Part shown: piece by piece, positions 1-59,348 of the stretch
Position numbering within the stretch: position 1 is the stretch's first letter
Layout of the letters: every line of letters begins with the position of its first letter
Origin: an uncultured Acidobacteriia bacterium
GTDB lineage: Bacteria; Acidobacteriota; Terriglobia; Bryobacterales; Bryobacteraceae
Direction: 5' to 3'
Assembly (NCBI GenBank): GCA_903851195.1
Contig: CAINNJ010000016.1
Coordinates: 1-59,348 of the forward strand
Length of the DNA: 59,348 bases
Position numbers and translations under genes: made by a program
The notes under the pieces: generated by a model
What the model saw: only the letters and a program-made list of their open reading frames with translations
Databases searched by the model: none
Told to the model about the DNA's origin: nothing

Positions 1-160
1 CAGGCGCGCAGAAGGGGTTTTGGAAGGGTATCAGAGGTTAGATGAGGTGGACGAGCGGGGTAGCTTCTGGAAGGAGGTTTTTCTGTCGCTGCCTGAGCCT
101 TTGGAAGTGCATCGCACAAACCTCCTTAAGCACGCGGCTCGCCAAACTTCCTTCCGCAAA
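1..160. other. flanking sequence, no gene recognised
   Basis: Short stretch downstream of the first TolC-type gene, cut by the window edge. I see no convincing coding frame, RNA gene or strong hairpin followed by a T-run. Confidence 0.4.
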
Positions 161-2071
161 TCACCGACTCGCCGGCGGATTTCCGGGTAACGCCGCGGGC
201 AGGGAAGACGGCTGCGCCACCTTCCCGGACTGCGCTTCCCCGATCGAGATATGGTTGTTTTCGAGGATCGCCCCCGTCACCTGATCGATGTTCGTCCGCG
301 CATTCTGGTATGTGACCAAGGCCGCCAGTTCGGAGGCCTGCGCGTTCGTGAAGTCCCGCAACTGCTGGGTCACGTTGTAGGTGGTGGATTCCCCGGCCGC
401 ATACTTCTTCTGCTCGGCATCGTACAGCTTTTCCTGCAGAATGCGGTTCTGCGCGGCCGCATCGTACCGGGCGCGCGCCTGGCGGATGGCGACCACTGCG
501 TTCATCACGTCCACCTGCGCCTGATTCATGTCTTTGGTGGTGGTGAGCTGCTGCTGCCGGAGCGAGAGCTGATCGATGCCGTAATCGGCCTGCGCCTGCC
601 GGTTCTGCACGGAGAATCGCCCGCCGCCGCCAATGGTTTCCGTGGGAAAATTCTGCGCAAACACCTGTTCGAGGCCCGTCCCGATGCCTCCCGCGAAGCG
701 CGGGTCGGCAGTGACGCCGCGCACCAGACGAGGCGCGCCGGCCAGACCGGAGGTGCTGCGGCTGGCCTGCAGCTGAATGGTGGGCAGCACGCCGTTGCGG
801 GTGCCCAGACTACTGACCTCGGCGGTTTTCAGGCTGGTCTGCTCGGAAAGCAGATCCGTCCGTGTGGTGAGGGTCCGCTTGACCAGGTCCTGCAGGGGAG
901 GAAGGTTGTCGGAATCCGGTATCGTAATGCGGTCGAGAGGAACGATGTGGACGGATTCGAGGGCTTTGTCCCCCAAACCGGTGCGGCTGATCAGATTTTT
1001 CAGTTGCACTTCCTGCTGCGCCAGCGTCACTTGGGAGTTCACCAGCGCCTGCGTCGCGATGGCCGCCTGATTCCGCGCCGTGGTGACGTCGAGTTGCGCG
1101 CTGGAGCCGAGGTCGAGCCGGCGCTGGGTTTCGGAAAGGAACTTCTGTGCGGTTTCGAGAGCCGTCTGTTTCGATTTGACGTCGTCGAAATCGCCCGCCA
1201 GCGAGTAGTAGGCGTTCAGAACGTTCGCCACCACCCGGATGACCTGCGTGCGGAACGTGAGGTCGGAGGTGTTGAAGTTGATCTTCGCGATCTCGATATT
1301 GCGGCCGCCCACTTTCGATCCGAAGCCGTTCAGCAGATTCTGCGTGAGGTTAAACGCAAGACTGGGGGCCACCGACGGATTCAGCACGTCCGTGGGCGCG
1401 TTTTCATTCAGATAACGGTCGTTGTAGCTGACCGTGATGGCGCCGCCGAATACGAAACCATACTGCAGCGAACCGGAGTAAGACCGCTGATTCTGCACAA
1501 TCACCTGCACCGCGCTGCCCGTGGCATTCGATTGCGGCAGACTGCGATGGCTGAACGTGGTGGATTCCTGGAAAATAGGATCGAGCGTCTGCGTCACCGG
1601 GCCGATCTGCGTGACGGTCGCGTTGGTGGAAGACCGGACCACGCCGTTGTTGCCGCCCGTGATGCCCGCCGCCTGCTGGCTGCCCAGCACGCCCTGTCCG
1701 GCTGTGTTCGAACTGGCCTGCGAACTGGCGCTGGGGACGCCAGGGAGCGCGCCGCCCGCCTCGCTGCGTTCCAGACGCCATGCCAGCATCACCGGGTTGT
1801 AACGCGCCACTTCGATATCGATGTTGTTTTCGAGCGCCAAACTGACGGCATCGTTCGCCGTGAGGTAGAGATTGCCGCCGCGGATCAGGTCCGCCAGCCG
1901 CCCCGAGTTGTTCAGCCGGACCGGCGGCACCTCGGGCGCGAGATAAGGACGCCGGAAGATGTCTGCCTGAGGCCGAACCGGGTCGATGCTCATCTGCTGC
2001 TGCGCCCAAACCGGCGTACAGCTAATGAAACTGAGCGCGACGGCCAGAGCCTTTCGTAACGTGTCCGTCAT
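161..2071 (-). CDS. TolC family outer-membrane efflux protein (paralogue 2)
   Basis: Predicted trimeric outer-membrane channel subunit of the TolC/OEP type, 636 aa, serving an efflux pump or type I exporter. The first ~23 residues form a signal peptide ending near CTPVWA. The N-terminal VSLALENNIDIEVARYNP segment and the long Gln/Ala-rich helical repeats (VTTARNQAAIATQALVNSQ; MNQAQVDVMNAVVAIRQAR) are the duplicated coiled-coil halves of the family. It is longer than E. coli TolC because of a Ser/Thr/Gly-rich insert after the first helix. Its ATG overlaps the stop of the upstream paralogue (ATGA at 2068-2071), so the two are co-translated. No inner-membrane pump or adaptor is in view; partners may lie left of position 1. 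Confidence 0.9.
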   Translation of the reverse strand: MTDTLRKALAVALSFISCTPVWAQQQMSIDPVRPQADIFRRPYLAPEVPPVRLNNSGRLADLIRGGNLYLTANDAVSLALENNIDIEVARYNPVMLAWRLERSEAGGALPGVPSASSQASSNTAGQGVLGSQQAAGITGGNNGVVRSSTNATVTQIGPVTQTLDPIFQESTTFSHRSLPQSNATGSAVQVIVQNQRSYSGSLQYGFVFGGAITVSYNDRYLNENAPTDVLNPSVAPSLAFNLTQNLLNGFGSKVGGRNIEIAKINFNTSDLTFRTQVIRVVANVLNAYYSLAGDFDDVKSKQTALETAQKFLSETQRRLDLGSSAQLDVTTARNQAAIATQALVNSQVTLAQQEVQLKNLISRTGLGDKALESVHIVPLDRITIPDSDNLPPLQDLVKRTLTTRTDLLSEQTSLKTAEVSSLGTRNGVLPTIQLQASRSTSGLAGAPRLVRGVTADPRFAGGIGTGLEQVFAQNFPTETIGGGGRFSVQNRQAQADYGIDQLSLRQQQLTTTKDMNQAQVDVMNAVVAIRQARARYDAAAQNRILQEKLYDAEQKKYAAGESTTYNVTQQLRDFTNAQASELAALVTYQNARTNIDQVTGAILENNHISIGEAQSGKVAQPSSLPAALPGNPPASR

Positions 2072-4023
2072 TTCTGCCCCGCTGCGGGACCCGCCGCCGG
2101 AACAGTCGATGGTGGCGCCTGGATCTTGCCGCTCATCGCCTCGTCCAGGGAAATATGGTTCACTTCAAGCGTGGTTCCCAGCGCCAGATCCAGAGCGATC
2201 CGCGCATGGCTGTAATTCGCCATCGCCTGCACTTCCGAACTCTGCGCGGAAGCCAGATCGCGCTGGTCCTGCACCACCTGATAAGCGGTGGACGCGCCCA
2301 GTTCGTACTTGCGCTTATCGCCGTCGAAGGTCTGCTGCGAAAGCAGCCGCGCCTGCACCGCGGCATCGTAGCGAGCGCGCGCCTGCTGAATGCCGATCAC
2401 CGCGTTCTGCACATCCACGCGGACCTGATTGCTCTGCTTCTGCAGCGAGAGCTCGTTCTGGCGCATTTCGATCACGCTGGTGACGTAATCCGCCTGCGCG
2501 GCGCGGTTGCGCAGCGGGATGTTCAGCGAGAAGCCGGCCGAGTAGTTCGGATAATTGCGCCGGAAAATCTGCGCCAGCGCGCTGCCGTAGCCGCCAGCGA
2601 ACACCGGCACGCCGCCCTGGGCCAGCGCGAACGGCGTGGCGTCACCGCTCAGACCGTTGTTCGTCACTTCCGCGAAGGCCTGCAGCGTGGGGCGAAGAGA
2701 GTTCTTGATGCCCACCAGGTTGACGCGGTTGCTTTCGAGGTTGATCTTATCGGTCTCGATTTCGATGCGGTTCATCAGCGCCTGCGAGACCAGCTCGTCC
2801 ACGGGCCGGAACTCGTCTTTCGCCGGAATCTCCATGCGGTCGAGGGGAATGATGTGGACGTCCGCAAGATCGGAAGTCGCCACGCCTTTGCGGCTCAGCA
2901 CGTTCTTGAGAATGGTTTCCTGCTGCAGCAGGTTGGTCTGTGAGATCAGCTGGTCCTGTTTCGCCGCGTAGAGCTGCGACTGGGCCCGCGTCACTTCGAT
3001 TTCCGCGAGCGTCCCGATCTGCACCTGCTTCTGGTTGTTCTCGAACAGCTGCTGGGCGGTGGCCACTTCGTCCTGCCGGGCTTTCAGATCCTGCGTGAAG
3101 CTGACCAGATCCCAGTAAAGATTCAGCGCCGCCGTCACGGTGGTGATCACCTGCTGTTTGAACTGCAGGTCCGTGACCTTCAGGCTGTTTTTCTGTACCC
3201 GGATATTGCGGTCGTTCACGGCCCGTCCGAACCCGTTCAGCAGGTTCTGCGTGACGGTGAGATCGACGTTCGCCGTGGTAAACGGGTTCAGGCTGTAAAA
3301 GGTGCTGTTGACGCGCTGGTACTGGCTGGTATAGCTCAGCGTTGCCGACGTGCCGAAGTGCGAGTTCTGGGAGTAAGAAGCGACCAGCGTGCGCGTGTCG
3401 AACACCAGGCTCTGGGTGCCGCTGAAACTCGTGTTGCTCTGCGGCGTGGTGGTGTGCGCGAAGTTCGTGAATGCCGTGATGGAGCCGTCGAAGGTGGGGA
3501 TGGCCGGCCCCAGCTGCGTCAGGACGCTGGAGTTTACGCCCGCGCTGGTCACGGGCGGCGATCCGTTGGTGTTGATGCTGACGCCCGCCAGGCTGACGCT
3601 GGTCGGCCCGGAAGCGACTCCCTGTCCGACGCTGCGGAGCAAGCCGCCGCCCAGAGCGCGCCGCAGCACTTCCCGGGCCAGCAGCGGCGCATAGCGCTGC
3701 ACTTCGATATCGAGATTGTTTTCGAGCACCAGCGCCACCACGTCCTGCGCCGAAAGATAGAGGTTACCCGCTTTGATCAGCGAATCGAGACGGGACGTGT
3801 TGGCCAGATTGACGGGCGGCACGCTCCTGGTTTCGTAGGCGTGCGTGAAGAAAGAGAGCGTGTGCGCAGGCGCGGGATCGATTCGGACAGCGGTCTGGGC
3901 GAGGGCCGAACTCACCGTGACCGTTAGCGTGAGAATCACCGCTGCCGTGCGTCGCAGACCCGAACCGCGCAAACTCAAACCGCGCAACCTCAAACCGCGC
4001 AAACAATCGTTATGGGCGTTCAT
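2068..4023 (-). CDS. TolC family outer-membrane efflux protein (paralogue 1)
   Basis: 651-aa outer-membrane channel subunit, clearly paralogous to the following gene: both share the pattern VNLANTSRLDSLIKAGNLYL, then LENNLDIEVQRYAPLLA, then NLLNGFGRAVNDRNI near the middle. The signal peptide is unusual: about 20 residues of repeated Leu-Arg-Gly units precede the hydrophobic core and a cleavage site near SSALAQ (residue ~43). First gene of the minus-strand pair, coupled to the next by a 4-base overlap. The substrate cannot be told from sequence. Two tandem OMF genes without visible pump subunits are unusual but known in acidobacteria. Confidence 0.9.
   Translation of the reverse strand: MNAHNDCLRGLRLRGLSLRGSGLRRTAAVILTLTVTVSSALAQTAVRIDPAPAHTLSFFTHAYETRSVPPVNLANTSRLDSLIKAGNLYLSAQDVVALVLENNLDIEVQRYAPLLAREVLRRALGGGLLRSVGQGVASGPTSVSLAGVSINTNGSPPVTSAGVNSSVLTQLGPAIPTFDGSITAFTNFAHTTTPQSNTSFSGTQSLVFDTRTLVASYSQNSHFGTSATLSYTSQYQRVNSTFYSLNPFTTANVDLTVTQNLLNGFGRAVNDRNIRVQKNSLKVTDLQFKQQVITTVTAALNLYWDLVSFTQDLKARQDEVATAQQLFENNQKQVQIGTLAEIEVTRAQSQLYAAKQDQLISQTNLLQQETILKNVLSRKGVATSDLADVHIIPLDRMEIPAKDEFRPVDELVSQALMNRIEIETDKINLESNRVNLVGIKNSLRPTLQAFAEVTNNGLSGDATPFALAQGGVPVFAGGYGSALAQIFRRNYPNYSAGFSLNIPLRNRAAQADYVTSVIEMRQNELSLQKQSNQVRVDVQNAVIGIQQARARYDAAVQARLLSQQTFDGDKRKYELGASTAYQVVQDQRDLASAQSSEVQAMANYSHARIALDLALGTTLEVNHISLDEAMSGKIQAPPSTVPAAGPAAGQK
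3962..4006. repeat. three tandem 15-bp units inside a signal peptide
   Basis: Three contiguous 15-bp units (3962-3976, 3977-3991, 3992-4006), about 85-90% alike, each containing the core AACCGCGCAA on the plus strand. Read on the minus strand they encode LRGLR-LRGLS-LRGSG in the n-region of the TolC-type protein, so copy number can change in steps of five codons without breaking the frame. Confidence 0.75.
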
Positions 4024-4186
4024 CTACTAAATACCTAACGGGATTCCCCGACCTTTGGTTCAAAATGTTTCTCAGATGACCAGGACATTACGCGCGAGAG
4101 CCGCCTGCCGTTCGCAAAACCGGTCGGCGCCGGAAGGTATCTGAGGCGCGGCTGAGCTTGTTCCTTCAATGGTATAGTAGCCGTTT
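4024..4186. promoter_or_regulatory. divergent promoter region, tolC-type gene / pyrE
   Basis: 163-bp divergent intergenic region. A good -10 element TATAGT lies at 4173-4178, only 8 bases before the GTG start of pyrE, so the pyrE transcript may be leaderless or nearly so. No matching TTGACA-like -35 box is seen at 17 bp, and no attenuator hairpin or PyrR-type site was recognised. Confidence 0.4.
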
Positions 4187-4813
4187 GTGACGCTGCAAGC
4201 GCCGACCGAATCACCCGTGGAAAACCAGGAAACAGGCCATATTCTCGAGATCTTTCAGCAGACCGGAGCGTATCTCACCGGTCATTTTCGGCTCACCAGC
4301 GGCCTGCACAGCCCCAATTATCTGCAGTCCGCCATCGTGCTCCAGTATCCTCAACATGCCGAGACGCTCGGCAGGGAACTGGCGGCCCGGGTTTTCGAAC
4401 TTTTCGGCGGAAAAAAGATCGATGTGGTGATCTCCCCGGCCCTGGGCGGCCTGGTGATCGGCCATGAAGTGGCGCGTTCGCTCGGCGTGCGCTTCCTCTT
4501 TACAGAGCGGGACGCGGAACGAACGATGTCGCTGCGCCGGGGTTTCGCGCTTCAAAAGGGCGAACGGGCGGTGGTGGTGGAAGACGTGATCACCACGGGC
4601 GGCAGCACCAGGGAAGTGATCGACATTGTCCGCGCGGCGGGCGCCGTGCCCGTGGCGGCCGGTTCCATCATCGACCGGAGCGGCGGCGCGGTTGACCTGG
4701 GAATTCCCCGGGCCGCGCTGGAAACTCTCCACGTCGTGGCCTACAAGCCGGAGGACTGTCCGATGTGCCGCGCCGGCGAACCCGTGGTCAAGCCGGGATC
4801 GAGGCCCGCGTAG
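4187..4813 (+). CDS. pyrE: orotate phosphoribosyltransferase
   Basis: Converts orotate and PRPP to orotidine 5'-phosphate in pyrimidine biosynthesis; cytosolic dimer. 208 aa, normal length. The PRPP-binding loop VVVEDVITTGGST is at residues 129-141, and the substrate end GHFRLTSGLHSPNYLQ is at ~32-47. Starts with GTG, supported by the -10 box just upstream and by family length. First gene of the pyrE-truA-ppa run; truA begins 7 bases after its stop. The C-terminal CPMC pair (171-174) is common in the longer form of this family. Confidence 0.95.
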   Translation: MTLQAPTESPVENQETGHILEIFQQTGAYLTGHFRLTSGLHSPNYLQSAIVLQYPQHAETLGRELAARVFELFGGKKIDVVISPALGGLVIGHEVARSLGVRFLFTERDAERTMSLRRGFALQKGERAVVVEDVITTGGSTREVIDIVRAAGAVPVAAGSIIDRSGGAVDLGIPRAALETLHVVAYKPEDCPMCRAGEPVVKPGSRPA

Positions 4814-4820
4814 CAGCCGA

Positions 4821-5561
4821 GTGTCGCGGAAGATCCGAATCACCCTCGCCTACGACGGGACAGATTTCCACGGCTGGCAGTTTCAGCCAGGTCTGCTGAC
4901 CATCCAGGGCATCCTCGAAAAAATCATCAGTGAAATCGAGGGCAAACACGTTCACGTGGCCGGATCGGGACGCACGGACGCGGGCGTCCACGCGCTGGCC
5001 CAGGTCGCGTCTTTTTCTCTCGATAACCCCCTGCCGGTGGACAATCTGCGCCGCGCCGTCAATCGCCTGCTGCCTCCCGCGGTCCGCATCACCGAAGCCG
5101 CGGAGGCCCATCCAGACTTTCACGCGCGCTTTCACGCCGTGGCGAAAACGTATCGATATACGCTGTATCGCGGCGAAACCTGCCTGCCCTTCGAGTGGCC
5201 ATTCGTGCATCACCACCCGTATCCGCTGAATGAGGAATGGATGAAGCGGGGCGCCGCACTGTTCGTTGGCACACACGACTTCTCGAAGTACGCGGCGAAA
5301 GACGATCGCGCGGCGGACCGGTCGAAGGTGCGCACCATTTACAGCTCCGAACTGGAACGTTCGGGCGATCGCCTCATCTATACCGTGCGCGGCGGCGGGT
5401 TCCTGAAACACATGGTGCGCAATCTGGTGGGCACCCTGATCGAGATGGGCCGGGGCAATCTGGCGCACACGCAAATACCTCGCAAGTCCGGAGCCACCGT
5501 CCCCGCCAAGGGATTGACAATGGTCTCGGTGGAATACCCGCATGCTACTCTGAATCCGTGA
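4821..5561 (+). CDS. truA: tRNA pseudouridine(38-40) synthase
   Basis: Isomerises uridines 38-40 in the tRNA anticodon stem-loop. 246 aa. The N-terminal KIRITLAYDGTDFHGWQ and the catalytic motif GSGRTDAGVHA, with the nucleophile at Asp53, are diagnostic; the C-terminal GGGFLKHMVRNLVGTLIEMG is the conserved RNA-binding end. The GTG at 4821 is chosen because the conserved N-terminus begins two codons later; the longer open frame upstream overlaps pyrE and is not conserved. Its stop overlaps the GTG of ppa (GTGA at 5558-5561). Confidence 0.95.
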   Translation: MSRKIRITLAYDGTDFHGWQFQPGLLTIQGILEKIISEIEGKHVHVAGSGRTDAGVHALAQVASFSLDNPLPVDNLRRAVNRLLPPAVRITEAAEAHPDFHARFHAVAKTYRYTLYRGETCLPFEWPFVHHHPYPLNEEWMKRGAALFVGTHDFSKYAAKDDRAADRSKVRTIYSSELERSGDRLIYTVRGGGFLKHMVRNLVGTLIEMGRGNLAHTQIPRKSGATVPAKGLTMVSVEYPHATLNP

Positions 5562-6130
5562 AACGCCTATACGACATCGACCCCGGCCCCGATTCGCCGG
5601 AGATTGTTCGAGTCATCGTGGAGATCCCGCAGAACTCCGCGAATAAATATGAGTACGACGGAAACCTGGGCGTGTTCCGCCTGGACCGCGCGCTCTATTC
5701 GCCCCTGCACTATCCGGGCGATTACGGCTTCATTCCCGGCACTCTGGCGGACGATAACGATCCCCTCGACTGCCTGGTTCTGGTGCAGCAGCCCAGCTAT
5801 CCCGGCGTGATGATCGAAGTGCGGCCCGTGGGCGTGCTCAACATGGTGGACAGCGATCAGCAGGATCAGAAAATCCTCGCGGTGCCGACCCGCAATCCCC
5901 GCTACGACCAGATCCATACGATGGACCAGATCTTTCCGCACGTGCGGCGCGAGATGGAGCACTTCTTTTCCATTTATAAGGAACTGGAAGGCAAGGTCAC
6001 GATGATGGAAGGCTGGGGTGGTCCGCGCGAGGCCCGCAAGGCAATCACGAAATGCCGCGAACGGTATCTTGAGCTGCACAAGAACGACGATGTTCCGAAG
6101 GACGCGTCCGTTCCGGTTGTCGAAGCTTAG
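5558..6130 (+). CDS. ppa: inorganic pyrophosphatase
   Basis: Family I soluble pyrophosphatase, hydrolysing PPi to two phosphates and pulling biosynthetic reactions forward. 190 aa, usual size. The family signature DNDPLD is at residues 66-71 with Mg-binding aspartates; HYPGDYGFIPGTL precedes it. GTG start overlapping the truA stop by 4 bases. PyrE produces PPi, so the linkage is metabolically sensible. Confidence 0.95.
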   Translation: MKRLYDIDPGPDSPEIVRVIVEIPQNSANKYEYDGNLGVFRLDRALYSPLHYPGDYGFIPGTLADDNDPLDCLVLVQQPSYPGVMIEVRPVGVLNMVDSDQQDQKILAVPTRNPRYDQIHTMDQIFPHVRREMEHFFSIYKELEGKVTMMEGWGGPREARKAITKCRERYLELHKNDDVPKDASVPVVEA

Positions 6131-6234
6131 CTTCAGGAAGCTTCCCCTCAACAAACACCGTCTTCGTCCACGAATGGACACGCGCTTGCTTCAACGTCAC
6201 CGCTGGGAATTTTCAACCCGTTCCGGCAGACGTG

Positions 6235-7152
6235 ATGATGGCACGATACCAGAACTGGCGCACATTTACCCGAGCACTGCAGACCTTCGTCTGCTGCGCG
6301 ACTGCAGTTTCCGCCGCCGATCCTCCCATCCGGGCGCTCGCTGACCTCGTTCTCGTTCCGGTCACCGTGACCGATCGAAACGGCGCCGCGATCTCCGGCC
6401 TGCTGAAACAACAGATCCGGATCCTCGATAACGACGAACCGCGCTCCGTTCTCTCCTTTGAACGGGATCGAAGTCCTTCGTCCATCGTAGTGGTCGCGGA
6501 CTGCAGTGCCAGTATGCGTTCCAAAAGACAGGCCCTGCGGCAGGCGCTCGAAGTCATCGCCGCTTCCGCGGGCCCGGCGGACGAAGCGGCACTGGTCACG
6601 TTCTCCGACAAGGCACGCGTCCGGAGCGGATTCACCAAGGACATTACGGATGTGACGGAGCGTGCCGCCTTCGAGCCGCCTGCCGGCGAAACGGCACTGC
6701 TGGATGCGGTCTGGGCGGGCTTCGGGCTGGCGAAACAGGGTCATCATGCGCGCCGGTCTCTGATCGTCATCACCGACGGCGGGGATAACCACAGCCGCCG
6801 GACCGCCGCGGAACTGCGCGCCGCCGCCCTCGAAGCCGATGTGCAGGTTTACGCGATTTCCGTGCATGAGCAGACGTTCAGCATGGCAGAGCGCTCCGGC
6901 AGCGCGCTGCTGAAACGGCTGGCGGAATCGACCGGCGGGCTTCATTTCGAAATCGGCAGTTCCCGGCAGCTTCCGGAGGCCGCCCGGCGAATCGCGGATG
7001 CCACGCGCAATCTCTATATCGCCGGCTTTCGTCCGCCGGAAGGCCGCGACCGGACACAGTGGCGACGCATTCGAGTGCTGCCTGCGGACCGGTCCGGAAA
7101 GAACTGGCGCATGAACGCGCGCAGCGCGTATCGCGGAAGCTCCACGGAATAA
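6235..7152 (+). CDS. secreted VWFA-domain protein
   Basis: About 305 aa with an N-terminal signal peptide (hydrophobic stretch ending near TAVSAAD). A short N-terminal segment (VPVTVTDRNGAAISGL, then IRILDNDEPR) precedes a von Willebrand A domain carrying the MIDAS motif DCSAS in VVADCSASMRSK, followed by ALVTFSDKARVRSGF and SLIVITDGGDN. This is the 'VWFA-related' secreted family expanded in acidobacteria; function unknown, probably metal-dependent protein interaction outside the inner membrane. GTG at 6232 and ATGs at 6235 and 6238 are possible starts; no clear Shine-Dalgarno separates them. It ends 10 bases before the cytochrome gene. Confidence 0.85.
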   Translation: MMARYQNWRTFTRALQTFVCCATAVSAADPPIRALADLVLVPVTVTDRNGAAISGLLKQQIRILDNDEPRSVLSFERDRSPSSIVVVADCSASMRSKRQALRQALEVIAASAGPADEAALVTFSDKARVRSGFTKDITDVTERAAFEPPAGETALLDAVWAGFGLAKQGHHARRSLIVITDGGDNHSRRTAAELRAAALEADVQVYAISVHEQTFSMAERSGSALLKRLAESTGGLHFEIGSSRQLPEAARRIADATRNLYIAGFRPPEGRDRTQWRRIRVLPADRSGKNWRMNARSAYRGSSTE

Positions 7153-7162
7153 GGCCTCTTTG

Positions 7163-8281
7163 ATGAAGATCTCTCTTCTGTTTTTTCTAACCGTTCTTAC
7201 TCTGTATGTTCCCGCGACCTTCGCCCAATCGGCCGGGGCCGCGAAACTCACCACCGGCAAAGAGATCTATGAAGGTGGTTGTTCCGGTTGTCATGGCGGG
7301 GACGGCAAAGGCGCGCCGCAATCCACCATAGGTTTCGAGAAACCGGAAAGCTTTCCGGATTTCACCAAATGCGACCAGACCACGCCCGAAGATAACTGGG
7401 CGTGGAAATCCGTGATCCGCGATGGCGGGCCGTCGCGCGCCTTCAGCCAGATCATGCCTTCGTTCAGCGGCGCCCTGACCTCGCGCCAGATGGACGAAGT
7501 GATCGGCTACATGCGCGGCTTCTGCAAGGAGAAAGGCTGGGCGCGCGGGGAACTGAATCTGCCGCGCGCGCTCGGCACAGAGAAAGCGTTTCCGGAAGAC
7601 GAGGTGGTGATCACCACCACTCTGAACGCCAACGGGACGCCGTCGGTATCGAATGAAATTGTGCATGAACAGCGCTTCGGCGTGAAGAACCAGATCGAGG
7701 TTTCCGTGCCGGTGAGTTTCGAACGTCCCGAGCGCGGCAAATGGTACGGCGGCGTTGGCGATGTCGGCCTCGGGGTGAAACGCGTGCTGTTTTCGAGTCT
7801 GGGCAGCGGGTCGATTGTGAGCGCGCAGGGTGAGGTTATCCTGCCGGTTGGCAACCGGGCACACGGACTGGGCAGCGGTGTCACCACCTTCGAAAACTTT
7901 GTTGCTTATGGGCAGTTGCTGCCGTGGAAAACGTTTTTCCAGTTCCAGGCGGGCGCCGATCTGCCTGTCGACCGCGCAAAAGCTCCGGATACCGCGTTCG
8001 TGCGCACCGCCATCGGCAAGAGTTTTAATCAGAACGAAGGTTTAGGGCGGATGTGGTCCCCCATGGTGGAATTTCTGGGCGATCGCGATCTGGTGGCCGG
8101 CATGAGAACCAATGTGGATGTGATGCCGGAGATGCAGGTCACCATCAGCAAGCGCCAGCATATTCGCTTCGACGTGGGATTGCGCATCCCCGCCACCAAC
8201 ACGGCCGGGCGGCAGAAACAGGTGATGTTCTATCTGCTGTGGGACTGGCAGGACGGCAAACTTCTGGAGGGCTGGAAATGA
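7163..8281 (+). CDS. cytochrome c domain fused to an outer-membrane beta-barrel-like domain
   Basis: 372 aa. Signal peptide (ends near TFAQS), then one class I cytochrome c domain with haem site C40-SG-CH44 and a likely axial Met in QIMPSFSGALT. From about residue 145 the sequence changes to alternating amphipathic strands (VHEQRFGVKNQIEVSVPVSF; GVGDVGLGVKRVLF; MQVTISKRQHIRFDVGLRIP) and ends in the aromatic strand QVMFYLLWDW, like porin-type 'phenol-pathway transporter' barrels. Seen: haem motif and strand pattern. Inferred: a periplasmic haem domain tethered to its own barrel. Stop and next start overlap (ATGA at 8278-8281). Confidence 0.75.
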   Translation: MKISLLFFLTVLTLYVPATFAQSAGAAKLTTGKEIYEGGCSGCHGGDGKGAPQSTIGFEKPESFPDFTKCDQTTPEDNWAWKSVIRDGGPSRAFSQIMPSFSGALTSRQMDEVIGYMRGFCKEKGWARGELNLPRALGTEKAFPEDEVVITTTLNANGTPSVSNEIVHEQRFGVKNQIEVSVPVSFERPERGKWYGGVGDVGLGVKRVLFSSLGSGSIVSAQGEVILPVGNRAHGLGSGVTTFENFVAYGQLLPWKTFFQFQAGADLPVDRAKAPDTAFVRTAIGKSFNQNEGLGRMWSPMVEFLGDRDLVAGMRTNVDVMPEMQVTISKRQHIRFDVGLRIPATNTAGRQKQVMFYLLWDWQDGKLLEGWK

Positions 8282-9888
8282 CGCAGCGGCTGGTGATTTT
8301 TTTCGCGATCGCCGCGGCGGCGTCCCGGGCCGCGAAGCACAAATGGGAACCGGAGTTTCAGACCTCCGATCGCTGTATCGGCTGTCACAACGAACTGACC
8401 ACTGTGTCGGGACAGGACGTTTCCATTGGGTTTAACTGGCGTTCCAGTATCATGGCGAATTCTTCGCGCGATCCTTACTGGCAGGCCAGTTCACGGCGTG
8501 AAACCCTGGATCATCGGACGAAGAAGGAGCACATCGAAGACGAATGTTCCGTCTGCCACATGCCCATTCCGCGCTACAACGCGAAGCTGGCCGGCAAGGA
8601 CGGAACGATCTTCGATCATCTGCCCTTCGGTGACGACAAGAAACACGGCAAGGAAGCGGCCGACGGGGTCGATTGTTCCGTTTGCCACCAGATCAGCGCG
8701 GCGAAACTGGGCACGCCGGAGAGTTACAACGGCGGTTTCGTGATCGACCCGCCGGATTCGCCAGACAGTCGGCCCGAATACGGTCCTTTCGAGATCGACC
8801 GCGGCCAGTTGCGCATCATGAAGACCTCGACAGCCGGCTATCAACCCGTCAAGAACACGGATCATATCCAGAAGTCGGAACTCTGCGCGACCTGCCATAC
8901 GCTCATTACGACCGCCTTCGGTCCCGACGGGAAAGAGGTAGGCACCCTGCCCGAACAGATGCCCTACGAAGAGTGGCGGAACAGCGACTACCGCACGAAG
9001 CAGACCTGTCAGGACTGCCACATGCCGACCGTGCCGGAACCCGTCCCGATCACCCGCGTCTTCGGCGTGCCGCGCGACGGCATGAAGCGCCATGTGTTCG
9101 TGGCCGCGAATTTCTTCATGCAGCGCATGCTCAATAAGTACCGGGACGATCTGGACACCGGCGCGCTGCCCCGTGAACTCGAGAGCGCCGCGACTTACAC
9201 GATTTCGTTTCTCAAGGAGAAATCCGCGCGGGTTTCGATTGAGAACGTTCAGGTCAGCGGAGCGCAACTGCGGGCGGACGTGCTGGTGGATAATCTGAGC
9301 GGCCACAAACTGCCGAGCGCCTTCCCGTCGCGGCGCTGCTGGCTGCACGTGGTGGTGCGCGACCGGAATAACCGCGTGCTGTTCGAATCCGGAGCGCTGC
9401 GTCCGGATGGATCGATCGTCGGGAACGACAACGATGCGGACGCGACACGGTATGAGCCGCACTACACGGAGATCACCAGTTCCGACCAGGTTCAGATTTA
9501 CGAAGACATCATCGGCGACATGAAGGACCAGGTGACCACGGGCCTGCTGGCCGGCGTGCGGTTTCTCAAGGACAACCGGCTGCTGCCGCACGGCTTCGAC
9601 AAATCGACGCCGAATAAAAATATTTCGGTGGTGGGCGGCGCGGCGCGGGATCCGAATTTTACCGGGGCGGGGAATCGCGTGCGCTACTCCGTCACGCTGC
9701 CGTCCGATGCCGCGGGCGAGACCTTGCGCGTTGAGGCGGAACTCTGGTACCAGCCGATCGGTTATCGCTGGGCGAATAATCTGAAGCCGTACAGTTCCGC
9801 TCCCGAACCCCGGCAATTCACGAAGTACTATGAATCGATGTCACAGGGTTCGGCGGAAATTCTTGCGCAGGCGTCCGTAAATCGGTGA
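8278..9888 (+). CDS. five-haem c-type cytochrome
   Basis: 536 aa, exported (short N-terminal hydrophobic segment). Five CXXCH sites: CIGCH, CSVCH, CSVCH, CATCH and CQDCH, all in the first ~260 residues, with CHMP repeats typical of multihaem proteins handling external acceptors or nitrogen/sulfur oxides. The C-terminal ~250 residues (ARVSIENVQVSGAQLRADVL; LSGHKLPSAFPSRRCWLHVV) form a beta-rich domain without haem sites, with the conserved 'GHKLPsafPsRR' seen in acidobacterial multihaem proteins. Coupled upstream and downstream by 4-base overlaps, so it acts with the cytochrome-barrel fusion and the 336-aa protein. Confidence 0.85.
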   Translation: MTQRLVIFFAIAAAASRAAKHKWEPEFQTSDRCIGCHNELTTVSGQDVSIGFNWRSSIMANSSRDPYWQASSRRETLDHRTKKEHIEDECSVCHMPIPRYNAKLAGKDGTIFDHLPFGDDKKHGKEAADGVDCSVCHQISAAKLGTPESYNGGFVIDPPDSPDSRPEYGPFEIDRGQLRIMKTSTAGYQPVKNTDHIQKSELCATCHTLITTAFGPDGKEVGTLPEQMPYEEWRNSDYRTKQTCQDCHMPTVPEPVPITRVFGVPRDGMKRHVFVAANFFMQRMLNKYRDDLDTGALPRELESAATYTISFLKEKSARVSIENVQVSGAQLRADVLVDNLSGHKLPSAFPSRRCWLHVVVRDRNNRVLFESGALRPDGSIVGNDNDADATRYEPHYTEITSSDQVQIYEDIIGDMKDQVTTGLLAGVRFLKDNRLLPHGFDKSTPNKNISVVGGAARDPNFTGAGNRVRYSVTLPSDAAGETLRVEAELWYQPIGYRWANNLKPYSSAPEPRQFTKYYESMSQGSAEILAQASVNR

Positions 9889-10895
9889 GGCAACAGGGCG
9901 CGGCTGGCCGGGCTCACGCGCTTGAGGCTCTGCTGCCGGAGCCGTCCACGTCGATCGCGCCGCTGCGAGACGCGTTTACTCGAATGATCGCGGAACAGTG
10001 GGAGATCCACGTGCCGGCCGCGCTCTCCGGGTCTCTGCCCACCGGCAAAGCGCGCATCATCGGTGAAATGTACGCAAGGGCCTGCTATTCGATCCTCCTG
10101 CTAAGCCCCGCCGGACCAGCCCTCGTGAGGCTTCCGGTACGCGCGGCCGGAGTGCTGCCTTTATCCGGAGAAACCGCTCTTCGGCTCGCCGTGGTTCTGC
10201 TCAAAAACCTGAACCGACTGATTCCGGAAGCCGTACACAGGCAAGTGCTGCTGGTCTCCGCGCTGATGGGATTGCTGGATATCGTGCTCGACGCCGCTGC
10301 GTCTGCTGGTGAATCCGCCGTCCTGCGGGTCGCGTCGCTGGTCACCCGCCAGCCTCCCGCCTGTCAGCGCCCTGCCGAACAAACACTCACGACTCTGACG
10401 CGCGCGATGCACCTTCATGAAAGCGCATGGCAGGCCGAATACTGGGAGGAAGTTGTGCAACCCGCCGTGCGCAAGTACTGTCTCGCGGAGGCCCTGGCCG
10501 TCGCCCACGCGCCGGACCCGGCCGGCATGGCTCATCGCGGCGCCGGAATCGCCGCGGCCCTCAGCGGCATGTGGTACGCCCTGGGGCCCCGGCTGCTCTC
10601 CGCGTCGTGTCAGCGTGAGCGGCGCTGGATGCAATCCACGGGTCTGTTCATGCAGATGATCGACGACTGGGTGGATCAGGACGAGGATCGCGGCTTCCGG
10701 AGCACGCCAGTGGTCGCGGGCGACTGGACCCTGCAAACAGTGGACACTCTCTATCGCGAAACGCTCCGCGATTTGACCGCCATGCTGACGGCAAACGGGA
10801 TCGCGAACCCGGCACTGCAGTGCTTGTTTGTCGGGATGTACAACGACTATCTGCAAACCACCCTGTACGCGATGCTCACGGGAGTGGCTGCCTGA
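9885..10895 (+). CDS. unknown all-alpha protein with an isoprenoid-synthase-like Asp-rich motif
   Basis: 336 aa, no signal peptide, overall helical and Ala/Leu-rich. I cannot name it. The stretch FMQMIDDWVDQDEDRG (residues 255-270) resembles the second Asp-rich DDxxD motif of class I polyprenyl/terpene synthases, and LLDIVLD (130-136) could sit where the first would be; the match is weak and key spacing is unverified. GTG start overlaps the cytochrome stop (GTGA at 9885-9888), so it is co-translated with the cytochrome genes. Could equally be an unrelated helical protein. Confidence 0.6.
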   Translation: MRQQGAAGRAHALEALLPEPSTSIAPLRDAFTRMIAEQWEIHVPAALSGSLPTGKARIIGEMYARACYSILLLSPAGPALVRLPVRAAGVLPLSGETALRLAVVLLKNLNRLIPEAVHRQVLLVSALMGLLDIVLDAAASAGESAVLRVASLVTRQPPACQRPAEQTLTTLTRAMHLHESAWQAEYWEEVVQPAVRKYCLAEALAVAHAPDPAGMAHRGAGIAAALSGMWYALGPRLLSASCQRERRWMQSTGLFMQMIDDWVDQDEDRGFRSTPVVAGDWTLQTVDTLYRETLRDLTAMLTANGIANPALQCLFVGMYNDYLQTTLYAMLTGVAA

Positions 10896-10904
10896 CCAAA
10901 AGCC

Positions 10905-12035
10905 TTAGACCCGAACGACCCAGCCTCGCCGATACATTACCCACGCCACCAGAAACATCAGCGCAGTATAAGCCAGCGCCCACAGCAGCGACGCATTGAT
11001 CGGGGAAGCCAGCGGCGCGAACACGGCGTTGTAAATCGTATGGTGCAGGCCGCTGATTCCCAGCGCCTCGTCCAGCAGTTCGGAAATCATGTAAATCGTG
11101 ATCGGATTCAGGCCCATGATCACCAGCGGCTTCACGATTTTTTTGTGGTTCAGGCCGTCCACCAGCCACAGAAACGCGCCCAGGATTACAAAATCCATCC
11201 CCGCCATGAACAATGAGAAGGAAGTGGTCCAGAGTTTCTTGTTAATCGGCAGCCAGATATTGCAGATTTCTCCCGCGGCAATCAGAATCACTCCGAGGAT
11301 CAGCATCCGCGCCACGCGCTCCGCCAGCGTCTTCTTCATCCGCAGCAACTGTCCGCAGAGGATTCCGAACAGCGCCGTGGCGATCGCGGGCAACGTACTC
11401 ACCACGCCTTCCGGATCCCACGTTTTCGTGCTGTGGTAGTTGTGCGCGCCCAGCAGCAAGCGGTCCACATAATGGGCTAAATTGCCTTCCACGTCCAGCC
11501 GCCCCGCGCCGTAGCCGGGCACCGGCGCAAACGCCATCAGGATCCAGTAACCCGCCAGTAAACCGATTAACCAGAGGATCTGCCCGCGCAGTTTCGTCGT
11601 GAGGTAAATCGCCACGGCCGCCAGGTAGCAGATGGCGATGCGCTGCAACACGCCCAACAACCGCTGCGTGGAGGGATTGAACGCCGGCGCCGCGTAGACC
11701 GCGAGGCCCAGCAGATACAGAATCACGGCGCGCCGGAACGCCTGGCGGAACAGCACTCCGCGCGATACGCCGGCCGCGAGGCGGCGCGCCAGAGACAGCG
11801 TGAGCGCCACGCCGACGATCCACACGAACGACGGAAACACCATGTCGGTGGGCGTCCAGCCGTTCCACTCCGCATGTTGCAGCGGCGCATAGACGTGGCG
11901 GCCGTCGCCTGGATCGTTCACCAGCACCATCAGCGCCATGGTGGCGCCGCGGAACGCATCGAGCGCGACCAGGCGGTCCTGCGTGGCGAAACGTTTTTGC
12001 CCCACCGGGGCGGCGACGGAGGCGGGGGTAGCCAT
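10905..12035 (-). CDS. DUF5009/COG4299 multipass acyltransferase-like membrane protein
   Basis: 376 aa with about ten membrane segments. The N-terminal RLVALDAFRGATMALMVLVN, followed by HAEWNGWTPTDMVFPSFVWIVG, is characteristic of the bacterial relatives of heparan-alpha-glucosaminide N-acetyltransferase (COG4299). Those proteins are thought to move acetyl groups across the membrane onto sugars; the substrate here is unknown. Last gene of the minus-strand run, 18 bases after the exosortase E gene; exosortase loci are often beside envelope-glycan genes, which fits a sugar-acylating role. It ends 9 bases from the convergent 336-aa gene. Confidence 0.85.
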   Translation of the reverse strand: MATPASVAAPVGQKRFATQDRLVALDAFRGATMALMVLVNDPGDGRHVYAPLQHAEWNGWTPTDMVFPSFVWIVGVALTLSLARRLAAGVSRGVLFRQAFRRAVILYLLGLAVYAAPAFNPSTQRLLGVLQRIAICYLAAVAIYLTTKLRGQILWLIGLLAGYWILMAFAPVPGYGAGRLDVEGNLAHYVDRLLLGAHNYHSTKTWDPEGVVSTLPAIATALFGILCGQLLRMKKTLAERVARMLILGVILIAAGEICNIWLPINKKLWTTSFSLFMAGMDFVILGAFLWLVDGLNHKKIVKPLVIMGLNPITIYMISELLDEALGISGLHHTIYNAVFAPLASPINASLLWALAYTALMFLVAWVMYRRGWVVRV

Positions 12036-12053
12036 AGTGTTCCTTACATGGTA

Positions 12054-13595
12054 TTACCAAAAGCTCCATTGACTCCTCGCGAGCACCTCGAACGCGAGCA
12101 GCGCGTTCGTCGTGGCATGAGCGCCTACCGCGTCGCCCACTCGCCCCCGCCGCAACAGCGCGAGGCCGTAGGCCGCGCCCGCCAGCGTCCCGGCGATCCA
12201 GCGCGACCCGTGCAGCAGGCCGAAGATGAGGGAACTCGCCAGCAGAGCCGGCCACGCAAACCGGCGCAGCGGCACGGTCTCGAATTCCGCAGCCTGGAAC
12301 CGGCGATAGAGGAATCCCCGAAACGCCAGTTCTTCGGCGATCGGCACGGTCACCACGGCCGCCGCCACCCGAAACAGCAACCACAAGTTTCGAGCCAGAG
12401 GCGCCGCCGCCGCGAGTGCCGCGGGCATGGCTTGCGGCGCGGTCCCGTGGAGCCGGTCGAGCCCGATCCAGAGCAGAAATACACCGACGCCCATGGCCGG
12501 GCCAAACCAATCGAAACACCAGTTCATCTCTGCGTAACTGCGCCGGTAGTACAACAGCACCCCTGCCGCCGCGAAGAAGCGCAGCGGATACGTCCACTCG
12601 AAATCGCCCGTTAAGGCGCGCGACAGCATCCCCGCCGCGAGAATGGCGACAAACGGCAGGAGCCAAGCAGCCACGGGGTTGTGCGCAGCCTCGCGCGTGT
12701 CCTGCTGTCGCGCGACCCACGGCAGCCGGCCCGACGCGGTCGTGAAACCCAGCGCCACGAGGTTAAAGAGAATCCAGCCCGCCTGCGAGTGAAATCCGCC
12801 CGCCGCGATTCGCTCCGCCCCGGCGTTCCCGATCAGAATCAGCGCCGCGATGCGCACGCTGTTCAGCAGAAAAATCAGCACCGCGCCGGCCGGCAGCAAC
12901 AGCAGCGCCTGCGGGAACCGGCACTGTTTCCGGTACAAAATCAGCCACGTGACTCCGAAGGCCAAAATCAGACCGATGCCTTCCAGCCCGGAACACTCCG
13001 GCGCTACCTGCACCAGAAAGCCTGGCGTCCCGATCATCTTCTTCGCCGGGTCGACGATCAGTTCAGGAATAAACCAGCTCACCAGCCAGTGGGTGAGCTG
13101 AAACGTAACCGTGGCCGTCCGGGGCCAGAGAGACCGGCTTGCGTTGCCCGTTATGCAGGCCAGCAGCACCGCGGTCGAAGCAATCAGCCACAAATAACCC
13201 GTGCTGAAGAACATTCCGACCCATGCACCGGGCGGTATCACGGTGAACGCGCCACAAACCACCGCGCCCAGCCCCGCCGCCACCCACGCCGCGGCCAAAA
13301 CATCGGAATGCGCGCTGTTTCCGGCTCCGTAGAATACCGATGACAGTGCCGCGAACAGAGCCAGACAGCTCACGTGCGCGGCGAGGAAACGCCGGTTCGG
13401 ACGTACCTCGAACCGGGCTTTTCCGGAGATCCCCAGAAAGGTAAAGAAGAAAACCGCCAGGGCGACCGAGGCACGCAAAATCCAGGCTCCCCAACTGCCT
13501 ATCCAGGCACTGAACCCGTGCCTTCCGATCAGGACAGAGTTGTCCAGCCACAGCGTAACCGCAAGCACTTCGAGAGAAAACGCGGCGCCCGGCAT
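12054..13595 (-). CDS. xrtE: exosortase E / CAAX-type protease fusion (VPEID-CTERM system)
   Basis: 513-aa polytopic membrane protein with two catalytic domains. Residues ~1-290 are an exosortase: catalytic Cys201 in APECSGLEG, Arg248 in LNSVRIAAL and His269 in GGFHSQAGW. Residues ~300-513 are a CPBP (CAAX protease/bacteriocin-processing) domain with EExxxR at 421-426, His462 in FGLLHGS and HxxxN at 493-497. This architecture is the known exosortase E/protease that processes VPEID-CTERM proteins. Its likely substrate is encoded 42 bases upstream on the same strand. Expected action: recognise the C-terminal signal in the inner membrane, cleave it and transfer or release the substrate. Confidence 0.9.
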   Translation of the reverse strand: MPGAAFSLEVLAVTLWLDNSVLIGRHGFSAWIGSWGAWILRASVALAVFFFTFLGISGKARFEVRPNRRFLAAHVSCLALFAALSSVFYGAGNSAHSDVLAAAWVAAGLGAVVCGAFTVIPPGAWVGMFFSTGYLWLIASTAVLLACITGNASRSLWPRTATVTFQLTHWLVSWFIPELIVDPAKKMIGTPGFLVQVAPECSGLEGIGLILAFGVTWLILYRKQCRFPQALLLLPAGAVLIFLLNSVRIAALILIGNAGAERIAAGGFHSQAGWILFNLVALGFTTASGRLPWVARQQDTREAAHNPVAAWLLPFVAILAAGMLSRALTGDFEWTYPLRFFAAAGVLLYYRRSYAEMNWCFDWFGPAMGVGVFLLWIGLDRLHGTAPQAMPAALAAAAPLARNLWLLFRVAAAVVTVPIAEELAFRGFLYRRFQAAEFETVPLRRFAWPALLASSLIFGLLHGSRWIAGTLAGAAYGLALLRRGRVGDAVGAHATTNALLAFEVLARSQWSFW

Positions 13596-13637
13596 GACCA
13601 GGCGCCGCAGTGAGCTTCCCTGAGGCAGAATGAAGAA

Positions 13638-13799
13638 CTACTTTCCGCGCCGGCCGCGAATCACCAGCACAGCGCCGGACAGCAGCGCGATTGCGCTCGC
13701 GCCGGACGCCGGATCGATCTCCGGACTCACCACAACCGCCGCCATGCCGGCCACGCTCGCTCCGATACCCAACAACACTAATGCGACTGCTTTTTTCAT
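13638..13799 (-). CDS. short VPEID-CTERM protein, presumptive substrate of the adjacent exosortase E
   Basis: 53 aa. It consists of a basic start (MKK), a hydrophobic signal-like segment (AVALVLLGIGASVAGMAAVVV), the motif SPEIDP (residues 25-30), a second hydrophobic segment (ASAIALLSGAVLVI) and a basic tail RGRRGK. The order motif-membrane helix-Arg cluster is that of PEP-CTERM-like sorting signals, and PEID is the exosortase E variant. The ATG at 13799 is chosen for the strong Shine-Dalgarno AGGAGG (about 11 bases upstream); a longer frame to 13856 lacks support. Almost nothing remains outside the two hydrophobic segments, so the mature product would be tiny. Confidence 0.8.
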   Translation of the reverse strand: MKKAVALVLLGIGASVAGMAAVVVSPEIDPASGASAIALLSGAVLVIRGRRGK

Positions 13800-13913
13800 G
13801 TAAACTGCTTCCTCCTGATGCCACTCTACAGAGGTTGCCGTTTGTGTGAAATACAACCGGTACGGGATAGAAATCGAGTGAAAGGGGAGTAAAGCCGCGG
13901 CTAAGCCCGGTTT
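13800..13913 (-). promoter_or_regulatory. leader of the VPEID-CTERM gene with strong Shine-Dalgarno
   Basis: 114-bp gap on the minus strand between the 219-aa secreted protein and the VPEID-CTERM gene. It holds the ribosome site AGGAGGAAG just upstream of the ATG. The gap breaks the chain of ATGA overlaps seen further upstream, so the sorting cassette may have its own promoter; I could not find a convincing -35/-10 pair. Confidence 0.35.
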
Positions 13914-14573
13914 TTAAGGTTTGGGTTCCGCAGGCTTCTCGCCGGGCCTGTAGAGCGTTGGTGGCTTGCGCTTCGGCGTGCCGTCTTCCACCTTCGCTTC
14001 TTCTTTTTTCTTTTCTTTCAGTTGTTCCGGCGTGCTCAGGCTCTCGATCTTTTTCTTCTCTTCTTCGGCCTTCGCGGTCACCGTTGCGGTCCTCTTGCCC
14101 AGATCTTCGCCCGCCGCCAGAATGCTGTCGCTGGTGGTCTCGATCGCGTCTTTCAGCGAGACTTCGTACATGTCCAGATCGTGCGGATGACTGTCTTCGA
14201 TCTTCCGCAACTGCGCGAGGAACGTTTTCTCCGTGGTGGCCACTTCGCCCACTCCGAGAGTGACATCCACCTTGCGTTTCAGCGCGTCGTCGGACACTGT
14301 GTCGATGGCATCGATAATCTGCTGGTAATCCTCCAGCAGTTGCCGAACCGCGAGCGAACGGCCCTTCTTGTCTTTCGCGATCTGCTGCTGCAACTGATCG
14401 AGCCGCTGCTTCGCGAAGAAGAGATACGTTTTCAGGCGCAGATTCGGATCCTGCGCCTCCCGGATCTTCTCGATCTCGTCGTTGGTAAGAAACTCCCGCT
14501 GCGCCCGCGCCGGGCCGGCGCTCATCGCCACCAGGGAAAGAACCGAGGCGAGAAGTGCGAGTCCGTGTTTCAT
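13914..14573 (-). CDS. secreted coiled-coil protein of unknown function
   Basis: 219 aa with a clear signal peptide (cleavage after AGPARA). The mature part is highly charged and helical (LKTYLFFAKQRLDQLQQQIAK; TVTAKAEEEKKKIE), ending in a Lys/Pro-rich tail (KRKPPTLYRPGEKPAEPKP). No enzyme motif seen. Coupled by ATGA overlap (14570-14573) to the 142-aa gene before it. Probably periplasmic; resembles acidobacterial proteins known only as hypothetical. Confidence 0.75.
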   Translation of the reverse strand: MKHGLALLASVLSLVAMSAGPARAQREFLTNDEIEKIREAQDPNLRLKTYLFFAKQRLDQLQQQIAKDKKGRSLAVRQLLEDYQQIIDAIDTVSDDALKRKVDVTLGVGEVATTEKTFLAQLRKIEDSHPHDLDMYEVSLKDAIETTSDSILAAGEDLGKRTATVTAKAEEEKKKIESLSTPEQLKEKKKEEAKVEDGTPKRKPPTLYRPGEKPAEPKP

Positions 14574-14998
14574 CTCTTTTTGCCCATGATGCCTTCGAAC
14601 CAGGCATCGTGAATCTCCTGCACCTTTGTCCGCGGACCCTCCATCACGGCCCGCTCATCCGCGTCCATGCGCTTTTCCAGATCGCCCAGGCGGACCAGCA
14701 TTTCCTCGGTCCGCAGTTCGGCGCTTTTGTACGGCCCGGGGTGCCGCTGTGGCGTTCGCCCGGTCTGCAGGAACGCCTGTTGCGCGATCTCGACGCCCGT
14801 TTGCATGTTCTTCAGTTCCGCCGTTACGGTTGCGAGGTCGTTCTTCGAATACGCGGCCTCTGCCGCGCGTTCGGCGGCCTGCGCGTACTCGATGGCCAGC
14901 TTTGCCCGGTGCTCCGGGTTCGGATCGGCGCGCAACTGTTCGAGTCCCGGCGGCCCGGGCTGCGAGAGCAACAAAAGCAGGGTAAAAAGCGCCGTCAT
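14570..14998 (-). CDS. small secreted helical protein of unknown function
   Basis: 142 aa with a short N-terminal hydrophobic segment (LFTLLLLLSQ) followed by a charged helical body (HRAKLAIEYAQAAERAAEAA; MLVRLGDLEKRMDADERAV). No recognised domain. It overlaps both neighbours by ATGA (14570-14573 and 14995-14998), so TPR protein, this protein and the 219-aa protein are made together and probably form a periplasmic assembly; that is inference from coupling only. Confidence 0.7.
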   Translation of the reverse strand: MTALFTLLLLLSQPGPPGLEQLRADPNPEHRAKLAIEYAQAAERAAEAAYSKNDLATVTAELKNMQTGVEIAQQAFLQTGRTPQRHPGPYKSAELRTEEMLVRLGDLEKRMDADERAVMEGPRTKVQEIHDAWFEGIMGKKR

Positions 14999-16203
14999 TT
15001 TTTCTTCAACTCATTTTCGATCATACGCATTCGCTGCCGCGATTGAAACTCCTGATCCGGATGCGCCCCGTTATCCGCCGCCAAAAACTGCTGGTAAGCC
15101 GCGAGGGCCTGCGGCTTCATCTTCAATCGATCGAGCGTGATGGCGCGCAGGAAGTAATCGCCCGGAATTTCTTTCCCCATCGCTCTGATGCGGTCCAGCG
15201 CGGCCAGGCCTTCTGCGTAGTTCTCATTCACGATCAGCGCCGACGCCAGTTCGTTCCACGCCGCCACCGAATCGGGCTGCAGTTTCGTGGCCGCGAGGAA
15301 CTGCTGCGCCGCCGGAATCAGCTTGTGCTCATCGCGCAGACTCCGCCCGTAGGCCATTCGCAGGTCCGCATTGTTCGGATCGGCCGCCGTTGCCAGTTGC
15401 AACTGCTCCAGCATCTTCGTGTTTTCCTTCGCGAGCTTGTAGGCATCCGCCAGCGCCAGCCGGTTGGCCGTGGAAGGGGCCGCGCGGACCGCCGCTTCCA
15501 GATTCGCAATCGCTCCGGCAGCGTCTTTGTTGTCGACCAGCAACTGCCCCAGGCGCTGCCGCACCGCGGCATTCTCCGGAAACTCTTTGTAGATCGCGAT
15601 GGCCTCGGCCTTCATGCCGGCCTTTTCGTACGCCGACGCGACTTCGAGCAGCCCGTCTTTCGCACCGCCTGCGCGAAAGTGTTCGGCGGCTTCCGGCAGT
15701 TTGTTGTCCCGCAGCAGTGCCCGTGCCAGACCCACCTGGGCCGGCGCCGATTTCGGATCGGCTTCCAGCAAAGCCGCGTATCGCGCCGCCGCCCCCGCCG
15801 CGTCGCCGGAATGGAACAGAGCCTGTGCGTAGTAGAGGTTGGGGCGGGCTTCTTTGGGACGAGCCTCGGCCGCTTCTTTGAGTACCGGCAGCGCTTCGGC
15901 GGGGAGATGGTCGCGCACCAGCAGGATGCCGAGATTGAGATTCGCCTCGTAAAGCCCGGGCTTCAGTTGCAGGGTCCTGCGCAGTTCGGCCACTGCCTCG
16001 GCGTCTTTGTTCTGCAGGCTGAGAGCCAGCGCGAGATTGAAATGCGCTGCGAAATCACCGGGTTCCGCTTCCACGGCCTTTCGCAGCAAGGGCTCTGCGG
16101 CCGCGGGCTGCTTCGCTTCCAGCGCCTTCAGCCCCTCCGCCAGATAATCGGGCGCGGGCGCCTGCAGCAGCATCAGGAAGAGCCACGCGCCGGGAGCGGT
16201 CAT
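14995..16203 (-). CDS. secreted TPR-repeat protein
   Basis: 402 aa. N-terminal signal-like segment (GAWLFLMLLQAPAP), then about ten tetratricopeptide repeats (EPGDFAAHFNLALALSLQNK; KPGLYEANLNLGILLVRDHL; QPDSVAAWNELASALIVNEN). A protein-interaction scaffold, probably periplasmic or lipid-side anchored. First gene of the minus-strand run that leads toward the exosortase E cassette. No catalytic motif. Confidence 0.85.
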   Translation of the reverse strand: MTAPGAWLFLMLLQAPAPDYLAEGLKALEAKQPAAAEPLLRKAVEAEPGDFAAHFNLALALSLQNKDAEAVAELRRTLQLKPGLYEANLNLGILLVRDHLPAEALPVLKEAAEARPKEARPNLYYAQALFHSGDAAGAAARYAALLEADPKSAPAQVGLARALLRDNKLPEAAEHFRAGGAKDGLLEVASAYEKAGMKAEAIAIYKEFPENAAVRQRLGQLLVDNKDAAGAIANLEAAVRAAPSTANRLALADAYKLAKENTKMLEQLQLATAADPNNADLRMAYGRSLRDEHKLIPAAQQFLAATKLQPDSVAAWNELASALIVNENYAEGLAALDRIRAMGKEIPGDYFLRAITLDRLKMKPQALAAYQQFLAADNGAHPDQEFQSRQRMRMIENELKKK

Positions 16204-16225
16204 ACAACTATCTTAGTGCCGCGTC

Positions 16226-17758
16226 TCAGTGCCGGAAATGCCGGACTCCGGTGAACACCATCGCCACGCCGAGCCGGTTCGCCGCCGCGATCACGTCCGC
16301 GTCTTTGACCGATCCGCCCGGCTGAATAAACGCCGTCGCGCCATGCTTCACCGCCTGCTCCAGCCCGTCCGGAAACGGGAAGAAGGCGTCGGACGCCACC
16401 ACGCTGCCCGCCACCGGCAGATGCGCCTTCATGGCCGCGATATTCACCGAATCCACCCGGCTCATCTGCCCCGCGCCTACTGCCACCGTCTGGCCCGCGC
16501 GCGTGTAAACGATGGCGTTGGACTTCACGTGCTTAACCACCTTCCAGCCGAACTCCAGCGCCACCCATTCCTCGGCCGTGGGCTGCCGTTCCGTTTGCAC
16601 CAGCGCCGTGGCGCGATCAAACGTCGCCGTGTCCACCGACTGCGCCAGATACCCGCCCGAAATGCTCTTCACCACCAGCGCATCCGCCGGCTTCGTCGCC
16701 ACCACCAGCCGCAGGTTCTTCTTCGCCTTCAGGATCTTCAGGGCGCCTTCCGAGTACGACGGCGCCGCCACGGCTTCGGCGAAGAGCTTCGCTACCTCGG
16801 CAGCGGTCTCCTCGTCCACTTCCGTGTTGAACCCGATCACGCCGCCGAACGCCGAGACCGGATCGCATTCCAGCGCCTTGCGGTACGCCTCCACCAGCGT
16901 GGGCTGCTCCGCGCACCCGGCCGGATTCGTGTGTTTGATAATCGCCGCCGCCGGACCGGAAAACTCACAGACCAGCTGCCAGCAGGCATCCAGATCCACC
17001 AGGTTGTTGTAGGAGAGTTCTTTGCCGTTGAGCTGTTCCGCCCCGGCAATTCCCGGCGCGCCGGTCGCGTAAAGAGCCGCGTGCTGGTGCGGATTCTCGC
17101 CGTAGCGCAGGCTCATCCGCCGGGCGGCACGGATATCCAGCGTGGAGGGCAGTTCTTCGGTGGCCGGCGCGGGGCCGCCGAGCGAAATCAGCGCCAGCCG
17201 GTTGCTGATGGCCCGGTCATATTCCGCGGTGGTTTTGAACGCCGCCTGCGCCAGACGCCACTTCGTCTCCCGGGAGAGCGCCCCGGCCGTTCGCAGTTCG
17301 TCGAGCAACGGTGCGTAGTCGGAGGCCGAAGTCACAATCGCGACATCCTGCCAGTTCTTCGCCGCGGACCGGATCATGGTCGGGCCGCCGATGTCGATGT
17401 TCTCGATCAGGTCTTCGAGCTTCGCGTCCGCCCTGGCCGCAATCTTCTCAAAGGCGTAGAGATTGACTACCACCACGTCGATGGGCTCGATGCCATGCTC
17501 CGCCAGCGCGGCCGCATGTTCCGGGTTATCCCGAAGGGCCAGAATGGCGCCCGTGATTTTCGGATGCATGGTTTTCACGCGGCCGTCGAGCATCTCCGGG
17601 AAGCCGGTGACTTCGCTGACGTCCCGCACGGGGATACCGGACTCTCGCAGCAGACGGGCAGTGCCTCCGGTGGAGATCAATTCCGCGCCCAGAGCGGCCA
17701 GGCCGCGCGCGAAATCGGCCACACCGGTTTTATCGGTGACGCTGATCAGAACTTTCAT
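16226..17758 (-). CDS. purH: bifunctional AICAR formyltransferase / IMP cyclohydrolase
   Basis: Catalyses the last two steps of IMP synthesis. 510 aa, usual length. N-terminal IMP cyclohydrolase domain with LISVTDKTGVADFARGL and STGGTARLL (29-37) and HPKITGAIL; C-terminal formyltransferase domain with the catalytic KHTNPAG motif (residues 275-281). The ATG at 17758 matches the family N-terminus exactly; the frame stays open 18 codons further but without conservation. It stands alone, divergent from the toxin-antitoxin pair. Confidence 0.95.
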   Translation of the reverse strand: MKVLISVTDKTGVADFARGLAALGAELISTGGTARLLRESGIPVRDVSEVTGFPEMLDGRVKTMHPKITGAILALRDNPEHAAALAEHGIEPIDVVVVNLYAFEKIAARADAKLEDLIENIDIGGPTMIRSAAKNWQDVAIVTSASDYAPLLDELRTAGALSRETKWRLAQAAFKTTAEYDRAISNRLALISLGGPAPATEELPSTLDIRAARRMSLRYGENPHQHAALYATGAPGIAGAEQLNGKELSYNNLVDLDACWQLVCEFSGPAAAIIKHTNPAGCAEQPTLVEAYRKALECDPVSAFGGVIGFNTEVDEETAAEVAKLFAEAVAAPSYSEGALKILKAKKNLRLVVATKPADALVVKSISGGYLAQSVDTATFDRATALVQTERQPTAEEWVALEFGWKVVKHVKSNAIVYTRAGQTVAVGAGQMSRVDSVNIAAMKAHLPVAGSVVASDAFFPFPDGLEQAVKHGATAFIQPGGSVKDADVIAAANRLGVAMVFTGVRHFRH

Positions 17759-17881
17759 AAGGGGAACTTCCAGAATACCAGGGGAGGGGCGGCATTGCGT
17801 GTTGCCCTGCAAAATGCACGCGATTTGGTTGCGTTTGTTCCGGCATTCATGCTACTATCAATCCGGAAGCAGGAAACCCAC

Positions 17882-18274
17882 ATGGCAGTTGTCGAAACGC
17901 TCGCCCGTCCGGATCTCGCGGCCCACCGGCGCGCGGTCACGGCGGACTTCCCGGCCGTAACGCGTGAACTGACGGATGTGATTGGCAAGAAGCTGACCGC
18001 TTACGTCGGCGGCGCGAAGGACGTGCGGTCGGTGGATCGCTGGATCGCGGGCAATCTTCCTTACAGAGATGCGGAGGACCGCATCCGGTTCGCCTACCGC
18101 GTGGCGAGTTCCCTGAACAGCCGGGAGCACCGGAATGTCGTGCAGGCCTGGCTGACGGGTCTGAATCCGGAACTGAACGATCGCTCGCCCATCCGGATGA
18201 TGCGGGAAGGCGTGCTCGAAGAGGTGGGTCCGCAGATTCTCGGCGCGGCCCGGGCCTTTCTGGCGGGGGCGTAG
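17882..18274 (+). CDS. Xre/MbcA/ParS-type antitoxin (DUF2384)
   Basis: 130 aa. The C-terminal half SLNSREHRNVVQAWLTGLNPELNDRSPIRMMREG is the antitoxin-specific toxin-binding domain (DUF2384) that pairs with RES toxins; the N-terminal helical part, DVIGKKLTAYVGGAKDVRSVDRWI, is a degenerate Xre-like DNA-binding region. Such proteins neutralise the toxin and usually repress their own operon. The ATG at 17882 has a modest AGGAAA site upstream; an in-frame ATG at 17849 is an alternative. The RES toxin follows directly. Confidence 0.85.
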   Translation: MAVVETLARPDLAAHRRAVTADFPAVTRELTDVIGKKLTAYVGGAKDVRSVDRWIAGNLPYRDAEDRIRFAYRVASSLNSREHRNVVQAWLTGLNPELNDRSPIRMMREGVLEEVGPQILGAARAFLAGA

Positions 18275-18315
18275 CAATTCGCGCTACCGTTTGTCCTTCC
18301 GGAACGCTGTTCCGC

Positions 18316-18957
18316 GTGGGACGTCTGCCCGACCCGTGGCAGATACCGGATTGGGCGCTCGCGGGCAAAGACGGCACGTTCGGCGGCCGTTTCGACGATC
18401 CGGCGGGCGAGTACCGCGTTCTTTATGCGTCATCGCAGCGCCTGGGTTGTTTCCTGGAAACTCTGGCAAGATTCCGCCCCGATCTCAGTCTCGTCGCCGA
18501 ACTTGCTGAAATCGGCGGCGACGACGATTTCGTGCCTGCCGGCATTGTGCCGCGGGAATGGCTGAACGATCGTCTGATTGGCTCCGCGCTGATTCCGGGA
18601 ACCTACGCGGACATTGGCTCGAGCGACTGGATCGCGTTCCTGCGTCACACGCTGGCCAGGGATGTCCTCGCCGCCGGCTTTTCCGATTTCGACGCCGCCG
18701 TGCTGCAAACGTCGGCCCCCCGCAGCCTTACGCAGGCGGCGTCGCGGATCGCGAACCGTCAGGGACTCGACGGCCTTCGTTACCTGTCCCGCTATGGGCA
18801 TGATTTGGAGAACTGGGCCGTGTTCGAACCGTTTCGAATCGATGCGAGGGGCGCGAGTCGAATTTCAGCGGAGGATGCCGATCTGCAGACGGCGCTGCGG
18901 ATCCATGCACTGCACCTCGGCCAGGAAGCGGCCTGCGCGGCAATGTCTCGCTCGTGA
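18316..18957 (+). CDS. RES-domain toxin (NAD+-degrading family)
   Basis: 213 aa from the first canonical start (GTG 18316). RES landmarks: GGRFDDPAGEYRVLYAS, the Glu in CFLETLARF and the Ser in GLRYLSRYG. Characterised relatives (MbcT, NatT, ParT) attack NAD+ or modify PRPP synthetase. Oddly, the frame stays open and conserved-looking upstream (GTLFRV directly precedes the GTG), while no ATG/GTG/TTG occurs in that frame back to 17961. The real start may therefore be a rarer codon such as ATT 18277 or CTG 18307, just after the antitoxin stop. Partner is the DUF2384 protein. Confidence 0.85.
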   Translation: MGRLPDPWQIPDWALAGKDGTFGGRFDDPAGEYRVLYASSQRLGCFLETLARFRPDLSLVAELAEIGGDDDFVPAGIVPREWLNDRLIGSALIPGTYADIGSSDWIAFLRHTLARDVLAAGFSDFDAAVLQTSAPRSLTQAASRIANRQGLDGLRYLSRYGHDLENWAVFEPFRIDARGASRISAEDADLQTALRIHALHLGQEAACAAMSRS

Positions 18958-18985
18958 GGCCGGTGACCCGACGACTCTCGACGAA

Positions 18986-19258
18986 TTGCGCGCTCAAAAA
19001 CGGGACGCCATCCTGACCATCGCCGCCCGTCACGGCGTCACGGATGTGAGGGTTTTCGGCTCCTTCGCGCGCAACGAAGCAGGCCCGGCCAGCGACCTGG
19101 ATCTTCTGATTGAGCGCGGCCCACGCACGCCATTTTTCCCCGGCGGTCTCATCGCCGATCTGGAAGACGAATTGGGCCGACGAGTGGACATCACTTCGAC
19201 GTCCGCGCTTCACCCCGCGCTTCGCGATCGCATCCTGCGCGAGGCCGTGGCTCTCTGA
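18986..19258 (+). CDS. MntA-type minimal nucleotidyltransferase
   Basis: About 90 aa. Carries the nucleotidyltransferase signature GSFARNEAGPASDLDLL (GSxxR...DxD) and a C-terminal EDELGRRVDITSTSALHP typical of MNT antitoxins, which AMPylate HepT toxins. Start uncertain: the family usually begins M-TLDELRA, and here the same residues are read but with ACG or CCG codons before them, leaving TTG 18986 as the first usual start. No HepT-like partner gene follows, so it is an orphan. It lies 28 bases after the RES toxin. Confidence 0.7.
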   Translation: MRAQKRDAILTIAARHGVTDVRVFGSFARNEAGPASDLDLLIERGPRTPFFPGGLIADLEDELGRRVDITSTSALHPALRDRILREAVAL

Positions 19259-19336
19259 ACGCCAGGAAGTTCCCTTAAGCCGCAACGGAACAGTCTTGGG
19301 GTCTCCCGAAACCACCCCCGCGCCATAATTGCATCC

Positions 19337-22300
19337 ATGGCGCCCAAACTCCTCCGCACCCTCCTGCTCCTCCTCCCCCTCCTCCCGAACGCACCCGCCC
19401 AAACCCTGCCCCCTACTCTCCTCAACAACCTCCACTGGCGCAACATCGGTCCCTTCCGCGGCGGCCGTACCCGCGCCGCAGCGGGCGTCCCCTCCCAGCC
19501 CAACGTCTTCTACGCCGGCCAGGTTAACGGCGGCGTCTGGAAATCCGACGACTACGGCCGCACCTGGCTCCCCATCTTCGACGACCAGCCCACCCAGTCC
19601 ATCGGCGCCATCGCCGTCGCCCCCTCCGATCCCAACTTTGTCTACGTCGCCAGCGGCGAAGGCCTCCAGCGCCCCGACCTCTCCGTCGGCAACGGCATCT
19701 ACAAGTCCACCGACGCCGGCAAATCCTGGACCCAACTCGGCCTCCGCGACGGCCAGCAGATCCCCGCCCTCGCCATCGACCCCCGCGATAAGAACCGCCT
19801 CTTCGCAGCCGTCCTCGGACACCCCTACGGCGCTAATCCCGAACGCGGCGTCTTCCGCTCCACCGATGGCGGCGTCACCTGGGACAAAGTCCTCTATATC
19901 GACGAAAACACCGGCGCTTCCGACGTCGCCATCGACCCCGCCAACCCCAACACCATCTACGCAGGACTCTGGGAAGGCCGCCAGGCGCCTTGGGAATTCG
20001 GCAACGCCTACAACGGCGCCCACGGCGGACTCTACAGATCCACCGACGGCGGTCGCACCTGGAACAAGCTGACCCGCGGCCTCCCCGCCGACGCCGGCCA
20101 GACCTACATCGCCATCGCCCCCGGCGACTCCAAACGCCTCTACGCCTCCGTCGCCGCGGCCGGCAGCGTGCAGATCTACCGCAGTGCCGACGCCGGCGCC
20201 ACCTGGACCTCCGTCACCACCGACGCCCGCCCCATCGGCCGCATCGGCGGCGGCGACCTCCCCGTCGTCCGCGTCGACCCCAAAAACGCCGACATCGTCT
20301 ACAGCACCAGCACCGTCGCCTGGCGCTCCACCGACGCCGGCAAATCGTGGACCGGCATCAAGGGTGCGCCCGGCGGCGACGATTACCAGAACCTCTGGAT
20401 CAACCCCAATAATCCCGACATCATCCTGCTCGTCAGCGATCAGGGCGCGGCGGTCAGCGTCAACGGCGCGCGGACCTGGAGCTCTTGGTACAACCAGCCC
20501 ACAGCCCAGCTCTATCACGCCGCCACCACCTGGGACTTCCCCTATAAGGTCTGCGGCGGCCAGCAGGAAAGCGGTTCCGTCTGCATATCCAGCCGCGGTA
20601 ATGACGGCGCGCTCACCTTCCGCGAGTGGCATCCCGTCGGCATCATCGAATACGGCTACGCCGCGCCGGACCCGCTCAATCCCGATATCGTCTATGGCTC
20701 CGGCCGCGGCCAGGTCTCGAAGTTCCGCTGGAGCACCGCGCAGGTCCAGATGGTCACGCCCTCCCCCCTGCGGGAGCCGAAATACCGCGCCGACCGCACC
20801 CAGCCCATCATCTTCTCGCCCGTCGATCCCCACGTCCTCTATTACGCCGCGAACTACGTCTTTAAGACGCTGGACGGCGGCAACTCCTGGCAGACCATCA
20901 GTCCGGACCTCACCCGCGAAAAGCCCGGCATCCCGGCCAGCATTGGCTCCATGGCCGCGAAGGACGAAGCGGCCGCGAAGCAGCGCGGCGTCGTCTACTC
21001 CCTGGCGCCGTCCTTCAAGAACGTGAACACCCTCTGGGCCGGCACCGACGAAGGGCTCCTGTGGATCACCCGCGACGGCGGCGCGCACTGGAAAGACATC
21101 ACGCCACCGGAGATCACCGCCTGGAGCAAGATCACCCAGCTCGAAGCCGGGCACTTTGACGACCTCACTGCGTACGCGTCCGTCAGCCGCTTCCGTGTCG
21201 ACGATCTGCACCCGCGCATCTTCCGCACGCATGACGGTGGCAAGACCTGGCAATCCATCGCCGCCGGTCTGCCCGACGACGCGCCGGTCGACACCATCCG
21301 CGAAGATCCCACCCGCAAGGGCCTGCTCTTCGCCGGCACCGAGAAGAGCGTCTGGGTCTCCTTCGACGATGGCGACCACTGGCAGTCCCTGCAGCTGAAC
21401 CTGCCGCACACCTCCATGCGCGACCTCTGGATCAAAGACAGTGACCTGATCGTCGCCACCCATGGCCGGTCTTTCTGGATCCTCGACGACATCACACCGC
21501 TCCGTCAGCTCAGCGAAAAGGCTCTGGCCGAATCCGCCTGGCTCGCGAAGCCCGCCAAAGCCTGGCGCGTACGCGATAACAACAATACGGATACCCCCCT
21601 GCCGCGCGATGAGCCGTTCGCCGAAAATCCGCCGGATGGCGCCGTGATCGACTACTACCTCCGCGATAAGGCGGATCTGGTCCAACTGGAAATCCTGGAC
21701 GCCGCCGGAAAAGTGGTCCGAAAGTACACCAGCAAAGATGAACCGGAGCTGAACGCCGAGGGCATCAGGAAACTCGCCATTCCCGATTTCTGGGTGGAGC
21801 GTCCGCGCGTGCTCTCGAATGAGCCTGGCATGCACCGCTGGATTTGGGACCTCCACTACACCGGCCCCGATACCGAGCGGCACAGCTACCCCATCGCCGC
21901 CGTTCCGTTCAAAACGCCCCGCCTTCCGCAGGGCGCCCGCGCTCTTCCCGGCGGCTACACCGTGAAGCTCACCGTCGGCGACAAGAGCCTGACCGCGCCG
22001 CTCACCGTCCGCATGGACCCACGCGTCAAATCCGGCCCGGCGGCTCTGCAGCAGCTTTTCCAGGCGGAAACGCGCCTCGTTTCGCTCATGACGCAGACCA
22101 CGGACGCCATCCGCGAAGCCCGCTCCGTCGTGAAGCAGACCGGCGGCCTGAAAACGCCTCTCGCCGAGGCCGCCGACAAACAGGCGCGCGCCGCTCTCGC
22201 CGAACTGGCCAAATCGAGCGACCAGATTGCCACCCTGTACACCGATATCGACAGCGCCGATGTTGCCCTGACCGCCGCCCAGTCCGCCGCCATGGCGAAG

Positions 22301-22444
22301 GTCGGTCCGGATCTCAACGGCGCGCTCGGCCGCTGGCAAAACTTCACCAAAACCGAAATCCCGGCCCTGAATCAGAAACTCGCCGCGGCCGGGTTCGCCG
22401 CCATCAAAGTGGATAAGGACGAGAAAGAGGACATCGTCGAATGA
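19337..22444 (+). CDS. secreted BNR/sortilin-type beta-propeller protein
   Basis: 1035 aa with a Leu-rich signal peptide (ending near NAPAQ). Many Asp-box/BNR repeats SxDxGxTW: KSTDAGKSWTQL, RSTDGGVTWDKV, RSTDGGRTWNKL, RSTDAGKSWTGI, RTHDGGKTWQSI. This is the 'WD40/YVTN/BNR-like glycosyl hydrolase' family common in acidobacteria and Bacteroidetes; real catalytic activity has not been shown for most members. A C-terminal ~300-residue region after the propellers ends in helices (TTDAIREARSVVKQTGGL). Codon choice in the first ~1.1 kb is very C-rich at third positions, unlike the rest. Its stop overlaps the next start by ATGA. Confidence 0.9.
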   Translation: MAPKLLRTLLLLLPLLPNAPAQTLPPTLLNNLHWRNIGPFRGGRTRAAAGVPSQPNVFYAGQVNGGVWKSDDYGRTWLPIFDDQPTQSIGAIAVAPSDPNFVYVASGEGLQRPDLSVGNGIYKSTDAGKSWTQLGLRDGQQIPALAIDPRDKNRLFAAVLGHPYGANPERGVFRSTDGGVTWDKVLYIDENTGASDVAIDPANPNTIYAGLWEGRQAPWEFGNAYNGAHGGLYRSTDGGRTWNKLTRGLPADAGQTYIAIAPGDSKRLYASVAAAGSVQIYRSADAGATWTSVTTDARPIGRIGGGDLPVVRVDPKNADIVYSTSTVAWRSTDAGKSWTGIKGAPGGDDYQNLWINPNNPDIILLVSDQGAAVSVNGARTWSSWYNQPTAQLYHAATTWDFPYKVCGGQQESGSVCISSRGNDGALTFREWHPVGIIEYGYAAPDPLNPDIVYGSGRGQVSKFRWSTAQVQMVTPSPLREPKYRADRTQPIIFSPVDPHVLYYAANYVFKTLDGGNSWQTISPDLTREKPGIPASIGSMAAKDEAAAKQRGVVYSLAPSFKNVNTLWAGTDEGLLWITRDGGAHWKDITPPEITAWSKITQLEAGHFDDLTAYASVSRFRVDDLHPRIFRTHDGGKTWQSIAAGLPDDAPVDTIREDPTRKGLLFAGTEKSVWVSFDDGDHWQSLQLNLPHTSMRDLWIKDSDLIVATHGRSFWILDDITPLRQLSEKALAESAWLAKPAKAWRVRDNNNTDTPLPRDEPFAENPPDGAVIDYYLRDKADLVQLEILDAAGKVVRKYTSKDEPELNAEGIRKLAIPDFWVERPRVLSNEPGMHRWIWDLHYTGPDTERHSYPIAAVPFKTPRLPQGARALPGGYTVKLTVGDKSLTAPLTVRMDPRVKSGPAALQQLFQAETRLVSLMTQTTDAIREARSVVKQTGGLKTPLAEAADKQARAALAELAKSSDQIATLYTDIDSADVALTAAQSAAMAKVGPDLNGALGRWQNFTKTEIPALNQKLAAAGFAAIKVDKDEKEDIVE

Positions 22445-23472
22445 TGATAGAATTCGGGCAAAACATGACGCGCCGAACCTTCGTCTCCGCTGCCGTTTCC
22501 GCTGCCGGGTCCAGCCTTCTGGCCGCGCCCCCGAAGAGCAAAATGGGCCTCGCGACCACGTCCTTCATGACGTACGCGAAATACCGCGAGCCGCTCGATT
22601 TTCTGGAACGCTGCCACGCGCTCGGAGCCACCGGCGTGCAGGTGCAGTTGCCGCCGGACGCCGCCACGCTGAAGAAGGTGCGCGCGCGTTCCGAAGAACT
22701 CGGCATGTACGTCGAAGCCATGGCGACATTCCCGAAATCGAACGACACATCGGAGTTCGAGCAGACCCTGAAGAACGCGAAGGAAGCGGGCGCGGTGGCC
22801 GTCCGGACCGGCACCAGCGGCGGCCGCCGCTACGAAAAGTGGAACTCCCTCACGGACTGGAAAGCCTTCGTCGAAGAGAGCACGTCCGCGGTGAAGAAGA
22901 TCCCCGCCCTTGCGGACCGCCTCAAGATTCCGGTCGGCATGGAGAACCATAAGGACTGGACCATTGAAGAGCAACTTCGCCTGATGAAGCAATACGGCAG
23001 CGAATACTTCGGCTCGCTGCTCGATTTCGGCAACAATATCGCCCTGCTCGATTCGCCGGAATCCATCATGGAACTGATTCCGTACGCGAAGATGTGCCAC
23101 GTGAAAGACATGGCCGTGCAGCCGTATTTCAAAGGCTTCCTGCTCTCGGAAATGCCGCTGGGCGAAGGCTTCCTCGATCTGAAGAAGATTGTGGACGGCG
23201 TGCGCAAAGCGAATCCCCGGGCGAAGTTCTCGCTCGAAATGATCACGCGGGATCCGCTCGAAGTCCCCTGCCTGACCGACAAATACTGGATCACGTTCCC
23301 GGAGCGGAACGGCCTCTATCTGGCGCGCACCCTGACGATGGTGGAAAAGCAGTCGAACCGGCTGCAGCCGCTGCCCGTCTACAGCAAAATGTCGAAAGAC
23401 TCGCAGTTGCGCGCGGAAGAAGACAATGTCAAGACCTGTCTGAACTACGCGCGCGAAAAGCTGGACCTCTGA
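22441..23472 (+). CDS. Tat-exported sugar phosphate isomerase/epimerase-like TIM barrel
   Basis: 343 aa (335 if starting at ATG 22465). N-terminal twin-arginine signal TRRTFVSAAVSAAGSSLLAA, then a xylose-isomerase-like TIM barrel: FLERCHALGATGVQVQLP, KIPVGMENHKDWTIEEQL, YFGSLLDFGNNIALLDSPE and MCHVKDMAV supply the usual metal ligands (Glu, Asp, His, Glu). Substrate unknown; family members act on sugars or inositols, often in oxidoreductase loci. Coupled to the BNR protein by ATGA, which suggests a shared role in glycan or polyol use. Confidence 0.85.
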   Translation: MMIEFGQNMTRRTFVSAAVSAAGSSLLAAPPKSKMGLATTSFMTYAKYREPLDFLERCHALGATGVQVQLPPDAATLKKVRARSEELGMYVEAMATFPKSNDTSEFEQTLKNAKEAGAVAVRTGTSGGRRYEKWNSLTDWKAFVEESTSAVKKIPALADRLKIPVGMENHKDWTIEEQLRLMKQYGSEYFGSLLDFGNNIALLDSPESIMELIPYAKMCHVKDMAVQPYFKGFLLSEMPLGEGFLDLKKIVDGVRKANPRAKFSLEMITRDPLEVPCLTDKYWITFPERNGLYLARTLTMVEKQSNRLQPLPVYSKMSKDSQLRAEEDNVKTCLNYAREKLDL

Positions 23473-24386
23473 TCGGGATTTTCCATTCCGAAGCGCGGTC
23501 TGTCCTGACGCCGGTGTCCGGGTTCCTCCGCGAAGCGGGCTTCACGCACTCCCTGACTCCGGCGCGCAACTGCACCTTCGGCTGCAGTTACTGCTACGTG
23601 CCCACCATGCGCGTGCAGGGCGGCCTGAAGCCGGAGGACTGGACCCACTGGGGCCACCACACCACCTTCAAAAGTAACGCCGCCGCGCTGTTGCGCAAAG
23701 CGCTCCGCCCCGGCCAGATCATTTACTGCTCGCCGCTGACGGATCCCTACCAGCCTGCCGAAGCGACGGAACGCCTGATGCCGGGCATTCTCGAAGCGCT
23801 GGCGGAAAGTCCGGTGACGCCCGCCGCGTTCGTGATCCAGACCCGCGGGCCGCTGATCCTCAACGATCTGGAACTGCTGCAACGAGCCGCGCGGCGTACC
23901 CGGCTGGCGGTCAGCTTCTCCGTGACGACCGATCGCGAAGACGTGCGGCGGATCTTCGAGCCGCACTGCGCGCCCGTCGAAGAGCGCTGGAGCGCCATCG
24001 CCAGCCTGCGCGCCGCCGGAATCGACGTCTTCGCCACGCTCGCCCCGATTCTGCCCTGCGACCCGGAAGCGCTGGTCCGCCGGGCTCTCGATGCCACGGC
24101 CGGCCCCGTAATCGCCGACCCGTTTCACGTCCGCGAAGTGAAGCGCTCCGGCGCCACCACCCGTCCGGCGGCTGTATCCATCTGCCGCCACCACAACTGG
24201 CTGGAATGGCTGGAGCCCGCCTTCCAGCGCGGCGTCCTCGCCCGCATGCGTGCCATCGCGGCGGAACAGGGCAGAGCGTTTGCTCACGGTCCGGAGGGTT
24301 TCGGACTACTTACCGGCCCCCGGGAACATACTTCGCTTCCGGGGAGTCTACTATCATGGAAGGCAGTTTCCGAGGTTTCCTTTTGA
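23469..24386 (+). CDS. SPL-like radical SAM protein (Rv2578c type)
   Basis: About 305 aa. The motif CTFGCSYCY (CxxxCxxC) binds the 4Fe-4S cluster that cleaves S-adenosylmethionine; the context THSLTPARNCTF and IIYCSPLTDPYQPAE places it in the spore-photoproduct-lyase-like group of unknown substrate. The conserved N-terminus (ARSVLTPVSGF) starts so close to the previous stop that the best start is CTG 23469 (CTGA overlap); GTG 23514 is the first common start. Its 3' end overlaps the sigma factor start by 31 bases. Confidence 0.85.
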   Translation: MIGIFHSEARSVLTPVSGFLREAGFTHSLTPARNCTFGCSYCYVPTMRVQGGLKPEDWTHWGHHTTFKSNAAALLRKALRPGQIIYCSPLTDPYQPAEATERLMPGILEALAESPVTPAAFVIQTRGPLILNDLELLQRAARRTRLAVSFSVTTDREDVRRIFEPHCAPVEERWSAIASLRAAGIDVFATLAPILPCDPEALVRRALDATAGPVIADPFHVREVKRSGATTRPAAVSICRHHNWLEWLEPAFQRGVLARMRAIAAEQGRAFAHGPEGFGLLTGPREHTSLPGSLLSWKAVSEVSF

Positions 24387-25051
24387 ACGGCGCCCTCTCA
24401 CTCAACCTCAATTCGAGCCTGACCCCCGAACAGGAAGCGGCTCTCGAAGACCAGCGGCTCATCTCCGGCCTGCAGGTCGGCGACGAAGAAGCCTACGAAC
24501 GTCTGATCGAACGCTTCCAGACGCCGGTTTACAACCTGGCCTGGCGGCTGCTGACCGATCCGGCCGATGCCTCCGACGTCGTGCAGGAAGTATTTCTGAA
24601 GATTTTCCGGAATGTCGGCAGTTTCCGGGGCGATAGTACGCTGCGAACGTGGGTTTACCGGATCGCCGTCAACGAATCGCACAACCGGCGGCGCTGGCTG
24701 GTCCGGCACCGGCGCGGCGAGACCGGCCTCGAAGAGGAATACGAGGACTCGGAAAGCCGTGAGCGGCCCCTGACGGACGGCGGCGAAACGCCGTTCGATT
24801 TCACGATGAACCGCGAGGCGCAGTTCCTTCTGGAAGAAGGGCTCGCTTCGATCAATCCGGTCTTCCGCGCGGCCTTGGTGCTGCGCGAGATGGAAGACAT
24901 GAGTTATGAAGAGATTTCCGAGATCCTGCAGGTCTCCATGGGCACGGTGAAATCCCGTATCCTGCGGGGCCGGGAGGCTCTTCGGCGGTATCTGGCCAAC
25001 CGGCTGGATCCGGTGCCCTCGATGGAGCTGGTACCAAGGCTTCTGAAGTAA
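24356..25051 (+). CDS. RNA polymerase ECF-type sigma factor
   Basis: 231 aa. Region 2 (YERLIERFQTPVYNLAWRLL, then DASDVVQEVFLKIFRNVGSF and TWVYRIAVNESHNRRR) binds RNA polymerase core and the -10 element. Region 4 (LREMEDMSYEEISEILQ, then MGTVKSRILRGREALRRYL) reads the -35. The ATG at 24356 is preceded by GGGGAG at good spacing. An acidic linker separates the two domains. The next gene is its probable anti-sigma factor, so activity is likely controlled by membrane sequestration. Confidence 0.95.
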   Translation: MEGSFRGFLLNGALSLNLNSSLTPEQEAALEDQRLISGLQVGDEEAYERLIERFQTPVYNLAWRLLTDPADASDVVQEVFLKIFRNVGSFRGDSTLRTWVYRIAVNESHNRRRWLVRHRRGETGLEEEYEDSESRERPLTDGGETPFDFTMNREAQFLLEEGLASINPVFRAALVLREMEDMSYEEISEILQVSMGTVKSRILRGREALRRYLANRLDPVPSMELVPRLLK

Positions 25052-25101
25052 GAAACCGATGGCCTGAAGTAGAAACGATGGCCTGAAGTAACAAACGATG
25101 G
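25043..25101 (+). repeat. three near-identical ~20-bp repeats spanning the sigma/anti-sigma junction
   Basis: Units at 25043-25062, 25063-25081 and 25082-25101 share CTGAAGTA..AAACGATGG with one- or two-base differences. Unit 1 contains the TAA of the sigma factor, unit 3 the ATG of the anti-sigma gene. Units 1 and 2 each end in ATGG and run into the next CCTGA, so each makes a two-codon ATG-GCC-TGA reading frame. Confidence 0.85.
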
Positions 25102-25796
25102 AAAGACATGTCATGGACGACCTGAGTTGCAAAACCGTGCGCGAGTCCTTGTGGAGCTTCACCGCTCACCGATCCGGAGGCGACCGCCAGGACATCGCGT
25201 TGCATTTGAAAGTCTGCCGAGACTGCGAATCGCATTACGGAGAAGTGAAATCTCTGCGTACCGGACTGAAACATCTGCCGGTGCGTCCCGTGCCGGCCCT
25301 GCTCAAAACGCAACTGAGCGTCCTCGCCTCGCGTGAGCGGGTGCGCCGGATCAACCGCCTCAACTTCAGCGTCTGGGCGAAAAATCAGGCGTCCCGCGCC
25401 AAACTGTTCTTCGACAACCTGCTGAAACCGCTGGCGGTGCCCGCCGCGGGCGGCTTACTCGCCTCGTTCCTGTGTTTCGGCGTGATCGTCGACACCCTGC
25501 ATTACGTGCCGGACTGGCAGGACGATATCCCGCTGAACTTTTCTTCGGAAATCGCGATCGATGAGCTTTCCCCGTTTTCGGTGAAGGGCAAGGATCTGAT
25601 GGTGCAACTGACCATCGATTCCCAGGGGAACGTCACGGATTACTCGCTGCCGCATACCAACAACCCGTCGTCGGAAGAGTTGCAGCAGATCGGGAACCTG
25701 GTTCTTTTCAGCACGTTCACTCCGGCGATGCGGCTGGGCCGGCCCATCTCCAGCAAACGCTACATCTACCTGGGACACATCAGCGTCAAGGGCTGA
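25098..25796 (+). CDS. zinc-finger anti-sigma factor with a TonB-like C-terminal domain
   Basis: 232 aa. The N-terminal ZAS motif HLKVCRDC (HxxxCxxC) preceded by DLSCKTVRESLW marks a zinc-binding anti-sigma domain. A membrane helix lies near residues 115-135 (VPAAGGLLASFLCFGVIV). The outer segment DLMVQLTIDSQGNVTDYSLP...LVLFSTFTPAMRLGRPIS resembles a TonB/energy-transducer C-terminal fold. It should hold the upstream sigma factor at the membrane; the periplasmic domain may sense the signal. A second in-frame ATG at 25113 is possible. Confidence 0.8.
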   Translation: MERHVMDDLSCKTVRESLWSFTAHRSGGDRQDIALHLKVCRDCESHYGEVKSLRTGLKHLPVRPVPALLKTQLSVLASRERVRRINRLNFSVWAKNQASRAKLFFDNLLKPLAVPAAGGLLASFLCFGVIVDTLHYVPDWQDDIPLNFSSEIAIDELSPFSVKGKDLMVQLTIDSQGNVTDYSLPHTNNPSSEELQQIGNLVLFSTFTPAMRLGRPISSKRYIYLGHISVKG

Positions 25797-25813
25797 GTAT
25801 CTCTGCGGTAGAC

Positions 25814-25831
25814 GACAATAGTAATATTGTC
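25814..25831. promoter_or_regulatory. perfect inverted repeat covering the ksgA start codon
   Basis: GACAATA-GTAA-TATTGTC: two 7-bp arms around a 4-base loop, the right arm containing the TTG start codon of ksgA (25827-25829). In RNA this forms a small hairpin hiding the start; in DNA it could be an operator. No Shine-Dalgarno is seen upstream. Confidence 0.5.
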
Positions 25832-26759
25832 CCGTCAAAAGCTCGGTCAACATTTTCTTGCCAGTACCAAGGCTCTGCAGCGAATCGTCAAGGCCGCCAG
25901 CACGGGCGGTTCGGGTCTTGCCGTGGAAATCGGCCCGGGCAAGGGCGCGCTGACGCAATACCTGCTCCCGGCTTTCGAACGCGTGATTGCGATTGAACTG
26001 GACCGTGATCTGGTGCAGTTTCTGCGGGACCGCTGGTCGCACGAGCCACGTCTGGAAATCCTGGAACGGAACGCCCTGCAGGTGGATTGGGAGCCTTTCG
26101 GAGCCGGCGTGGTGGTGGGAAATCTGCCGTATTACGTCGCCACGGCGATCATTTCGTCGTTCGTTCAGAAGCCCGGTCTGCTGGGTCCAGGTATTTTTCT
26201 GATCCAGAAGGAAGTCGCCGAACGAATCACCGCGACGCCCGGCCATCGCGAGTACGGCTATTTATCGGTCGAGTGTCAGTTGCTGTGCAAAACGGAGTTG
26301 CTGTTCAGCGTTCCGCCCGGCGCGTTTCAGCCCCCGCCGCAGGTGGATTCCGCGGTCATCCGGCTTACGCCGGTTACGCCGCCCGCCGATTTGGATGTGC
26401 CGTCGTTTCTGCAGTTTGCATCCGCTTGTTTCCGCCAGAAACGGAAGACGCTGCGCAATAATCTGATATCCCGGTACGACCGCGAGGTTCTCGAGCCGTT
26501 CCCGGAAATGGGACAGAGAGCCGAACAGCTCAGCGTCGCGGAGTTCGTGAAGCTTTACCGGGCTTTGGAACCGCGCATCCCGCCGATAGCCGAAAGGGAC
26601 GCCAGTGCCAGTCCCGAAACCAGCAGCAGCCCGGCGCCTGGTTCCGGAACCACCGTCGGCGCATCCGCCGAAGCGCTGTTAACCGGCTCCGGGCTTACCG
26701 GCTCCGGCGAAATGTCCAGTTCGAAGATCGCCAGCGTCGGATCTCCCGCGAAGTTGTAG
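25827..26759 (+). CDS. ksgA: 16S rRNA (adenine(1518)-N6/adenine(1519)-N6)-dimethyltransferase
   Basis: Dimethylates A1518/A1519 in the 16S rRNA 3' hairpin during 30S maturation. Starts at TTG with the family N-terminus SRQKLGQHFL; SAM motif VEIGPGKGALT (33-43), catalytic NLPYY (99-103), and CFRQKRKTLRNNL near the C-terminus. The normal enzyme ends near residue 250; here a Ser/Pro/Gly-rich tail of ~60 residues follows. That tail is read entirely antisense to the 3' end of the PEP-CTERM gene, so the original stop seems lost or displaced. Confidence 0.93.
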   Translation: MSRQKLGQHFLASTKALQRIVKAASTGGSGLAVEIGPGKGALTQYLLPAFERVIAIELDRDLVQFLRDRWSHEPRLEILERNALQVDWEPFGAGVVVGNLPYYVATAIISSFVQKPGLLGPGIFLIQKEVAERITATPGHREYGYLSVECQLLCKTELLFSVPPGAFQPPPQVDSAVIRLTPVTPPADLDVPSFLQFASACFRQKRKTLRNNLISRYDREVLEPFPEMGQRAEQLSVAEFVKLYRALEPRIPPIAERDASASPETSSSPAPGSGTTVGASAEALLTGSGLTGSGEMSSSKIASVGSPAKL

Positions 26760-27022
26760 AAAGTATTCCCCGTAACCAGAAAAGAAGAAGGCGCGGCGCC
26801 CAGGTTATCGGGCGGAGCGAACGGCCCGAAATACAGTGGCGTGAGACTGAACGAGAAGCCCTGCAGCGGAGAACCGGGAAAATTCAGTGCGGCGGCATCG
26901 CTGTTGTAAACCAGCGCGTTGGGCTTGCCGCTTTGGTCGATGGTTGATCCCCATGCCGAAGCCATCGGGAGAACGTTCAGCGCGAACAGCGTCGCAGCCA
27001 GACTGAAAGCCCTTCGTCTCAT
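26555..27022 (-). CDS. secreted PEP-CTERM sorting-signal protein
   Basis: 155 aa. Signal peptide MRRRAFSLAATLFALNVLPMASA; a Gly/Phe/Asn-rich body of beta type (LNFPGSPLQGFSFSLTPLYF); then the C-terminal sorting signal VPEPGAGLLLVSGLALAS followed by a basic tail MRGSKAR. It is a substrate for a conventional PEP-CTERM exosortase, which is not in this window. SPEP also occurs twice in tandem before the true motif. The ATG at 27022 gives a proper signal peptide. Its last ~205 bases overlap the end of ksgA in antisense. Confidence 0.85.
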   Translation of the reverse strand: MRRRAFSLAATLFALNVLPMASAWGSTIDQSGKPNALVYNSDAAALNFPGSPLQGFSFSLTPLYFGPFAPPDNLGAAPSSFLVTGNTFYNFAGDPTLAIFELDISPEPVSPEPVNSASADAPTVVPEPGAGLLLVSGLALASLSAIGGMRGSKAR

Positions 27023-27138
27023 ACCAGGTTGCCCGATCTGGTTCTGGCGGACATCATGGCCGCCATTGTATTGAGGGCAGCGGGTTTTCGCAATACCTCC
27101 ACTTTCAGGCGGAGGTACCTCGTACAATAAAAGACCGA

Positions 27139-28557
27139 ATGCCGCAAACCCTTTCTATCCTGATTCCCCTCTACAACGAAGAAGAGTTCGTAGGTGAACT
27201 CCTCTCGCGGGTAGCGGCCGTTCCTCTGCCTGGCGGTCTGGAACGTGAAATCGTGATCGTGAACGACTGCTCCCGGGACGGGTCGGTGGCGGCGGTCGAG
27301 GCGTTTATCGCGTCCCGTCCCGACCTGGTGGTTCGCCTGATCCATCACGAGAAAAACAGCGGAAAAGGGGCGGCGATCCGAACCGCCATCGCAGCCGCCA
27401 CCGGAGAATTCAGCATCATCCAGGATGCCGATCTGGAGTACGACCCCGCGGAGTATCCGAGAATGCTCATGCCGCTTCTCGACGGCCGCGCGGACGTGGT
27501 CTACGGCTCCCGCTTTCTGGCGGCGGGAGAGCGGCGGATTCTCTACTACTGGCACTCCCTCGCCAACCACGCGCTGACCACGCTGTGCAACGTCGCGTCC
27601 GATCTGAACCTGACCGACATGGAAACCTGCTACAAGGCGTTCCGGTCGTCTCTGGCCAAGTCGATCCCGATTCAGAACGACCGGTTCGGCATCGAACCCG
27701 AACTGACGATCAAGTTTGCCCGCCGCAAAGCCCGCATTTTCGAGGTGCCGATCAGCTACAACGGGCGGACCTACGACGAGGGCAAAAAGATCGGCCTGAA
27801 AGACGCTTTCGAGGCTTTGTTCGTCATCGGCAAAGCGACCATGACCAGCAAGCTGTACACGGACGAGGGTCATCAGGTGCTGGACGCAATGGGCGAGGCG
27901 CCGAAGTTCAATCGCTGGATTGCCGACACCATCGCGCCGTTCGTCGGGAAAAGGATTCTGGAGATCGGGGCGGGCGCGGGCAATATGACGCGGCAGATCT
28001 GTCCGAAGCGCAAACGTTATGTCGCGACGGATCTGGATACCGAGCACCTGGTGCAGTTGCATGCGATGTTTCGGCACCGTCCGGCCGTCGAAGTGGCCAA
28101 GCTCGACGCGACGAAGGCGGAGGACTTTATCCCGTTCGAAGGTCAGGTGGACACGGTGGTCTGTCTGAACGTGCTGGAGCACATTGAGGACGACAAGAAC
28201 ACGCTGAAGCGCATCCGGACATTGCTGGAGCCGGGCGGCCGGCTCATTCTGCTGGTTCCGAACGGGCCCGATGCCTACGGCAGCATCGATAAGGCGATCG
28301 GACATTTCCGCCGCTACACGCAGCCGGGCCTGCGGGCTTTACTGCTCGATTCCGGATTTGAGTTCGAGCAAATGCTGGAATTTAACCGGATTTCGAAGCC
28401 GGCGTGGGTTTTTGCCGGGAAAGTGGTCAAAGCGACGTCCGTTTCGCCCACCAGCATGCGGATTTTCGACCGCATGGTCTGGCTTTCCCGGAAAGTCGAC
28501 CGCAGTTTGCCGTGGGAGCCCACGTCGATCATCGCGATCGCGCGCCGTCCGGCTTAA
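27139..28557 (+). CDS. glycosyltransferase family 2 / SAM methyltransferase fusion
   Basis: 472 aa. Residues ~1-235 are a GT-A fold like dolichyl-phosphate sugar synthases (LSILIPLYNEEEFVGELL; VNDCSRDGS; QDADLEYDP as the metal-binding DxD; YGSRFLAAGERR). Residues ~255-472 are a class I methyltransferase (RILEIGAGAGNMTRQI; VVCLNVLEHIEDDKNTL; GGRLILLVPNGPDAYGS). Cytosolic, probably acting on a lipid-linked or polymer sugar, adding and methylating it. ATG start 12 bases after a stop; divergent from the PEP-CTERM gene. Confidence 0.9.
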   Translation: MPQTLSILIPLYNEEEFVGELLSRVAAVPLPGGLEREIVIVNDCSRDGSVAAVEAFIASRPDLVVRLIHHEKNSGKGAAIRTAIAAATGEFSIIQDADLEYDPAEYPRMLMPLLDGRADVVYGSRFLAAGERRILYYWHSLANHALTTLCNVASDLNLTDMETCYKAFRSSLAKSIPIQNDRFGIEPELTIKFARRKARIFEVPISYNGRTYDEGKKIGLKDAFEALFVIGKATMTSKLYTDEGHQVLDAMGEAPKFNRWIADTIAPFVGKRILEIGAGAGNMTRQICPKRKRYVATDLDTEHLVQLHAMFRHRPAVEVAKLDATKAEDFIPFEGQVDTVVCLNVLEHIEDDKNTLKRIRTLLEPGGRLILLVPNGPDAYGSIDKAIGHFRRYTQPGLRALLLDSGFEFEQMLEFNRISKPAWVFAGKVVKATSVSPTSMRIFDRMVWLSRKVDRSLPWEPTSIIAIARRPA

Positions 28558-28610
28558 GTAATACCGTCGAAACGGAGGCGGCAGCGGGCGGGACATCTTC
28601 TGCCGGTCCC

Positions 28611-28803
28611 ATGCGAATCACCCTGTCCGGCAACCTGCGGGTCAGTAGTGCCGGGGACCCGGCAGCCGCGCGAGCGCCTCGCGTTCTTGCTGTGGCGGGA
28701 ATCGGAGGAGTCCCGGGCGCGCACGAATCTGCGGCGACTCCTGCACCATCTGCGGCGCGCGCTCGCGCCGGGACCATTTCAGCGTGCAATGGCGCGAGGA
28801 GGA
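28611..28803 (+). pseudogene. decayed BTAD/SARP-like transcriptional regulator fragment
   Basis: ATG 28611 opens MRITLSGNLRVSSAGDPAA, the first strand of an OmpR-like winged helix before a BTAD domain. After a missing segment the frame changes and reads RERLAFLLWRESEESRAR then TNLRRLLHHLRRALAPG, a strong match to BTAD regulators. A third frame continues DHFSVQWREEEHAKSC. At least two indels and an internal deletion; the remainder of the protein is absent. Confidence 0.7.
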
Positions 28804-28841
28804 ACACGCGAAATCGTGCGGCTCTGATGCCGGCCTGCCGG

Positions 28842-29122
28842 TCGGGCATGCACCTGTACCCGGTCAATGGGAAGGCGAACCGCGTGGGGGCGGACGAGAC
28901 GGCGTTCGGGCACAGGGATGCCGTGTTCAGTCAGGTGATTGTGGGCGTGGATCCGGATCGTATCTGAACTTCATGATGAAGGACGGGGAAGACCGGATCG
29001 GCGGCAGTTATCGGGGGAATCATGACCGGTTGGCGGCGACTAAAGCGAAGTACGATCCGGAGAATTTTTTCCGGGTAAACCAGAATATTAGGCCGGCGGG
29101 TGGGGAGCGCGCGGCGGCGTAA
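28842..29122 (+). pseudogene. remnant of a berberine-bridge-type FAD-linked oxidase C-terminus
   Basis: One frame gives MHLYPVNGKANRVGADETAF then GHRDAVFSQVIVGVDPD (28848-28964). A second frame continues as YLNFMMKDGEDRIGGSY then KYDPENFFRVNQNI (to 29122). Together these are the last ~90 residues of FAD-binding oxidases of the BBE type, with about 20 residues and the frame lost near 28955-28965. The FAD-binding N-terminus is missing. Confidence 0.75.
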
Positions 29123-29136
29123 GTTCAACACGGACT

Positions 29137-29167
29137 GATTAGCACGTCCGCAGGGGGTGCGCTAATC
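29137..29167. terminator. imperfect stem-loop GATTAGC / GCTAATC
   Basis: Seven-bp arms at 29137-29143 and 29161-29167 around a GC-rich 17-base loop, following the oxidase remnant and containing the stop codon of the small minus-strand frame. No T-run; a terminator role is only possible. Confidence 0.25.
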
Positions 29168-29371
29168 GGTTTCCGCCGGGAGATCCCGATCCAGTTTCAG
29201 TTCCTCGGCAGTGCGCCAAAACTGTACCCTACCCCGAAGCGCGCGGAGTTGGGCATAAGGGTACGCGGCAGCAGTCGGTTCAAGACCGGCCCGTTCCGTT
29301 TCGGTGGTTTCCATCGCGTTCTCCGGCAGTTTGGCCGGAGCTTCGATGGGGATTTTGCGACGGGTACTCAC
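29162..29371 (-). CDS. small hypothetical protein
   Basis: 69 aa, charged (MSTRRKIPIEAPAKLPENAM; WRTAEELKLDRDLPAE). No recognised domain or signal peptide. Kept as possible because it fills the space between the pseudogenes and the HicB gene on the same strand as hicAB, but base composition alone could explain such a frame. Confidence 0.3.
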   Translation of the reverse strand: MSTRRKIPIEAPAKLPENAMETTETERAGLEPTAAAYPYAQLRALRGRVQFWRTAEELKLDRDLPAETD

Positions 29372-29436
29372 GCCCGGAGAATAACACGAATTAAGCGGCT
29401 TCGAAACTGACCGGGCATCGCACCGGAGATACGGAA

Positions 29437-29661
29437 TCAGGCGGCTGAGATGACCTCAATATCCATCGCAACTGTAGACGGCGCGGGAATCGGATCGCCG
29501 AAATCGCGCAGCGCCTGCAGGTGTCCCCCGATCGCTTCGCGGATATTTCGTTCAGTGTCGGCGAGCGTAGCGCCGGTGCTGACGCAGCCCGGCAGATCCG
29601 GCACGTAAGCTGCCCAATTCTCCGGCGCCTTCTCGAATACAACAGCGTATTTGAAACTCAT
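29437..29661 (-). CDS. hicB: HicB-family antitoxin
   Basis: 74 aa. MSFKYAVVFEKAPENWAAYV, then PDLPGCVSTGATLADTERNI and REAIGGHLQALRDFGDPIP, is the degenerate RNase-H-like fold of HicB antitoxins, which bind HicA mRNA interferases. The ATG at 29661 matches the family start. The upstream hicA is frameshifted and its C-terminus is read in the same frame as HicB without a stop. No separate C-terminal DNA-binding domain. Confidence 0.85.
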   Translation of the reverse strand: MSFKYAVVFEKAPENWAAYVPDLPGCVSTGATLADTERNIREAIGGHLQALRDFGDPIPAPSTVAMDIEVISAA

Positions 29662-29854
29662 CCTTGTGTTCTCCAATCCTGCAGCCTTTAGAATGCTTCG
29701 CAGCGTTCCCAATCGGGAGGTCATCAACCGGATGTCCCGGGATGGTAACCACATTCGGTTTTGAGGGATGTTTGGAACGCCGATGGCTGCCCGCTGCTCG
29801 GACATGCTTCCAACCGTCAGCCTCCAGCAATCGCACCACATCCCTGACCCTCAC
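29662..29854 (-). pseudogene. hicA: frameshifted HicA mRNA interferase
   Basis: From GTG 29854: MRVRDVVRLLEADGWKHV then RAAGSHRRSKHPSKP and NVVTIPGHPVDDLPIG, a HicA dsRBD-like toxin with the catalytic His in GSHRR. The family's ending (GTLRSILKAAGL) is present but one base out of frame; the shift lies at a GGG run (CCC on the plus strand, 29708-29710). After the shift the reading frame runs straight into HicB. Either a dead toxin, a sequencing error, or a frameshift-made HicA-HicB fusion. Confidence 0.8.
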
Positions 29855-29931
29855 TGAGTCCAGTTGAATCCCGGTTCGGTTAGCCGGGCATCCGGTGCGG
29901 GCAACCGAAATTTCCAGGCTTCCGCGAGGCG

Positions 29932-30456
29932 CTACGGTTTTGAAACCACTTCAATACACGCCAAAGCAAACGCCGGCAAATCATCCGGTTTCCGCGAAGT
30001 AACCAGATTCCCGTCCACCACCACTTCCGAATCCTCCCAAAGCGCCCCCGCGTTCACGACATCGTCTTTAATGGCGAAAAACGAAGTCGCCCGCTTGCCC
30101 CGCAGGACGCCCGCCGAACAAAGCACCCACGGCCCGTGGCAGATCGCCGCTGTCAACTTCCCCTGTGCCGCCACGTGGCGCACGAAGTCGATCGCAACCG
30201 GATGCCGCCGAATAAAATCCGGGGCGAACCCGCCGGGCGCAATCACGCCGTGAAAATCGTCGGCGCGCGCCACATCGTACGAAATATCCGCCTTGCACGG
30301 GTACCCCAGCTTGCTCTTGTAAACCTCGCCGGCGGTCGCGCCGACGGTCACCACTTCCGCGCCCGCCTCGCGCAGACGGTAGAGCGGATACCAGATCTCC
30401 ATCTCCTGATACAGCTGATCCACGAGCATCGCGATTCGTTTGCCTTTGAGACTCAT
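29932..30456 (-). CDS. DJ-1/PfpI family protein
   Basis: 174 aa, full length for the family. Nucleophile Cys106 in AICHGPW, with the conserved GGFAPD at 75-80 and an N-terminal KGKRIAMLVDQLYQEMEIWY. Members are chaperones, glyoxalase III-like deglycases or weak peptidases; which is not decidable here. The sequence resembles the YhbO/PfpI subgroup implicated in stress resistance. Divergent from the SirB1-like gene across 42 bp. Confidence 0.9.
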   Translation of the reverse strand: MSLKGKRIAMLVDQLYQEMEIWYPLYRLREAGAEVVTVGATAGEVYKSKLGYPCKADISYDVARADDFHGVIAPGGFAPDFIRRHPVAIDFVRHVAAQGKLTAAICHGPWVLCSAGVLRGKRATSFFAIKDDVVNAGALWEDSEVVVDGNLVTSRKPDDLPAFALACIEVVSKP

Positions 30457-30498
30457 GGCTTCAGTCTATGACCTGCGCGCATTTGTTGCAGGCCCGAA

Positions 30499-31335
30499 AT
30501 GTTATTCTGCGGTCGAGTGAACACGGCGGATTCCCAGGCACTTCTCGACCTTCTGGCGCGGCGGCCTTCCGATATCGAACTGGATCACGCCGCTCTGGAA
30601 CTGGCGCGGGTGGAATACCCGGATCTCGACACCGGCCACTACATCCGGGAACTGGATCGCCACGCCTTTGCCATCGCGGACCGGGCCAGCGATCTTTCCG
30701 ATGGCCGGCAGTTCGTCACCGCCGCCAACGAGTATCTGTTCGGTGAACTCGGCCTCGCGGGCAATCAGGACGATTACTACAACGCCGATAACAGCATGCT
30801 CAATCGCGTGCTGGAGACGAAGCTCGGCCTGCCCATCAGCCTTTCCGTGATCTACATGGAAATCGCACGGCGCCTGGCCAAACCGGTATCCGGAATCGGA
30901 CTGCCCGGCCACTTCGTGGTGTATTACGACGACGGCGACTTCTCCACCTACATCGATCCGTACAACGGCGGGAACCTGATCGATATCGCCGGTTGCTGCG
31001 AACTGGCGCAGATCGACGCGCTGGAGCCCGGCATGCTGGAACCGGTCGACCGGCGCTCGGTGGTCATGCGGATGATCAACAATCTCCGCAATGTCTACTT
31101 TTCCCGGCGCGAATCGGCGAAAGCGGAACGGGTCCTGGAACTGCTGATCACGGCGAATCCGCAGAGTCCGGAAGAGCACAAGCAGATGGGCGTGGTCCTG
31201 CTGCAGCAGGAACGCATGGCCGATTCCCTCCAGGCCTTCCAGCGTTATCTGGAACTCTGGCCGAATGCGCCCGACCGCGAACGCGTCAAGGAACAGGTGC
31301 AGAATCTCGGCTTCTGGCTCGCGGCGCGGAACTGA
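30499..31335 (+). CDS. SirB1-type transglutaminase-like protein with TPR tail
   Basis: 278 aa. The centre (YYNADNSMLNRVLETKLGLP; ISLSVIYMEIARRL; GLPGHFVVYY; YIDPYNGG) is the Transglut_core2 domain of the SirB1 family, with the conserved N-x-L-x(2)-V and GLPGHF motifs. The C-terminal part (ESAKAERVLELLITANPQSP; MGVVLLQQERMADSLQAFQR) forms TPR-like helices. Function unknown. ATG 30499 or GTG 30517 may be the start. The DapA-like gene begins 16 bases after its stop. Confidence 0.85.
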   Translation: MLFCGRVNTADSQALLDLLARRPSDIELDHAALELARVEYPDLDTGHYIRELDRHAFAIADRASDLSDGRQFVTAANEYLFGELGLAGNQDDYYNADNSMLNRVLETKLGLPISLSVIYMEIARRLAKPVSGIGLPGHFVVYYDDGDFSTYIDPYNGGNLIDIAGCCELAQIDALEPGMLEPVDRRSVVMRMINNLRNVYFSRRESAKAERVLELLITANPQSPEEHKQMGVVLLQQERMADSLQAFQRYLELWPNAPDRERVKEQVQNLGFWLAARN

Positions 31336-31351
31336 AGAATACGATTGGACG

Positions 31352-32281
31352 ATGGCTCTTTCTTCCGACTCGCTCCGGCTCACCGGCGTTATCCCGATTC
31401 TTGCGACCCCCTTTTACGACGATGAAACTCTCGACCACGCCTCCCTGACCCGCACGATTCAGTTCTTCGCGGCCACCGGGGTGAGCGCGGTGACGCTGCT
31501 GGGCGTACTGGGCGAATCGAACCGCATGACGGATGCCGAGCGTTCGGCGCTGATCCGCACGGCCGTCGCGGCGGCGGGAACGCTGCCCGTGGTGGTGGGC
31601 TGCAGCCATACCGGAACCTCCGCAACGGTGGCTCTGGCGCAGGAAGCGGAGGCGCTCGGCGCCGCGGCCGTGATGATCGCGCCGTCGAAGCAGCCGGTCC
31701 CGAACGACGACGCGATCTTCGCGTACTACCGCCGGGTGGCGGAAAAAGCGAAACTGCCCATCGTGCTGCAGGATCACCCGGCTTCCACCGAGGTCCACAT
31801 GGCGACGCCCCTGATTCTCCGCCTCGTGCGTGAGATCCCGTCCATCGCCTGCATCAAGGCGGAGGCGGTGCCGAGTCCAGGCAAAATCGCCGCGCTGCGG
31901 AAGGGGCTCGACGGCCGGCCGATGCCGATTCTGACCGGCTTGGGCGGATTGTACGGCTTCTTCGATCTGGAGCGGGGTTCGGACGGCTTCAATACCGGAT
32001 TCGCCTTCCCCGAAGTGCTGCTGGCGATCACGGAACGGGCCAGGGCCGGCGACTTCGATTCGGCCTACGCGATCTACCGCCAGTATCTGCCGCTCATGGT
32101 GTTCGAGCAGCAGCCGGGGCTCGCGGTGCGGAAAGAGATTCTGCGCCGTCGCGGCCTGCTGACCAGCCCGCGCGTGCGCCATCCGGGCGGGAATATCGAC
32201 CCCGCGACGGCGGCTCAGGTGGGCAGCCTGCTGGAACGCAGCTTTCCGGGGCAGGACCTGACCATGCCGGTTCGCGTGTAG
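31352..32281 (+). CDS. dihydrodipicolinate synthase family (DapA-like) aldolase
   Basis: 309 aa, (beta/alpha)8 class I aldolase. TGVIPILATPFYDDETLDH begins the fold; GVLGESNRMTDAER matches the GTTGE-type loop but as GVLGE; the Schiff-base Lys is in IACIKAEAVPSP. The strand that normally carries catalytic Tyr (YNxPxRT) reads VLQDHPAS, so it is unlikely to be the lysine-pathway enzyme; sugar-acid or hydroxyproline-type substrates are more plausible. ATG at 31352, 16 bases after the SirB1-like gene. Confidence 0.88.
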   Translation: MALSSDSLRLTGVIPILATPFYDDETLDHASLTRTIQFFAATGVSAVTLLGVLGESNRMTDAERSALIRTAVAAAGTLPVVVGCSHTGTSATVALAQEAEALGAAAVMIAPSKQPVPNDDAIFAYYRRVAEKAKLPIVLQDHPASTEVHMATPLILRLVREIPSIACIKAEAVPSPGKIAALRKGLDGRPMPILTGLGGLYGFFDLERGSDGFNTGFAFPEVLLAITERARAGDFDSAYAIYRQYLPLMVFEQQPGLAVRKEILRRRGLLTSPRVRHPGGNIDPATAAQVGSLLERSFPGQDLTMPVRV

Positions 32282-32318
32282 TCGCTGCTATCCTGAGAGT
32301 TTTGGAGTTCACCTCATT

Positions 32319-32837
32319 TTGAACCGCATCTTACTTGCTTTCCGCGCATTTTTCGCGATTCTGTTCACCGGCGCTCTGCCGGCCGACATCCTGGCGGCGA
32401 TGAACGCCATCCTGAAGTCCGACATTCCGGCCCTGCCGCCGCCCAAACCGGAAGTGAAGCCGGAGGACGGCGCCCTGCAGGTTTTAGGGATGCTGCAGCG
32501 CGACGCGCGCATCCTCGACTTCTTCATGGAAGACATCACGCCCTACTCGGATGACCAGGTGGGCGCGGCGGCGCGGGATATCCACGCCAACACCCGCGAG
32601 ATCCTGATTCGCCACTTCGCGCCGGTCCCGGTGATCGACGCGGTGGAAGGCACGCCGGTGAATTCGGACGGCAACCCGGCGCTGGTGAAATTCATCGGCA
32701 ACGTCCCGGCCACCGGCAAAGCTGTTGGCGGCATGCTGCGGCATCGCGGATGGCGCGCCGGCACGGCGTCGCTGCCCAGGGTCAATACGCGGCAGGATCT
32801 GGCGATTCTGGCGCCAGCCGAGATCGAGGTCGAGTAG
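32319..32837 (+). CDS. DUF2760 protein, Hsp70 partner
   Basis: 172 aa from TTG 32319. N-terminal hydrophobic segment (LLAFRAFFAILFTGALPA), then GALQVLGMLQRDARILDFF and EDITPYSDDQVGAAARDIH, a pattern I associate with DUF2760, which is regularly encoded before a divergent Hsp70. Role unknown; probably a membrane-associated partner of the two following Hsp70 proteins. Hsp70 starts 2 bases after its stop. Confidence 0.75.
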   Translation: MNRILLAFRAFFAILFTGALPADILAAMNAILKSDIPALPPPKPEVKPEDGALQVLGMLQRDARILDFFMEDITPYSDDQVGAAARDIHANTREILIRHFAPVPVIDAVEGTPVNSDGNPALVKFIGNVPATGKAVGGMLRHRGWRAGTASLPRVNTRQDLAILAPAEIEVE

Positions 32838-32839
32838 TC

Positions 32840-34645
32840 TTGCCGCGGTCGGGCGCCCAGTACAGCATCGGGATCGACTTAGGCACCACGAATTCGGCGC
32901 TGGCATATACCCGTTTGGGCGCGGGAGGGGATCAAGCCCATGCGGAACTGGCGCGGATTCCCCAGCTGACGGCGGCGAACGAAGTGGGGTCGGAGCAATT
33001 GCTCCCGTCGTTCCTGTACATCCCCGGCGCGACGGAATTCCCGGCCGGTTCGGTTGCGCTGCCGTGGAATGCACAGCCGCCTTTTGTCGTGGGAAAACTG
33101 GCGCAGCGGCGCGGGGCGGAGGTTTCCAGCCGCCTGGTGTCTTCGGCAAAAAGCTGGCTGTCCTACTCGGCGGTGGACCGCACGGCGGCGATGCTGCCCT
33201 GGAAAGCGGCCGAAGGCCTGCACCGGATTTCGCCGGTCGATGCCTCGGCCGAATATCTGAAGCACCTGCGATCCGCCTGGGACAACGAGCATCCGGAAGC
33301 GCCGTTCGCGGACCAGGATGTCCTGGTCACCGTGCCGGCGTCGTTCGACGCAATTGCGCGGGAACTGACGCAGCGGGCGGCGGAAACCGCCGGCTTCCGG
33401 AATCTCACGCTGCTCGAAGAGCCCCAGGCGGCGTTCTATGCCTGGATCGACCGGCATCCGGACTGGCGTCGCCGGGTCGCCAAAGGCGATCTGGTGCTGG
33501 TGGTGGACATCGGCGGCGGCACCACGGATTTCACGCTGATCTCGGTTACCGAACGCGCGGGCGAACTGGAACTGGAGCGCGTCGCGGTCGGCGAACACAT
33601 TCTGCTGGGCGGCGACAATATCGATCTGGCGCTGGCGCATACCGTGGCGGGCGATCTGGCGTCGCGCGGGACAAAGATCGACGGTTTCCAGCTGCAGGCG
33701 CTGTGGAGCAACTGCCGGCTGGCGAAAGAGCGGCTGCTCGATCCGGAATCGAACACGGACGAGACGCCGGTCACCATCCTCGGCAAGGGCAGCAGCCTGA
33801 TCGGCGGGACCATCAAAGCGAAGCTGCGGCGGGAGCAGATCGAACAGGTTCTGGAAGGGTTTTTGCCGCGGGTCCCGAGTACGGAAATGCCCACCGGCGG
33901 TCGCCGGGCTGCTCTGCAGGAAATGGGCCTGCCCTACGCACAGGACGCCGCGATCACGCGTCATCTGGCGAAGTTCCTGCGGCAGCAGATCACCGGCGCG
34001 CGGCAGGGCGCGAGCGGCCTGGCCTGCCCGACGCATATTCTGTTCAACGGCGGCGTGCTGCATGCCCCGTTCGTGCGCGAGCGGCTTCTGGAAGTGCTGA
34101 ACGGCTGGCTGGCCGAAGAAGGCTTCGGCGCCGTGCAGCCGCTGGCGGGCGAGGATCTGATGCATGCGGTGGCGCGCGGCGCGGCTTACTACGGCGCGGC
34201 GCGGCAGGGCAGGGGAGTGCGCATCCGGGGCGGTGTGTCGCGCTCGTATTATGTCGGGATCGAATCCGCCATGCCCGCCGTGCCGGGATTTCCCGCGCCG
34301 GTCAAAGCGCTGGCCGTCGCGCAGTTCGGCATGGAAGAGGGTTCCTCCGCGCGCATTCCGAATCGCGAGTTCGGTCTGATCGTCGGCCAGCCGGCCGAGT
34401 TCCGCTTTTACTGTTCGGCATCCCGCAAGAGTGACGCGCCCGGCGAACTGATCGAAGATTTCGGGGACGAGCTTGAAGAACTCTCGCCGGTGGAAGTCCG
34501 GCTGGCCGCGGAAGGGCAGACGCAGGACATTGTGCCCGTCTCGTTCGAAACCCAGATCACCGAAACCGGCATGCTGCAGTTGTGGTGCGTGGCCCGCGAC
34601 GGACAGCGCTGGAAGCTGGAGTTCAACGTTCGGGAAACCGTTTAA
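32840..34645 (+). CDS. divergent Hsp70 family protein (first of pair)
   Basis: 601 aa from TTG 32840, chosen because the actin-fold phosphate loop SIGIDLGTTNSALAY begins eight residues later. Other ATPase motifs: TVPASFDAIARELTQRAAE, LLEEPQAAFYAW, VVDIGGGTTDFTL and the C-terminal-lobe FNGGVLHAPF. The short C-terminal part replaces the DnaK substrate domain with a beta-rich region (VEVRLAAEGQTQDIVPVSFE), so it is not a canonical DnaK. Encoded between DUF2760 and a second Hsp70 with 3 bases separating the two. Confidence 0.88.
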   Translation: MPRSGAQYSIGIDLGTTNSALAYTRLGAGGDQAHAELARIPQLTAANEVGSEQLLPSFLYIPGATEFPAGSVALPWNAQPPFVVGKLAQRRGAEVSSRLVSSAKSWLSYSAVDRTAAMLPWKAAEGLHRISPVDASAEYLKHLRSAWDNEHPEAPFADQDVLVTVPASFDAIARELTQRAAETAGFRNLTLLEEPQAAFYAWIDRHPDWRRRVAKGDLVLVVDIGGGTTDFTLISVTERAGELELERVAVGEHILLGGDNIDLALAHTVAGDLASRGTKIDGFQLQALWSNCRLAKERLLDPESNTDETPVTILGKGSSLIGGTIKAKLRREQIEQVLEGFLPRVPSTEMPTGGRRAALQEMGLPYAQDAAITRHLAKFLRQQITGARQGASGLACPTHILFNGGVLHAPFVRERLLEVLNGWLAEEGFGAVQPLAGEDLMHAVARGAAYYGAARQGRGVRIRGGVSRSYYVGIESAMPAVPGFPAPVKALAVAQFGMEEGSSARIPNREFGLIVGQPAEFRFYCSASRKSDAPGELIEDFGDELEELSPVEVRLAAEGQTQDIVPVSFETQITETGMLQLWCVARDGQRWKLEFNVRETV

Positions 34646-34648
34646 AAC

Positions 34649-37273
34649 ATGAAAGTCGGCATCGATTTAGGCACCACCAACTCCGCGCTCGCCTGGATTG
34701 ATCCGGCCGAGGCGGAAGACACCAGTTTCCCGCCCATCCACGTTTTCGATATCAAACAGCCGGTGGCGGCGGGGCGCGTGGAACCCCGCCGCACGCTGCC
34801 CTCGTTCCTGTTCCTCGACGAAGGGCAGCCGGTGGGCACCTGGGCGCGCGAACTCGGCGCCATTGTGCCGACGCGGCTGGTGCACAGCGCGAAGTCCTGG
34901 CTGTCGAATCCGGACGTGGACCGGAACGCGAAAATCCTGCCCTGGGATGCGGGCGAGGGCGGGCGCGTCATGTCGCCCGTGGAAGTTTCGGCGAAACTGA
35001 TCGGCACCATTCGCGAAGCGTGGGACGCGTCGGGCAAGTTCCCGCCGCTCGCGGAACTGGACGTGGTGCTCACGGTGCCGGCGTCCTTCGACGAAGAGGC
35101 GCGCGAACTCACCGTCAAGGCCGCGGAAGAAGCCGGGCTGGGCAAGCTGACGCTGCTCGAAGAGCCGGCCGCGGCGTTCTATTCGTGGATCGCGAACAAC
35201 CTGGCGCGCTCCCGGCGGCTGCTGTTCGATGGCCAGGTGGTGCTGATTTGCGACGTCGGCGGCGGCACCAGCGATTTCTCGCTGATCAAAGTCTCGCGTG
35301 ACGGCGACAAGATCGATTTCACGCGCACGGCGGTGGGGAAACACCTGCTGCTCGGCGGCGACAACCTGGATCTGACGCTCGCGTGGCTGGCGGAAACGAA
35401 GCTGGGCAAGCAGCTTTCCATCCGCCAGAGAAGCGCTTTGCGGCGCCAGTGTTCGGCGGCCAAAGAGATTCTGCTGGGCGAGGAAAACCGCGAGCAGGTG
35501 GAGATCACCATCGCCGGCACGGGCTCTTCGCTGATCGGCGGAACGCTTAAGACCGTGCTCACCCGCAAAGAAGCGCTGGAACTGGCGCTGGACGGATTTC
35601 TGCCGGTCACGCCGCGCGGCGAAAAGCCGAAGGAAGACAAGCGCAGTCTCTTCCGGGAACTCGGTCTGCCGTACGTGTCGGATCCGGCTATCAGCCGGCA
35701 TCTGGCGGCGTTTCTGGAATCGGCGGGGCAGGTGCCCGACGCGATCCTGTTCAATGGCGGGTTCTTCATCCCGGAGATCCTGCGGCAGCGCGTGGCGGAC
35801 GTGCTGGAGAACTGGTATGGACGGCGTCCGGAGATCTTCGAGAACCGCGACCTGGATCTGGCCGTGGCCAGCGGTGCCGCGTATTATTCGTACGTCCGTT
35901 CGACGGGGTCCGGCGTGCTGGTGCGCGGCGGCCTGCCGCGGGCCTATTACGTGGGCCTGAATGACGATTCCGCCGTGTGTCTGGTGCCGCGCGGCGCCGA
36001 AGAGGGCGACAGTGTCGAGGTGGACCGGGAAGATCTGCAACTTGTTGCCAACAAGCCGGTGGCGTTCCGGTTGTGGAGTTCACTGACACGGACGGACGAC
36101 AAGCCCGGTGAGGTGGTGCAGTTCGCGCCCGGCGAAGAACTGCATCTGCATGCTCCGCTGGAAGCCGTGATCCGCTTCGGCAAGGGCGGGGAGCGGCTGG
36201 TGCCCGTGAAACTGGGCGCGCGCCTCACCGAGACCGGCACGCTCGAAACGTGGTGCGATTCCAAGATCAGCGACAACCGCTGGCGGCTGCAGTTCCAGTT
36301 GCGCAAGGCCGCGGCGGGCGCGGCGAAAACGGCGGCCAGACGGCCTGCGGCGGTGGTCAGCCAGGAGACGGTGGATGGCGCGGTGGCGCTGCTCCGGGCG
36401 GCGTTCGTGCGGGGCGAGGTGGCGCCCGAAGAGTTGCCGGCCAAGCTGGAAGGCGCGCTGGGACTGGGCCGGAATTCGTGGCCGGTGGACGTGGCGCGCA
36501 AGCTCGCCGACGTGTTCATCGAGCTCACGGAGCAGCGGAAACGCGGCGCGGCTTACGAAGTGCGTTGGCTGAACCTCGCGGGATTCTGTCTGCGGCCCGG
36601 GTTCGGCTATATCGGCGACGAGTTCCGCATCGAGCAGGTGCGCCGCATGTATGCGGGCGGGCCGCAGTTCGCCAATCAGGTGCAGAATGAGATCGACTGG
36701 TGGATCTTCTGGGGCCGCGTGGCCGGTGGTCTGAACCGGAATCAGCAGACCGACATCATGCAGCGGCTGCTGCCGCAACTCATGCCGAAGCCGGGCAAGA
36801 AGCCGGTGCGGCTGAACAACAGCCTGCTGCGGGAAATGTGGCGGACGGCGGCCAGCATGGAACTGATTCCGTCCTCGAACCGGGCGCAGTTGGGCGATGC
36901 GCTGCTGAAGCAGGGCCGCGAGTCGGGCTTTAACGACGTCGTGCTGTGGTGCCTGTCGCGGCTGGGCGCGCGGCAATTATTTTACGGGCCGATTAACCAG
37001 GTGATGTCCCCGGCGGTGGCGACGCGCTGGATCGAGGCTCTGATTGCGGTGCCGAAGGCCGACGACGCGCTGGTGTCCATGGCGCGGCGCACCGGGGATC
37101 CCGTGCGGGATGTGTCGGCGGCGACTTTCGCGGCGGTTCGCGGCCGCTTGCAGGACGCCGGGCTCATCGCGCAACTGGACGGCGAATCCGAGCGCGACGA
37201 ACGGGCGCTGGGACGGATTTTCGGGGAAGACTTGCCTTCCGGCCTGGTGCTCGCCTCTACCGTTTCTGCCTGA
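34649..37273 (+). CDS. large divergent Hsp70 family protein with C-terminal extension
   Basis: 874 aa. ATPase domain: VGIDLGTTNSALAW, LTVPASFDEEARELTVKAAE, LLEEPAAAFYSW, ICDVGGGTSDFSL, LLLGGDNLDLTLAW. From ~residue 560 an additional ~300-residue helical domain (VDGAVALLRAAFVRGEVAPEEL; VARKLADVFIELTEQRKRG; FCLRPGFGYIGDEFRIEQ) of the DUF3731 type replaces the usual lid. Homologous to, but longer than, the preceding Hsp70; the two probably arose by duplication. Its last 17 bases overlap the convergent globin gene. Confidence 0.88.
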   Translation: MKVGIDLGTTNSALAWIDPAEAEDTSFPPIHVFDIKQPVAAGRVEPRRTLPSFLFLDEGQPVGTWARELGAIVPTRLVHSAKSWLSNPDVDRNAKILPWDAGEGGRVMSPVEVSAKLIGTIREAWDASGKFPPLAELDVVLTVPASFDEEARELTVKAAEEAGLGKLTLLEEPAAAFYSWIANNLARSRRLLFDGQVVLICDVGGGTSDFSLIKVSRDGDKIDFTRTAVGKHLLLGGDNLDLTLAWLAETKLGKQLSIRQRSALRRQCSAAKEILLGEENREQVEITIAGTGSSLIGGTLKTVLTRKEALELALDGFLPVTPRGEKPKEDKRSLFRELGLPYVSDPAISRHLAAFLESAGQVPDAILFNGGFFIPEILRQRVADVLENWYGRRPEIFENRDLDLAVASGAAYYSYVRSTGSGVLVRGGLPRAYYVGLNDDSAVCLVPRGAEEGDSVEVDREDLQLVANKPVAFRLWSSLTRTDDKPGEVVQFAPGEELHLHAPLEAVIRFGKGGERLVPVKLGARLTETGTLETWCDSKISDNRWRLQFQLRKAAAGAAKTAARRPAAVVSQETVDGAVALLRAAFVRGEVAPEELPAKLEGALGLGRNSWPVDVARKLADVFIELTEQRKRGAAYEVRWLNLAGFCLRPGFGYIGDEFRIEQVRRMYAGGPQFANQVQNEIDWWIFWGRVAGGLNRNQQTDIMQRLLPQLMPKPGKKPVRLNNSLLREMWRTAASMELIPSSNRAQLGDALLKQGRESGFNDVVLWCLSRLGARQLFYGPINQVMSPAVATRWIEALIAVPKADDALVSMARRTGDPVRDVSAATFAAVRGRLQDAGLIAQLDGESERDERALGRIFGEDLPSGLVLASTVSA

Positions 37274-38246
37274 GCAGCGCGGCGACGGCGGGCTTCTTGC
37301 AGTTGACGGCGCGGCCGAGTGGGGTGACGCCCTGCGAGTCGCGGGCTTCCGCGTTCGCGCCGTGGTTCAGCAGCGCCTGGGCGATGGCCACATTCCCGCG
37401 CCGCGCGGCCATGTGCAGAGCGGTGCAGCGTTTCACGCCATCGGCGGCGTCGACCTTCGCGCCGGCCCGAATCAGGATTCGCACCAGTTCGGCGCCGTCG
37501 GACTTGTACTCGTTCGCCAGGCAGTAGAGCGGTGTGTGGCCGAGATCGGTCTTCACGGCGGCGTCCGCGCCGGCGTCGAGCAGGACTTTCGCGATGGCGG
37601 CATTGCCCGCCCCGGCCGCCTGGTGGAGCAGCGTGCGGCCGTTGTAGCGCGTGTGGGCGAGCGCGGGATCGGCGGCGATTTTCTCCGTGACGTAAGCGTG
37701 CAGGGCGCGTTCGCGGCTGTCGATCATCAGGGCCAGCAGAAATGCGAAGACGGCGCGGTTGTGCCGGAACTTTTCCGCCTGCCCGGTCTGGCCGCTCCGA
37801 ATCGCGGCAACCGTTTGGTCGAGAGTGAGTTGGTGATTCCAGCGTTGGGCGATGTCCGGATCGAGAGGGAAATCGGCCGGCGCAGGAGTCTGCCCCGTAT
37901 TGACCACATAGGCGGACGAGTGTTCGAACAGCGTCCCTAAAGCGCTGCGTTCGGGCTCTTCGATCGGCGCTTCCCGCAGCGCCTGCCGCATGTTGGCCAT
38001 CCAGGCATCCCGTTGCTCCGCGCCGATCTCAAACCGCAGGTGCGATTCGCGAAGGCTCACCCACCAGCGCCGCTGCGTGTCTTCGGGCGGTCCATCGAAG
38101 AACTGTACGAGAAACGCGGTGAGTTCCTCAATGGCGCAGTGCTGCGTCTTGCCCGGAAACAAAGGGCGAAGCACGGGGTCGCGCGCGACCCGGGCGTAGA
38201 ACGCCGTCGAGAGTTGGTGGAACTGATCCGTTCTTAAAACGCCCAC
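37257..38246 (-). CDS. truncated-hemoglobin / ankyrin-repeat fusion
   Basis: 329 aa. Residues ~1-125 are a group II-like truncated globin: FYARVARDPVLRPLFPG, WWVSLRESHLRFEIGAEQR with proximal His69, then DAWMANMRQAL. After a linker, residues ~200-329 are four ankyrin repeats (NGRTLLHQAAGAGNAAIAKV; LGHTPLYCLANEYKSDGAEL; CTALHMAARRGNVAIAQALL; GVTPLGRAVNCKKPAVAALL). Likely an oxygen or NO/peroxide-handling haem domain coupled to a protein-binding module. GTG start lies inside a 50-bp repeat copied from the end of the upstream barrel gene. Confidence 0.88.
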   Translation of the reverse strand: MGVLRTDQFHQLSTAFYARVARDPVLRPLFPGKTQHCAIEELTAFLVQFFDGPPEDTQRRWWVSLRESHLRFEIGAEQRDAWMANMRQALREAPIEEPERSALGTLFEHSSAYVVNTGQTPAPADFPLDPDIAQRWNHQLTLDQTVAAIRSGQTGQAEKFRHNRAVFAFLLALMIDSRERALHAYVTEKIAADPALAHTRYNGRTLLHQAAGAGNAAIAKVLLDAGADAAVKTDLGHTPLYCLANEYKSDGAELVRILIRAGAKVDAADGVKRCTALHMAARRGNVAIAQALLNHGANAEARDSQGVTPLGRAVNCKKPAVAALLRQKR

Positions 38247-38268
38247 AACAGGCTAGTGTAGCCCGTAT
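38219..38268. repeat. 50-bp direct repeat, copy 1
   Basis: Begins GGAACTGATCCGTTCTTA and ends GGCTAGTGTAGCCCGTAT; differs from copy 2 at one base (A/G). It holds the GTG start of the globin-ankyrin gene. Copies 1 and 2 bracket 607 bp containing a decayed membrane-protein gene. Confidence 0.95.
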
Positions 38269-38296
38269 TCGAAAGAGAGATCATCGGGGCTTCTCT

Positions 38297-38853
38297 CTAA
38301 GCGCATCGGACCTTGCGTGATATCCAAACCCCGAGAGTGCGCAGCGCGTACAGCACCAAGGCGATCCAGAAAAGGAAGCTCAACAAACGAACGAGGCGGC
38401 TCAAGGGGCCGGGGATGACGGAGAGCCTTAGTGCGAGACAAGCAATCAGGGTCTGTCTGAATTTTCCCGACGAAAGCTCCGCCCAAAAACCCACGAAAAA
38501 CCAGATCAGAAATGACAAGCACTCATGAAGTATGAACCACTGCGGATCCAGAGCCGGGCACGAGTTTGAATTGTTGCGTCGGGCATTAGCGAAAGGGAAA
38601 TCGCCGCAGCTGGAAGGTTCCCCGAGATTATGAATACGATCTCATCGGATGGCGGAAGCTGTCGAGGTCGCCATGCGCCATCCTCCTGAATTTTCACGAT
38701 CACCTGTGATTTCGGCGGCCGCATCCTCGTGATTTCTTTTCCAACTGTAAGGTGAGCATGCCAGAGCCAGAACCCAAGCACAGCTCCATCCGCGAGCAGG
38801 TGACCGAAAGGCAACGCCCATCGCAAGCGTGTCAGCATCTTGCCGTTGGACAC
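38297..38853 (-). pseudogene. frameshifted small membrane protein gene between direct repeats
   Basis: First frame from 38853: MLTRLRWALPFGHLLADGAV, membrane segment, then SDEIVFIISGNLPAAAISLS. It then goes out of frame near 38540-38560. The continuing sense is in another frame: LDPQWFILHECLSFLIWFFV then AELSSGKFRQTLIACLALR and a last membrane segment LLSFLFWIALVLYALRTL. Together they make one ~180-residue protein with three or four membrane helices, so a single frameshift has broken it. Function unknown; the N-terminal pattern recurs, to my recollection, in acidobacterial hypothetical proteins. Confidence 0.6.
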
Positions 38854-38875
38854 TCACCAACAGCTGCTTGTTCCC

Positions 38876-38925
38876 GGAACTGATCCGTTCTTAGAACGCC
38901 CACAACAGGCTAGTGTAGCCCGTAT
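38876..38925. repeat. 50-bp direct repeat, copy 2
   Basis: 49 of 50 bases identical to 38219-38268. This copy contains the last codons and stop of the beta-barrel gene (minus strand, ...GYTSLLWAF-stop), and so is probably the original copy. Confidence 0.95.
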
Positions 38926-40891
38926 GAGCGCGGTAGTTCTGGTTGTACAGGAACAGGCCGAAATCCTCTTTATACCCGTAATACTGGTAGCCCAGATTCC
39001 ACCGCAGCTTTTCATTGAGGCGCACGGAGACGCGGGCCAGCGGCGTCTGGAAGGTGAGCGGGAACGTCTGCGCGCTCGCCAGAGTCCCGGCCACCGCGGT
39101 TGCCGGGGCCGCGAAGGTAATGGCGGAAGTGAACGGGCTGCCGCGACCGTCCCCGGTGTCCTTCGTCAGGTTATAGCCGACATAAAGGTCCGCGTACTTC
39201 TTCAGCGCGAAGCGCAGGCCGATATTCGCAGCGTGAATATTGCTGATATAGACGGATTGCTGCCCCGTGATCTCGACACTCCGCGGCGAGCCCGCGAAGA
39301 AGTCGATGCCGCCGATGGTATCGAGATGAAGCTTCGAGTAGGAAGTATCCAGCGAAACCCACGACTTCGCATTCCACGACGCTTCCGCCGAATAGCTGCG
39401 GGCGCGCGAACTGTAAGCCGTAATCTGAATCGAATTGTTGTTATAGTTTTCCTGATAACCCGCGCCGGCGCTCATGGTTTTCGTCCGGTACTGCAGTTTG
39501 CCGCGAAGCGCGTGATAATTGCGCAGGCTGACCGGCGTGAACGGATTGTCATTCCGTCCGATCTCGCCTTCCAGATGGGCGCGCAGGTTCTTCAGCGGGA
39601 TCCAGTTGACGCCCGCCACACCGGCCTTGGTGTGGTTCGATTGCTGTCCCGTGACGCCATCGAGCGGGAAGCCGGGAGAGCCCTGGTCTTCAATCGAGCG
39701 GATCTCGCGATCGGCATAGCGGAAGCCGGCGAAAACATCGAAGCGCTTCGTAAAGCGGTAGTGCGCATCCGTCGCGTTGGTCACCAGCCTCACCCCGAGG
39801 AACTGAAAATTCAGCGAGTTAAAAGTAAAGGTCGAATTATCGAACTGCTGCAGGAAATTGTTGCCGATAATGCGCGTGTTCGAGGCCGCCGTCTGGTTGA
39901 TGATCGTGAGGCGGCCCGTCGGGAACAGGGTCACGTTGAAGTCGCCGGCCACCACCGGGCGGTCGCCATTGCCCGTCACCAGCACCTGGCGGTTCTGAGC
40001 GGAGCCGAACCGATCCGTGCCGATGGCGATCTCGTTCTGCACGAAGTCGCCGCGTCCGCCGGCGTACGTGGCACGGGCGTTGATCGCGATCCATTTCCGT
40101 TCACCGTAAAGGTTGCCCATCCAGCCCGGCGTATTGCCGCGATAGGGCTGCGAGCGGGCGAACTGCGTCAGTCCCGTGGCGGCGGTGAGCCGGTCGGACG
40201 TGTCTTCCTTGAAGTATTCCCAGCGGCGCTGCACGGTAAAGCGGAAGCCTTTCCACTCGCCGTCGCCGCCCAGGCGGTACTCGTTGTACTGTCGGCGGAT
40301 ATTGCGGAAAACCGTGGTCGCGTCGCTGCGGGAATCGAACTCCTGCACGGTGGTGAGCGCGGGCCCGTTGTCGGCCACGTGGCTGTAACCGGCGCGCAGG
40401 CGGAAATGCGATTGCGGGAACAAAGTCAGGTCGTGGTCCTGCCAGCCGTGCGTGGTGGTTTCGCGGTGCTGGCCGTTGGCGACCGTCAGGCCGGGGTTGA
40501 AGTAATCGTTGCGGCGCCAGAGCAAATCGTACCGGTAAAGCTGGTTTTTCTGAACGCGGAACGTCGCGGATTCATACGGATCGTTGCCCAGGCCCTGCGT
40601 CGCAAACGTGATTTCGTCGAACCACCGGCCGTGGCCGTCCTTCGAATTCACCGTGAGATTGCTGTTCAGCAGGCGGATGCCGTCGTGATAATTCACATCG
40701 CTGCGGTATTTGTCCGAATTGCCGCCCAGGCTGGCGAAACGATAGCCGAACTCCCAGGACTGCACGATGTTGTAATCGCCCCTGTTCTCGCCGCGCAGCG
40801 GGCCGACCTTCTCGTCAACACTGGGCGCCACCGTGTCCTGCGCCAGCAGGAAAGCGGGGGCGAGAAGAATCGTGAGGAAGTTTCTTGTCAT
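38891..40891 (-). CDS. outer-membrane beta-barrel partner of a decahaem cytochrome (MtrB/PioB-like)
   Basis: 666 aa. Signal peptide MTRNFLTILLAPAFLLAQ, then many amphipathic strands with aromatic girdles (FRVQKNQLYRYDLLWRRNDY; HFRLRAGYSHVADNG; RFDVFAGFRYADREIRS; RWNLGYQYYGYKEDFGLFLY) ending in TSLLWAF, the terminal aromatic expected for BAM-inserted barrels. The ATG at 40891 lies 11 bases after the stop of the decahaem cytochrome gene. By analogy with MtrAB/PioAB it would sheath the cytochrome across the outer membrane; homology is judged from pattern and context only. Confidence 0.8.
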   Translation of the reverse strand: MTRNFLTILLAPAFLLAQDTVAPSVDEKVGPLRGENRGDYNIVQSWEFGYRFASLGGNSDKYRSDVNYHDGIRLLNSNLTVNSKDGHGRWFDEITFATQGLGNDPYESATFRVQKNQLYRYDLLWRRNDYFNPGLTVANGQHRETTTHGWQDHDLTLFPQSHFRLRAGYSHVADNGPALTTVQEFDSRSDATTVFRNIRRQYNEYRLGGDGEWKGFRFTVQRRWEYFKEDTSDRLTAATGLTQFARSQPYRGNTPGWMGNLYGERKWIAINARATYAGGRGDFVQNEIAIGTDRFGSAQNRQVLVTGNGDRPVVAGDFNVTLFPTGRLTIINQTAASNTRIIGNNFLQQFDNSTFTFNSLNFQFLGVRLVTNATDAHYRFTKRFDVFAGFRYADREIRSIEDQGSPGFPLDGVTGQQSNHTKAGVAGVNWIPLKNLRAHLEGEIGRNDNPFTPVSLRNYHALRGKLQYRTKTMSAGAGYQENYNNNSIQITAYSSRARSYSAEASWNAKSWVSLDTSYSKLHLDTIGGIDFFAGSPRSVEITGQQSVYISNIHAANIGLRFALKKYADLYVGYNLTKDTGDGRGSPFTSAITFAAPATAVAGTLASAQTFPLTFQTPLARVSVRLNEKLRWNLGYQYYGYKEDFGLFLYNQNYRAHTGYTSLLWAF

Positions 40892-40902
40892 GTCGATTCT
40901 CC

Positions 40903-41826
40903 TCATCGCAGGAACGTCGGGTCCGTGTTCGACCCGTGGATGCGCACGTGACAAACCGTGCACTTCTGGTATTTCGGATCCAGCATGTTGTGGCTGGGCG
41001 ACTGCGTCACCACGCCGGCGTTGGTGCGCCCGAACGTGCCCGCGCCGTTGTGGCACTCGAGGCAGACAGTGAAAACCACCGGCCGGCGCAGCAGCTTGGC
41101 GTTGGTGGAGCCATGCGGCATGTGGCAGCTGTCGCAGCCTTCCACCCGGACCGGGGCGTGCTCGAACACGAACGGCCCGCGCTTGTCGATGTGGCACTTC
41201 AGGCACGGCTGTTCGTTATCGTGCGCGGGCGCCAGCATGGCCGAACTGACGCCGGTGCGCCACGTCGGGGCCACGGAGCCGTGCGGATTGTGGCAATCCG
41301 TGCACTGCACCACGCCTTCGTTCACGCGGTGTTTCACGGGCATCTCGAACTGCGCCCGAATCGTCGCGTGGCAGGTGTAGCAGAGTTGCGTCTGTTGTTT
41401 CGCGAGCAGGAACTTCGGCGTCGGCGACTTGTGAATCGAGTGGCAGCTGGAACAAACGACGTCCGCTTCGGTATGCGCGGAGCGGCGGATATTCGCGCGC
41501 GAAATGTCCTTCGAATGGCACTCGAGGCACGTGTTGAGCGCCTGATCGGGCGTCATTTGAGAAAACGCGCCGATCGTGGGCTTGCCGCCGCCCGCCGCGA
41601 CGTGATTGCCGCCCGCGCCGTGGCAGCCTTCGCAGCCGGTCTTGTCAGGCGCCTCTTTTCCGGACGCGATGGACCTGTAGTGCGGGTTCTTATTGAAATT
41701 CAGCCAGACATCCGGGTGACAGGTCTTGCAAACCAGGCTGCCGACGAACTTGTTTTCCGGCTTCGGCGCGGTTTGGGCAAGCGCACACAGAGGAACGGCG
41801 AGCAGAATTATGCGCAGGGGTGTCAT
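40903..41826 (-). CDS. DmsE/MtrA-type decahaem c-type cytochrome
   Basis: 307 aa, signal peptide ending near CALAQ. Exactly ten CXXCH motifs: CKTCH, CEGCH, CLECH, CSSCH, CYTCH, CTDCH, CLKCH, CDSCH, CLECH, CTVCH, spread evenly with the HNPHGS and CHMPHGS repeats of the DmsE family. Periplasmic electron carrier able to pass electrons to or from the outer surface with the adjacent barrel. ATG at 41826. No CymA-like quinol dehydrogenase or outer-surface cytochrome lies nearby in the window. Confidence 0.93.
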   Translation of the reverse strand: MTPLRIILLAVPLCALAQTAPKPENKFVGSLVCKTCHPDVWLNFNKNPHYRSIASGKEAPDKTGCEGCHGAGGNHVAAGGGKPTIGAFSQMTPDQALNTCLECHSKDISRANIRRSAHTEADVVCSSCHSIHKSPTPKFLLAKQQTQLCYTCHATIRAQFEMPVKHRVNEGVVQCTDCHNPHGSVAPTWRTGVSSAMLAPAHDNEQPCLKCHIDKRGPFVFEHAPVRVEGCDSCHMPHGSTNAKLLRRPVVFTVCLECHNGAGTFGRTNAGVVTQSPSHNMLDPKYQKCTVCHVRIHGSNTDPTFLR

Positions 41827-41937
41827 GAGTCGCCTACAGGCATCTAACCAGATCGGGGCGGTTTTGTTGTTCGGGTTTTGTGAAATTCCTGTATCGCCTG
41901 CGCAGGGCGGGGCATCGGGTATCTTGAAATTGAACAA

Positions 41938-43416
41938 ATGTCGACTGCACTTTTGGAAGTGGCTCCGCCGGAACTGATTGCGAAGTACGAGGTCGTGATC
42001 GGTTTGGAGGTCCACGTCCAGCTTGCCACACGCACGAAAATTTTTTGCGGCTGCCCCACCAGTTTCGGCGCCGCGCCCAACTCGAACGTCTGTCCCGTCT
42101 GCCTGGGACTGCCGGGAGCGCTGCCCGTCCTGAGCCGAGAAGCCGTGGAACTGGGCATGAAAGGCGCGATGGCGCTGAACTGCGCGGTGCGGCCGGTCTC
42201 GCGTTTCGCGCGTAAAAACTACTTCTATCCGGACCTGCCCAAGGGCTACCAGATCTCGCAGTACGACGAACCACTGGCCGAGCACGGCTGGGTCGATATC
42301 GTGGTGGACGGCATTGCGAAGCGCGTGGGCGTAACGCGCGTTCACATGGAAGACGACGCGGGCAAGAGCCAGCACGAAGGCTTCCGCGACTCCGACCAGT
42401 ACACGTACGTGGATCTGAATCGCAGCGGCACGCCGCTGATCGAGATTGTGAGCGAGCCGGACATGCGGTCGTCCGATGAGGCGTTTGCCTACGTGACCGA
42501 ACTGAAGCAGAGCATCCAGTTCATGGACGTCTCGACCTGCGACATGGAAAAAGGGCATTTGCGCTGCGACGCGAATGTGTCCGTGCGGCTCTGGGGCGCG
42601 CCGGAGTTCGGCACCAAGGTGGAAATCAAGAACCTGAATTCGTTCCGGTTCCTGAAACTCGCTATCGATTATGAGGTCGCCCGCCAGGTGGCCGTGATCG
42701 AAAACGGCGGGAAGATTCATCAGGAAACGCGGCTTTACAACCCCGACACCGGCGTGACGGTGGGCATGCGCAGCAAAGAGCAGGCGCACGACTACCGCTA
42801 CTTCCCCGAGCCGGACTTGGCCCCTTTGCGCATCAGTGAAGCCTGGCAGGCGGAGATCCGCGCGACCATGCCCGAGTTGCCGGCGGCGAAACGGGCGCGG
42901 TTCATCGCGAGCCACGGGCTGCGCGAGTACGACGCGGGCGTGCTGACGTCCACACGGGCCATTGCCGAGTATTACGAAGAGGTGGCCGAGGTTTCCGGCG
43001 ACCCGAAGATCGCGGCCAATTGGGTCATGGGCGATCTGGCGGGAATGCTGAAGGCGATGGGCAAAGAGATCGGCGACTCGCCGGTGCGCGCCCGGCATCT
43101 GGGCGAACTGGTCGGCCTGATCGTCAAGGGCGAACTCACCGGGAAACTGGCCAAGGAAGTTCTGCCGAAAATGTTCGACACCGGCGAAGCCCCGTCCGTG
43201 ATTGTGGAGCGCGAGGGGCTGAAGACGATCAGCGACTCGGGCGCGATCGAAAAGATTGTCGATGAAGTGATCGCGGCCAATCCGAAGCAGGTGGAGCAGT
43301 ACCGCGGCGGCAAGCTCACGGTGATCGGATTTCTGGTGGGCCAGGTGATGAAACTGTCGAAGGGACAGGCGAATCCGGCGTCCGTCAATGAGCTGATGAA
43401 GTCGAAGCTGGGATAG
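41938..43416 (+). CDS. gatB: Asp-tRNA(Asn)/Glu-tRNA(Gln) amidotransferase subunit B
   Basis: 492 aa. Binds misacylated tRNA and phosphorylates/transamidates it with GatA and GatC. Diagnostic N-terminus VIGLEVHVQLATRTKIFCGC, zinc site CPVCLGLPGALP, FYPDLPKGYQISQYDEPL and GTPLIEIVSEPDMRS; the C-terminal YqeY-like domain ends NPASVNELMKSKLG. GatA and GatC are not adjacent. ATG start, divergent from the decahaem cytochrome gene across 111 bp. Confidence 0.95.
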   Translation: MSTALLEVAPPELIAKYEVVIGLEVHVQLATRTKIFCGCPTSFGAAPNSNVCPVCLGLPGALPVLSREAVELGMKGAMALNCAVRPVSRFARKNYFYPDLPKGYQISQYDEPLAEHGWVDIVVDGIAKRVGVTRVHMEDDAGKSQHEGFRDSDQYTYVDLNRSGTPLIEIVSEPDMRSSDEAFAYVTELKQSIQFMDVSTCDMEKGHLRCDANVSVRLWGAPEFGTKVEIKNLNSFRFLKLAIDYEVARQVAVIENGGKIHQETRLYNPDTGVTVGMRSKEQAHDYRYFPEPDLAPLRISEAWQAEIRATMPELPAAKRARFIASHGLREYDAGVLTSTRAIAEYYEEVAEVSGDPKIAANWVMGDLAGMLKAMGKEIGDSPVRARHLGELVGLIVKGELTGKLAKEVLPKMFDTGEAPSVIVEREGLKTISDSGAIEKIVDEVIAANPKQVEQYRGGKLTVIGFLVGQVMKLSKGQANPASVNELMKSKLG

Positions 43417-43442
43417 ATTTTTCTAAGGTCAGGAGAAAACGA

Positions 43443-43892
43443 ATGGTGCAGGAAGGCGATAAGGCTCCGGTTTTTAAGGTTCTCACGGATTCCGGCGAGG
43501 AATTCGATCTGGCGGCGCATCAGAATGAGCGGATTTTGCTGTATTTCTATCCGCGGGCGGATACGCCGGGCTGCACCATCGAATCCTGCGAATTTCGCGA
43601 CGCCGTGACGAAATTCACAAAAAAGGGCGTGACGGTTCTGGGCGTTTCGCCGGACACCACGAAGGCGCAGGCGAAATTCAAGGAAAAGTTCGATCTGAAT
43701 TTCACCCTGCTGGCGGATGACTCGAAAGAGATCGCGAATCTGTACGGCGTGATGAAAGAGAAGAACATGTACGGGAAGAAAGTGATGGGCGTGGCCCGGA
43801 CCACTTTCGTGATCGACAACGGAATGATTGTGAAAGTGTTCACCGGGGTGAAACCGGAGGGACACGCGGAGCAGGTTCTCGCGGTCTTGTGA
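43443..43892 (+). CDS. bcp: thioredoxin-dependent thiol peroxidase (peroxiredoxin, BCP type)
   Basis: 149 aa. Reduces hydrogen peroxide and organic peroxides. Peroxidatic Cys44 and resolving Cys49 in YPRADTPGCTIESCEFRD, the atypical two-Cys spacing of BCP; GVSPDTTKAQAKF and KFDLNFTLLAD follow. The ATG has a clear AGGAGA site. Lies 26 bases after gatB, so probably co-transcribed. Confidence 0.95.
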   Translation: MVQEGDKAPVFKVLTDSGEEFDLAAHQNERILLYFYPRADTPGCTIESCEFRDAVTKFTKKGVTVLGVSPDTTKAQAKFKEKFDLNFTLLADDSKEIANLYGVMKEKNMYGKKVMGVARTTFVIDNGMIVKVFTGVKPEGHAEQVLAVL

Positions 43893-43902
43893 CGAGGGTT
43901 TT

Positions 43903-44376
43903 ATGAGGAAACGTTGCGTTATCCTGTTGCTGGCGCTGAGTAGTTGGGCCGGGATGGCGCCGGCGCGGGACAACGTTTCCTCGTCATGGGAGAGTCTGAA
44001 CGCGCTGAGCGCAGGGGCGCGAATTGAGATAATGCGGCGCGGGGCGGACGCGGTGAGCGGAAAGTTCACCGTGCTCACCGCGGATTCCATCGGGGTGCAG
44101 ATGAAGGCACGGCAGATTGCCGTGCCCCGTGCGGATGTGTTGCGGGTCAGGCTGCGCGGGAAGGGCCGCGGGAAGTGGATCGGTCTCGCGATCGGCGCTG
44201 GCGCGGGTGCCGGGACCGGCGCGGGTTTAGGCACCCGGCTGGCCAATGAGAGCGCGGGAGACATCAATATCAGGGCCGCGAGCACAGTTGGTGTGGCCGC
44301 GGCCGGGGCGCTGATCGGACTGGCGATCGGGGCGACTCTGGACGGTCGGAATTCGACGCTTTACAATCTCAAATAA
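43903..44376 (+). CDS. exported glycine-zipper protein of unknown function
   Basis: 157 aa. Signal peptide (VILLLALSSWAGMAPARD), a ~70-residue beta-rich part (IEIMRRGADAVSGKFTVLTA; VPRADVLRVRLRGKG) like an SH3-type fold, and a C-terminal glycine-zipper pair (WIGLAIGAGAGAGTGAG; GVAAAGALIGLAIGATLDG). Probably envelope-associated. Starts 10 bases after bcp and ends directly against the convergent HEAT protein gene, with no spacing. Confidence 0.75.
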   Translation: MRKRCVILLLALSSWAGMAPARDNVSSSWESLNALSAGARIEIMRRGADAVSGKFTVLTADSIGVQMKARQIAVPRADVLRVRLRGKGRGKWIGLAIGAGAGAGTGAGLGTRLANESAGDINIRAASTVGVAAAGALIGLAIGATLDGRNSTLYNLK

Positions 44377-45102
44377 TCACTTCGCCGCCCGCGCCTCAAT
44401 ATTCCGCACCGCCGTTCCCGCCGCTCTCGAAATACTGATCGCCGGCATCAGGCCGAAGCCCCGGCTCCCCGCACTCAGCGCTGTGTCGTCCTTCGCGAGT
44501 TCGCGCAGTTTTGGCAAATCTGTGCGGTCGCCCGTCTGACCGATCACCCGGATCGCAATCAGTTGATCGCCGGGATCCTTGTGGGCGATCAGCTTCCGGG
44601 CAATTTCCAGTACTTCGGGATCCTGCCATTCGAGCAGCGCATCCACCGCCATGGATGTCAGCACGCCGCCAGGCGCCGCGATCTCGCGCAATTGCGGCGC
44701 GGACGAATGATCCTCATAGCGAACCAAACCCTCCACCGCGTTGCTCGATACCAGCAGATCCCGGTCTTCCGCGGCCTTGCGCAGCGCCGCGAGGAATTCC
44801 GGTTTCTGCAGCGCTCCCAGCTCCCGCGCGGCCAGCGCACGCGCCGTCGGATCTTTCTCATCGAGCGCGCTCAGCAGTTCGTCGGTCGCGCCCGCGACTC
44901 GCAAATTGACGCCCGCGCAGGATTGGAGCCTGGTGTTATCAAGAGCCGCGCGCATAGCCGCAATCACTTCCGGCGCTTTGTTGCCCCGCAGAGCGACGCA
45001 AGCCGTGTTGCGCTGCGTGGCGTTGAGCGAGTTGTCGGTAAAAGTCTCTAAATCACCGCCCAGAAGCGGCAGCGCGGCGAAAAGGCAAACGGCGAGTTTC
45101 AT
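44377..45102 (-). CDS. secreted HEAT-repeat protein
   Basis: 241 aa. Signal peptide (MKLAVCLFAALPLLGG), then HEAT/PBS-lyase-like repeats (LDEKDPTARALAARELGALQ; AEDRDLLVSSNAVEGLVRYE; LIAHKDPGDQLIAIRVIGQ). Interaction scaffold of unknown partner. Its ATG overlaps the TPR gene stop (45099-45102), so the two are coupled. Confidence 0.78.
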   Translation of the reverse strand: MKLAVCLFAALPLLGGDLETFTDNSLNATQRNTACVALRGNKAPEVIAAMRAALDNTRLQSCAGVNLRVAGATDELLSALDEKDPTARALAARELGALQKPEFLAALRKAAEDRDLLVSSNAVEGLVRYEDHSSAPQLREIAAPGGVLTSMAVDALLEWQDPEVLEIARKLIAHKDPGDQLIAIRVIGQTGDRTDLPKLRELAKDDTALSAGSRGFGLMPAISISRAAGTAVRNIEARAAK

Positions 45103-46385
45103 GAAAGCTCCTGTAATGCATCGTGCGCCAATAAAGCCTGTTTGGCGTCGAAGTGCGGATTCAGCGCGAGAGCCTTCTTCAGCATCTCGCGGGCTTCATC
45201 CTTCCTGCCCAGCGCGCTGTCGATCAGTCCCGCATGATAATAAAACGCGGGTTCCGGCGTTCCGAGCCGCAACGCCTTCTTCATGGCGACACCGGCTTCC
45301 GCATACTGTTTGTTCTTATAGAGCGCCCACGCGAGTGCATCGTAAGTATAGATATCGCCGCGCACGTCGAGTTCGTTCTTCGCCAGTTCCAGAACGCGGT
45401 CCAGGAGCCAGTCGTGATCCGCATAAATCAGGGCGATGTTGCGGTTCGCTTTCTCCTGCGCCGCCTGGCCGATCTGATCGATCACCTGAATGATTTCCTT
45501 TTGCTGGAAAGCTTCTTTGATGTCGCCGGCGGCAGTGTAGTAGTCGTAGAGGGCGGCCGAGTAATCGGGAAGCGGCGTGGCCGCCCGGGCGCGCTGCATA
45601 TAAGAGATGGCGGTTTTCCAGTCGCTTTGCGCGGCCGCTGTCTGCGCCACTCCGGCGAGTGCCGGGTGGTAATTGGGGAAGCGGCGCAGCGCGGCCTGGA
45701 AAGCGTCCGCGGCTTCCCTGACCTGCCCCGTCTTCAGATAGATTTTCCCGAGTTCCACTTCACACCACGCGGTGTTCTCCGCCATCGGGCTGCCGGCGCT
45801 GATGGCCATTTTCATGATCTTCACGGCACTCTCGACATCGCCATAAAGGAACCGAAAGTAAGCGGCGCGGTTATAGCTGGAAAGGTCGGGCCGCAGGGTA
45901 ACCATCTTCTGATAAGCGTCGGCGGCGTTGTCATAATCCCCCAGTTCGGTAAGAGCGTCGCCGAGAGTGCCCCAGTTCCAGGAGTCATTCGCGGACCATT
46001 CAATCAGCTTGCGGGAGTAGTCGGCGGCGGTTTTGAAATCGTGCCGTTCCAGCGCGATCTCCGTGCGCAGACGGGCTGCCTCGTAGTTCTTCACATCCGC
46101 GCCGATGACGCTATTGACGATCTGCGAGGCGCGTTCCAGATAGCTGTAATCCATCGACTCGCGGACCTTTTGAATGTAAGCGCCCGCCAGCAGGTTTTGA
46201 TAATGCAGCACCTCGGGCTGGACTTTCACGAGAGTCTCGTACATCGAGATATGCTCGTCCGTCTTCAGCATGGAAGTGGATTCCGTCAGGATGCGGTCCT
46301 GATAAGCCTGCGCCAGCCGGTCAGCCGCTCCGGGCTGCTGGGCGAAGGCGGGCCGCGCAATGAAAAGAAGAAATATGAGTCTCAT
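45099..46385 (-). CDS. secreted TPR-repeat protein
   Basis: 428 aa. Signal peptide MRLIFLLFIARPAFAQQ, then tetratricopeptide repeats throughout (NDSWNWGTLGDALTELGDYD; VELGKIYLKTGQVREAADAF; LAWALYKNKQYAEAGVAMKK). It follows the DUF4331 gene by 56 bases and is coupled to the HEAT protein; DUF4331 proteins are commonly followed by such TPR proteins, so the three probably work together in the envelope. Confidence 0.85.
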   Translation of the reverse strand: MRLIFLLFIARPAFAQQPGAADRLAQAYQDRILTESTSMLKTDEHISMYETLVKVQPEVLHYQNLLAGAYIQKVRESMDYSYLERASQIVNSVIGADVKNYEAARLRTEIALERHDFKTAADYSRKLIEWSANDSWNWGTLGDALTELGDYDNAADAYQKMVTLRPDLSSYNRAAYFRFLYGDVESAVKIMKMAISAGSPMAENTAWCEVELGKIYLKTGQVREAADAFQAALRRFPNYHPALAGVAQTAAAQSDWKTAISYMQRARAATPLPDYSAALYDYYTAAGDIKEAFQQKEIIQVIDQIGQAAQEKANRNIALIYADHDWLLDRVLELAKNELDVRGDIYTYDALAWALYKNKQYAEAGVAMKKALRLGTPEPAFYYHAGLIDSALGRKDEAREMLKKALALNPHFDAKQALLAHDALQELS

Positions 46386-46441
46386 AGTCAGCTCGTCGAA
46401 AACCGGGGCAGGCTTTCAGGTCTGCCCCGATAAGAGTACGC

Positions 46442-47878
46442 TTAATTCCCGGTTACCATCCCCTTGCCATTCGTGCCGTCAATCTGGCTGTGTTTGAATC
46501 CAGCGTGCGGCGGCGCATGGAAGGGGAAGTGATCCATCAAAGGCACGTCGTTCGAATTCACGCCGTCGCCCAGCTGGTTATTCGGGGCTCCGCCGTAGCC
46601 CGGCACCAGCACGCCGGCCAGAGCGCGGAAGCCGATATCCACCACATCGTCGATCGGCCGCCGTCCGCCAAACGGCCAGCCACTGTTGTCACCGGCCAGT
46701 GGTCCCAGGCGGTTCTGATTGGCGAAGGCCGTAGGCGGAATCGTCAGATCCACGCGATTAATATCGGGGACGAATACGCCCAGCAGATCGGTGCGCGGCG
46801 CAGGCGGAACCTTCAGGCCAAAGACGCCGTTCAGGATTCCGCTGGCGAAGAACGGAGCCCCGATGAACTGGGCAAACTGCTGGTCGTTCGAAGGATCGTT
46901 GCGGTTCCAGTAGTCCTTCATCGGCAGGGGGATCAGCGCTTCCACGGTAAGCGGATTGCCGACGCGGTCGACCTGCACGTAGTTGCCATAGTTGATGGGG
47001 TCCTGCGGGCTGGGCCGCACCGTGACAATCTGGCGAAGCGTGGCGGCCCAGACGCCGATCTTCGCGTTCGGGGCCTTCGGATCCGTGGGGATGGAGCCAT
47101 CGGCGGTCAGCATGCTGATGGGCACTTCGACAGCAATCAGGCTGACGTTGTAGCCGGCAAAACCATCCACCGCGGCGGGCGCAGCCGATCCCGGAGCGGT
47201 GTCGGCCGCGCCCGTCAGAACCGGAGCCGGCGAGCGGAAGTTGAGCGTGTCGAAGGTGGCGCCGCTGTCGAAGTAAAACGCGTCGTCGCGGGGTCCGGCA
47301 AACACGCGCATGCCGTTGGCAAGCGTGAACACCGAGGGCGCGCCGAGTGTCTGTTCGTAGGCCGGTGTGCTCTTCGGGCCCATATTGGGCGGCGCGACGG
47401 AGAGCGGGTGGCCATTGGCATCGTTGTAAATGTAAGTGCCCTGGCCCGTCTTCAGATTGCGGATGACGATGCTGTAAGTCTGGTACAGGAAAATCCCCGG
47501 ATCGTCGATGCCTTTCAGCTGACCGAAATAAGAGACGAAGGTCGGGTTGGGACGCAGTTGCGTGCTGAACAGGAAATCGATCTGGAGGTCGGGATTGCCA
47601 TCCAGACCGCGGGCGTTGTTGATGTTGAAACGGTACAGAACGCTGTCCGAGAACTTGTAATAACTCGGCCCGTTGTCGGGGTTCTGGAATCCCTGGACGC
47701 TCATGCTCATCACCACGCGGTCCGAACGGCCTGCTTCGTAGCTGCGGAAGACATAAAGGTCGTTCAGATTCGCGGTTTGATCTTCGAGCAGGAGGGGTCC
47801 GTTTCGGTGACTGGCGGCGAAGGTGGATGCGCACGCCATGGCGGCGAGCGCGACAGTGCGCCTTGCGGTAAGGAACAT
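46442..47878 (-). CDS. DUF4331 secreted protein
   Basis: 478 aa. Signal peptide (MFLTARRTVALAAMACASTF); then ASHRNGPLLLEDQTANLNDL, YVFRSYEAGRSDRVVMSMSV and the long beta-rich body ending in a GFGGRRPIDDVVDIGF-like segment (here WPFGGRRPIDDVVDIGFRAL), typical of DUF4331. Function unknown. ATG 47878 has GGAGAAG upstream; the frame extends 34 codons further without a signal peptide. Confidence 0.88.
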   Translation of the reverse strand: MFLTARRTVALAAMACASTFAASHRNGPLLLEDQTANLNDLYVFRSYEAGRSDRVVMSMSVQGFQNPDNGPSYYKFSDSVLYRFNINNARGLDGNPDLQIDFLFSTQLRPNPTFVSYFGQLKGIDDPGIFLYQTYSIVIRNLKTGQGTYIYNDANGHPLSVAPPNMGPKSTPAYEQTLGAPSVFTLANGMRVFAGPRDDAFYFDSGATFDTLNFRSPAPVLTGAADTAPGSAAPAAVDGFAGYNVSLIAVEVPISMLTADGSIPTDPKAPNAKIGVWAATLRQIVTVRPSPQDPINYGNYVQVDRVGNPLTVEALIPLPMKDYWNRNDPSNDQQFAQFIGAPFFASGILNGVFGLKVPPAPRTDLLGVFVPDINRVDLTIPPTAFANQNRLGPLAGDNSGWPFGGRRPIDDVVDIGFRALAGVLVPGYGGAPNNQLGDGVNSNDVPLMDHFPFHAPPHAGFKHSQIDGTNGKGMVTGN

Positions 47879-48050
47879 AGGCTCTTCTCCTTGAATTACA
47901 GCGATTGCCTCGGGCAATCGGCAGGGAAGGCGTTGCCTTGCAGGAACGTCTTCAGCATCGAATACGGAGCCTTTGTGCAAATGGATTTAAGCTGACAAAA
48001 TTTCCCCGCCTCTTGCGGCGCGCCCCCGAACTGTCAGAGACTCAATTCTG

Positions 48051-49676
48051 ATGAGTTCACGCGCGGTCACCGACACAACCAGGCGAAGCTTTCTGCGGAC
48101 CGCGGCGGGAGGCGCCCTCGCCACTTCGGGCCTTGCGGCAACTTCCTCCAGACCGAACATCCTCCTGATCCTTGCCGACGACATGGGCTTTTCCGACGCC
48201 CGTTGCTACGGCGGCGATATCGACACGCCGAATCTCGACCGCATGGCAGCCAACGGGCTGCGCTTCACGCAGGCGTACTCCACGGCCCGCTGCGGCCCCT
48301 CGCGCAGTTGTCTGCTGACCGGACAGTACGCGCAGCAGACCGCCAGCGACATCATGACGCCGGGCAAGATCCCGGACTACACGCGCTTCCTGCCCGAGTA
48401 TCTGAAGCCGCTCGGGTACCGCAGTTATCACTCCGGCAAGTGGCACATGAAGCAAGTGACCGGCGAAAACGGCGTCGGCTTCGACCATTCGTACACCATG
48501 ATGGACGAGCTTCGCTTCTTTACCCAGAAAAGCCATCTGCTCGATGGTGAGCGCCTGCCCGCGCCGGAGCCCGGCTATTACAGCACCACCGCGATCGCCG
48601 ACTACGGTGTTCGTTTCCTCCGCGAACATGCGCGCGACCACGCCGCCGAACCCTTCTTTCTCTACACCGCGTTTCACGCCCCGCACTTTCCCCTGCAGGC
48701 CCCGCAGGAGGATATCGACCGCTACAAAGACCGCTTCAGCGAAGGCTGGGATACGGCGCGCGAGCGCAAATGGCAGCGCATGGTGAAAATGGGCCTGATC
48801 TCCGGCGCCATGGCTCCGCTCGAGCCCGCGATGTTCACGGACTGGAATACGCCGGACAATGAGTTGACCGCAAAAATCGGGCCGGGCGAAGTGACCCGCG
48901 CGGTGCCGTGGTCCACCCTGACGCCGGAGCAGAAGAAGCTCCAGCGGACCAAGATGGCGATTCATGCGGCGATGATCACGCGCATGGACACGGAGATCGG
49001 AAAACTGCTGCAGCAGGTGGAGGCGATGGGCGCCCTGCGGAACACGGTGGTCCTGTTTCTGTCCGACAATGGCGCGAGTTCCGAACAGTTGATCCGCGGC
49101 GACGGGCACGATGCGAACGCGCCCCTCGGTTCGGCCCGAACGCATCTGGGCCTCGGGCCCGGCTGGGCGAGTTGTTCGAACGCTCCGTTCCGCCTGCACA
49201 AGTCCTGGGTGAATGAAGGCGGCATTGCGTCGCCACTGATCGTGCAGTGGCCGCAGGGGATCCAGGCGAAGAATCAGCTGCGGCACGATCCCTGCCACTT
49301 TGTGGATCTGCTGCCGACCATGGTCGACCTCGCGGGCGGCAAACCGGCGTCCGAGAAAGGGCCGGCGCTGGCGGGCAAGAGCATCGCGCCGGCCTTCGCC
49401 AAAGACGGCGCCGTGACGCGCGAGTATTTGTACTTCAACCACAACCACAACCGGGCGATCCGGGAAGGCGATCTGAAGCTGATCGCGACCGGGGACAGCG
49501 GACCGTGGGAACTCTACGATCTGTCGAAGGACCGGGCGGAGCAGCAGAACCTGGCGTCGTCACAACCGGATCGCGCCCGTCAAATGGCTGATAAGTGGAA
49601 GGCGGTGGACAGTGAGTTCACCAGGGTCCGCGAGAGCGCGCCGGCGAGCACGAAAAAACTGATCGGCGCCGGGTAG
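48051..49676 (+). CDS. Tat-exported arylsulfatase-type sulfatase
   Basis: 541 aa. Tat signal TRRSFLRTAAGGALATSG, then RPNILLILADDMGFSDARCY with the metal-binding Asp pair (43-44), and the formylglycine signature CGPSRSCLLTG with Cys81 as the residue to be converted. LDGERLPAPEPGYYSTTAIAD and YHSGKWHMKQ are typical of sulfatases acting on sulfated glycans. A maturation enzyme (FGE or anSME) is needed and is not in the window. Divergent from DUF4331; the TonB receptor gene follows, consistent with glycan use. Confidence 0.92.
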   Translation: MSSRAVTDTTRRSFLRTAAGGALATSGLAATSSRPNILLILADDMGFSDARCYGGDIDTPNLDRMAANGLRFTQAYSTARCGPSRSCLLTGQYAQQTASDIMTPGKIPDYTRFLPEYLKPLGYRSYHSGKWHMKQVTGENGVGFDHSYTMMDELRFFTQKSHLLDGERLPAPEPGYYSTTAIADYGVRFLREHARDHAAEPFFLYTAFHAPHFPLQAPQEDIDRYKDRFSEGWDTARERKWQRMVKMGLISGAMAPLEPAMFTDWNTPDNELTAKIGPGEVTRAVPWSTLTPEQKKLQRTKMAIHAAMITRMDTEIGKLLQQVEAMGALRNTVVLFLSDNGASSEQLIRGDGHDANAPLGSARTHLGLGPGWASCSNAPFRLHKSWVNEGGIASPLIVQWPQGIQAKNQLRHDPCHFVDLLPTMVDLAGGKPASEKGPALAGKSIAPAFAKDGAVTREYLYFNHNHNRAIREGDLKLIATGDSGPWELYDLSKDRAEQQNLASSQPDRARQMADKWKAVDSEFTRVRESAPASTKKLIGAG

Positions 49677-49718
49677 CGAGGAATCCAAATCGACCGGCCC
49701 ACCGTATAGACTGGTGTT

Positions 49719-49735
49719 ACGAACGTAAAGTTCGT
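49719..49735. repeat. small perfect inverted repeat upstream of the TonB receptor gene
   Basis: ACGAAC-GTAAA-GTTCGT, 6-bp arms around a 5-base loop, 10 bases before the receptor ATG. Could be a REP-like element, an operator, or a leader hairpin. Confidence 0.4.
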
Positions 49736-49745
49736 GCTACAGCCT

Positions 49746-52007
49746 ATGAAACTCGCCTGGTTCGTCACATTGCTGTTGAGCGCGCAGCCAGGGCAGTTTA
49801 ACGGGCGGATCACGGACCCGCAGGGCCGGGCCGTCCCGGGGGCTGTGGTGCACCTGCGGGACGCGCAGGCCGAGATCGGGGTCGCCACCTCCGATGCGTC
49901 CGGCGCCTATTCCTTCCGCGGCGTCTCCCCCGGTGTTTACAGCCTTTCCGCCGAGGCCCCCGGCTTCATCGCCGTCTCTCGCGAAATTCATTTTCCCGAT
50001 GTCGACACTACCGCCGACCTGCAGTTCCAGCGAATCTCCGTACGCAACCAGAGCGTGGTGATTGCCGCCAAAGTCCTTGAGCCAGGCGTGGATCTTCGCA
50101 ATGCCGAAGTTTTCAACCGCACCCTGTTCACGCGCGACGATCAGGTGCTGCAGCAATTGAACGCAGGCATCGATGCCGGGCAGCATGAGGGCGGCGGGAA
50201 ATCGCTCGAGATCCGACGTTTCGGATTCAATCTCGATCACGGCGGCGTCAACGGCGGCCTCAAGATCCTTGTCGACGATGTCCAGCAAAATCAGGGCACG
50301 CAGGGCCACGGCCAGGGTTACCTTGGCGCACTGAAGGCGCTCAGCCCCGAACTGATCCAGGAAGTGTCCATGATCAACGGCCCCTTCAGCGCGGAGTACG
50401 GCGATTTCAGCGGCCTGGGCGTGGTGCATATCCGCCAGCGCGAAAGTCTGCCCGATGCCTTCACCGCGCGCCTGCAGGGCGGTAATTTCGATACCGGGCG
50501 CGGCTTCCTGGCGTTCAGTCCGGACGTCACCCGCGTGGATTCCTATCTGGCTTACGAAGGCTCCTACACCGACGGGCCCTTCCGCAGCCCGGGCCGCTAC
50601 CGCCGCGATAACGTCAACGCGAATTACACGCGAACCCTCGGCGCGAATCAGAAGGCCGGCGTGCGCTTTATATTCGGGCGCAATAACTTTTATTCCTCCG
50701 GGCAGATCCCGCTCGATCTGGTGGCCTCCGGTCAACTGGACCGGTTCGGCTATATCGATCCCTCGGATGGCGGCCGCGTGAAACTCGGAACCCTGTCCGG
50801 TTATTACAGCCGCGCGTTCACGAATGGCGACACCTTGCGGGCGGATGGTTTTCTCGGGCGTTCGCTGTTCGATCTGTACTCGAATTTCACTTACTACCTC
50901 AACGATCCGGCGAACGGCGACGCTTTCCAGCAGCACGATTCGCGGCTTCAGCAGGGCGCCAACGCGCAATACATGCATCCGCAGCATTTCGGCGCGGTTC
51001 TGGCGAATTTCACGGCGGGCGCGAACTTCCACGACAACCAGATCAACGTCGGTCTGTACGCCCGCCAGGCCCGCGTGCCGATCGAGGTGACCACCCGTGC
51101 TCACGCGCACGTCACGAACGAAGCGGGTTATGCGCAGGAGAGCCTGAGCCTCTTCAATGGCCGGTTGCTGGCGGGCGCCGGCGTGCGGTTCGATGAGTTC
51201 CGCTACGGCGTTTTGGACCAGGTGTTTCCCGCCCGGAGTGGCGTGCAGTGGGCGGGGCGCTGGCAGGGCAAAGGCAATCTGGCTCTTACGCCGGCCAGGC
51301 GCCTGCCCCTCACGCTGCACGTGAATTACGGGCGGGGGATCAACAGCGTGGATGCGCGCGGCGTGGTGCAGATGCCAGGCCAGCCAAGACTCGCCACCAC
51401 CGACTTTTATCAGGCGGGAACGTCGTCGAACTTCGGGCGTCTGTCGATCAGCACGGACCTGTTTCTGATCGATCATTCGAATGAACAGGTTTATATCCCC
51501 GACGACGGAAGCTTCGAGTTCAAGGGGCCCAGCCGGGCTTACGGCTTCGAGGCAAAGTCGTCCGTGGAACTGACGCAGCACCTCTCGCTGAACGGCGGCA
51601 TCACCAAAATCTCGAATGCGTTCTTCCTCGGCGGGGATCACCGAATCTACGTGGACAGCGCGCCGCATTTTGTGGCGAATGCGGCGCTGACGCTGGCGTC
51701 GTGGAACAGGTGGAGCGGGTCTCTGCGAATGCGCGCGATCAATCACTATCGCCTGGATGGGGAGGATCCGTCGATTGTGGCCTCCGGGCACACGGTCTTC
51801 GATCTGGGCATTGCGCGCCAGATCAATCGCCGCCTTGAGCTGAACCTGAGTTTCGATAACCTGACGAACCGGGATTACTATGAGACGCAGAATTATTTCG
51901 AGTCGCGCGTCACGCCGGACGCGCCCGTGCTGGCGCGGATTCACGGCACTCCAGGTTACCCGTTGAGTGCCGTGGCCGGTATAACGATGCGGTTTGGAGC
52001 GCGCTAA
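49746..52007 (+). CDS. TonB-dependent receptor with carboxypeptidase-like N-terminal domain
   Basis: 753 aa from ATG 49746 (ATG 49734 is an alternative). Signal peptide, then a CarboxypepD_reg-like beta sandwich (FNGRITDPQGRAVPGAVVHL; GAYSFRGVSPGVYSLSAEA), a plug domain (QEVSMINGPFSAEYGDFSGL) and a barrel ending in LSAVAGITMRFGAR. Outer-membrane importer powered by TonB-ExbBD for a large ligand such as an oligosaccharide or siderophore. This domain order is the one expanded in acidobacteria. The sulfatase upstream hints at a sulfated-sugar ligand; inference only. Confidence 0.9.
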   Translation: MKLAWFVTLLLSAQPGQFNGRITDPQGRAVPGAVVHLRDAQAEIGVATSDASGAYSFRGVSPGVYSLSAEAPGFIAVSREIHFPDVDTTADLQFQRISVRNQSVVIAAKVLEPGVDLRNAEVFNRTLFTRDDQVLQQLNAGIDAGQHEGGGKSLEIRRFGFNLDHGGVNGGLKILVDDVQQNQGTQGHGQGYLGALKALSPELIQEVSMINGPFSAEYGDFSGLGVVHIRQRESLPDAFTARLQGGNFDTGRGFLAFSPDVTRVDSYLAYEGSYTDGPFRSPGRYRRDNVNANYTRTLGANQKAGVRFIFGRNNFYSSGQIPLDLVASGQLDRFGYIDPSDGGRVKLGTLSGYYSRAFTNGDTLRADGFLGRSLFDLYSNFTYYLNDPANGDAFQQHDSRLQQGANAQYMHPQHFGAVLANFTAGANFHDNQINVGLYARQARVPIEVTTRAHAHVTNEAGYAQESLSLFNGRLLAGAGVRFDEFRYGVLDQVFPARSGVQWAGRWQGKGNLALTPARRLPLTLHVNYGRGINSVDARGVVQMPGQPRLATTDFYQAGTSSNFGRLSISTDLFLIDHSNEQVYIPDDGSFEFKGPSRAYGFEAKSSVELTQHLSLNGGITKISNAFFLGGDHRIYVDSAPHFVANAALTLASWNRWSGSLRMRAINHYRLDGEDPSIVASGHTVFDLGIARQINRRLELNLSFDNLTNRDYYETQNYFESRVTPDAPVLARIHGTPGYPLSAVAGITMRFGAR

Positions 52008-52015
52008 GAGCGCTC

Positions 52016-53245
52016 TCAAAGATAACTAAGAAGGGGATGCTTGTATCGGCGTTTAATACCGGCAAACCAGCTGCAGAGCGGATACAGCAGAATCACGGCG
52101 CCGGCCCAAACCAAATAAACCACCCCGAGACCATAACCGTATCCCGCCGGCAACGGATGCGCCGACCCCCGAAGCGCGAACGAATCCTGAAACAGCCAGT
52201 CCGCACGCCCATACCGCACCAGGGAGAACACCACCGCCAGACCGTGCAGCAGCGGCAGGTGCAGCAGGTAGTAGAAAAGCGGCACCCGGCCGAACGTCGC
52301 GAGTGGCCTGGTAATGACCTGAGGCAGCCGGTCCGCATAAGCCAGAAAACACAAGGCGGCGCCCAGCGTAGTCAGCAGATACAACAGCGACGGCGGATAT
52401 TTCGTGAAATTCACGAAAGACATCGCCGTGCGCGACAAGTCGGCCTGCACCGACCAGGGTTTCGGTTCACCGTAGAAATTCCCGGCTCTTAGAATCGCGA
52501 ATAAGGCGAGCGAAGAAAGTCCCGTCGCAAGGAAAATCCGGCTTCGCCGCTTCGGTTCCAGCAGCGCGAACTCACCCGCGCCGTAACCGAGCGCCATCAC
52601 CCCCGCCCAGGGAATCAGCGGATAAAGCGAGGCCACTATTGTGTGCGGGAAAGGCGTGAAGAAGCTGAGGTTATGCAGAACCTTCCACGTGGACGTGAAA
52701 CCTCCCAGCCATGCGGCGTGGTCTCCGTCGAACAGGTTGTGGCCCGCAATCAGGATGAGTCCGATCACCGCGATCCGGCGCGGCGGAAAAGCAAACACCA
52801 GCGCCGCCAGAATCACCATGGACGCCCCGATTACCCAGATCACCTGCAGTCTCGTGAAGCCGAAGCCGAAGCTGAAGGCCCAGCCCAGCGGCGAAACCAC
52901 CGCAATCTCCAGCACCATCAGCCAGATTCCTCGCTTGAGTAAATACACCGGCAGATCGCAATGGTCTTTGCTGCCGTTCGCAAGAGACAAAAACGCGCCG
53001 GCCCCGGCCAGCAGCACGAAGATCGGCGCGCAGAAGTGCGTAATCCAGCGCGTCATGAATAGAAGCGGCGTGGTCTGCGTAAGATCCGTCGGATCGAACA
53101 GCGCCGAAGAGAAAAAATCGCGTGTATGGTCAAGCGCCATGATCACCATGACCAGGCCGCGAAGAATATCGATGGAAAGCAGCCGGTGCGTCGACGTGGA
53201 CGCCCGCCCGACCGCGGTGATGGGAAGTGTGGAGGCGGCCATCAC
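52016..53245 (-). CDS. DUF1624/COG3503 multipass membrane protein
   Basis: 409 aa, ~10 membrane helices. RLLSIDILRGLVMVIMALDH, then TRDFFSSALFDPTDLTQTTP and WITHFCAPIFVLLAGAGAFL, is the DUF1624 signature, related to the HGSNAT acetyltransferases. Probably transfers acyl groups to an envelope sugar. Converges with the TonB receptor gene with 8 bases between. Confidence 0.88.
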   Translation of the reverse strand: MMAASTLPITAVGRASTSTHRLLSIDILRGLVMVIMALDHTRDFFSSALFDPTDLTQTTPLLFMTRWITHFCAPIFVLLAGAGAFLSLANGSKDHCDLPVYLLKRGIWLMVLEIAVVSPLGWAFSFGFGFTRLQVIWVIGASMVILAALVFAFPPRRIAVIGLILIAGHNLFDGDHAAWLGGFTSTWKVLHNLSFFTPFPHTIVASLYPLIPWAGVMALGYGAGEFALLEPKRRSRIFLATGLSSLALFAILRAGNFYGEPKPWSVQADLSRTAMSFVNFTKYPPSLLYLLTTLGAALCFLAYADRLPQVITRPLATFGRVPLFYYLLHLPLLHGLAVVFSLVRYGRADWLFQDSFALRGSAHPLPAGYGYGLGVVYLVWAGAVILLYPLCSWFAGIKRRYKHPLLSYL

Positions 53246-53308
53246 CGCCTCCCTTTCACATTGATGGAATGCATTGGAAGGGCTCTTTCCGATTTCCCGT
53301 GCAGCCGT

Positions 53309-53842
53309 TCAGGCCGGCATTTCATCGGCTGAAGGACCAAAGGAGTAGGGAACCGGAACGTCCAGCATCCGCAGGTACACGCCGAGTTGTGCCCGGTGAT
53401 GAATCAGATGGTTGACGGCGATGTTCCGATACGCCGAATATCGCGTCCCGGAGAACATGACATTCCCCTGTCGCGTCGCCTTCCACGGCTCGCCGAACGC
53501 CTCTTCGGTGGTCACCCGTAATTGGGCGACGCTGCTCGCCGCCAGCTTTTCGAACTCACTAAGAACGGCAGCCCCGGTCTGCTCCTTAACAATCTGACGA
53601 GGATCGTTGGGGCCGCCCAGATCGACGCCGGGATAAAGAAGAATCGCGCCCGCGAGTCCCGATACCGTCGCCAGATGGTTGGCGAGATCGATCAGACTCA
53701 TCGATTTCGGATGCGGACGGAAATCGTTATGTCCCTCCGGAACCCGCTCCAGCATGCGGCGCGCTTTATTCAGTTCCGCCTGCAACTCCGGAAGCAGCAG
53801 TTCGGAAAGGGGTGTCGTTTTCACTTCTGTGGTTGTGGTCAT
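53309..53842 (-). CDS. DinB family protein
   Basis: 177 aa four-helix-bundle protein. LPELQAELNKARRMLERVPE, SLIDLANHLATVSGLAGAIL and the metal-binding end NHLIHHRAQLGVYLRML place it in DinB/YfiT-like putative metalloenzymes, some of which are thiol-dependent transferases. Its 5' end overlaps the NmrA gene by 77 bases in a different frame, so expression is coupled. Confidence 0.88.
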   Translation of the reverse strand: MTTTTEVKTTPLSELLLPELQAELNKARRMLERVPEGHNDFRPHPKSMSLIDLANHLATVSGLAGAILLYPGVDLGGPNDPRQIVKEQTGAAVLSEFEKLAASSVAQLRVTTEEAFGEPWKATRQGNVMFSGTRYSAYRNIAVNHLIHHRAQLGVYLRMLDVPVPYSFGPSADEMPA

Positions 53843-54935
53843 GGCTGTTTAGTCTCCTGTCTTGTACTGCATGGGAATGGTGTCCGTCGCCGGCATGTTC
53901 CGATTTCCAGCGCTCGTCCTGCATGGCAAAACGCGGGTTGCCAATTTGCGGCAGCCCCAGTTCGCGCTCATAGCGTTTCGCGTTTAGGCCGGGCGCGAAG
54001 GGCGTCCGGAGAAATTTCGCGGCTTCGCGAATCGTGTTGGCCAGTGATCGTTGCGCCTCCGGCAACGCGGCATAACGCCGTACGGTCGTTTCGAAGTCCT
54101 CGGCGGGCCGGCCGGTTACTTGCAAAACGTCGTTGGTCGGCGCGTTCCACTCGAAAGCGCCCTGGATGTGGTCCTCAATGTAATAACGAAGGCTCGCCAT
54201 GGCGAATTTCGACTCGCCCTGCATGATTCCCGCCTTATAAAGCAGCCACAGCGGCATCGGCACGGGAACGACGTTTCGCCGCAGAACCGCGCGCAGCACC
54301 GCGATCATGTCGTGTGCCGAGAGCAGCTTCGGACCCGTAGGCCGATACCGCTTCCCCGCGTGTCTGACGGGATCCTGCAGCACCGCCACCGCGACTCTCG
54401 CGATATCTTCGTTCGACGGCGGCGCATTGCGGCTGTCCCCGGTCAGCACGGGAAAAATGCCGAGATGCGCCGCGAAGCCGATGACGCGCAGATTGTTGTC
54501 CGCGAACCAGCCCGGGTTCAGGATCGTGTAAGAGACATCGGGAATCGTCGCAAAGAGCCTGTCGGCGAGCCAGGTCTGTCGCGTCATAGGAGACGGATGC
54601 GTGGGACTCGAAAGCCACTGGCTCATGTGAACAATCGATTCCAGCCCCGCATCGCGGGCAGCCACCGCGAACGCCGTCGCCGCCTGGATCATGTGCGGCT
54701 GAATCGGAGGACAGTAATAAACGCGCGCCACTCCCCGCAGGGCTTCGGCCATCTGATCGGGGTCGTACATGTCGGCCACGAAGATTTCCGCTCCCACGCG
54801 ATGGAGCCGCTCACTTCTTGCGTCGCGCCGGTGAACGAGCGCTCTTACCGGCCAGTTCTGTTCGAGTAACTGCGCAACGATGGCGGATCCGGTTTTGCCG
54901 GTTGCGCCGGTGACCAGAATGAGAGGTTTCCGCAT
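53766..54935 (-). CDS. NmrA-like NAD(P)-binding protein
   Basis: 389 aa. Rossmann motif LVTGATGKTGSAIVAQLLE (GxxGxxG, 10-16); DMYDPDQMAEAL, HMSQWLSSPTHPS and NPGWFADNN are typical of the NmrA/HSCARG atypical SDR group, which sense NADP(H) or reduce quinones. The last ~40 residues are His/Arg/Asn-rich (HSHAVQDRRLNSHDHNH) and come from the region shared with dinB, so they may be a tail gained by loss of an earlier stop. The ATG at 54935 fits the family start. Divergent from the TetR gene. Confidence 0.88.
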   Translation of the reverse strand: MRKPLILVTGATGKTGSAIVAQLLEQNWPVRALVHRRDARSERLHRVGAEIFVADMYDPDQMAEALRGVARVYYCPPIQPHMIQAATAFAVAARDAGLESIVHMSQWLSSPTHPSPMTRQTWLADRLFATIPDVSYTILNPGWFADNNLRVIGFAAHLGIFPVLTGDSRNAPPSNEDIARVAVAVLQDPVRHAGKRYRPTGPKLLSAHDMIAVLRAVLRRNVVPVPMPLWLLYKAGIMQGESKFAMASLRYYIEDHIQGAFEWNAPTNDVLQVTGRPAEDFETTVRRYAALPEAQRSLANTIREAAKFLRTPFAPGLNAKRYERELGLPQIGNPRFAMQDERWKSEHAGDGHHSHAVQDRRLNSHDHNHRSENDTPFRTAASGVAGGTE

Positions 54936-54965
54936 GCCGGGCTCCTTTGTGTGTTTAGAGGACGG

Positions 54966-54994
54966 TTGACATCTAATTAGAGTACGCATACACT
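54966..54994 (+). promoter_or_regulatory. sigma-70-type promoter of the TetR gene
   Basis: -35 TTGACA at 54966-54971, exactly 17 bases, -10 TACACT at 54989-54994. Points toward the TetR gene. Confidence 0.7.
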
Positions 54995-55005
54995 CTAAGT
55001 GTCAA
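54966..55005. promoter_or_regulatory. probable TetR operator: nested inverted repeats
   Basis: TTGACA (54966) pairs with TGTCAA (55000-55005); TAGAGT (54978-54983) pairs with ACTCTA (54992-54997); and TCTAATTAGA (54972-54981) is a perfect 10-bp palindrome. All lie over the promoter, so the regulator probably represses itself and the divergent NmrA/DinB pair. Confidence 0.6.
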
Positions 55006-55034
55006 GAGGAATTTTCGGGGGGAGTTCGCGATTT

Positions 55035-55601
55035 ATGCGGGTATCGCAGCAGGAGATGGAAAAGAGCCACCGGAGGATACTCCACGGAGCCGCGCGTCTG
55101 GTGCGCGAACGGGGCATCGAAAACACCAGCGTCAATGACGTGATGGGCGACGCCGGCATGAAAAACGGCGGCTTTTACCGGCATTTCGAAAGTAAAGAAG
55201 CGCTGATCGACGCGTCGCTGCAGGCGGCCTTCGACCAGGTCATTGAATATGTGGAAGCGCATCTGAATAAGCACGGCCCGGAAGGGTTGCTCGCCGGTTA
55301 TCGTTCTTATTACCTCTCACCCGGGCACGTGGAGCACCCCGGCACGGGTTGCCCGGTCGCGGCCCTCGCTGGCGACGTCGGACGGGGGCCGGATTCGCTG
55401 AAGGCGTCGTTTGGCGCCGGGTTGAAGCGCATGGTGGAGACCCTTTCGAAGGCCATGCCCGGCTCCGCGCGGGAGAAAAAGGAGCGCGCCATGCGGGAGT
55501 TCGCTTCGCTGGTCGGCGCGGTGGTGATCGCGCGCGCTTCGGATCCCGAGACGGCGCGGGCCGTGCTTGCCGCCTGCCGCAGAGTTCCGAAGGAGGGGTA
55601 G
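55035..55601 (+). CDS. TetR/AcrR family transcriptional repressor
   Basis: 188 aa. N-terminal helix-turn-helix: SHRRILHGAARLVRERGIEN, then TSVNDVMGDAGMKNGGFYRHFESKEAL. The C-terminal ligand domain has the family's CPVAALAGDVGRGPDSLKASF pattern seen in regulators of redox or alkylating-stress genes. ATG 55035 has GGGGGAG upstream; GTG 54999 would overlap the operator. Likely controls the divergent NmrA-DinB genes. Confidence 0.9.
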   Translation: MRVSQQEMEKSHRRILHGAARLVRERGIENTSVNDVMGDAGMKNGGFYRHFESKEALIDASLQAAFDQVIEYVEAHLNKHGPEGLLAGYRSYYLSPGHVEHPGTGCPVAALAGDVGRGPDSLKASFGAGLKRMVETLSKAMPGSAREKKERAMREFASLVGAVVIARASDPETARAVLAACRRVPKEG

Positions 55602-55801
55602 ATTGCGTCGCGCTGTTGCCGTTTGGGCTTTGGTGCAAACGGAACGCCACGAAGCGCGAACTGTTAACTCTGTGAGCCCTGAGAATTGGATGCGACGCCG
55701 ACTCAGGATCGTCGCGCCGCAGCAGGTGGAGCACCGTGCGCGGGGCGTTTATGGGGCAAGCCCGACCACTTCTCGTCCGACACCGGGGGGCGTTTGAGCG
55801 A

Positions 55802-56050
55802 TCAGCGGTACGCTTCGCGCCGGTTGCGGATATGCAGAACCCGAATCGCGTCAGGGTGCTCATAAACGAAGCGGATTCGCCAGTCTCCGGCGCGCAGCCG
55901 CAAATCTTTCTCGCGGCCTTTCAGCTTCTTCACATCTCCTTGCCCCGTTTGCGCGAACCGCTCGATCGCGTCTTCCACCAGATCGCGGTCACGGTCCTCC
56001 AGCGCTTCCAGTTCCTTCACCGCCGCGGGCCGGAAGTAGACTTTCTTCAC
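55802..56050 (-). CDS. RelE/ParE family toxin
   Basis: 82 aa. KVYFRPAAVKELEALEDRDR, then KKLKGREKDLRLRAGDWRI and RFVYEHPDAIRVLHIRNRREAYR, is a complete RelE/ParE fold with the conserved Arg of LRAGDWRI and the C-terminal RREAY. Such toxins cut mRNA on the ribosome or poison gyrase. Its ATG overlaps the antitoxin stop (ATGA at 56047-56050). Confidence 0.88.
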   Translation of the reverse strand: MKKVYFRPAAVKELEALEDRDRDLVEDAIERFAQTGQGDVKKLKGREKDLRLRAGDWRIRFVYEHPDAIRVLHIRNRREAYR

Positions 56051-56277
56051 CGCCGCGTCCGGCGGAGCCGTTCGAACGGAACGTCAGCCCCGGAACCCGC
56101 CAGTGCCGCCTCTGCGGCATCCCGTTCGCCTTCGCTTTCCGGTTCGTCGTCTTCCCCGGCCAGCAGAATAGCAAGCTCCACCGGATCCACCAGCGCGCGC
56201 AGCAGTTTCCGCGTCGTGCGCACGTCGTTCTCCGGAATGTGATCGACCAGATGGTGCAACTCTTCGCGTGCCGTCAT
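56047..56277 (-). CDS. cognate antitoxin of the RelE/ParE toxin
   Basis: 76 aa. MTAREELHHLVDHIPENDVR, then TTRKLLRALVDPVELAILLA and an acidic tail (EDDEPESEGERDAAEAALAG). The arrangement before RelE/ParE and the short helical N-terminus fit a type II antitoxin. The repressor fold is not clear. Starts 16 bases after the stop of the truncated VapC. Confidence 0.75.
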   Translation of the reverse strand: MTAREELHHLVDHIPENDVRTTRKLLRALVDPVELAILLAGEDDEPESEGERDAAEAALAGSGADVPFERLRRTRR

Positions 56278-56293
56278 AGGCCCTCTGTTCCGA

Positions 56294-56485
56294 TCATAAA
56301 TCCTCTTCCTCGCGCCGGGCGCTGCCCTCGCTCAACAGTTCGATACCAAAGCGCAACTCCGCCAGCGTCACTGCGCCAATGTAAAGCTCATCCAGCGGAT
56401 TGCTGGCTATAAACACCGGCACCTTCGGCTCCGGCCTCAACCGCCGCACTTCCGAGAGGACGTTCGTATCGGGAAGCCACGCCAT
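56294..56485 (-). pseudogene. truncated VapC (PIN-domain) toxin
   Basis: 63 aa. LPDTNVLSEVRRLRPEPKV, then PVFIASNPLDELYIGAVTLA and ELRFGIELLSEGSARR, is the first ~60 residues of a PIN ribonuclease (first catalytic Asp, and Glu in LAELRFG). The remaining ~75 residues with the later acidic residues are absent; another toxin-antitoxin pair begins in their place. Unlikely to be active. ATG overlaps the antitoxin stop. Confidence 0.8.
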
Positions 56486-56733
56486 CAGAGCACGACGTCG
56501 CGGACGGTCGTCGGCAGAACCTTGGGCGGTTCTATCTCGAAATCCCGGTAGGGTGACGCCTGCAAAGCTGCGAGGAGGTCGGCTCCCGTCCGTTTCTCGT
56601 GCAGGGGTTCCTCAATCGGCGGCGACATCTTCAGCGCCTCGAAAAGAGCGTCCTCGACGTCGTGGAATCCACCGCTTTTCATGCGTTGGATGATGAGGGC
56701 TTCCAGTTCCGGTCTGTGAATCTCAATGGTCAT
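56485..56733 (-). CDS. antitoxin of the VapC remnant
   Basis: 82 aa. MTIEIHRPELEALIIQRMKS, GGFHDVEDALFEALK is a ParD-like ribbon-helix-helix N-terminus; the C-terminal KRTGADLLAALQASPYRDF EIEP-like segment is a toxin-wrapping tail common in VapB/ParD proteins next to PIN toxins. Its stop overlaps the vapC start. Confidence 0.8.
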   Translation of the reverse strand: MTIEIHRPELEALIIQRMKSGGFHDVEDALFEALKMSPPIEEPLHEKRTGADLLAALQASPYRDFEIEPPKVLPTTVRDVVL

Positions 56734-56986
56734 CGCCGCGGCCTCCTCCTCTCAGGTTACCGTGATTTCTTCACCGTATACCTCGACGGGAACGCGCTTC
56801 ATGACGCGCACCCGCAACGGGCCGGCATGGGACAACGGCTCCCTTCTGCGAAACATTGGGGCAGGGAAGGAGCTTCACATGGGTGGACCAGGTGGTATGA
56901 AGGGCGGGGGCGCCAAAACCAGGGGCATTCAATTTGCGGTCGCCGAAGCGATTGCGTCCGGATTTCGAGGTGATACTTGGGGTCAG
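56734..56986. other. no gene recognised
   Basis: 253 bp between the VapB-like antitoxin and the Fic gene. A short minus-strand frame ends MKRVPVEVYGEEITVT just before the antitoxin gene and may be a leftover fragment. Nothing else is supportable. Confidence 0.3.
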
Positions 56987-57613
56987 TTATGAGGGGCCAC
57001 TCAATCGGCTCTCTCTGGTGGGCGTCTGCGTATGCAGATTGTCCCTGACGAGCTGCGCCAGTTTCGATGAATCCCCACGAAAAGATTCAATCGAGGCCTC
57101 CAGCATGTTCGGCTGGCTCACGTTTTCCCACGCGATGTAATAGCCGCTTTCCTGCGCCAGATGGCTGATGAATTCACGCTGTGCCCGCCCATTCCCTTCG
57201 CGGAAAGGATGCAGGGCGTTCAACTCTCCGAGGTAATGTCCGGCGCGTTCGCTGAACTGTTCGGGCCCAAGCTCCGCCAGGTAGTTTTCCTCTGCGAGTT
57301 GGGCAAAGATCTGCTGTGCGCCGCTTTCGATGTAACCGTGATGAGAGAACCGGTTCCCGCCTTTGCTTATGTCCGTGGTGCGAAGCTCCCCGGCCCATTC
57401 GTACACATCGCCGAATAGATGCCTGTGGATCGCCCGCAAATGAGCCAGATCGAAATTTCCCTTCAACGGAGCTTTCGACAGTTCGAAAGAGCGGGCCGCT
57501 GCCAGATCCGCTTCAGTCCTTTCGAGGATCGCTTCGTCGGTGATGCCAAGGCGGTTTTTTAATACGCCGGTCGCCGGATCGAGGTAAGGATCATTGCCGG
57601 AGTAACGGGACAT
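56987..57613 (-). CDS. Fic-domain protein (AMP-transferase toxin)
   Basis: 208 aa. Catalytic motif HPFREGNGRAQR at residues 135-146 matches HPFx(D/E)GNGRxxR exactly, so it should be catalytically competent. Other marks: AIHRHLFGDVYEWAGELRT (62-79) and the flap region FSHHGYIE. Class I type: inhibition is supplied by a separate small antitoxin encoded immediately upstream, overlapping by 23 bases. Likely AMPylates a host target such as gyrase/topoisomerase IV, as in VbhT; target is inference. Confidence 0.92.
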   Translation of the reverse strand: MSRYSGNDPYLDPATGVLKNRLGITDEAILERTEADLAAARSFELSKAPLKGNFDLAHLRAIHRHLFGDVYEWAGELRTTDISKGGNRFSHHGYIESGAQQIFAQLAEENYLAELGPEQFSERAGHYLGELNALHPFREGNGRAQREFISHLAQESGYYIAWENVSQPNMLEASIESFRGDSSKLAQLVRDNLHTQTPTRESRLSGPS

Positions 57614-57794
57614 GCGGAATGCGGCTGTGGATGTTCCGGACTACTTCATCCGTGCCGATTTCGCCGCGGGCGGCGCGATGCAGATCGGCCACGGTTGCTT
57701 CCGAGACCGTCAGGCCTTCGAGCTCCTGCTGCGCGATCGCGTGTGCAACGGCCCGCATGTTGCGCTGAATTTCCTGCTCCGTGAGAGTAGTCAT
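57591..57794 (-). CDS. VbhA-like antitoxin of the Fic protein
   Basis: 67 aa. AVAHAIAQQELEGLTVSEAT, then VADLHRAARGEIGTDEVVRNI, matches the VbhA antitoxin pattern. The inhibitory helix normally reads [S/T]xxxE[G/N]; here it is Q22-QEL-E26-G27, so the glutamate that blocks ATP is kept but the Ser/Thr is Gln. ATG start, first gene of the pair. Confidence 0.8.
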   Translation of the reverse strand: MTTLTEQEIQRNMRAVAHAIAQQELEGLTVSEATVADLHRAARGEIGTDEVVRNIHSRIPHVPLLRQ

Positions 57795-57842
57795 TGCCTC
57801 GGCTCCCTGTTTTAAGAATACCGCAGCGCAGGGAAGGACTGG

Positions 57843-58229
57843 TTAACACGCATATCGTGTCTTGCGGGGCCTGCTCTGGGCTTCCCAACGCGCATTCAGG
57901 CATTCAGATTGATGCAGGCCGTCGTGTAATTCCGGGCGCTGGCTCCCTTCATCGCGGCCAGTTCGGCGGGACCGCGACCGCCGAAGCTCGTCAAGCGAGA
58001 TCGTCCGGCCGCGGCGGCGATCCTCCGAAGCCTTCTCGACTGCGGTCAGGATTTCCGCGCTCACGGAGCTCTTCCGGTTCCCGCGCGGTTCCATCAGATA
58101 ATCGGGCGCAATCTCAAGCCGCCCGCCCGGCAGCGTATCGACAAGCTCCATCATGCTCCCATCGACGACGGATTCTATCGCCTGCAAGCACCGCGGGGCA
58201 AATCGCGGGTCGCGCGCCGGGGCACGCAA
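57843..58229 (-). CDS. hypothetical protein, possibly a degenerate antitoxin
   Basis: 128 aa. The middle part (MMELVDTLPGGRLEIAPDYL; SVSAEILTAVEKASEDRRRG; TISLDELRR) resembles small antitoxin-like proteins, but both ends look random and Arg-rich. The true start may be the MMEL pair near 58155. No partner recognised. Could be spurious. Confidence 0.35.
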   Translation of the reverse strand: MRAPARDPRFAPRCLQAIESVVDGSMMELVDTLPGGRLEIAPDYLMEPRGNRKSSVSAEILTAVEKASEDRRRGRTISLDELRRSRSRRTGRDEGSQRPELHDGLHQSECLNARWEAQSRPRKTRYAC

Positions 58230-58491
58230 GGACCGAGTCGCCGGACATAAAGGAGGTTATGCTTGGCTATTTCGGGCCACTCAGCGCCGACGAGAATCGC
58301 CGAGTTCCGGAGTGAAACTCTGAGTTACGAAACCCGTTATGACCGCAACTCTGCTGGTGTTCACTGTTTTGGCGCTCGCCACTGGCCAGCAGACGACTTT
58401 TTGAGCGAGTCCGTGGGTTTTGAGGGGGTCTCCGATGCAGGGAAGAACGCCATAGCGAAGTACGTGACAGATGGTTTAGAAACGAGGTCAA

Positions 58492-59112
58492 ATGCATGAC
58501 CCAGCAGCATACCGACGGGAGCGCGACGAACGGCGGGCTGAAATCGATGCCAATCGTACCCCTGAGCAAAAGGCAGAGGCCGCGCGGATTCGAGCGGATC
58601 GAGCCGCTTACGACGCGTTACCGAACCACGCCAAAAATGCGCTCGAAGAATTGGAAGTCTTTAAGGCGTTTGCGGAGGTGTCGCACCTTGGCGTAGACGA
58701 CGGCTCGTCCGCGAACGCTTCGCCACCCGCGCCAGATATTCGCTGCACGATCAATGGAGCCGAGCGTTATTTCGAGTTAGGAGAAATCACAGACGAACCC
58801 ACAGCGCGGGCCGTTGCCGCCGCGCTGAAGCACGATGAGCCGCGCGGAACTGCCTTCTCTCAAAATAGACCGTTCGCGTCCATCATCCGAAAAAAAGCCT
58901 CCAGGACATACTCAAGCGGAGCACCTGCCGAACTGGTGCTTTACTACCGAACGCAGGCCGCTCCTTGCCCGGAATATTTCGACGACATGGTGAAGCTGAA
59001 CATGCCAGACATGCAGGCGCTAGTTAGCAACGGCCAATTTAAGCGTGTCTGGATTTTTGATTTCGCTCACAGGACGATCCTCTGGAATTCGGAGGCACGA
59101 CTCACTCCTTAG
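58492..59112 (+). CDS. hypothetical protein
   Basis: 206 aa. Charged helical N-terminus (YRRERDERRAEIDANRTPEQ; KNALEELEVFKAFAEVSHLG), then a globular part (DIRCTINGAERYFELGEITD; PFASIIRKKASRTY; AELVLYYRTQAAPCPEYFDD; FKRVWIFDFAHRTILW). The C-terminal portion has the strand pattern of small nuclease-like or PDDEXK-like folds but I see no clear catalytic set. Codon use is less GC-rich than the left part of the window, in keeping with an accessory region. Confidence 0.65.
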   Translation: MHDPAAYRRERDERRAEIDANRTPEQKAEAARIRADRAAYDALPNHAKNALEELEVFKAFAEVSHLGVDDGSSANASPPAPDIRCTINGAERYFELGEITDEPTARAVAAALKHDEPRGTAFSQNRPFASIIRKKASRTYSSGAPAELVLYYRTQAAPCPEYFDDMVKLNMPDMQALVSNGQFKRVWIFDFAHRTILWNSEARLTP

Positions 59113-59289
59113 AAGGGCACGGTCACGGGTGCCTGAAGATGAGCGCAGGAGGTAATTTCTACGGAACAATTTCTCGCCACCGTCACCGTAATCGAGACCG
59201 CCTTCCTGTGTACCGGTTCAGATGAAAGATGAGAAAGGCCCTAATGGATCTCGGAAGTCCCGCCGATAGAGGAGTGTGGAGCGAGACAC

Positions 59290-59348
59290 TTGACGAGAGA
59301 ACGCCGACACTGGAGCGCACAGGAAAAGGTTAAGCTGCTGCGCCGACA
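59290..59348 (+). mobile_element. 5' end of an IS3-type transposase gene (cut by the window)
   Basis: From TTG 59290 the frame reads TRERRHWSAQEKVKLLRR, the start of IS3-family OrfA (helix-turn-helix, 'W[ST]AxEKvxxLRR'). Continues past the window. The left inverted repeat should lie in 59113-59289 but I could not identify it. Confidence 0.5.

Follow-up and report, generated by a model that had tools for sequence, protein, structure and literature searches.

To our knowledge, it has yet to be established which moiety a bacterial exosortase adds to its substrate. In the excerpts of the literature used here, the attached group is described only as "some new moiety" (PMC11980579). For archaeosortase A (ArtA), the excerpts describe lipid anchoring, and artA, pssA and pssD are syntenic in Methanosarcina (PMC7157517). 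ArtA and rhombosortase (PMC7157517, PMC6219818) are used below as the precedents for transfer to a lipid amine. Among the myxosortases, the neighbourhood of MrtJ consists of one enzyme and one target, and the MYXO-CTERM tag contains an invariant Cys (PMC11980579).

The window analysed here (59,348 nt) comprises all of contig C16 in the 7.72-Mb genome (G000, 99.66% complete) of a soil Acidobacterium. It contains an exosortase E fused to a CAAX protease and, immediately upstream, a small gene with a VPEID-like tail (Table 1). The enzyme itself is not new. What is new is the near absence of cargo in the small proteins (median 5 residues) and the PF04116 subfamily adjoining these genes in relatives. 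With a probability of roughly 0.4, we propose that this exosortase E acts on a substrate reduced to its addresses, which would be cut at PEID so that a short peptide is passed to an amine, probably that of a lipid.

Table 1. Features of the locus in the window.
Feature	Positions	Strand	Basis or remark
Exosortase E/CAAX-protease (Rce1-like) fusion	12054..13595	(-)	513 aa counted from ATG
Exosortase residues Cys201 (12993-12995), Arg248 (12852-12854), His269 (12789-12791)	12789..12995	(-)	alignments A4, A2
CPBP/Rce1-like glutamic protease residues E421-E422-x3-R426 (12318-12335), His462 (12210-12212), His493 (12117-12119)	12117..12335	(-)	alignment A4
Cargo-less VPEID-like mini-substrate, 53 aa	13638..13799	(-)	TIGR04161 match, alignment A1
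Predicted signal peptide, residues 1-20, ends AGMA	13740..13799	(-)	-3,-1 rule; Ala20 kept in at least 90% of A1
Entire predicted cargo ahead of the motif, 5 residues, AVVVS	13725..13739	(-)	sequence
PEID sorting motif	13713..13724	(-)	PE invariant in A1
C-terminal membrane helix and Arg cluster (RGRRGK)	13641..13712	(-)	R48, R50 nearly invariant in A1
Shine-Dalgarno-like AGGAGGA, 5' of the small gene, ends 10 nt before its ATG	13810..13816	(-)	sequence

The fusion enzyme and the small gene of the window

With 199.7 bits against TIGR04162 (cut-off 150), the fusion belongs to the exosortase E/protease family. It also exceeds the cut-offs of TIGR03008 (148.9 bits; 81.05), Pfam Rce1-like (60.1; 22.4) and Exosortase_EpsH (39.2; 25.7), and matches TIGR04178 (exosortase/archaeosortase). 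In alignment A4, comprising 66 fusions from several phyla, C201, R248, H269, E422, R426, H493 and N497 are invariant, and E421 and H462 are kept in at least 90%. Cys201, Arg248 and His269 are likewise invariant in the 37 fusions of alignment A2, and we take them to be the catalytic residues of the exosortase half. The fusion and the residues named in an earlier note on this DNA are thus confirmed. Since homologues are about 30 residues longer at the N-terminus, the real start may lie upstream of the ATG in the same frame, where the small gene's stop is 14 codons away.

The fold of the fusion is predicted with high confidence. Rce1 and SpdC can be aligned with its C-terminal half, at Z-scores that are only middling, and Foldseek returned no match at E<=0.001. 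Neither the fusions (A4) nor the hydroxylases described below (alignment A3) matched sequences of solved structures at E<=0.01. For the exosortase half, no solved relative was seen in the sequence, Foldseek or structure-alignment comparisons.

The small protein scores 26.3 bits (E 5.6e-6) against TIGR04161, above noise and under the curated VPEID-CTERM cut-off of 33. Its C-terminus has the tripartite VPEID-CTERM layout of PEID-type motif, helix and Arg cluster, as the earlier note had read from its SPEIDP, membrane helix and Arg residues. By score and layout, it is VPEID-like, without curated TIGR04161 membership. A search of the 7.72-Mb genome with TIGR04161 at E<=10 gave three matches, and all of them adjoin its two fusion genes, which argues against chance. 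At the same threshold, matches occurred in 9 of 14 control genomes, none above the cut-off.

The stop of the small gene and the ATG of the fusion are 42 nt apart. Both genes are in one frame, and the TAG of the small gene is the sole stop between them (window 13595-13640). Linked pairs are in frame in 18 of 32 cases (p 0.008, uncorrected for relatedness). Stop read-through was weighed for this spacing and is kept as a curiosity only. The gene downstream of the fusion (window 10905-12035) is NagX-like, at 199 bits under the NagX cut-off of 480.

The genome contains four exosortase-family genes at E<=0.001, two of which are the fusions. The second, diverged fusion is on contig C8 (224388-226829) together with two tandem intact VPEID genes of 51 aa, preceded by a third, decayed-looking copy. 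In a tree of 76 fusions, the window copy and this paralogue group with two other Acidobacterial rows, with support of 99/91 for the four. Contig C25 (596456-597115) encodes a solo protein resembling the protease half only, and similar solo genes are seen in other genomes of the family.

Distribution and anatomy of the small proteins

The fusion is present above the cut-off in 3 of 396 sampled Acidobacteriota genomes. In the family of the window, it is found in 46 of 237 genomes (49 genes), and a profile of alignment A1 detects small genes in 54, including all 46 with a fusion. Of the other 191 genomes, 183 contain neither gene, as expected from the co-occurrence that the earlier note had proposed to check. 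The remaining eight have a small gene without an intact fusion; pieces of a fusion are seen in four (G406, G570, G572 and G610) and none in the others (G402, G461, G555 and G187). The association is strong (Fisher p 4e-41), with relatedness ignored and in part by construction, as A1, like A3, was built from linked genes.

An intact small gene is within about 1 kb of 42 of the 49 fusion genes, so that homologues of the fusion generally do not lack a linked VPEID gene. The exceptions are L072, L087, L091, L093, L095, L105 and L112, some at contig ends; at L105, only the tail of a small gene with a broken frame is left. The 42 linked loci contain one small gene in 30 cases, two in 11, and five in one (L076). 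Many genomes also have unlinked copies, such as G574 and G589, each of which has eight matches. The suggestion of a dedicated neighbour substrate therefore stands for the linkage and fails for exclusivity. At L113 in G610 (5707-7288), the exosortase and protease halves are two overlapping ORFs, representing either a natural split or a frameshift.

Among the 80 best of at least 236 confirmed relatives, fusions are distributed in Acidobacteriota, Planctomycetota, Gamma- and Alphaproteobacteria, and Myxococcota/"Deltaproteobacteria", and the named carriers include cultured strains. Many of these 80 named loci are the same records as the family loci. A VPEID-type tail is present at 63 of them at most (64 matches, that at L143 by chance), and 16 are without a tail, several ended by contig ends. 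The description of such pairs as mostly Alphaproteobacterial was too narrow, and an Acidobacterial enzyme does not widen the known range much, since the same fusion already occurs across several phyla. An extension of range as the main point was dropped for this reason.

Alignment A1 brings together the small protein of the window and 38 counterparts from family loci, 39 in all. Every one of them has P26 and E27; A20, A36, L39, G42, R48 and R50 are nearly invariant, and no Cys is conserved. At 82 of 89 family loci, 123 matches of this type were found; a start filter left 110 of them, and a cleavage site could be predicted in 108. These 108 are nearly all from family loci and include L116 and L117, which are Acidobacterial and from another family. 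The distance from the cleavage site, placed by the simple -3,-1 rule without SignalP, to PE is 5 residues in the median, with quartiles of 3 and 6 and a maximum of 36. Long linkers are seen at L086, L100, L101 and L116, for example. Seven of the 123 matches are in stop-to-stop frames with more than 100 codons open before PE. In six of them, a start and a signal peptide stand right ahead of the tail, so the long upstream frame is probably untranslated; the seventh (L243) is a chance match. PE is not universal, since one copy at L224 reads PK.

Pooled over 21 pairs of relatives with 70-95% identical DNA, omega is 0.34 for the signal, 0.51 for the linker, 0.08 for the motif and loop, and 0.13 for the helix and Arg tail. 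Processing thus appears to matter, and the sequence of the linker appears to matter least. These values indicate that the small genes are real and under selection for processing, and that the presumed product is their least constrained region. At L107, a variant substrate with GPEFD (4194-4448) accompanies a fusion (2436-4115) with Tyr at the position of His462; this is possibly a decaying pair.

The mini-protein could instead be a secreted signalling peptide of 7-10 residues, with signal peptidase and XrtE cutting its two ends and the CPBP half finishing maturation. The predicted mature product is indeed peptide-sized, tandem multi-copy arrays exist (L076, five copies), and transport-type neighbours recur. 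By raw counts, an outer-membrane barrel/carboxypeptidase-regulatory family is found at 15 of the 89 family loci, MacB/FtsX permeases at 9, an unassigned family at 8, and ABC ATPases at 7. The transport-type genes are mostly kilobases away, with 2/11 of the MacB/FtsX permeases, 3/8 of the ABC ATPases and 2/16 of the barrel family within 300 bp. The weak constraint on the linker, which varies even between tandem copies of one genome, also makes a signalling function rather improbable.

Another reading takes the mini-protein as a membrane subunit of XrtE with an accessory or regulatory role; as a decoy, or as a substrate that sets the pace, it would tune the sorting of larger proteins. It would explain why a conserved protein with near-zero cargo usually adjoins the enzyme gene, and why constraint falls on the tail; the genome also has other exosortase genes to be considered. 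Neither TIGR04161 in the own genome nor A1 in the 237 family genomes turned up a convincing large protein that carries this tail. Five tandem copies and unlinked arrays suit a product more than a regulator, and we consider a regulatory role unlikely as well.

Cargo-less small proteins are also encoded at most tail-bearing Planctomycetota loci and at Marinicaulis and Cellvibrionales loci. In Methylococcaceae (L189, L196) and Rhodocyclaceae (L178), open frames of 250-390 residues end in a similar VPEID-type tail, three or four per locus, and probably represent genuine cargo for this family of enzymes. Because homologues pair with such frames, the enzyme does not need an empty cargo. Substrates are longer, too, in the cultured relatives Silvibacterium bohemicum and Terracidiphilus gabretensis.

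The hydroxylase adjoining the genes in relatives

After the fusion, the commonest neighbour in the clustering of the 89 family loci is a PF04116 hydroxylase (FAH), present at 17, and a profile search added L092, L212, L228 and L241. All 17 are within 300 bp of the small gene or the fusion, against 2/16, 2/11, 1/9, 3/8 and 2/5 for the five next commonest families. Examples are at L217 (6754-7590), L088 (6017-6808) and L187 (5135-5977), often tail-to-tail. Six of the neighbouring proteins score 76.8-105.9 bits against PF04116 (gathering score 31), and ten His are invariant in the 15 hydroxylases of alignment A3. The best NCBIfam match of five of them is NF052566 (OlsE), with 69.1-89.9 bits and the cut-off of 475 not reached. 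From the name of the model, OlsE is presumably an ornithine lipid hydroxylase.

The A3 profile of these 15 proteins gave 64 matches at E<=1e-30 in the 237 family genomes. Of the 23 matches with at least 230 bits, 21 adjoin a VPEID or fusion gene, 19 at up to 250 nt from VPEID and 2 at up to 51 nt from the fusion. None of the 41 with 218 bits or less shares a contig with either gene. Because A3 was built from linked genes, this adjacency is partly a product of how the profile was made. Two genomes, G517 (L244) and G500 (L245), have a high-scoring FAH and no detected VPEID or fusion gene. Within about 6 kb of the high-scoring FAH of G517, G500 and G641, there is no convincing VPEID, only one chance-like tail at L245. 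When the 13 genomes supplying rows of A3 are left out, high-scoring FAH genes are seen in 6 of 41 VPEID genomes and 2 of 183 others (p 6e-4). In 23 genomes, partly chosen because adjacency had already been seen, a VPEID or fusion match stands no more than 600 nt from 18 of 38 PF04116 occurrences. The neighbouring PF04116 gene in G592, separated from the small gene by 448 nt as measured between match ends, scores low, is of another type and is not one of the 21.

A further 90 loci give the same picture: apart from the enzyme, no neighbour is commoner than FAH, which is present at 8 loci (next family 4). Three of the eight (L132, L136, L142) repeat family records and the others are L166, L177, L187, L204 and L209. 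At L177, L187 and L204, it is directly 3' of the fusion on the same strand. FAH follows fusions in some Gammaproteobacteria too. A wider FAH operon in Pseudomonadales was tried and rejected: the fusion is above the cut-off in 3 of 194 genomes, and FAH adjoins in G630 (L177) only, with none within about 6 kb of the fusion in G814 (two loci) or G739. Nor does FAH significantly predict short cargo outside Bryobacterales (4/5 vs 15/40, p 0.15).

There is no hydroxylase near the window locus, and the two PF04116 genes of this genome are on other contigs. The hydroxylase is therefore optional, being absent here and from most fusion loci. In the open-licence literature, no paper was found that links FAH to exosortase E/VPEID genes, or that mentions an exosortase along with VPEID, with a sterol desaturase or with a fatty acid hydroxylase.

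An ordinary exosortase E/VPEID-CTERM pair for exopolysaccharide-linked surface proteins would leave the short cargo and the hydroxylase without a special role. Alphaproteobacterial plasmid loci pair xrtE with VPEID-type proteins (seven, of 57-88 aa), several near polysaccharide genes, and an NAD-dependent epimerase family recurs near the fusions (L095, L101, L107 and L117). Such genes are much rarer than FAH in the same clustering of family loci (4 vs 17), and this explanation seems distinctly unlikely. At L095, an apparent start of a nucleotide-sugar dehydrogenase can also be seen by eye.

Proposed mechanism and comparison with known systems

The sequences establish that a membrane enzyme made of two proteases is linked to a mini-protein that is conserved, and from this we infer the steps of cleavage and transfer. 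Sec would export the mini-protein, and its signal peptide would be taken off by signal peptidase I. The exosortase half would then cut at PEID via Cys201, forming a thioester. An amine would attack the thioester and so acquire the peptide, which would be roughly 7-10 residues long. If archaeosortase A and rhombosortase are a guide, this amine most likely belongs to a lipid head group; these precedents and the FAH neighbourhood in relatives are the reasons to consider a lipid. For the Rce1-like half, the probable task is to trim or degrade the released helix, or to cut a second time within the membrane. In some relatives, the adjoining OlsE-like di-iron hydroxylase would modify the lipid, or else the peptide. 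No report of cleavage, peptide or lipid product of such a system was found in the open-licence literature.

That the clipped helix-plus-Arg remnant is itself the product, a small membrane-active peptide with the linker as waste, is very improbable: conservation does peak in the tail, but recognition by the enzyme explains this equally well, and similar tails terminate larger frames (L178, L189).

If a peptide is passed to a lipid amine as proposed, it can be speculated, tentatively, that the fusion, the mini-protein and the OlsE-like hydroxylase form a pathway to short peptidolipids, in which a peptide of up to about 10 residues is joined to a hydroxylated amine lipid. Surface lipopeptides would then be made ribosomally, by way of a sorting enzyme. 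A natural cargo of about 5 residues would make the product small enough to be identified by ordinary mass spectrometry. The lipid hydroxylase adjoining in relatives suggests a candidate acceptor chemistry, as the synteny of artA, pssA and pssD did for archaeosortase A.

The closest described system is that of TIGR04162 and TIGR04161. It shares the architecture and residues of the enzyme and a small, linked, tripartite substrate. The differences are the score of the window substrate under the TIGR04161 cut-off, the tandem and unlinked arrays, and the FAH partner in part of the family. The cargo is about 5 residues here and roughly 8-35, read by eye, in the seven Alphaproteobacterial plasmid proteins.

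Archaeosortase A of Haloferax volcanii belongs to the same enzyme superfamily (TIGR04178). Its lipid attachment is experimentally supported and its partners are PssA and PssD, whereas the presumed lipid enzyme here is a PF04116 hydroxylase, and the fusion includes an additional protease. The myxosortases MrtX and MrtJ are similar in that a glutamic intramembrane protease of the CPBP family acts on a tripartite C-terminal tag. They differ in that the MYXO-CTERM tag has a conserved Cys, which A1 lacks, and in that the CPBP part here is fused to an exosortase. As for OlsE (NF052566), it is the nearest NCBIfam model to the neighbouring hydroxylases, yet their scores are so far under its cut-off that they are not assigned to OlsE.
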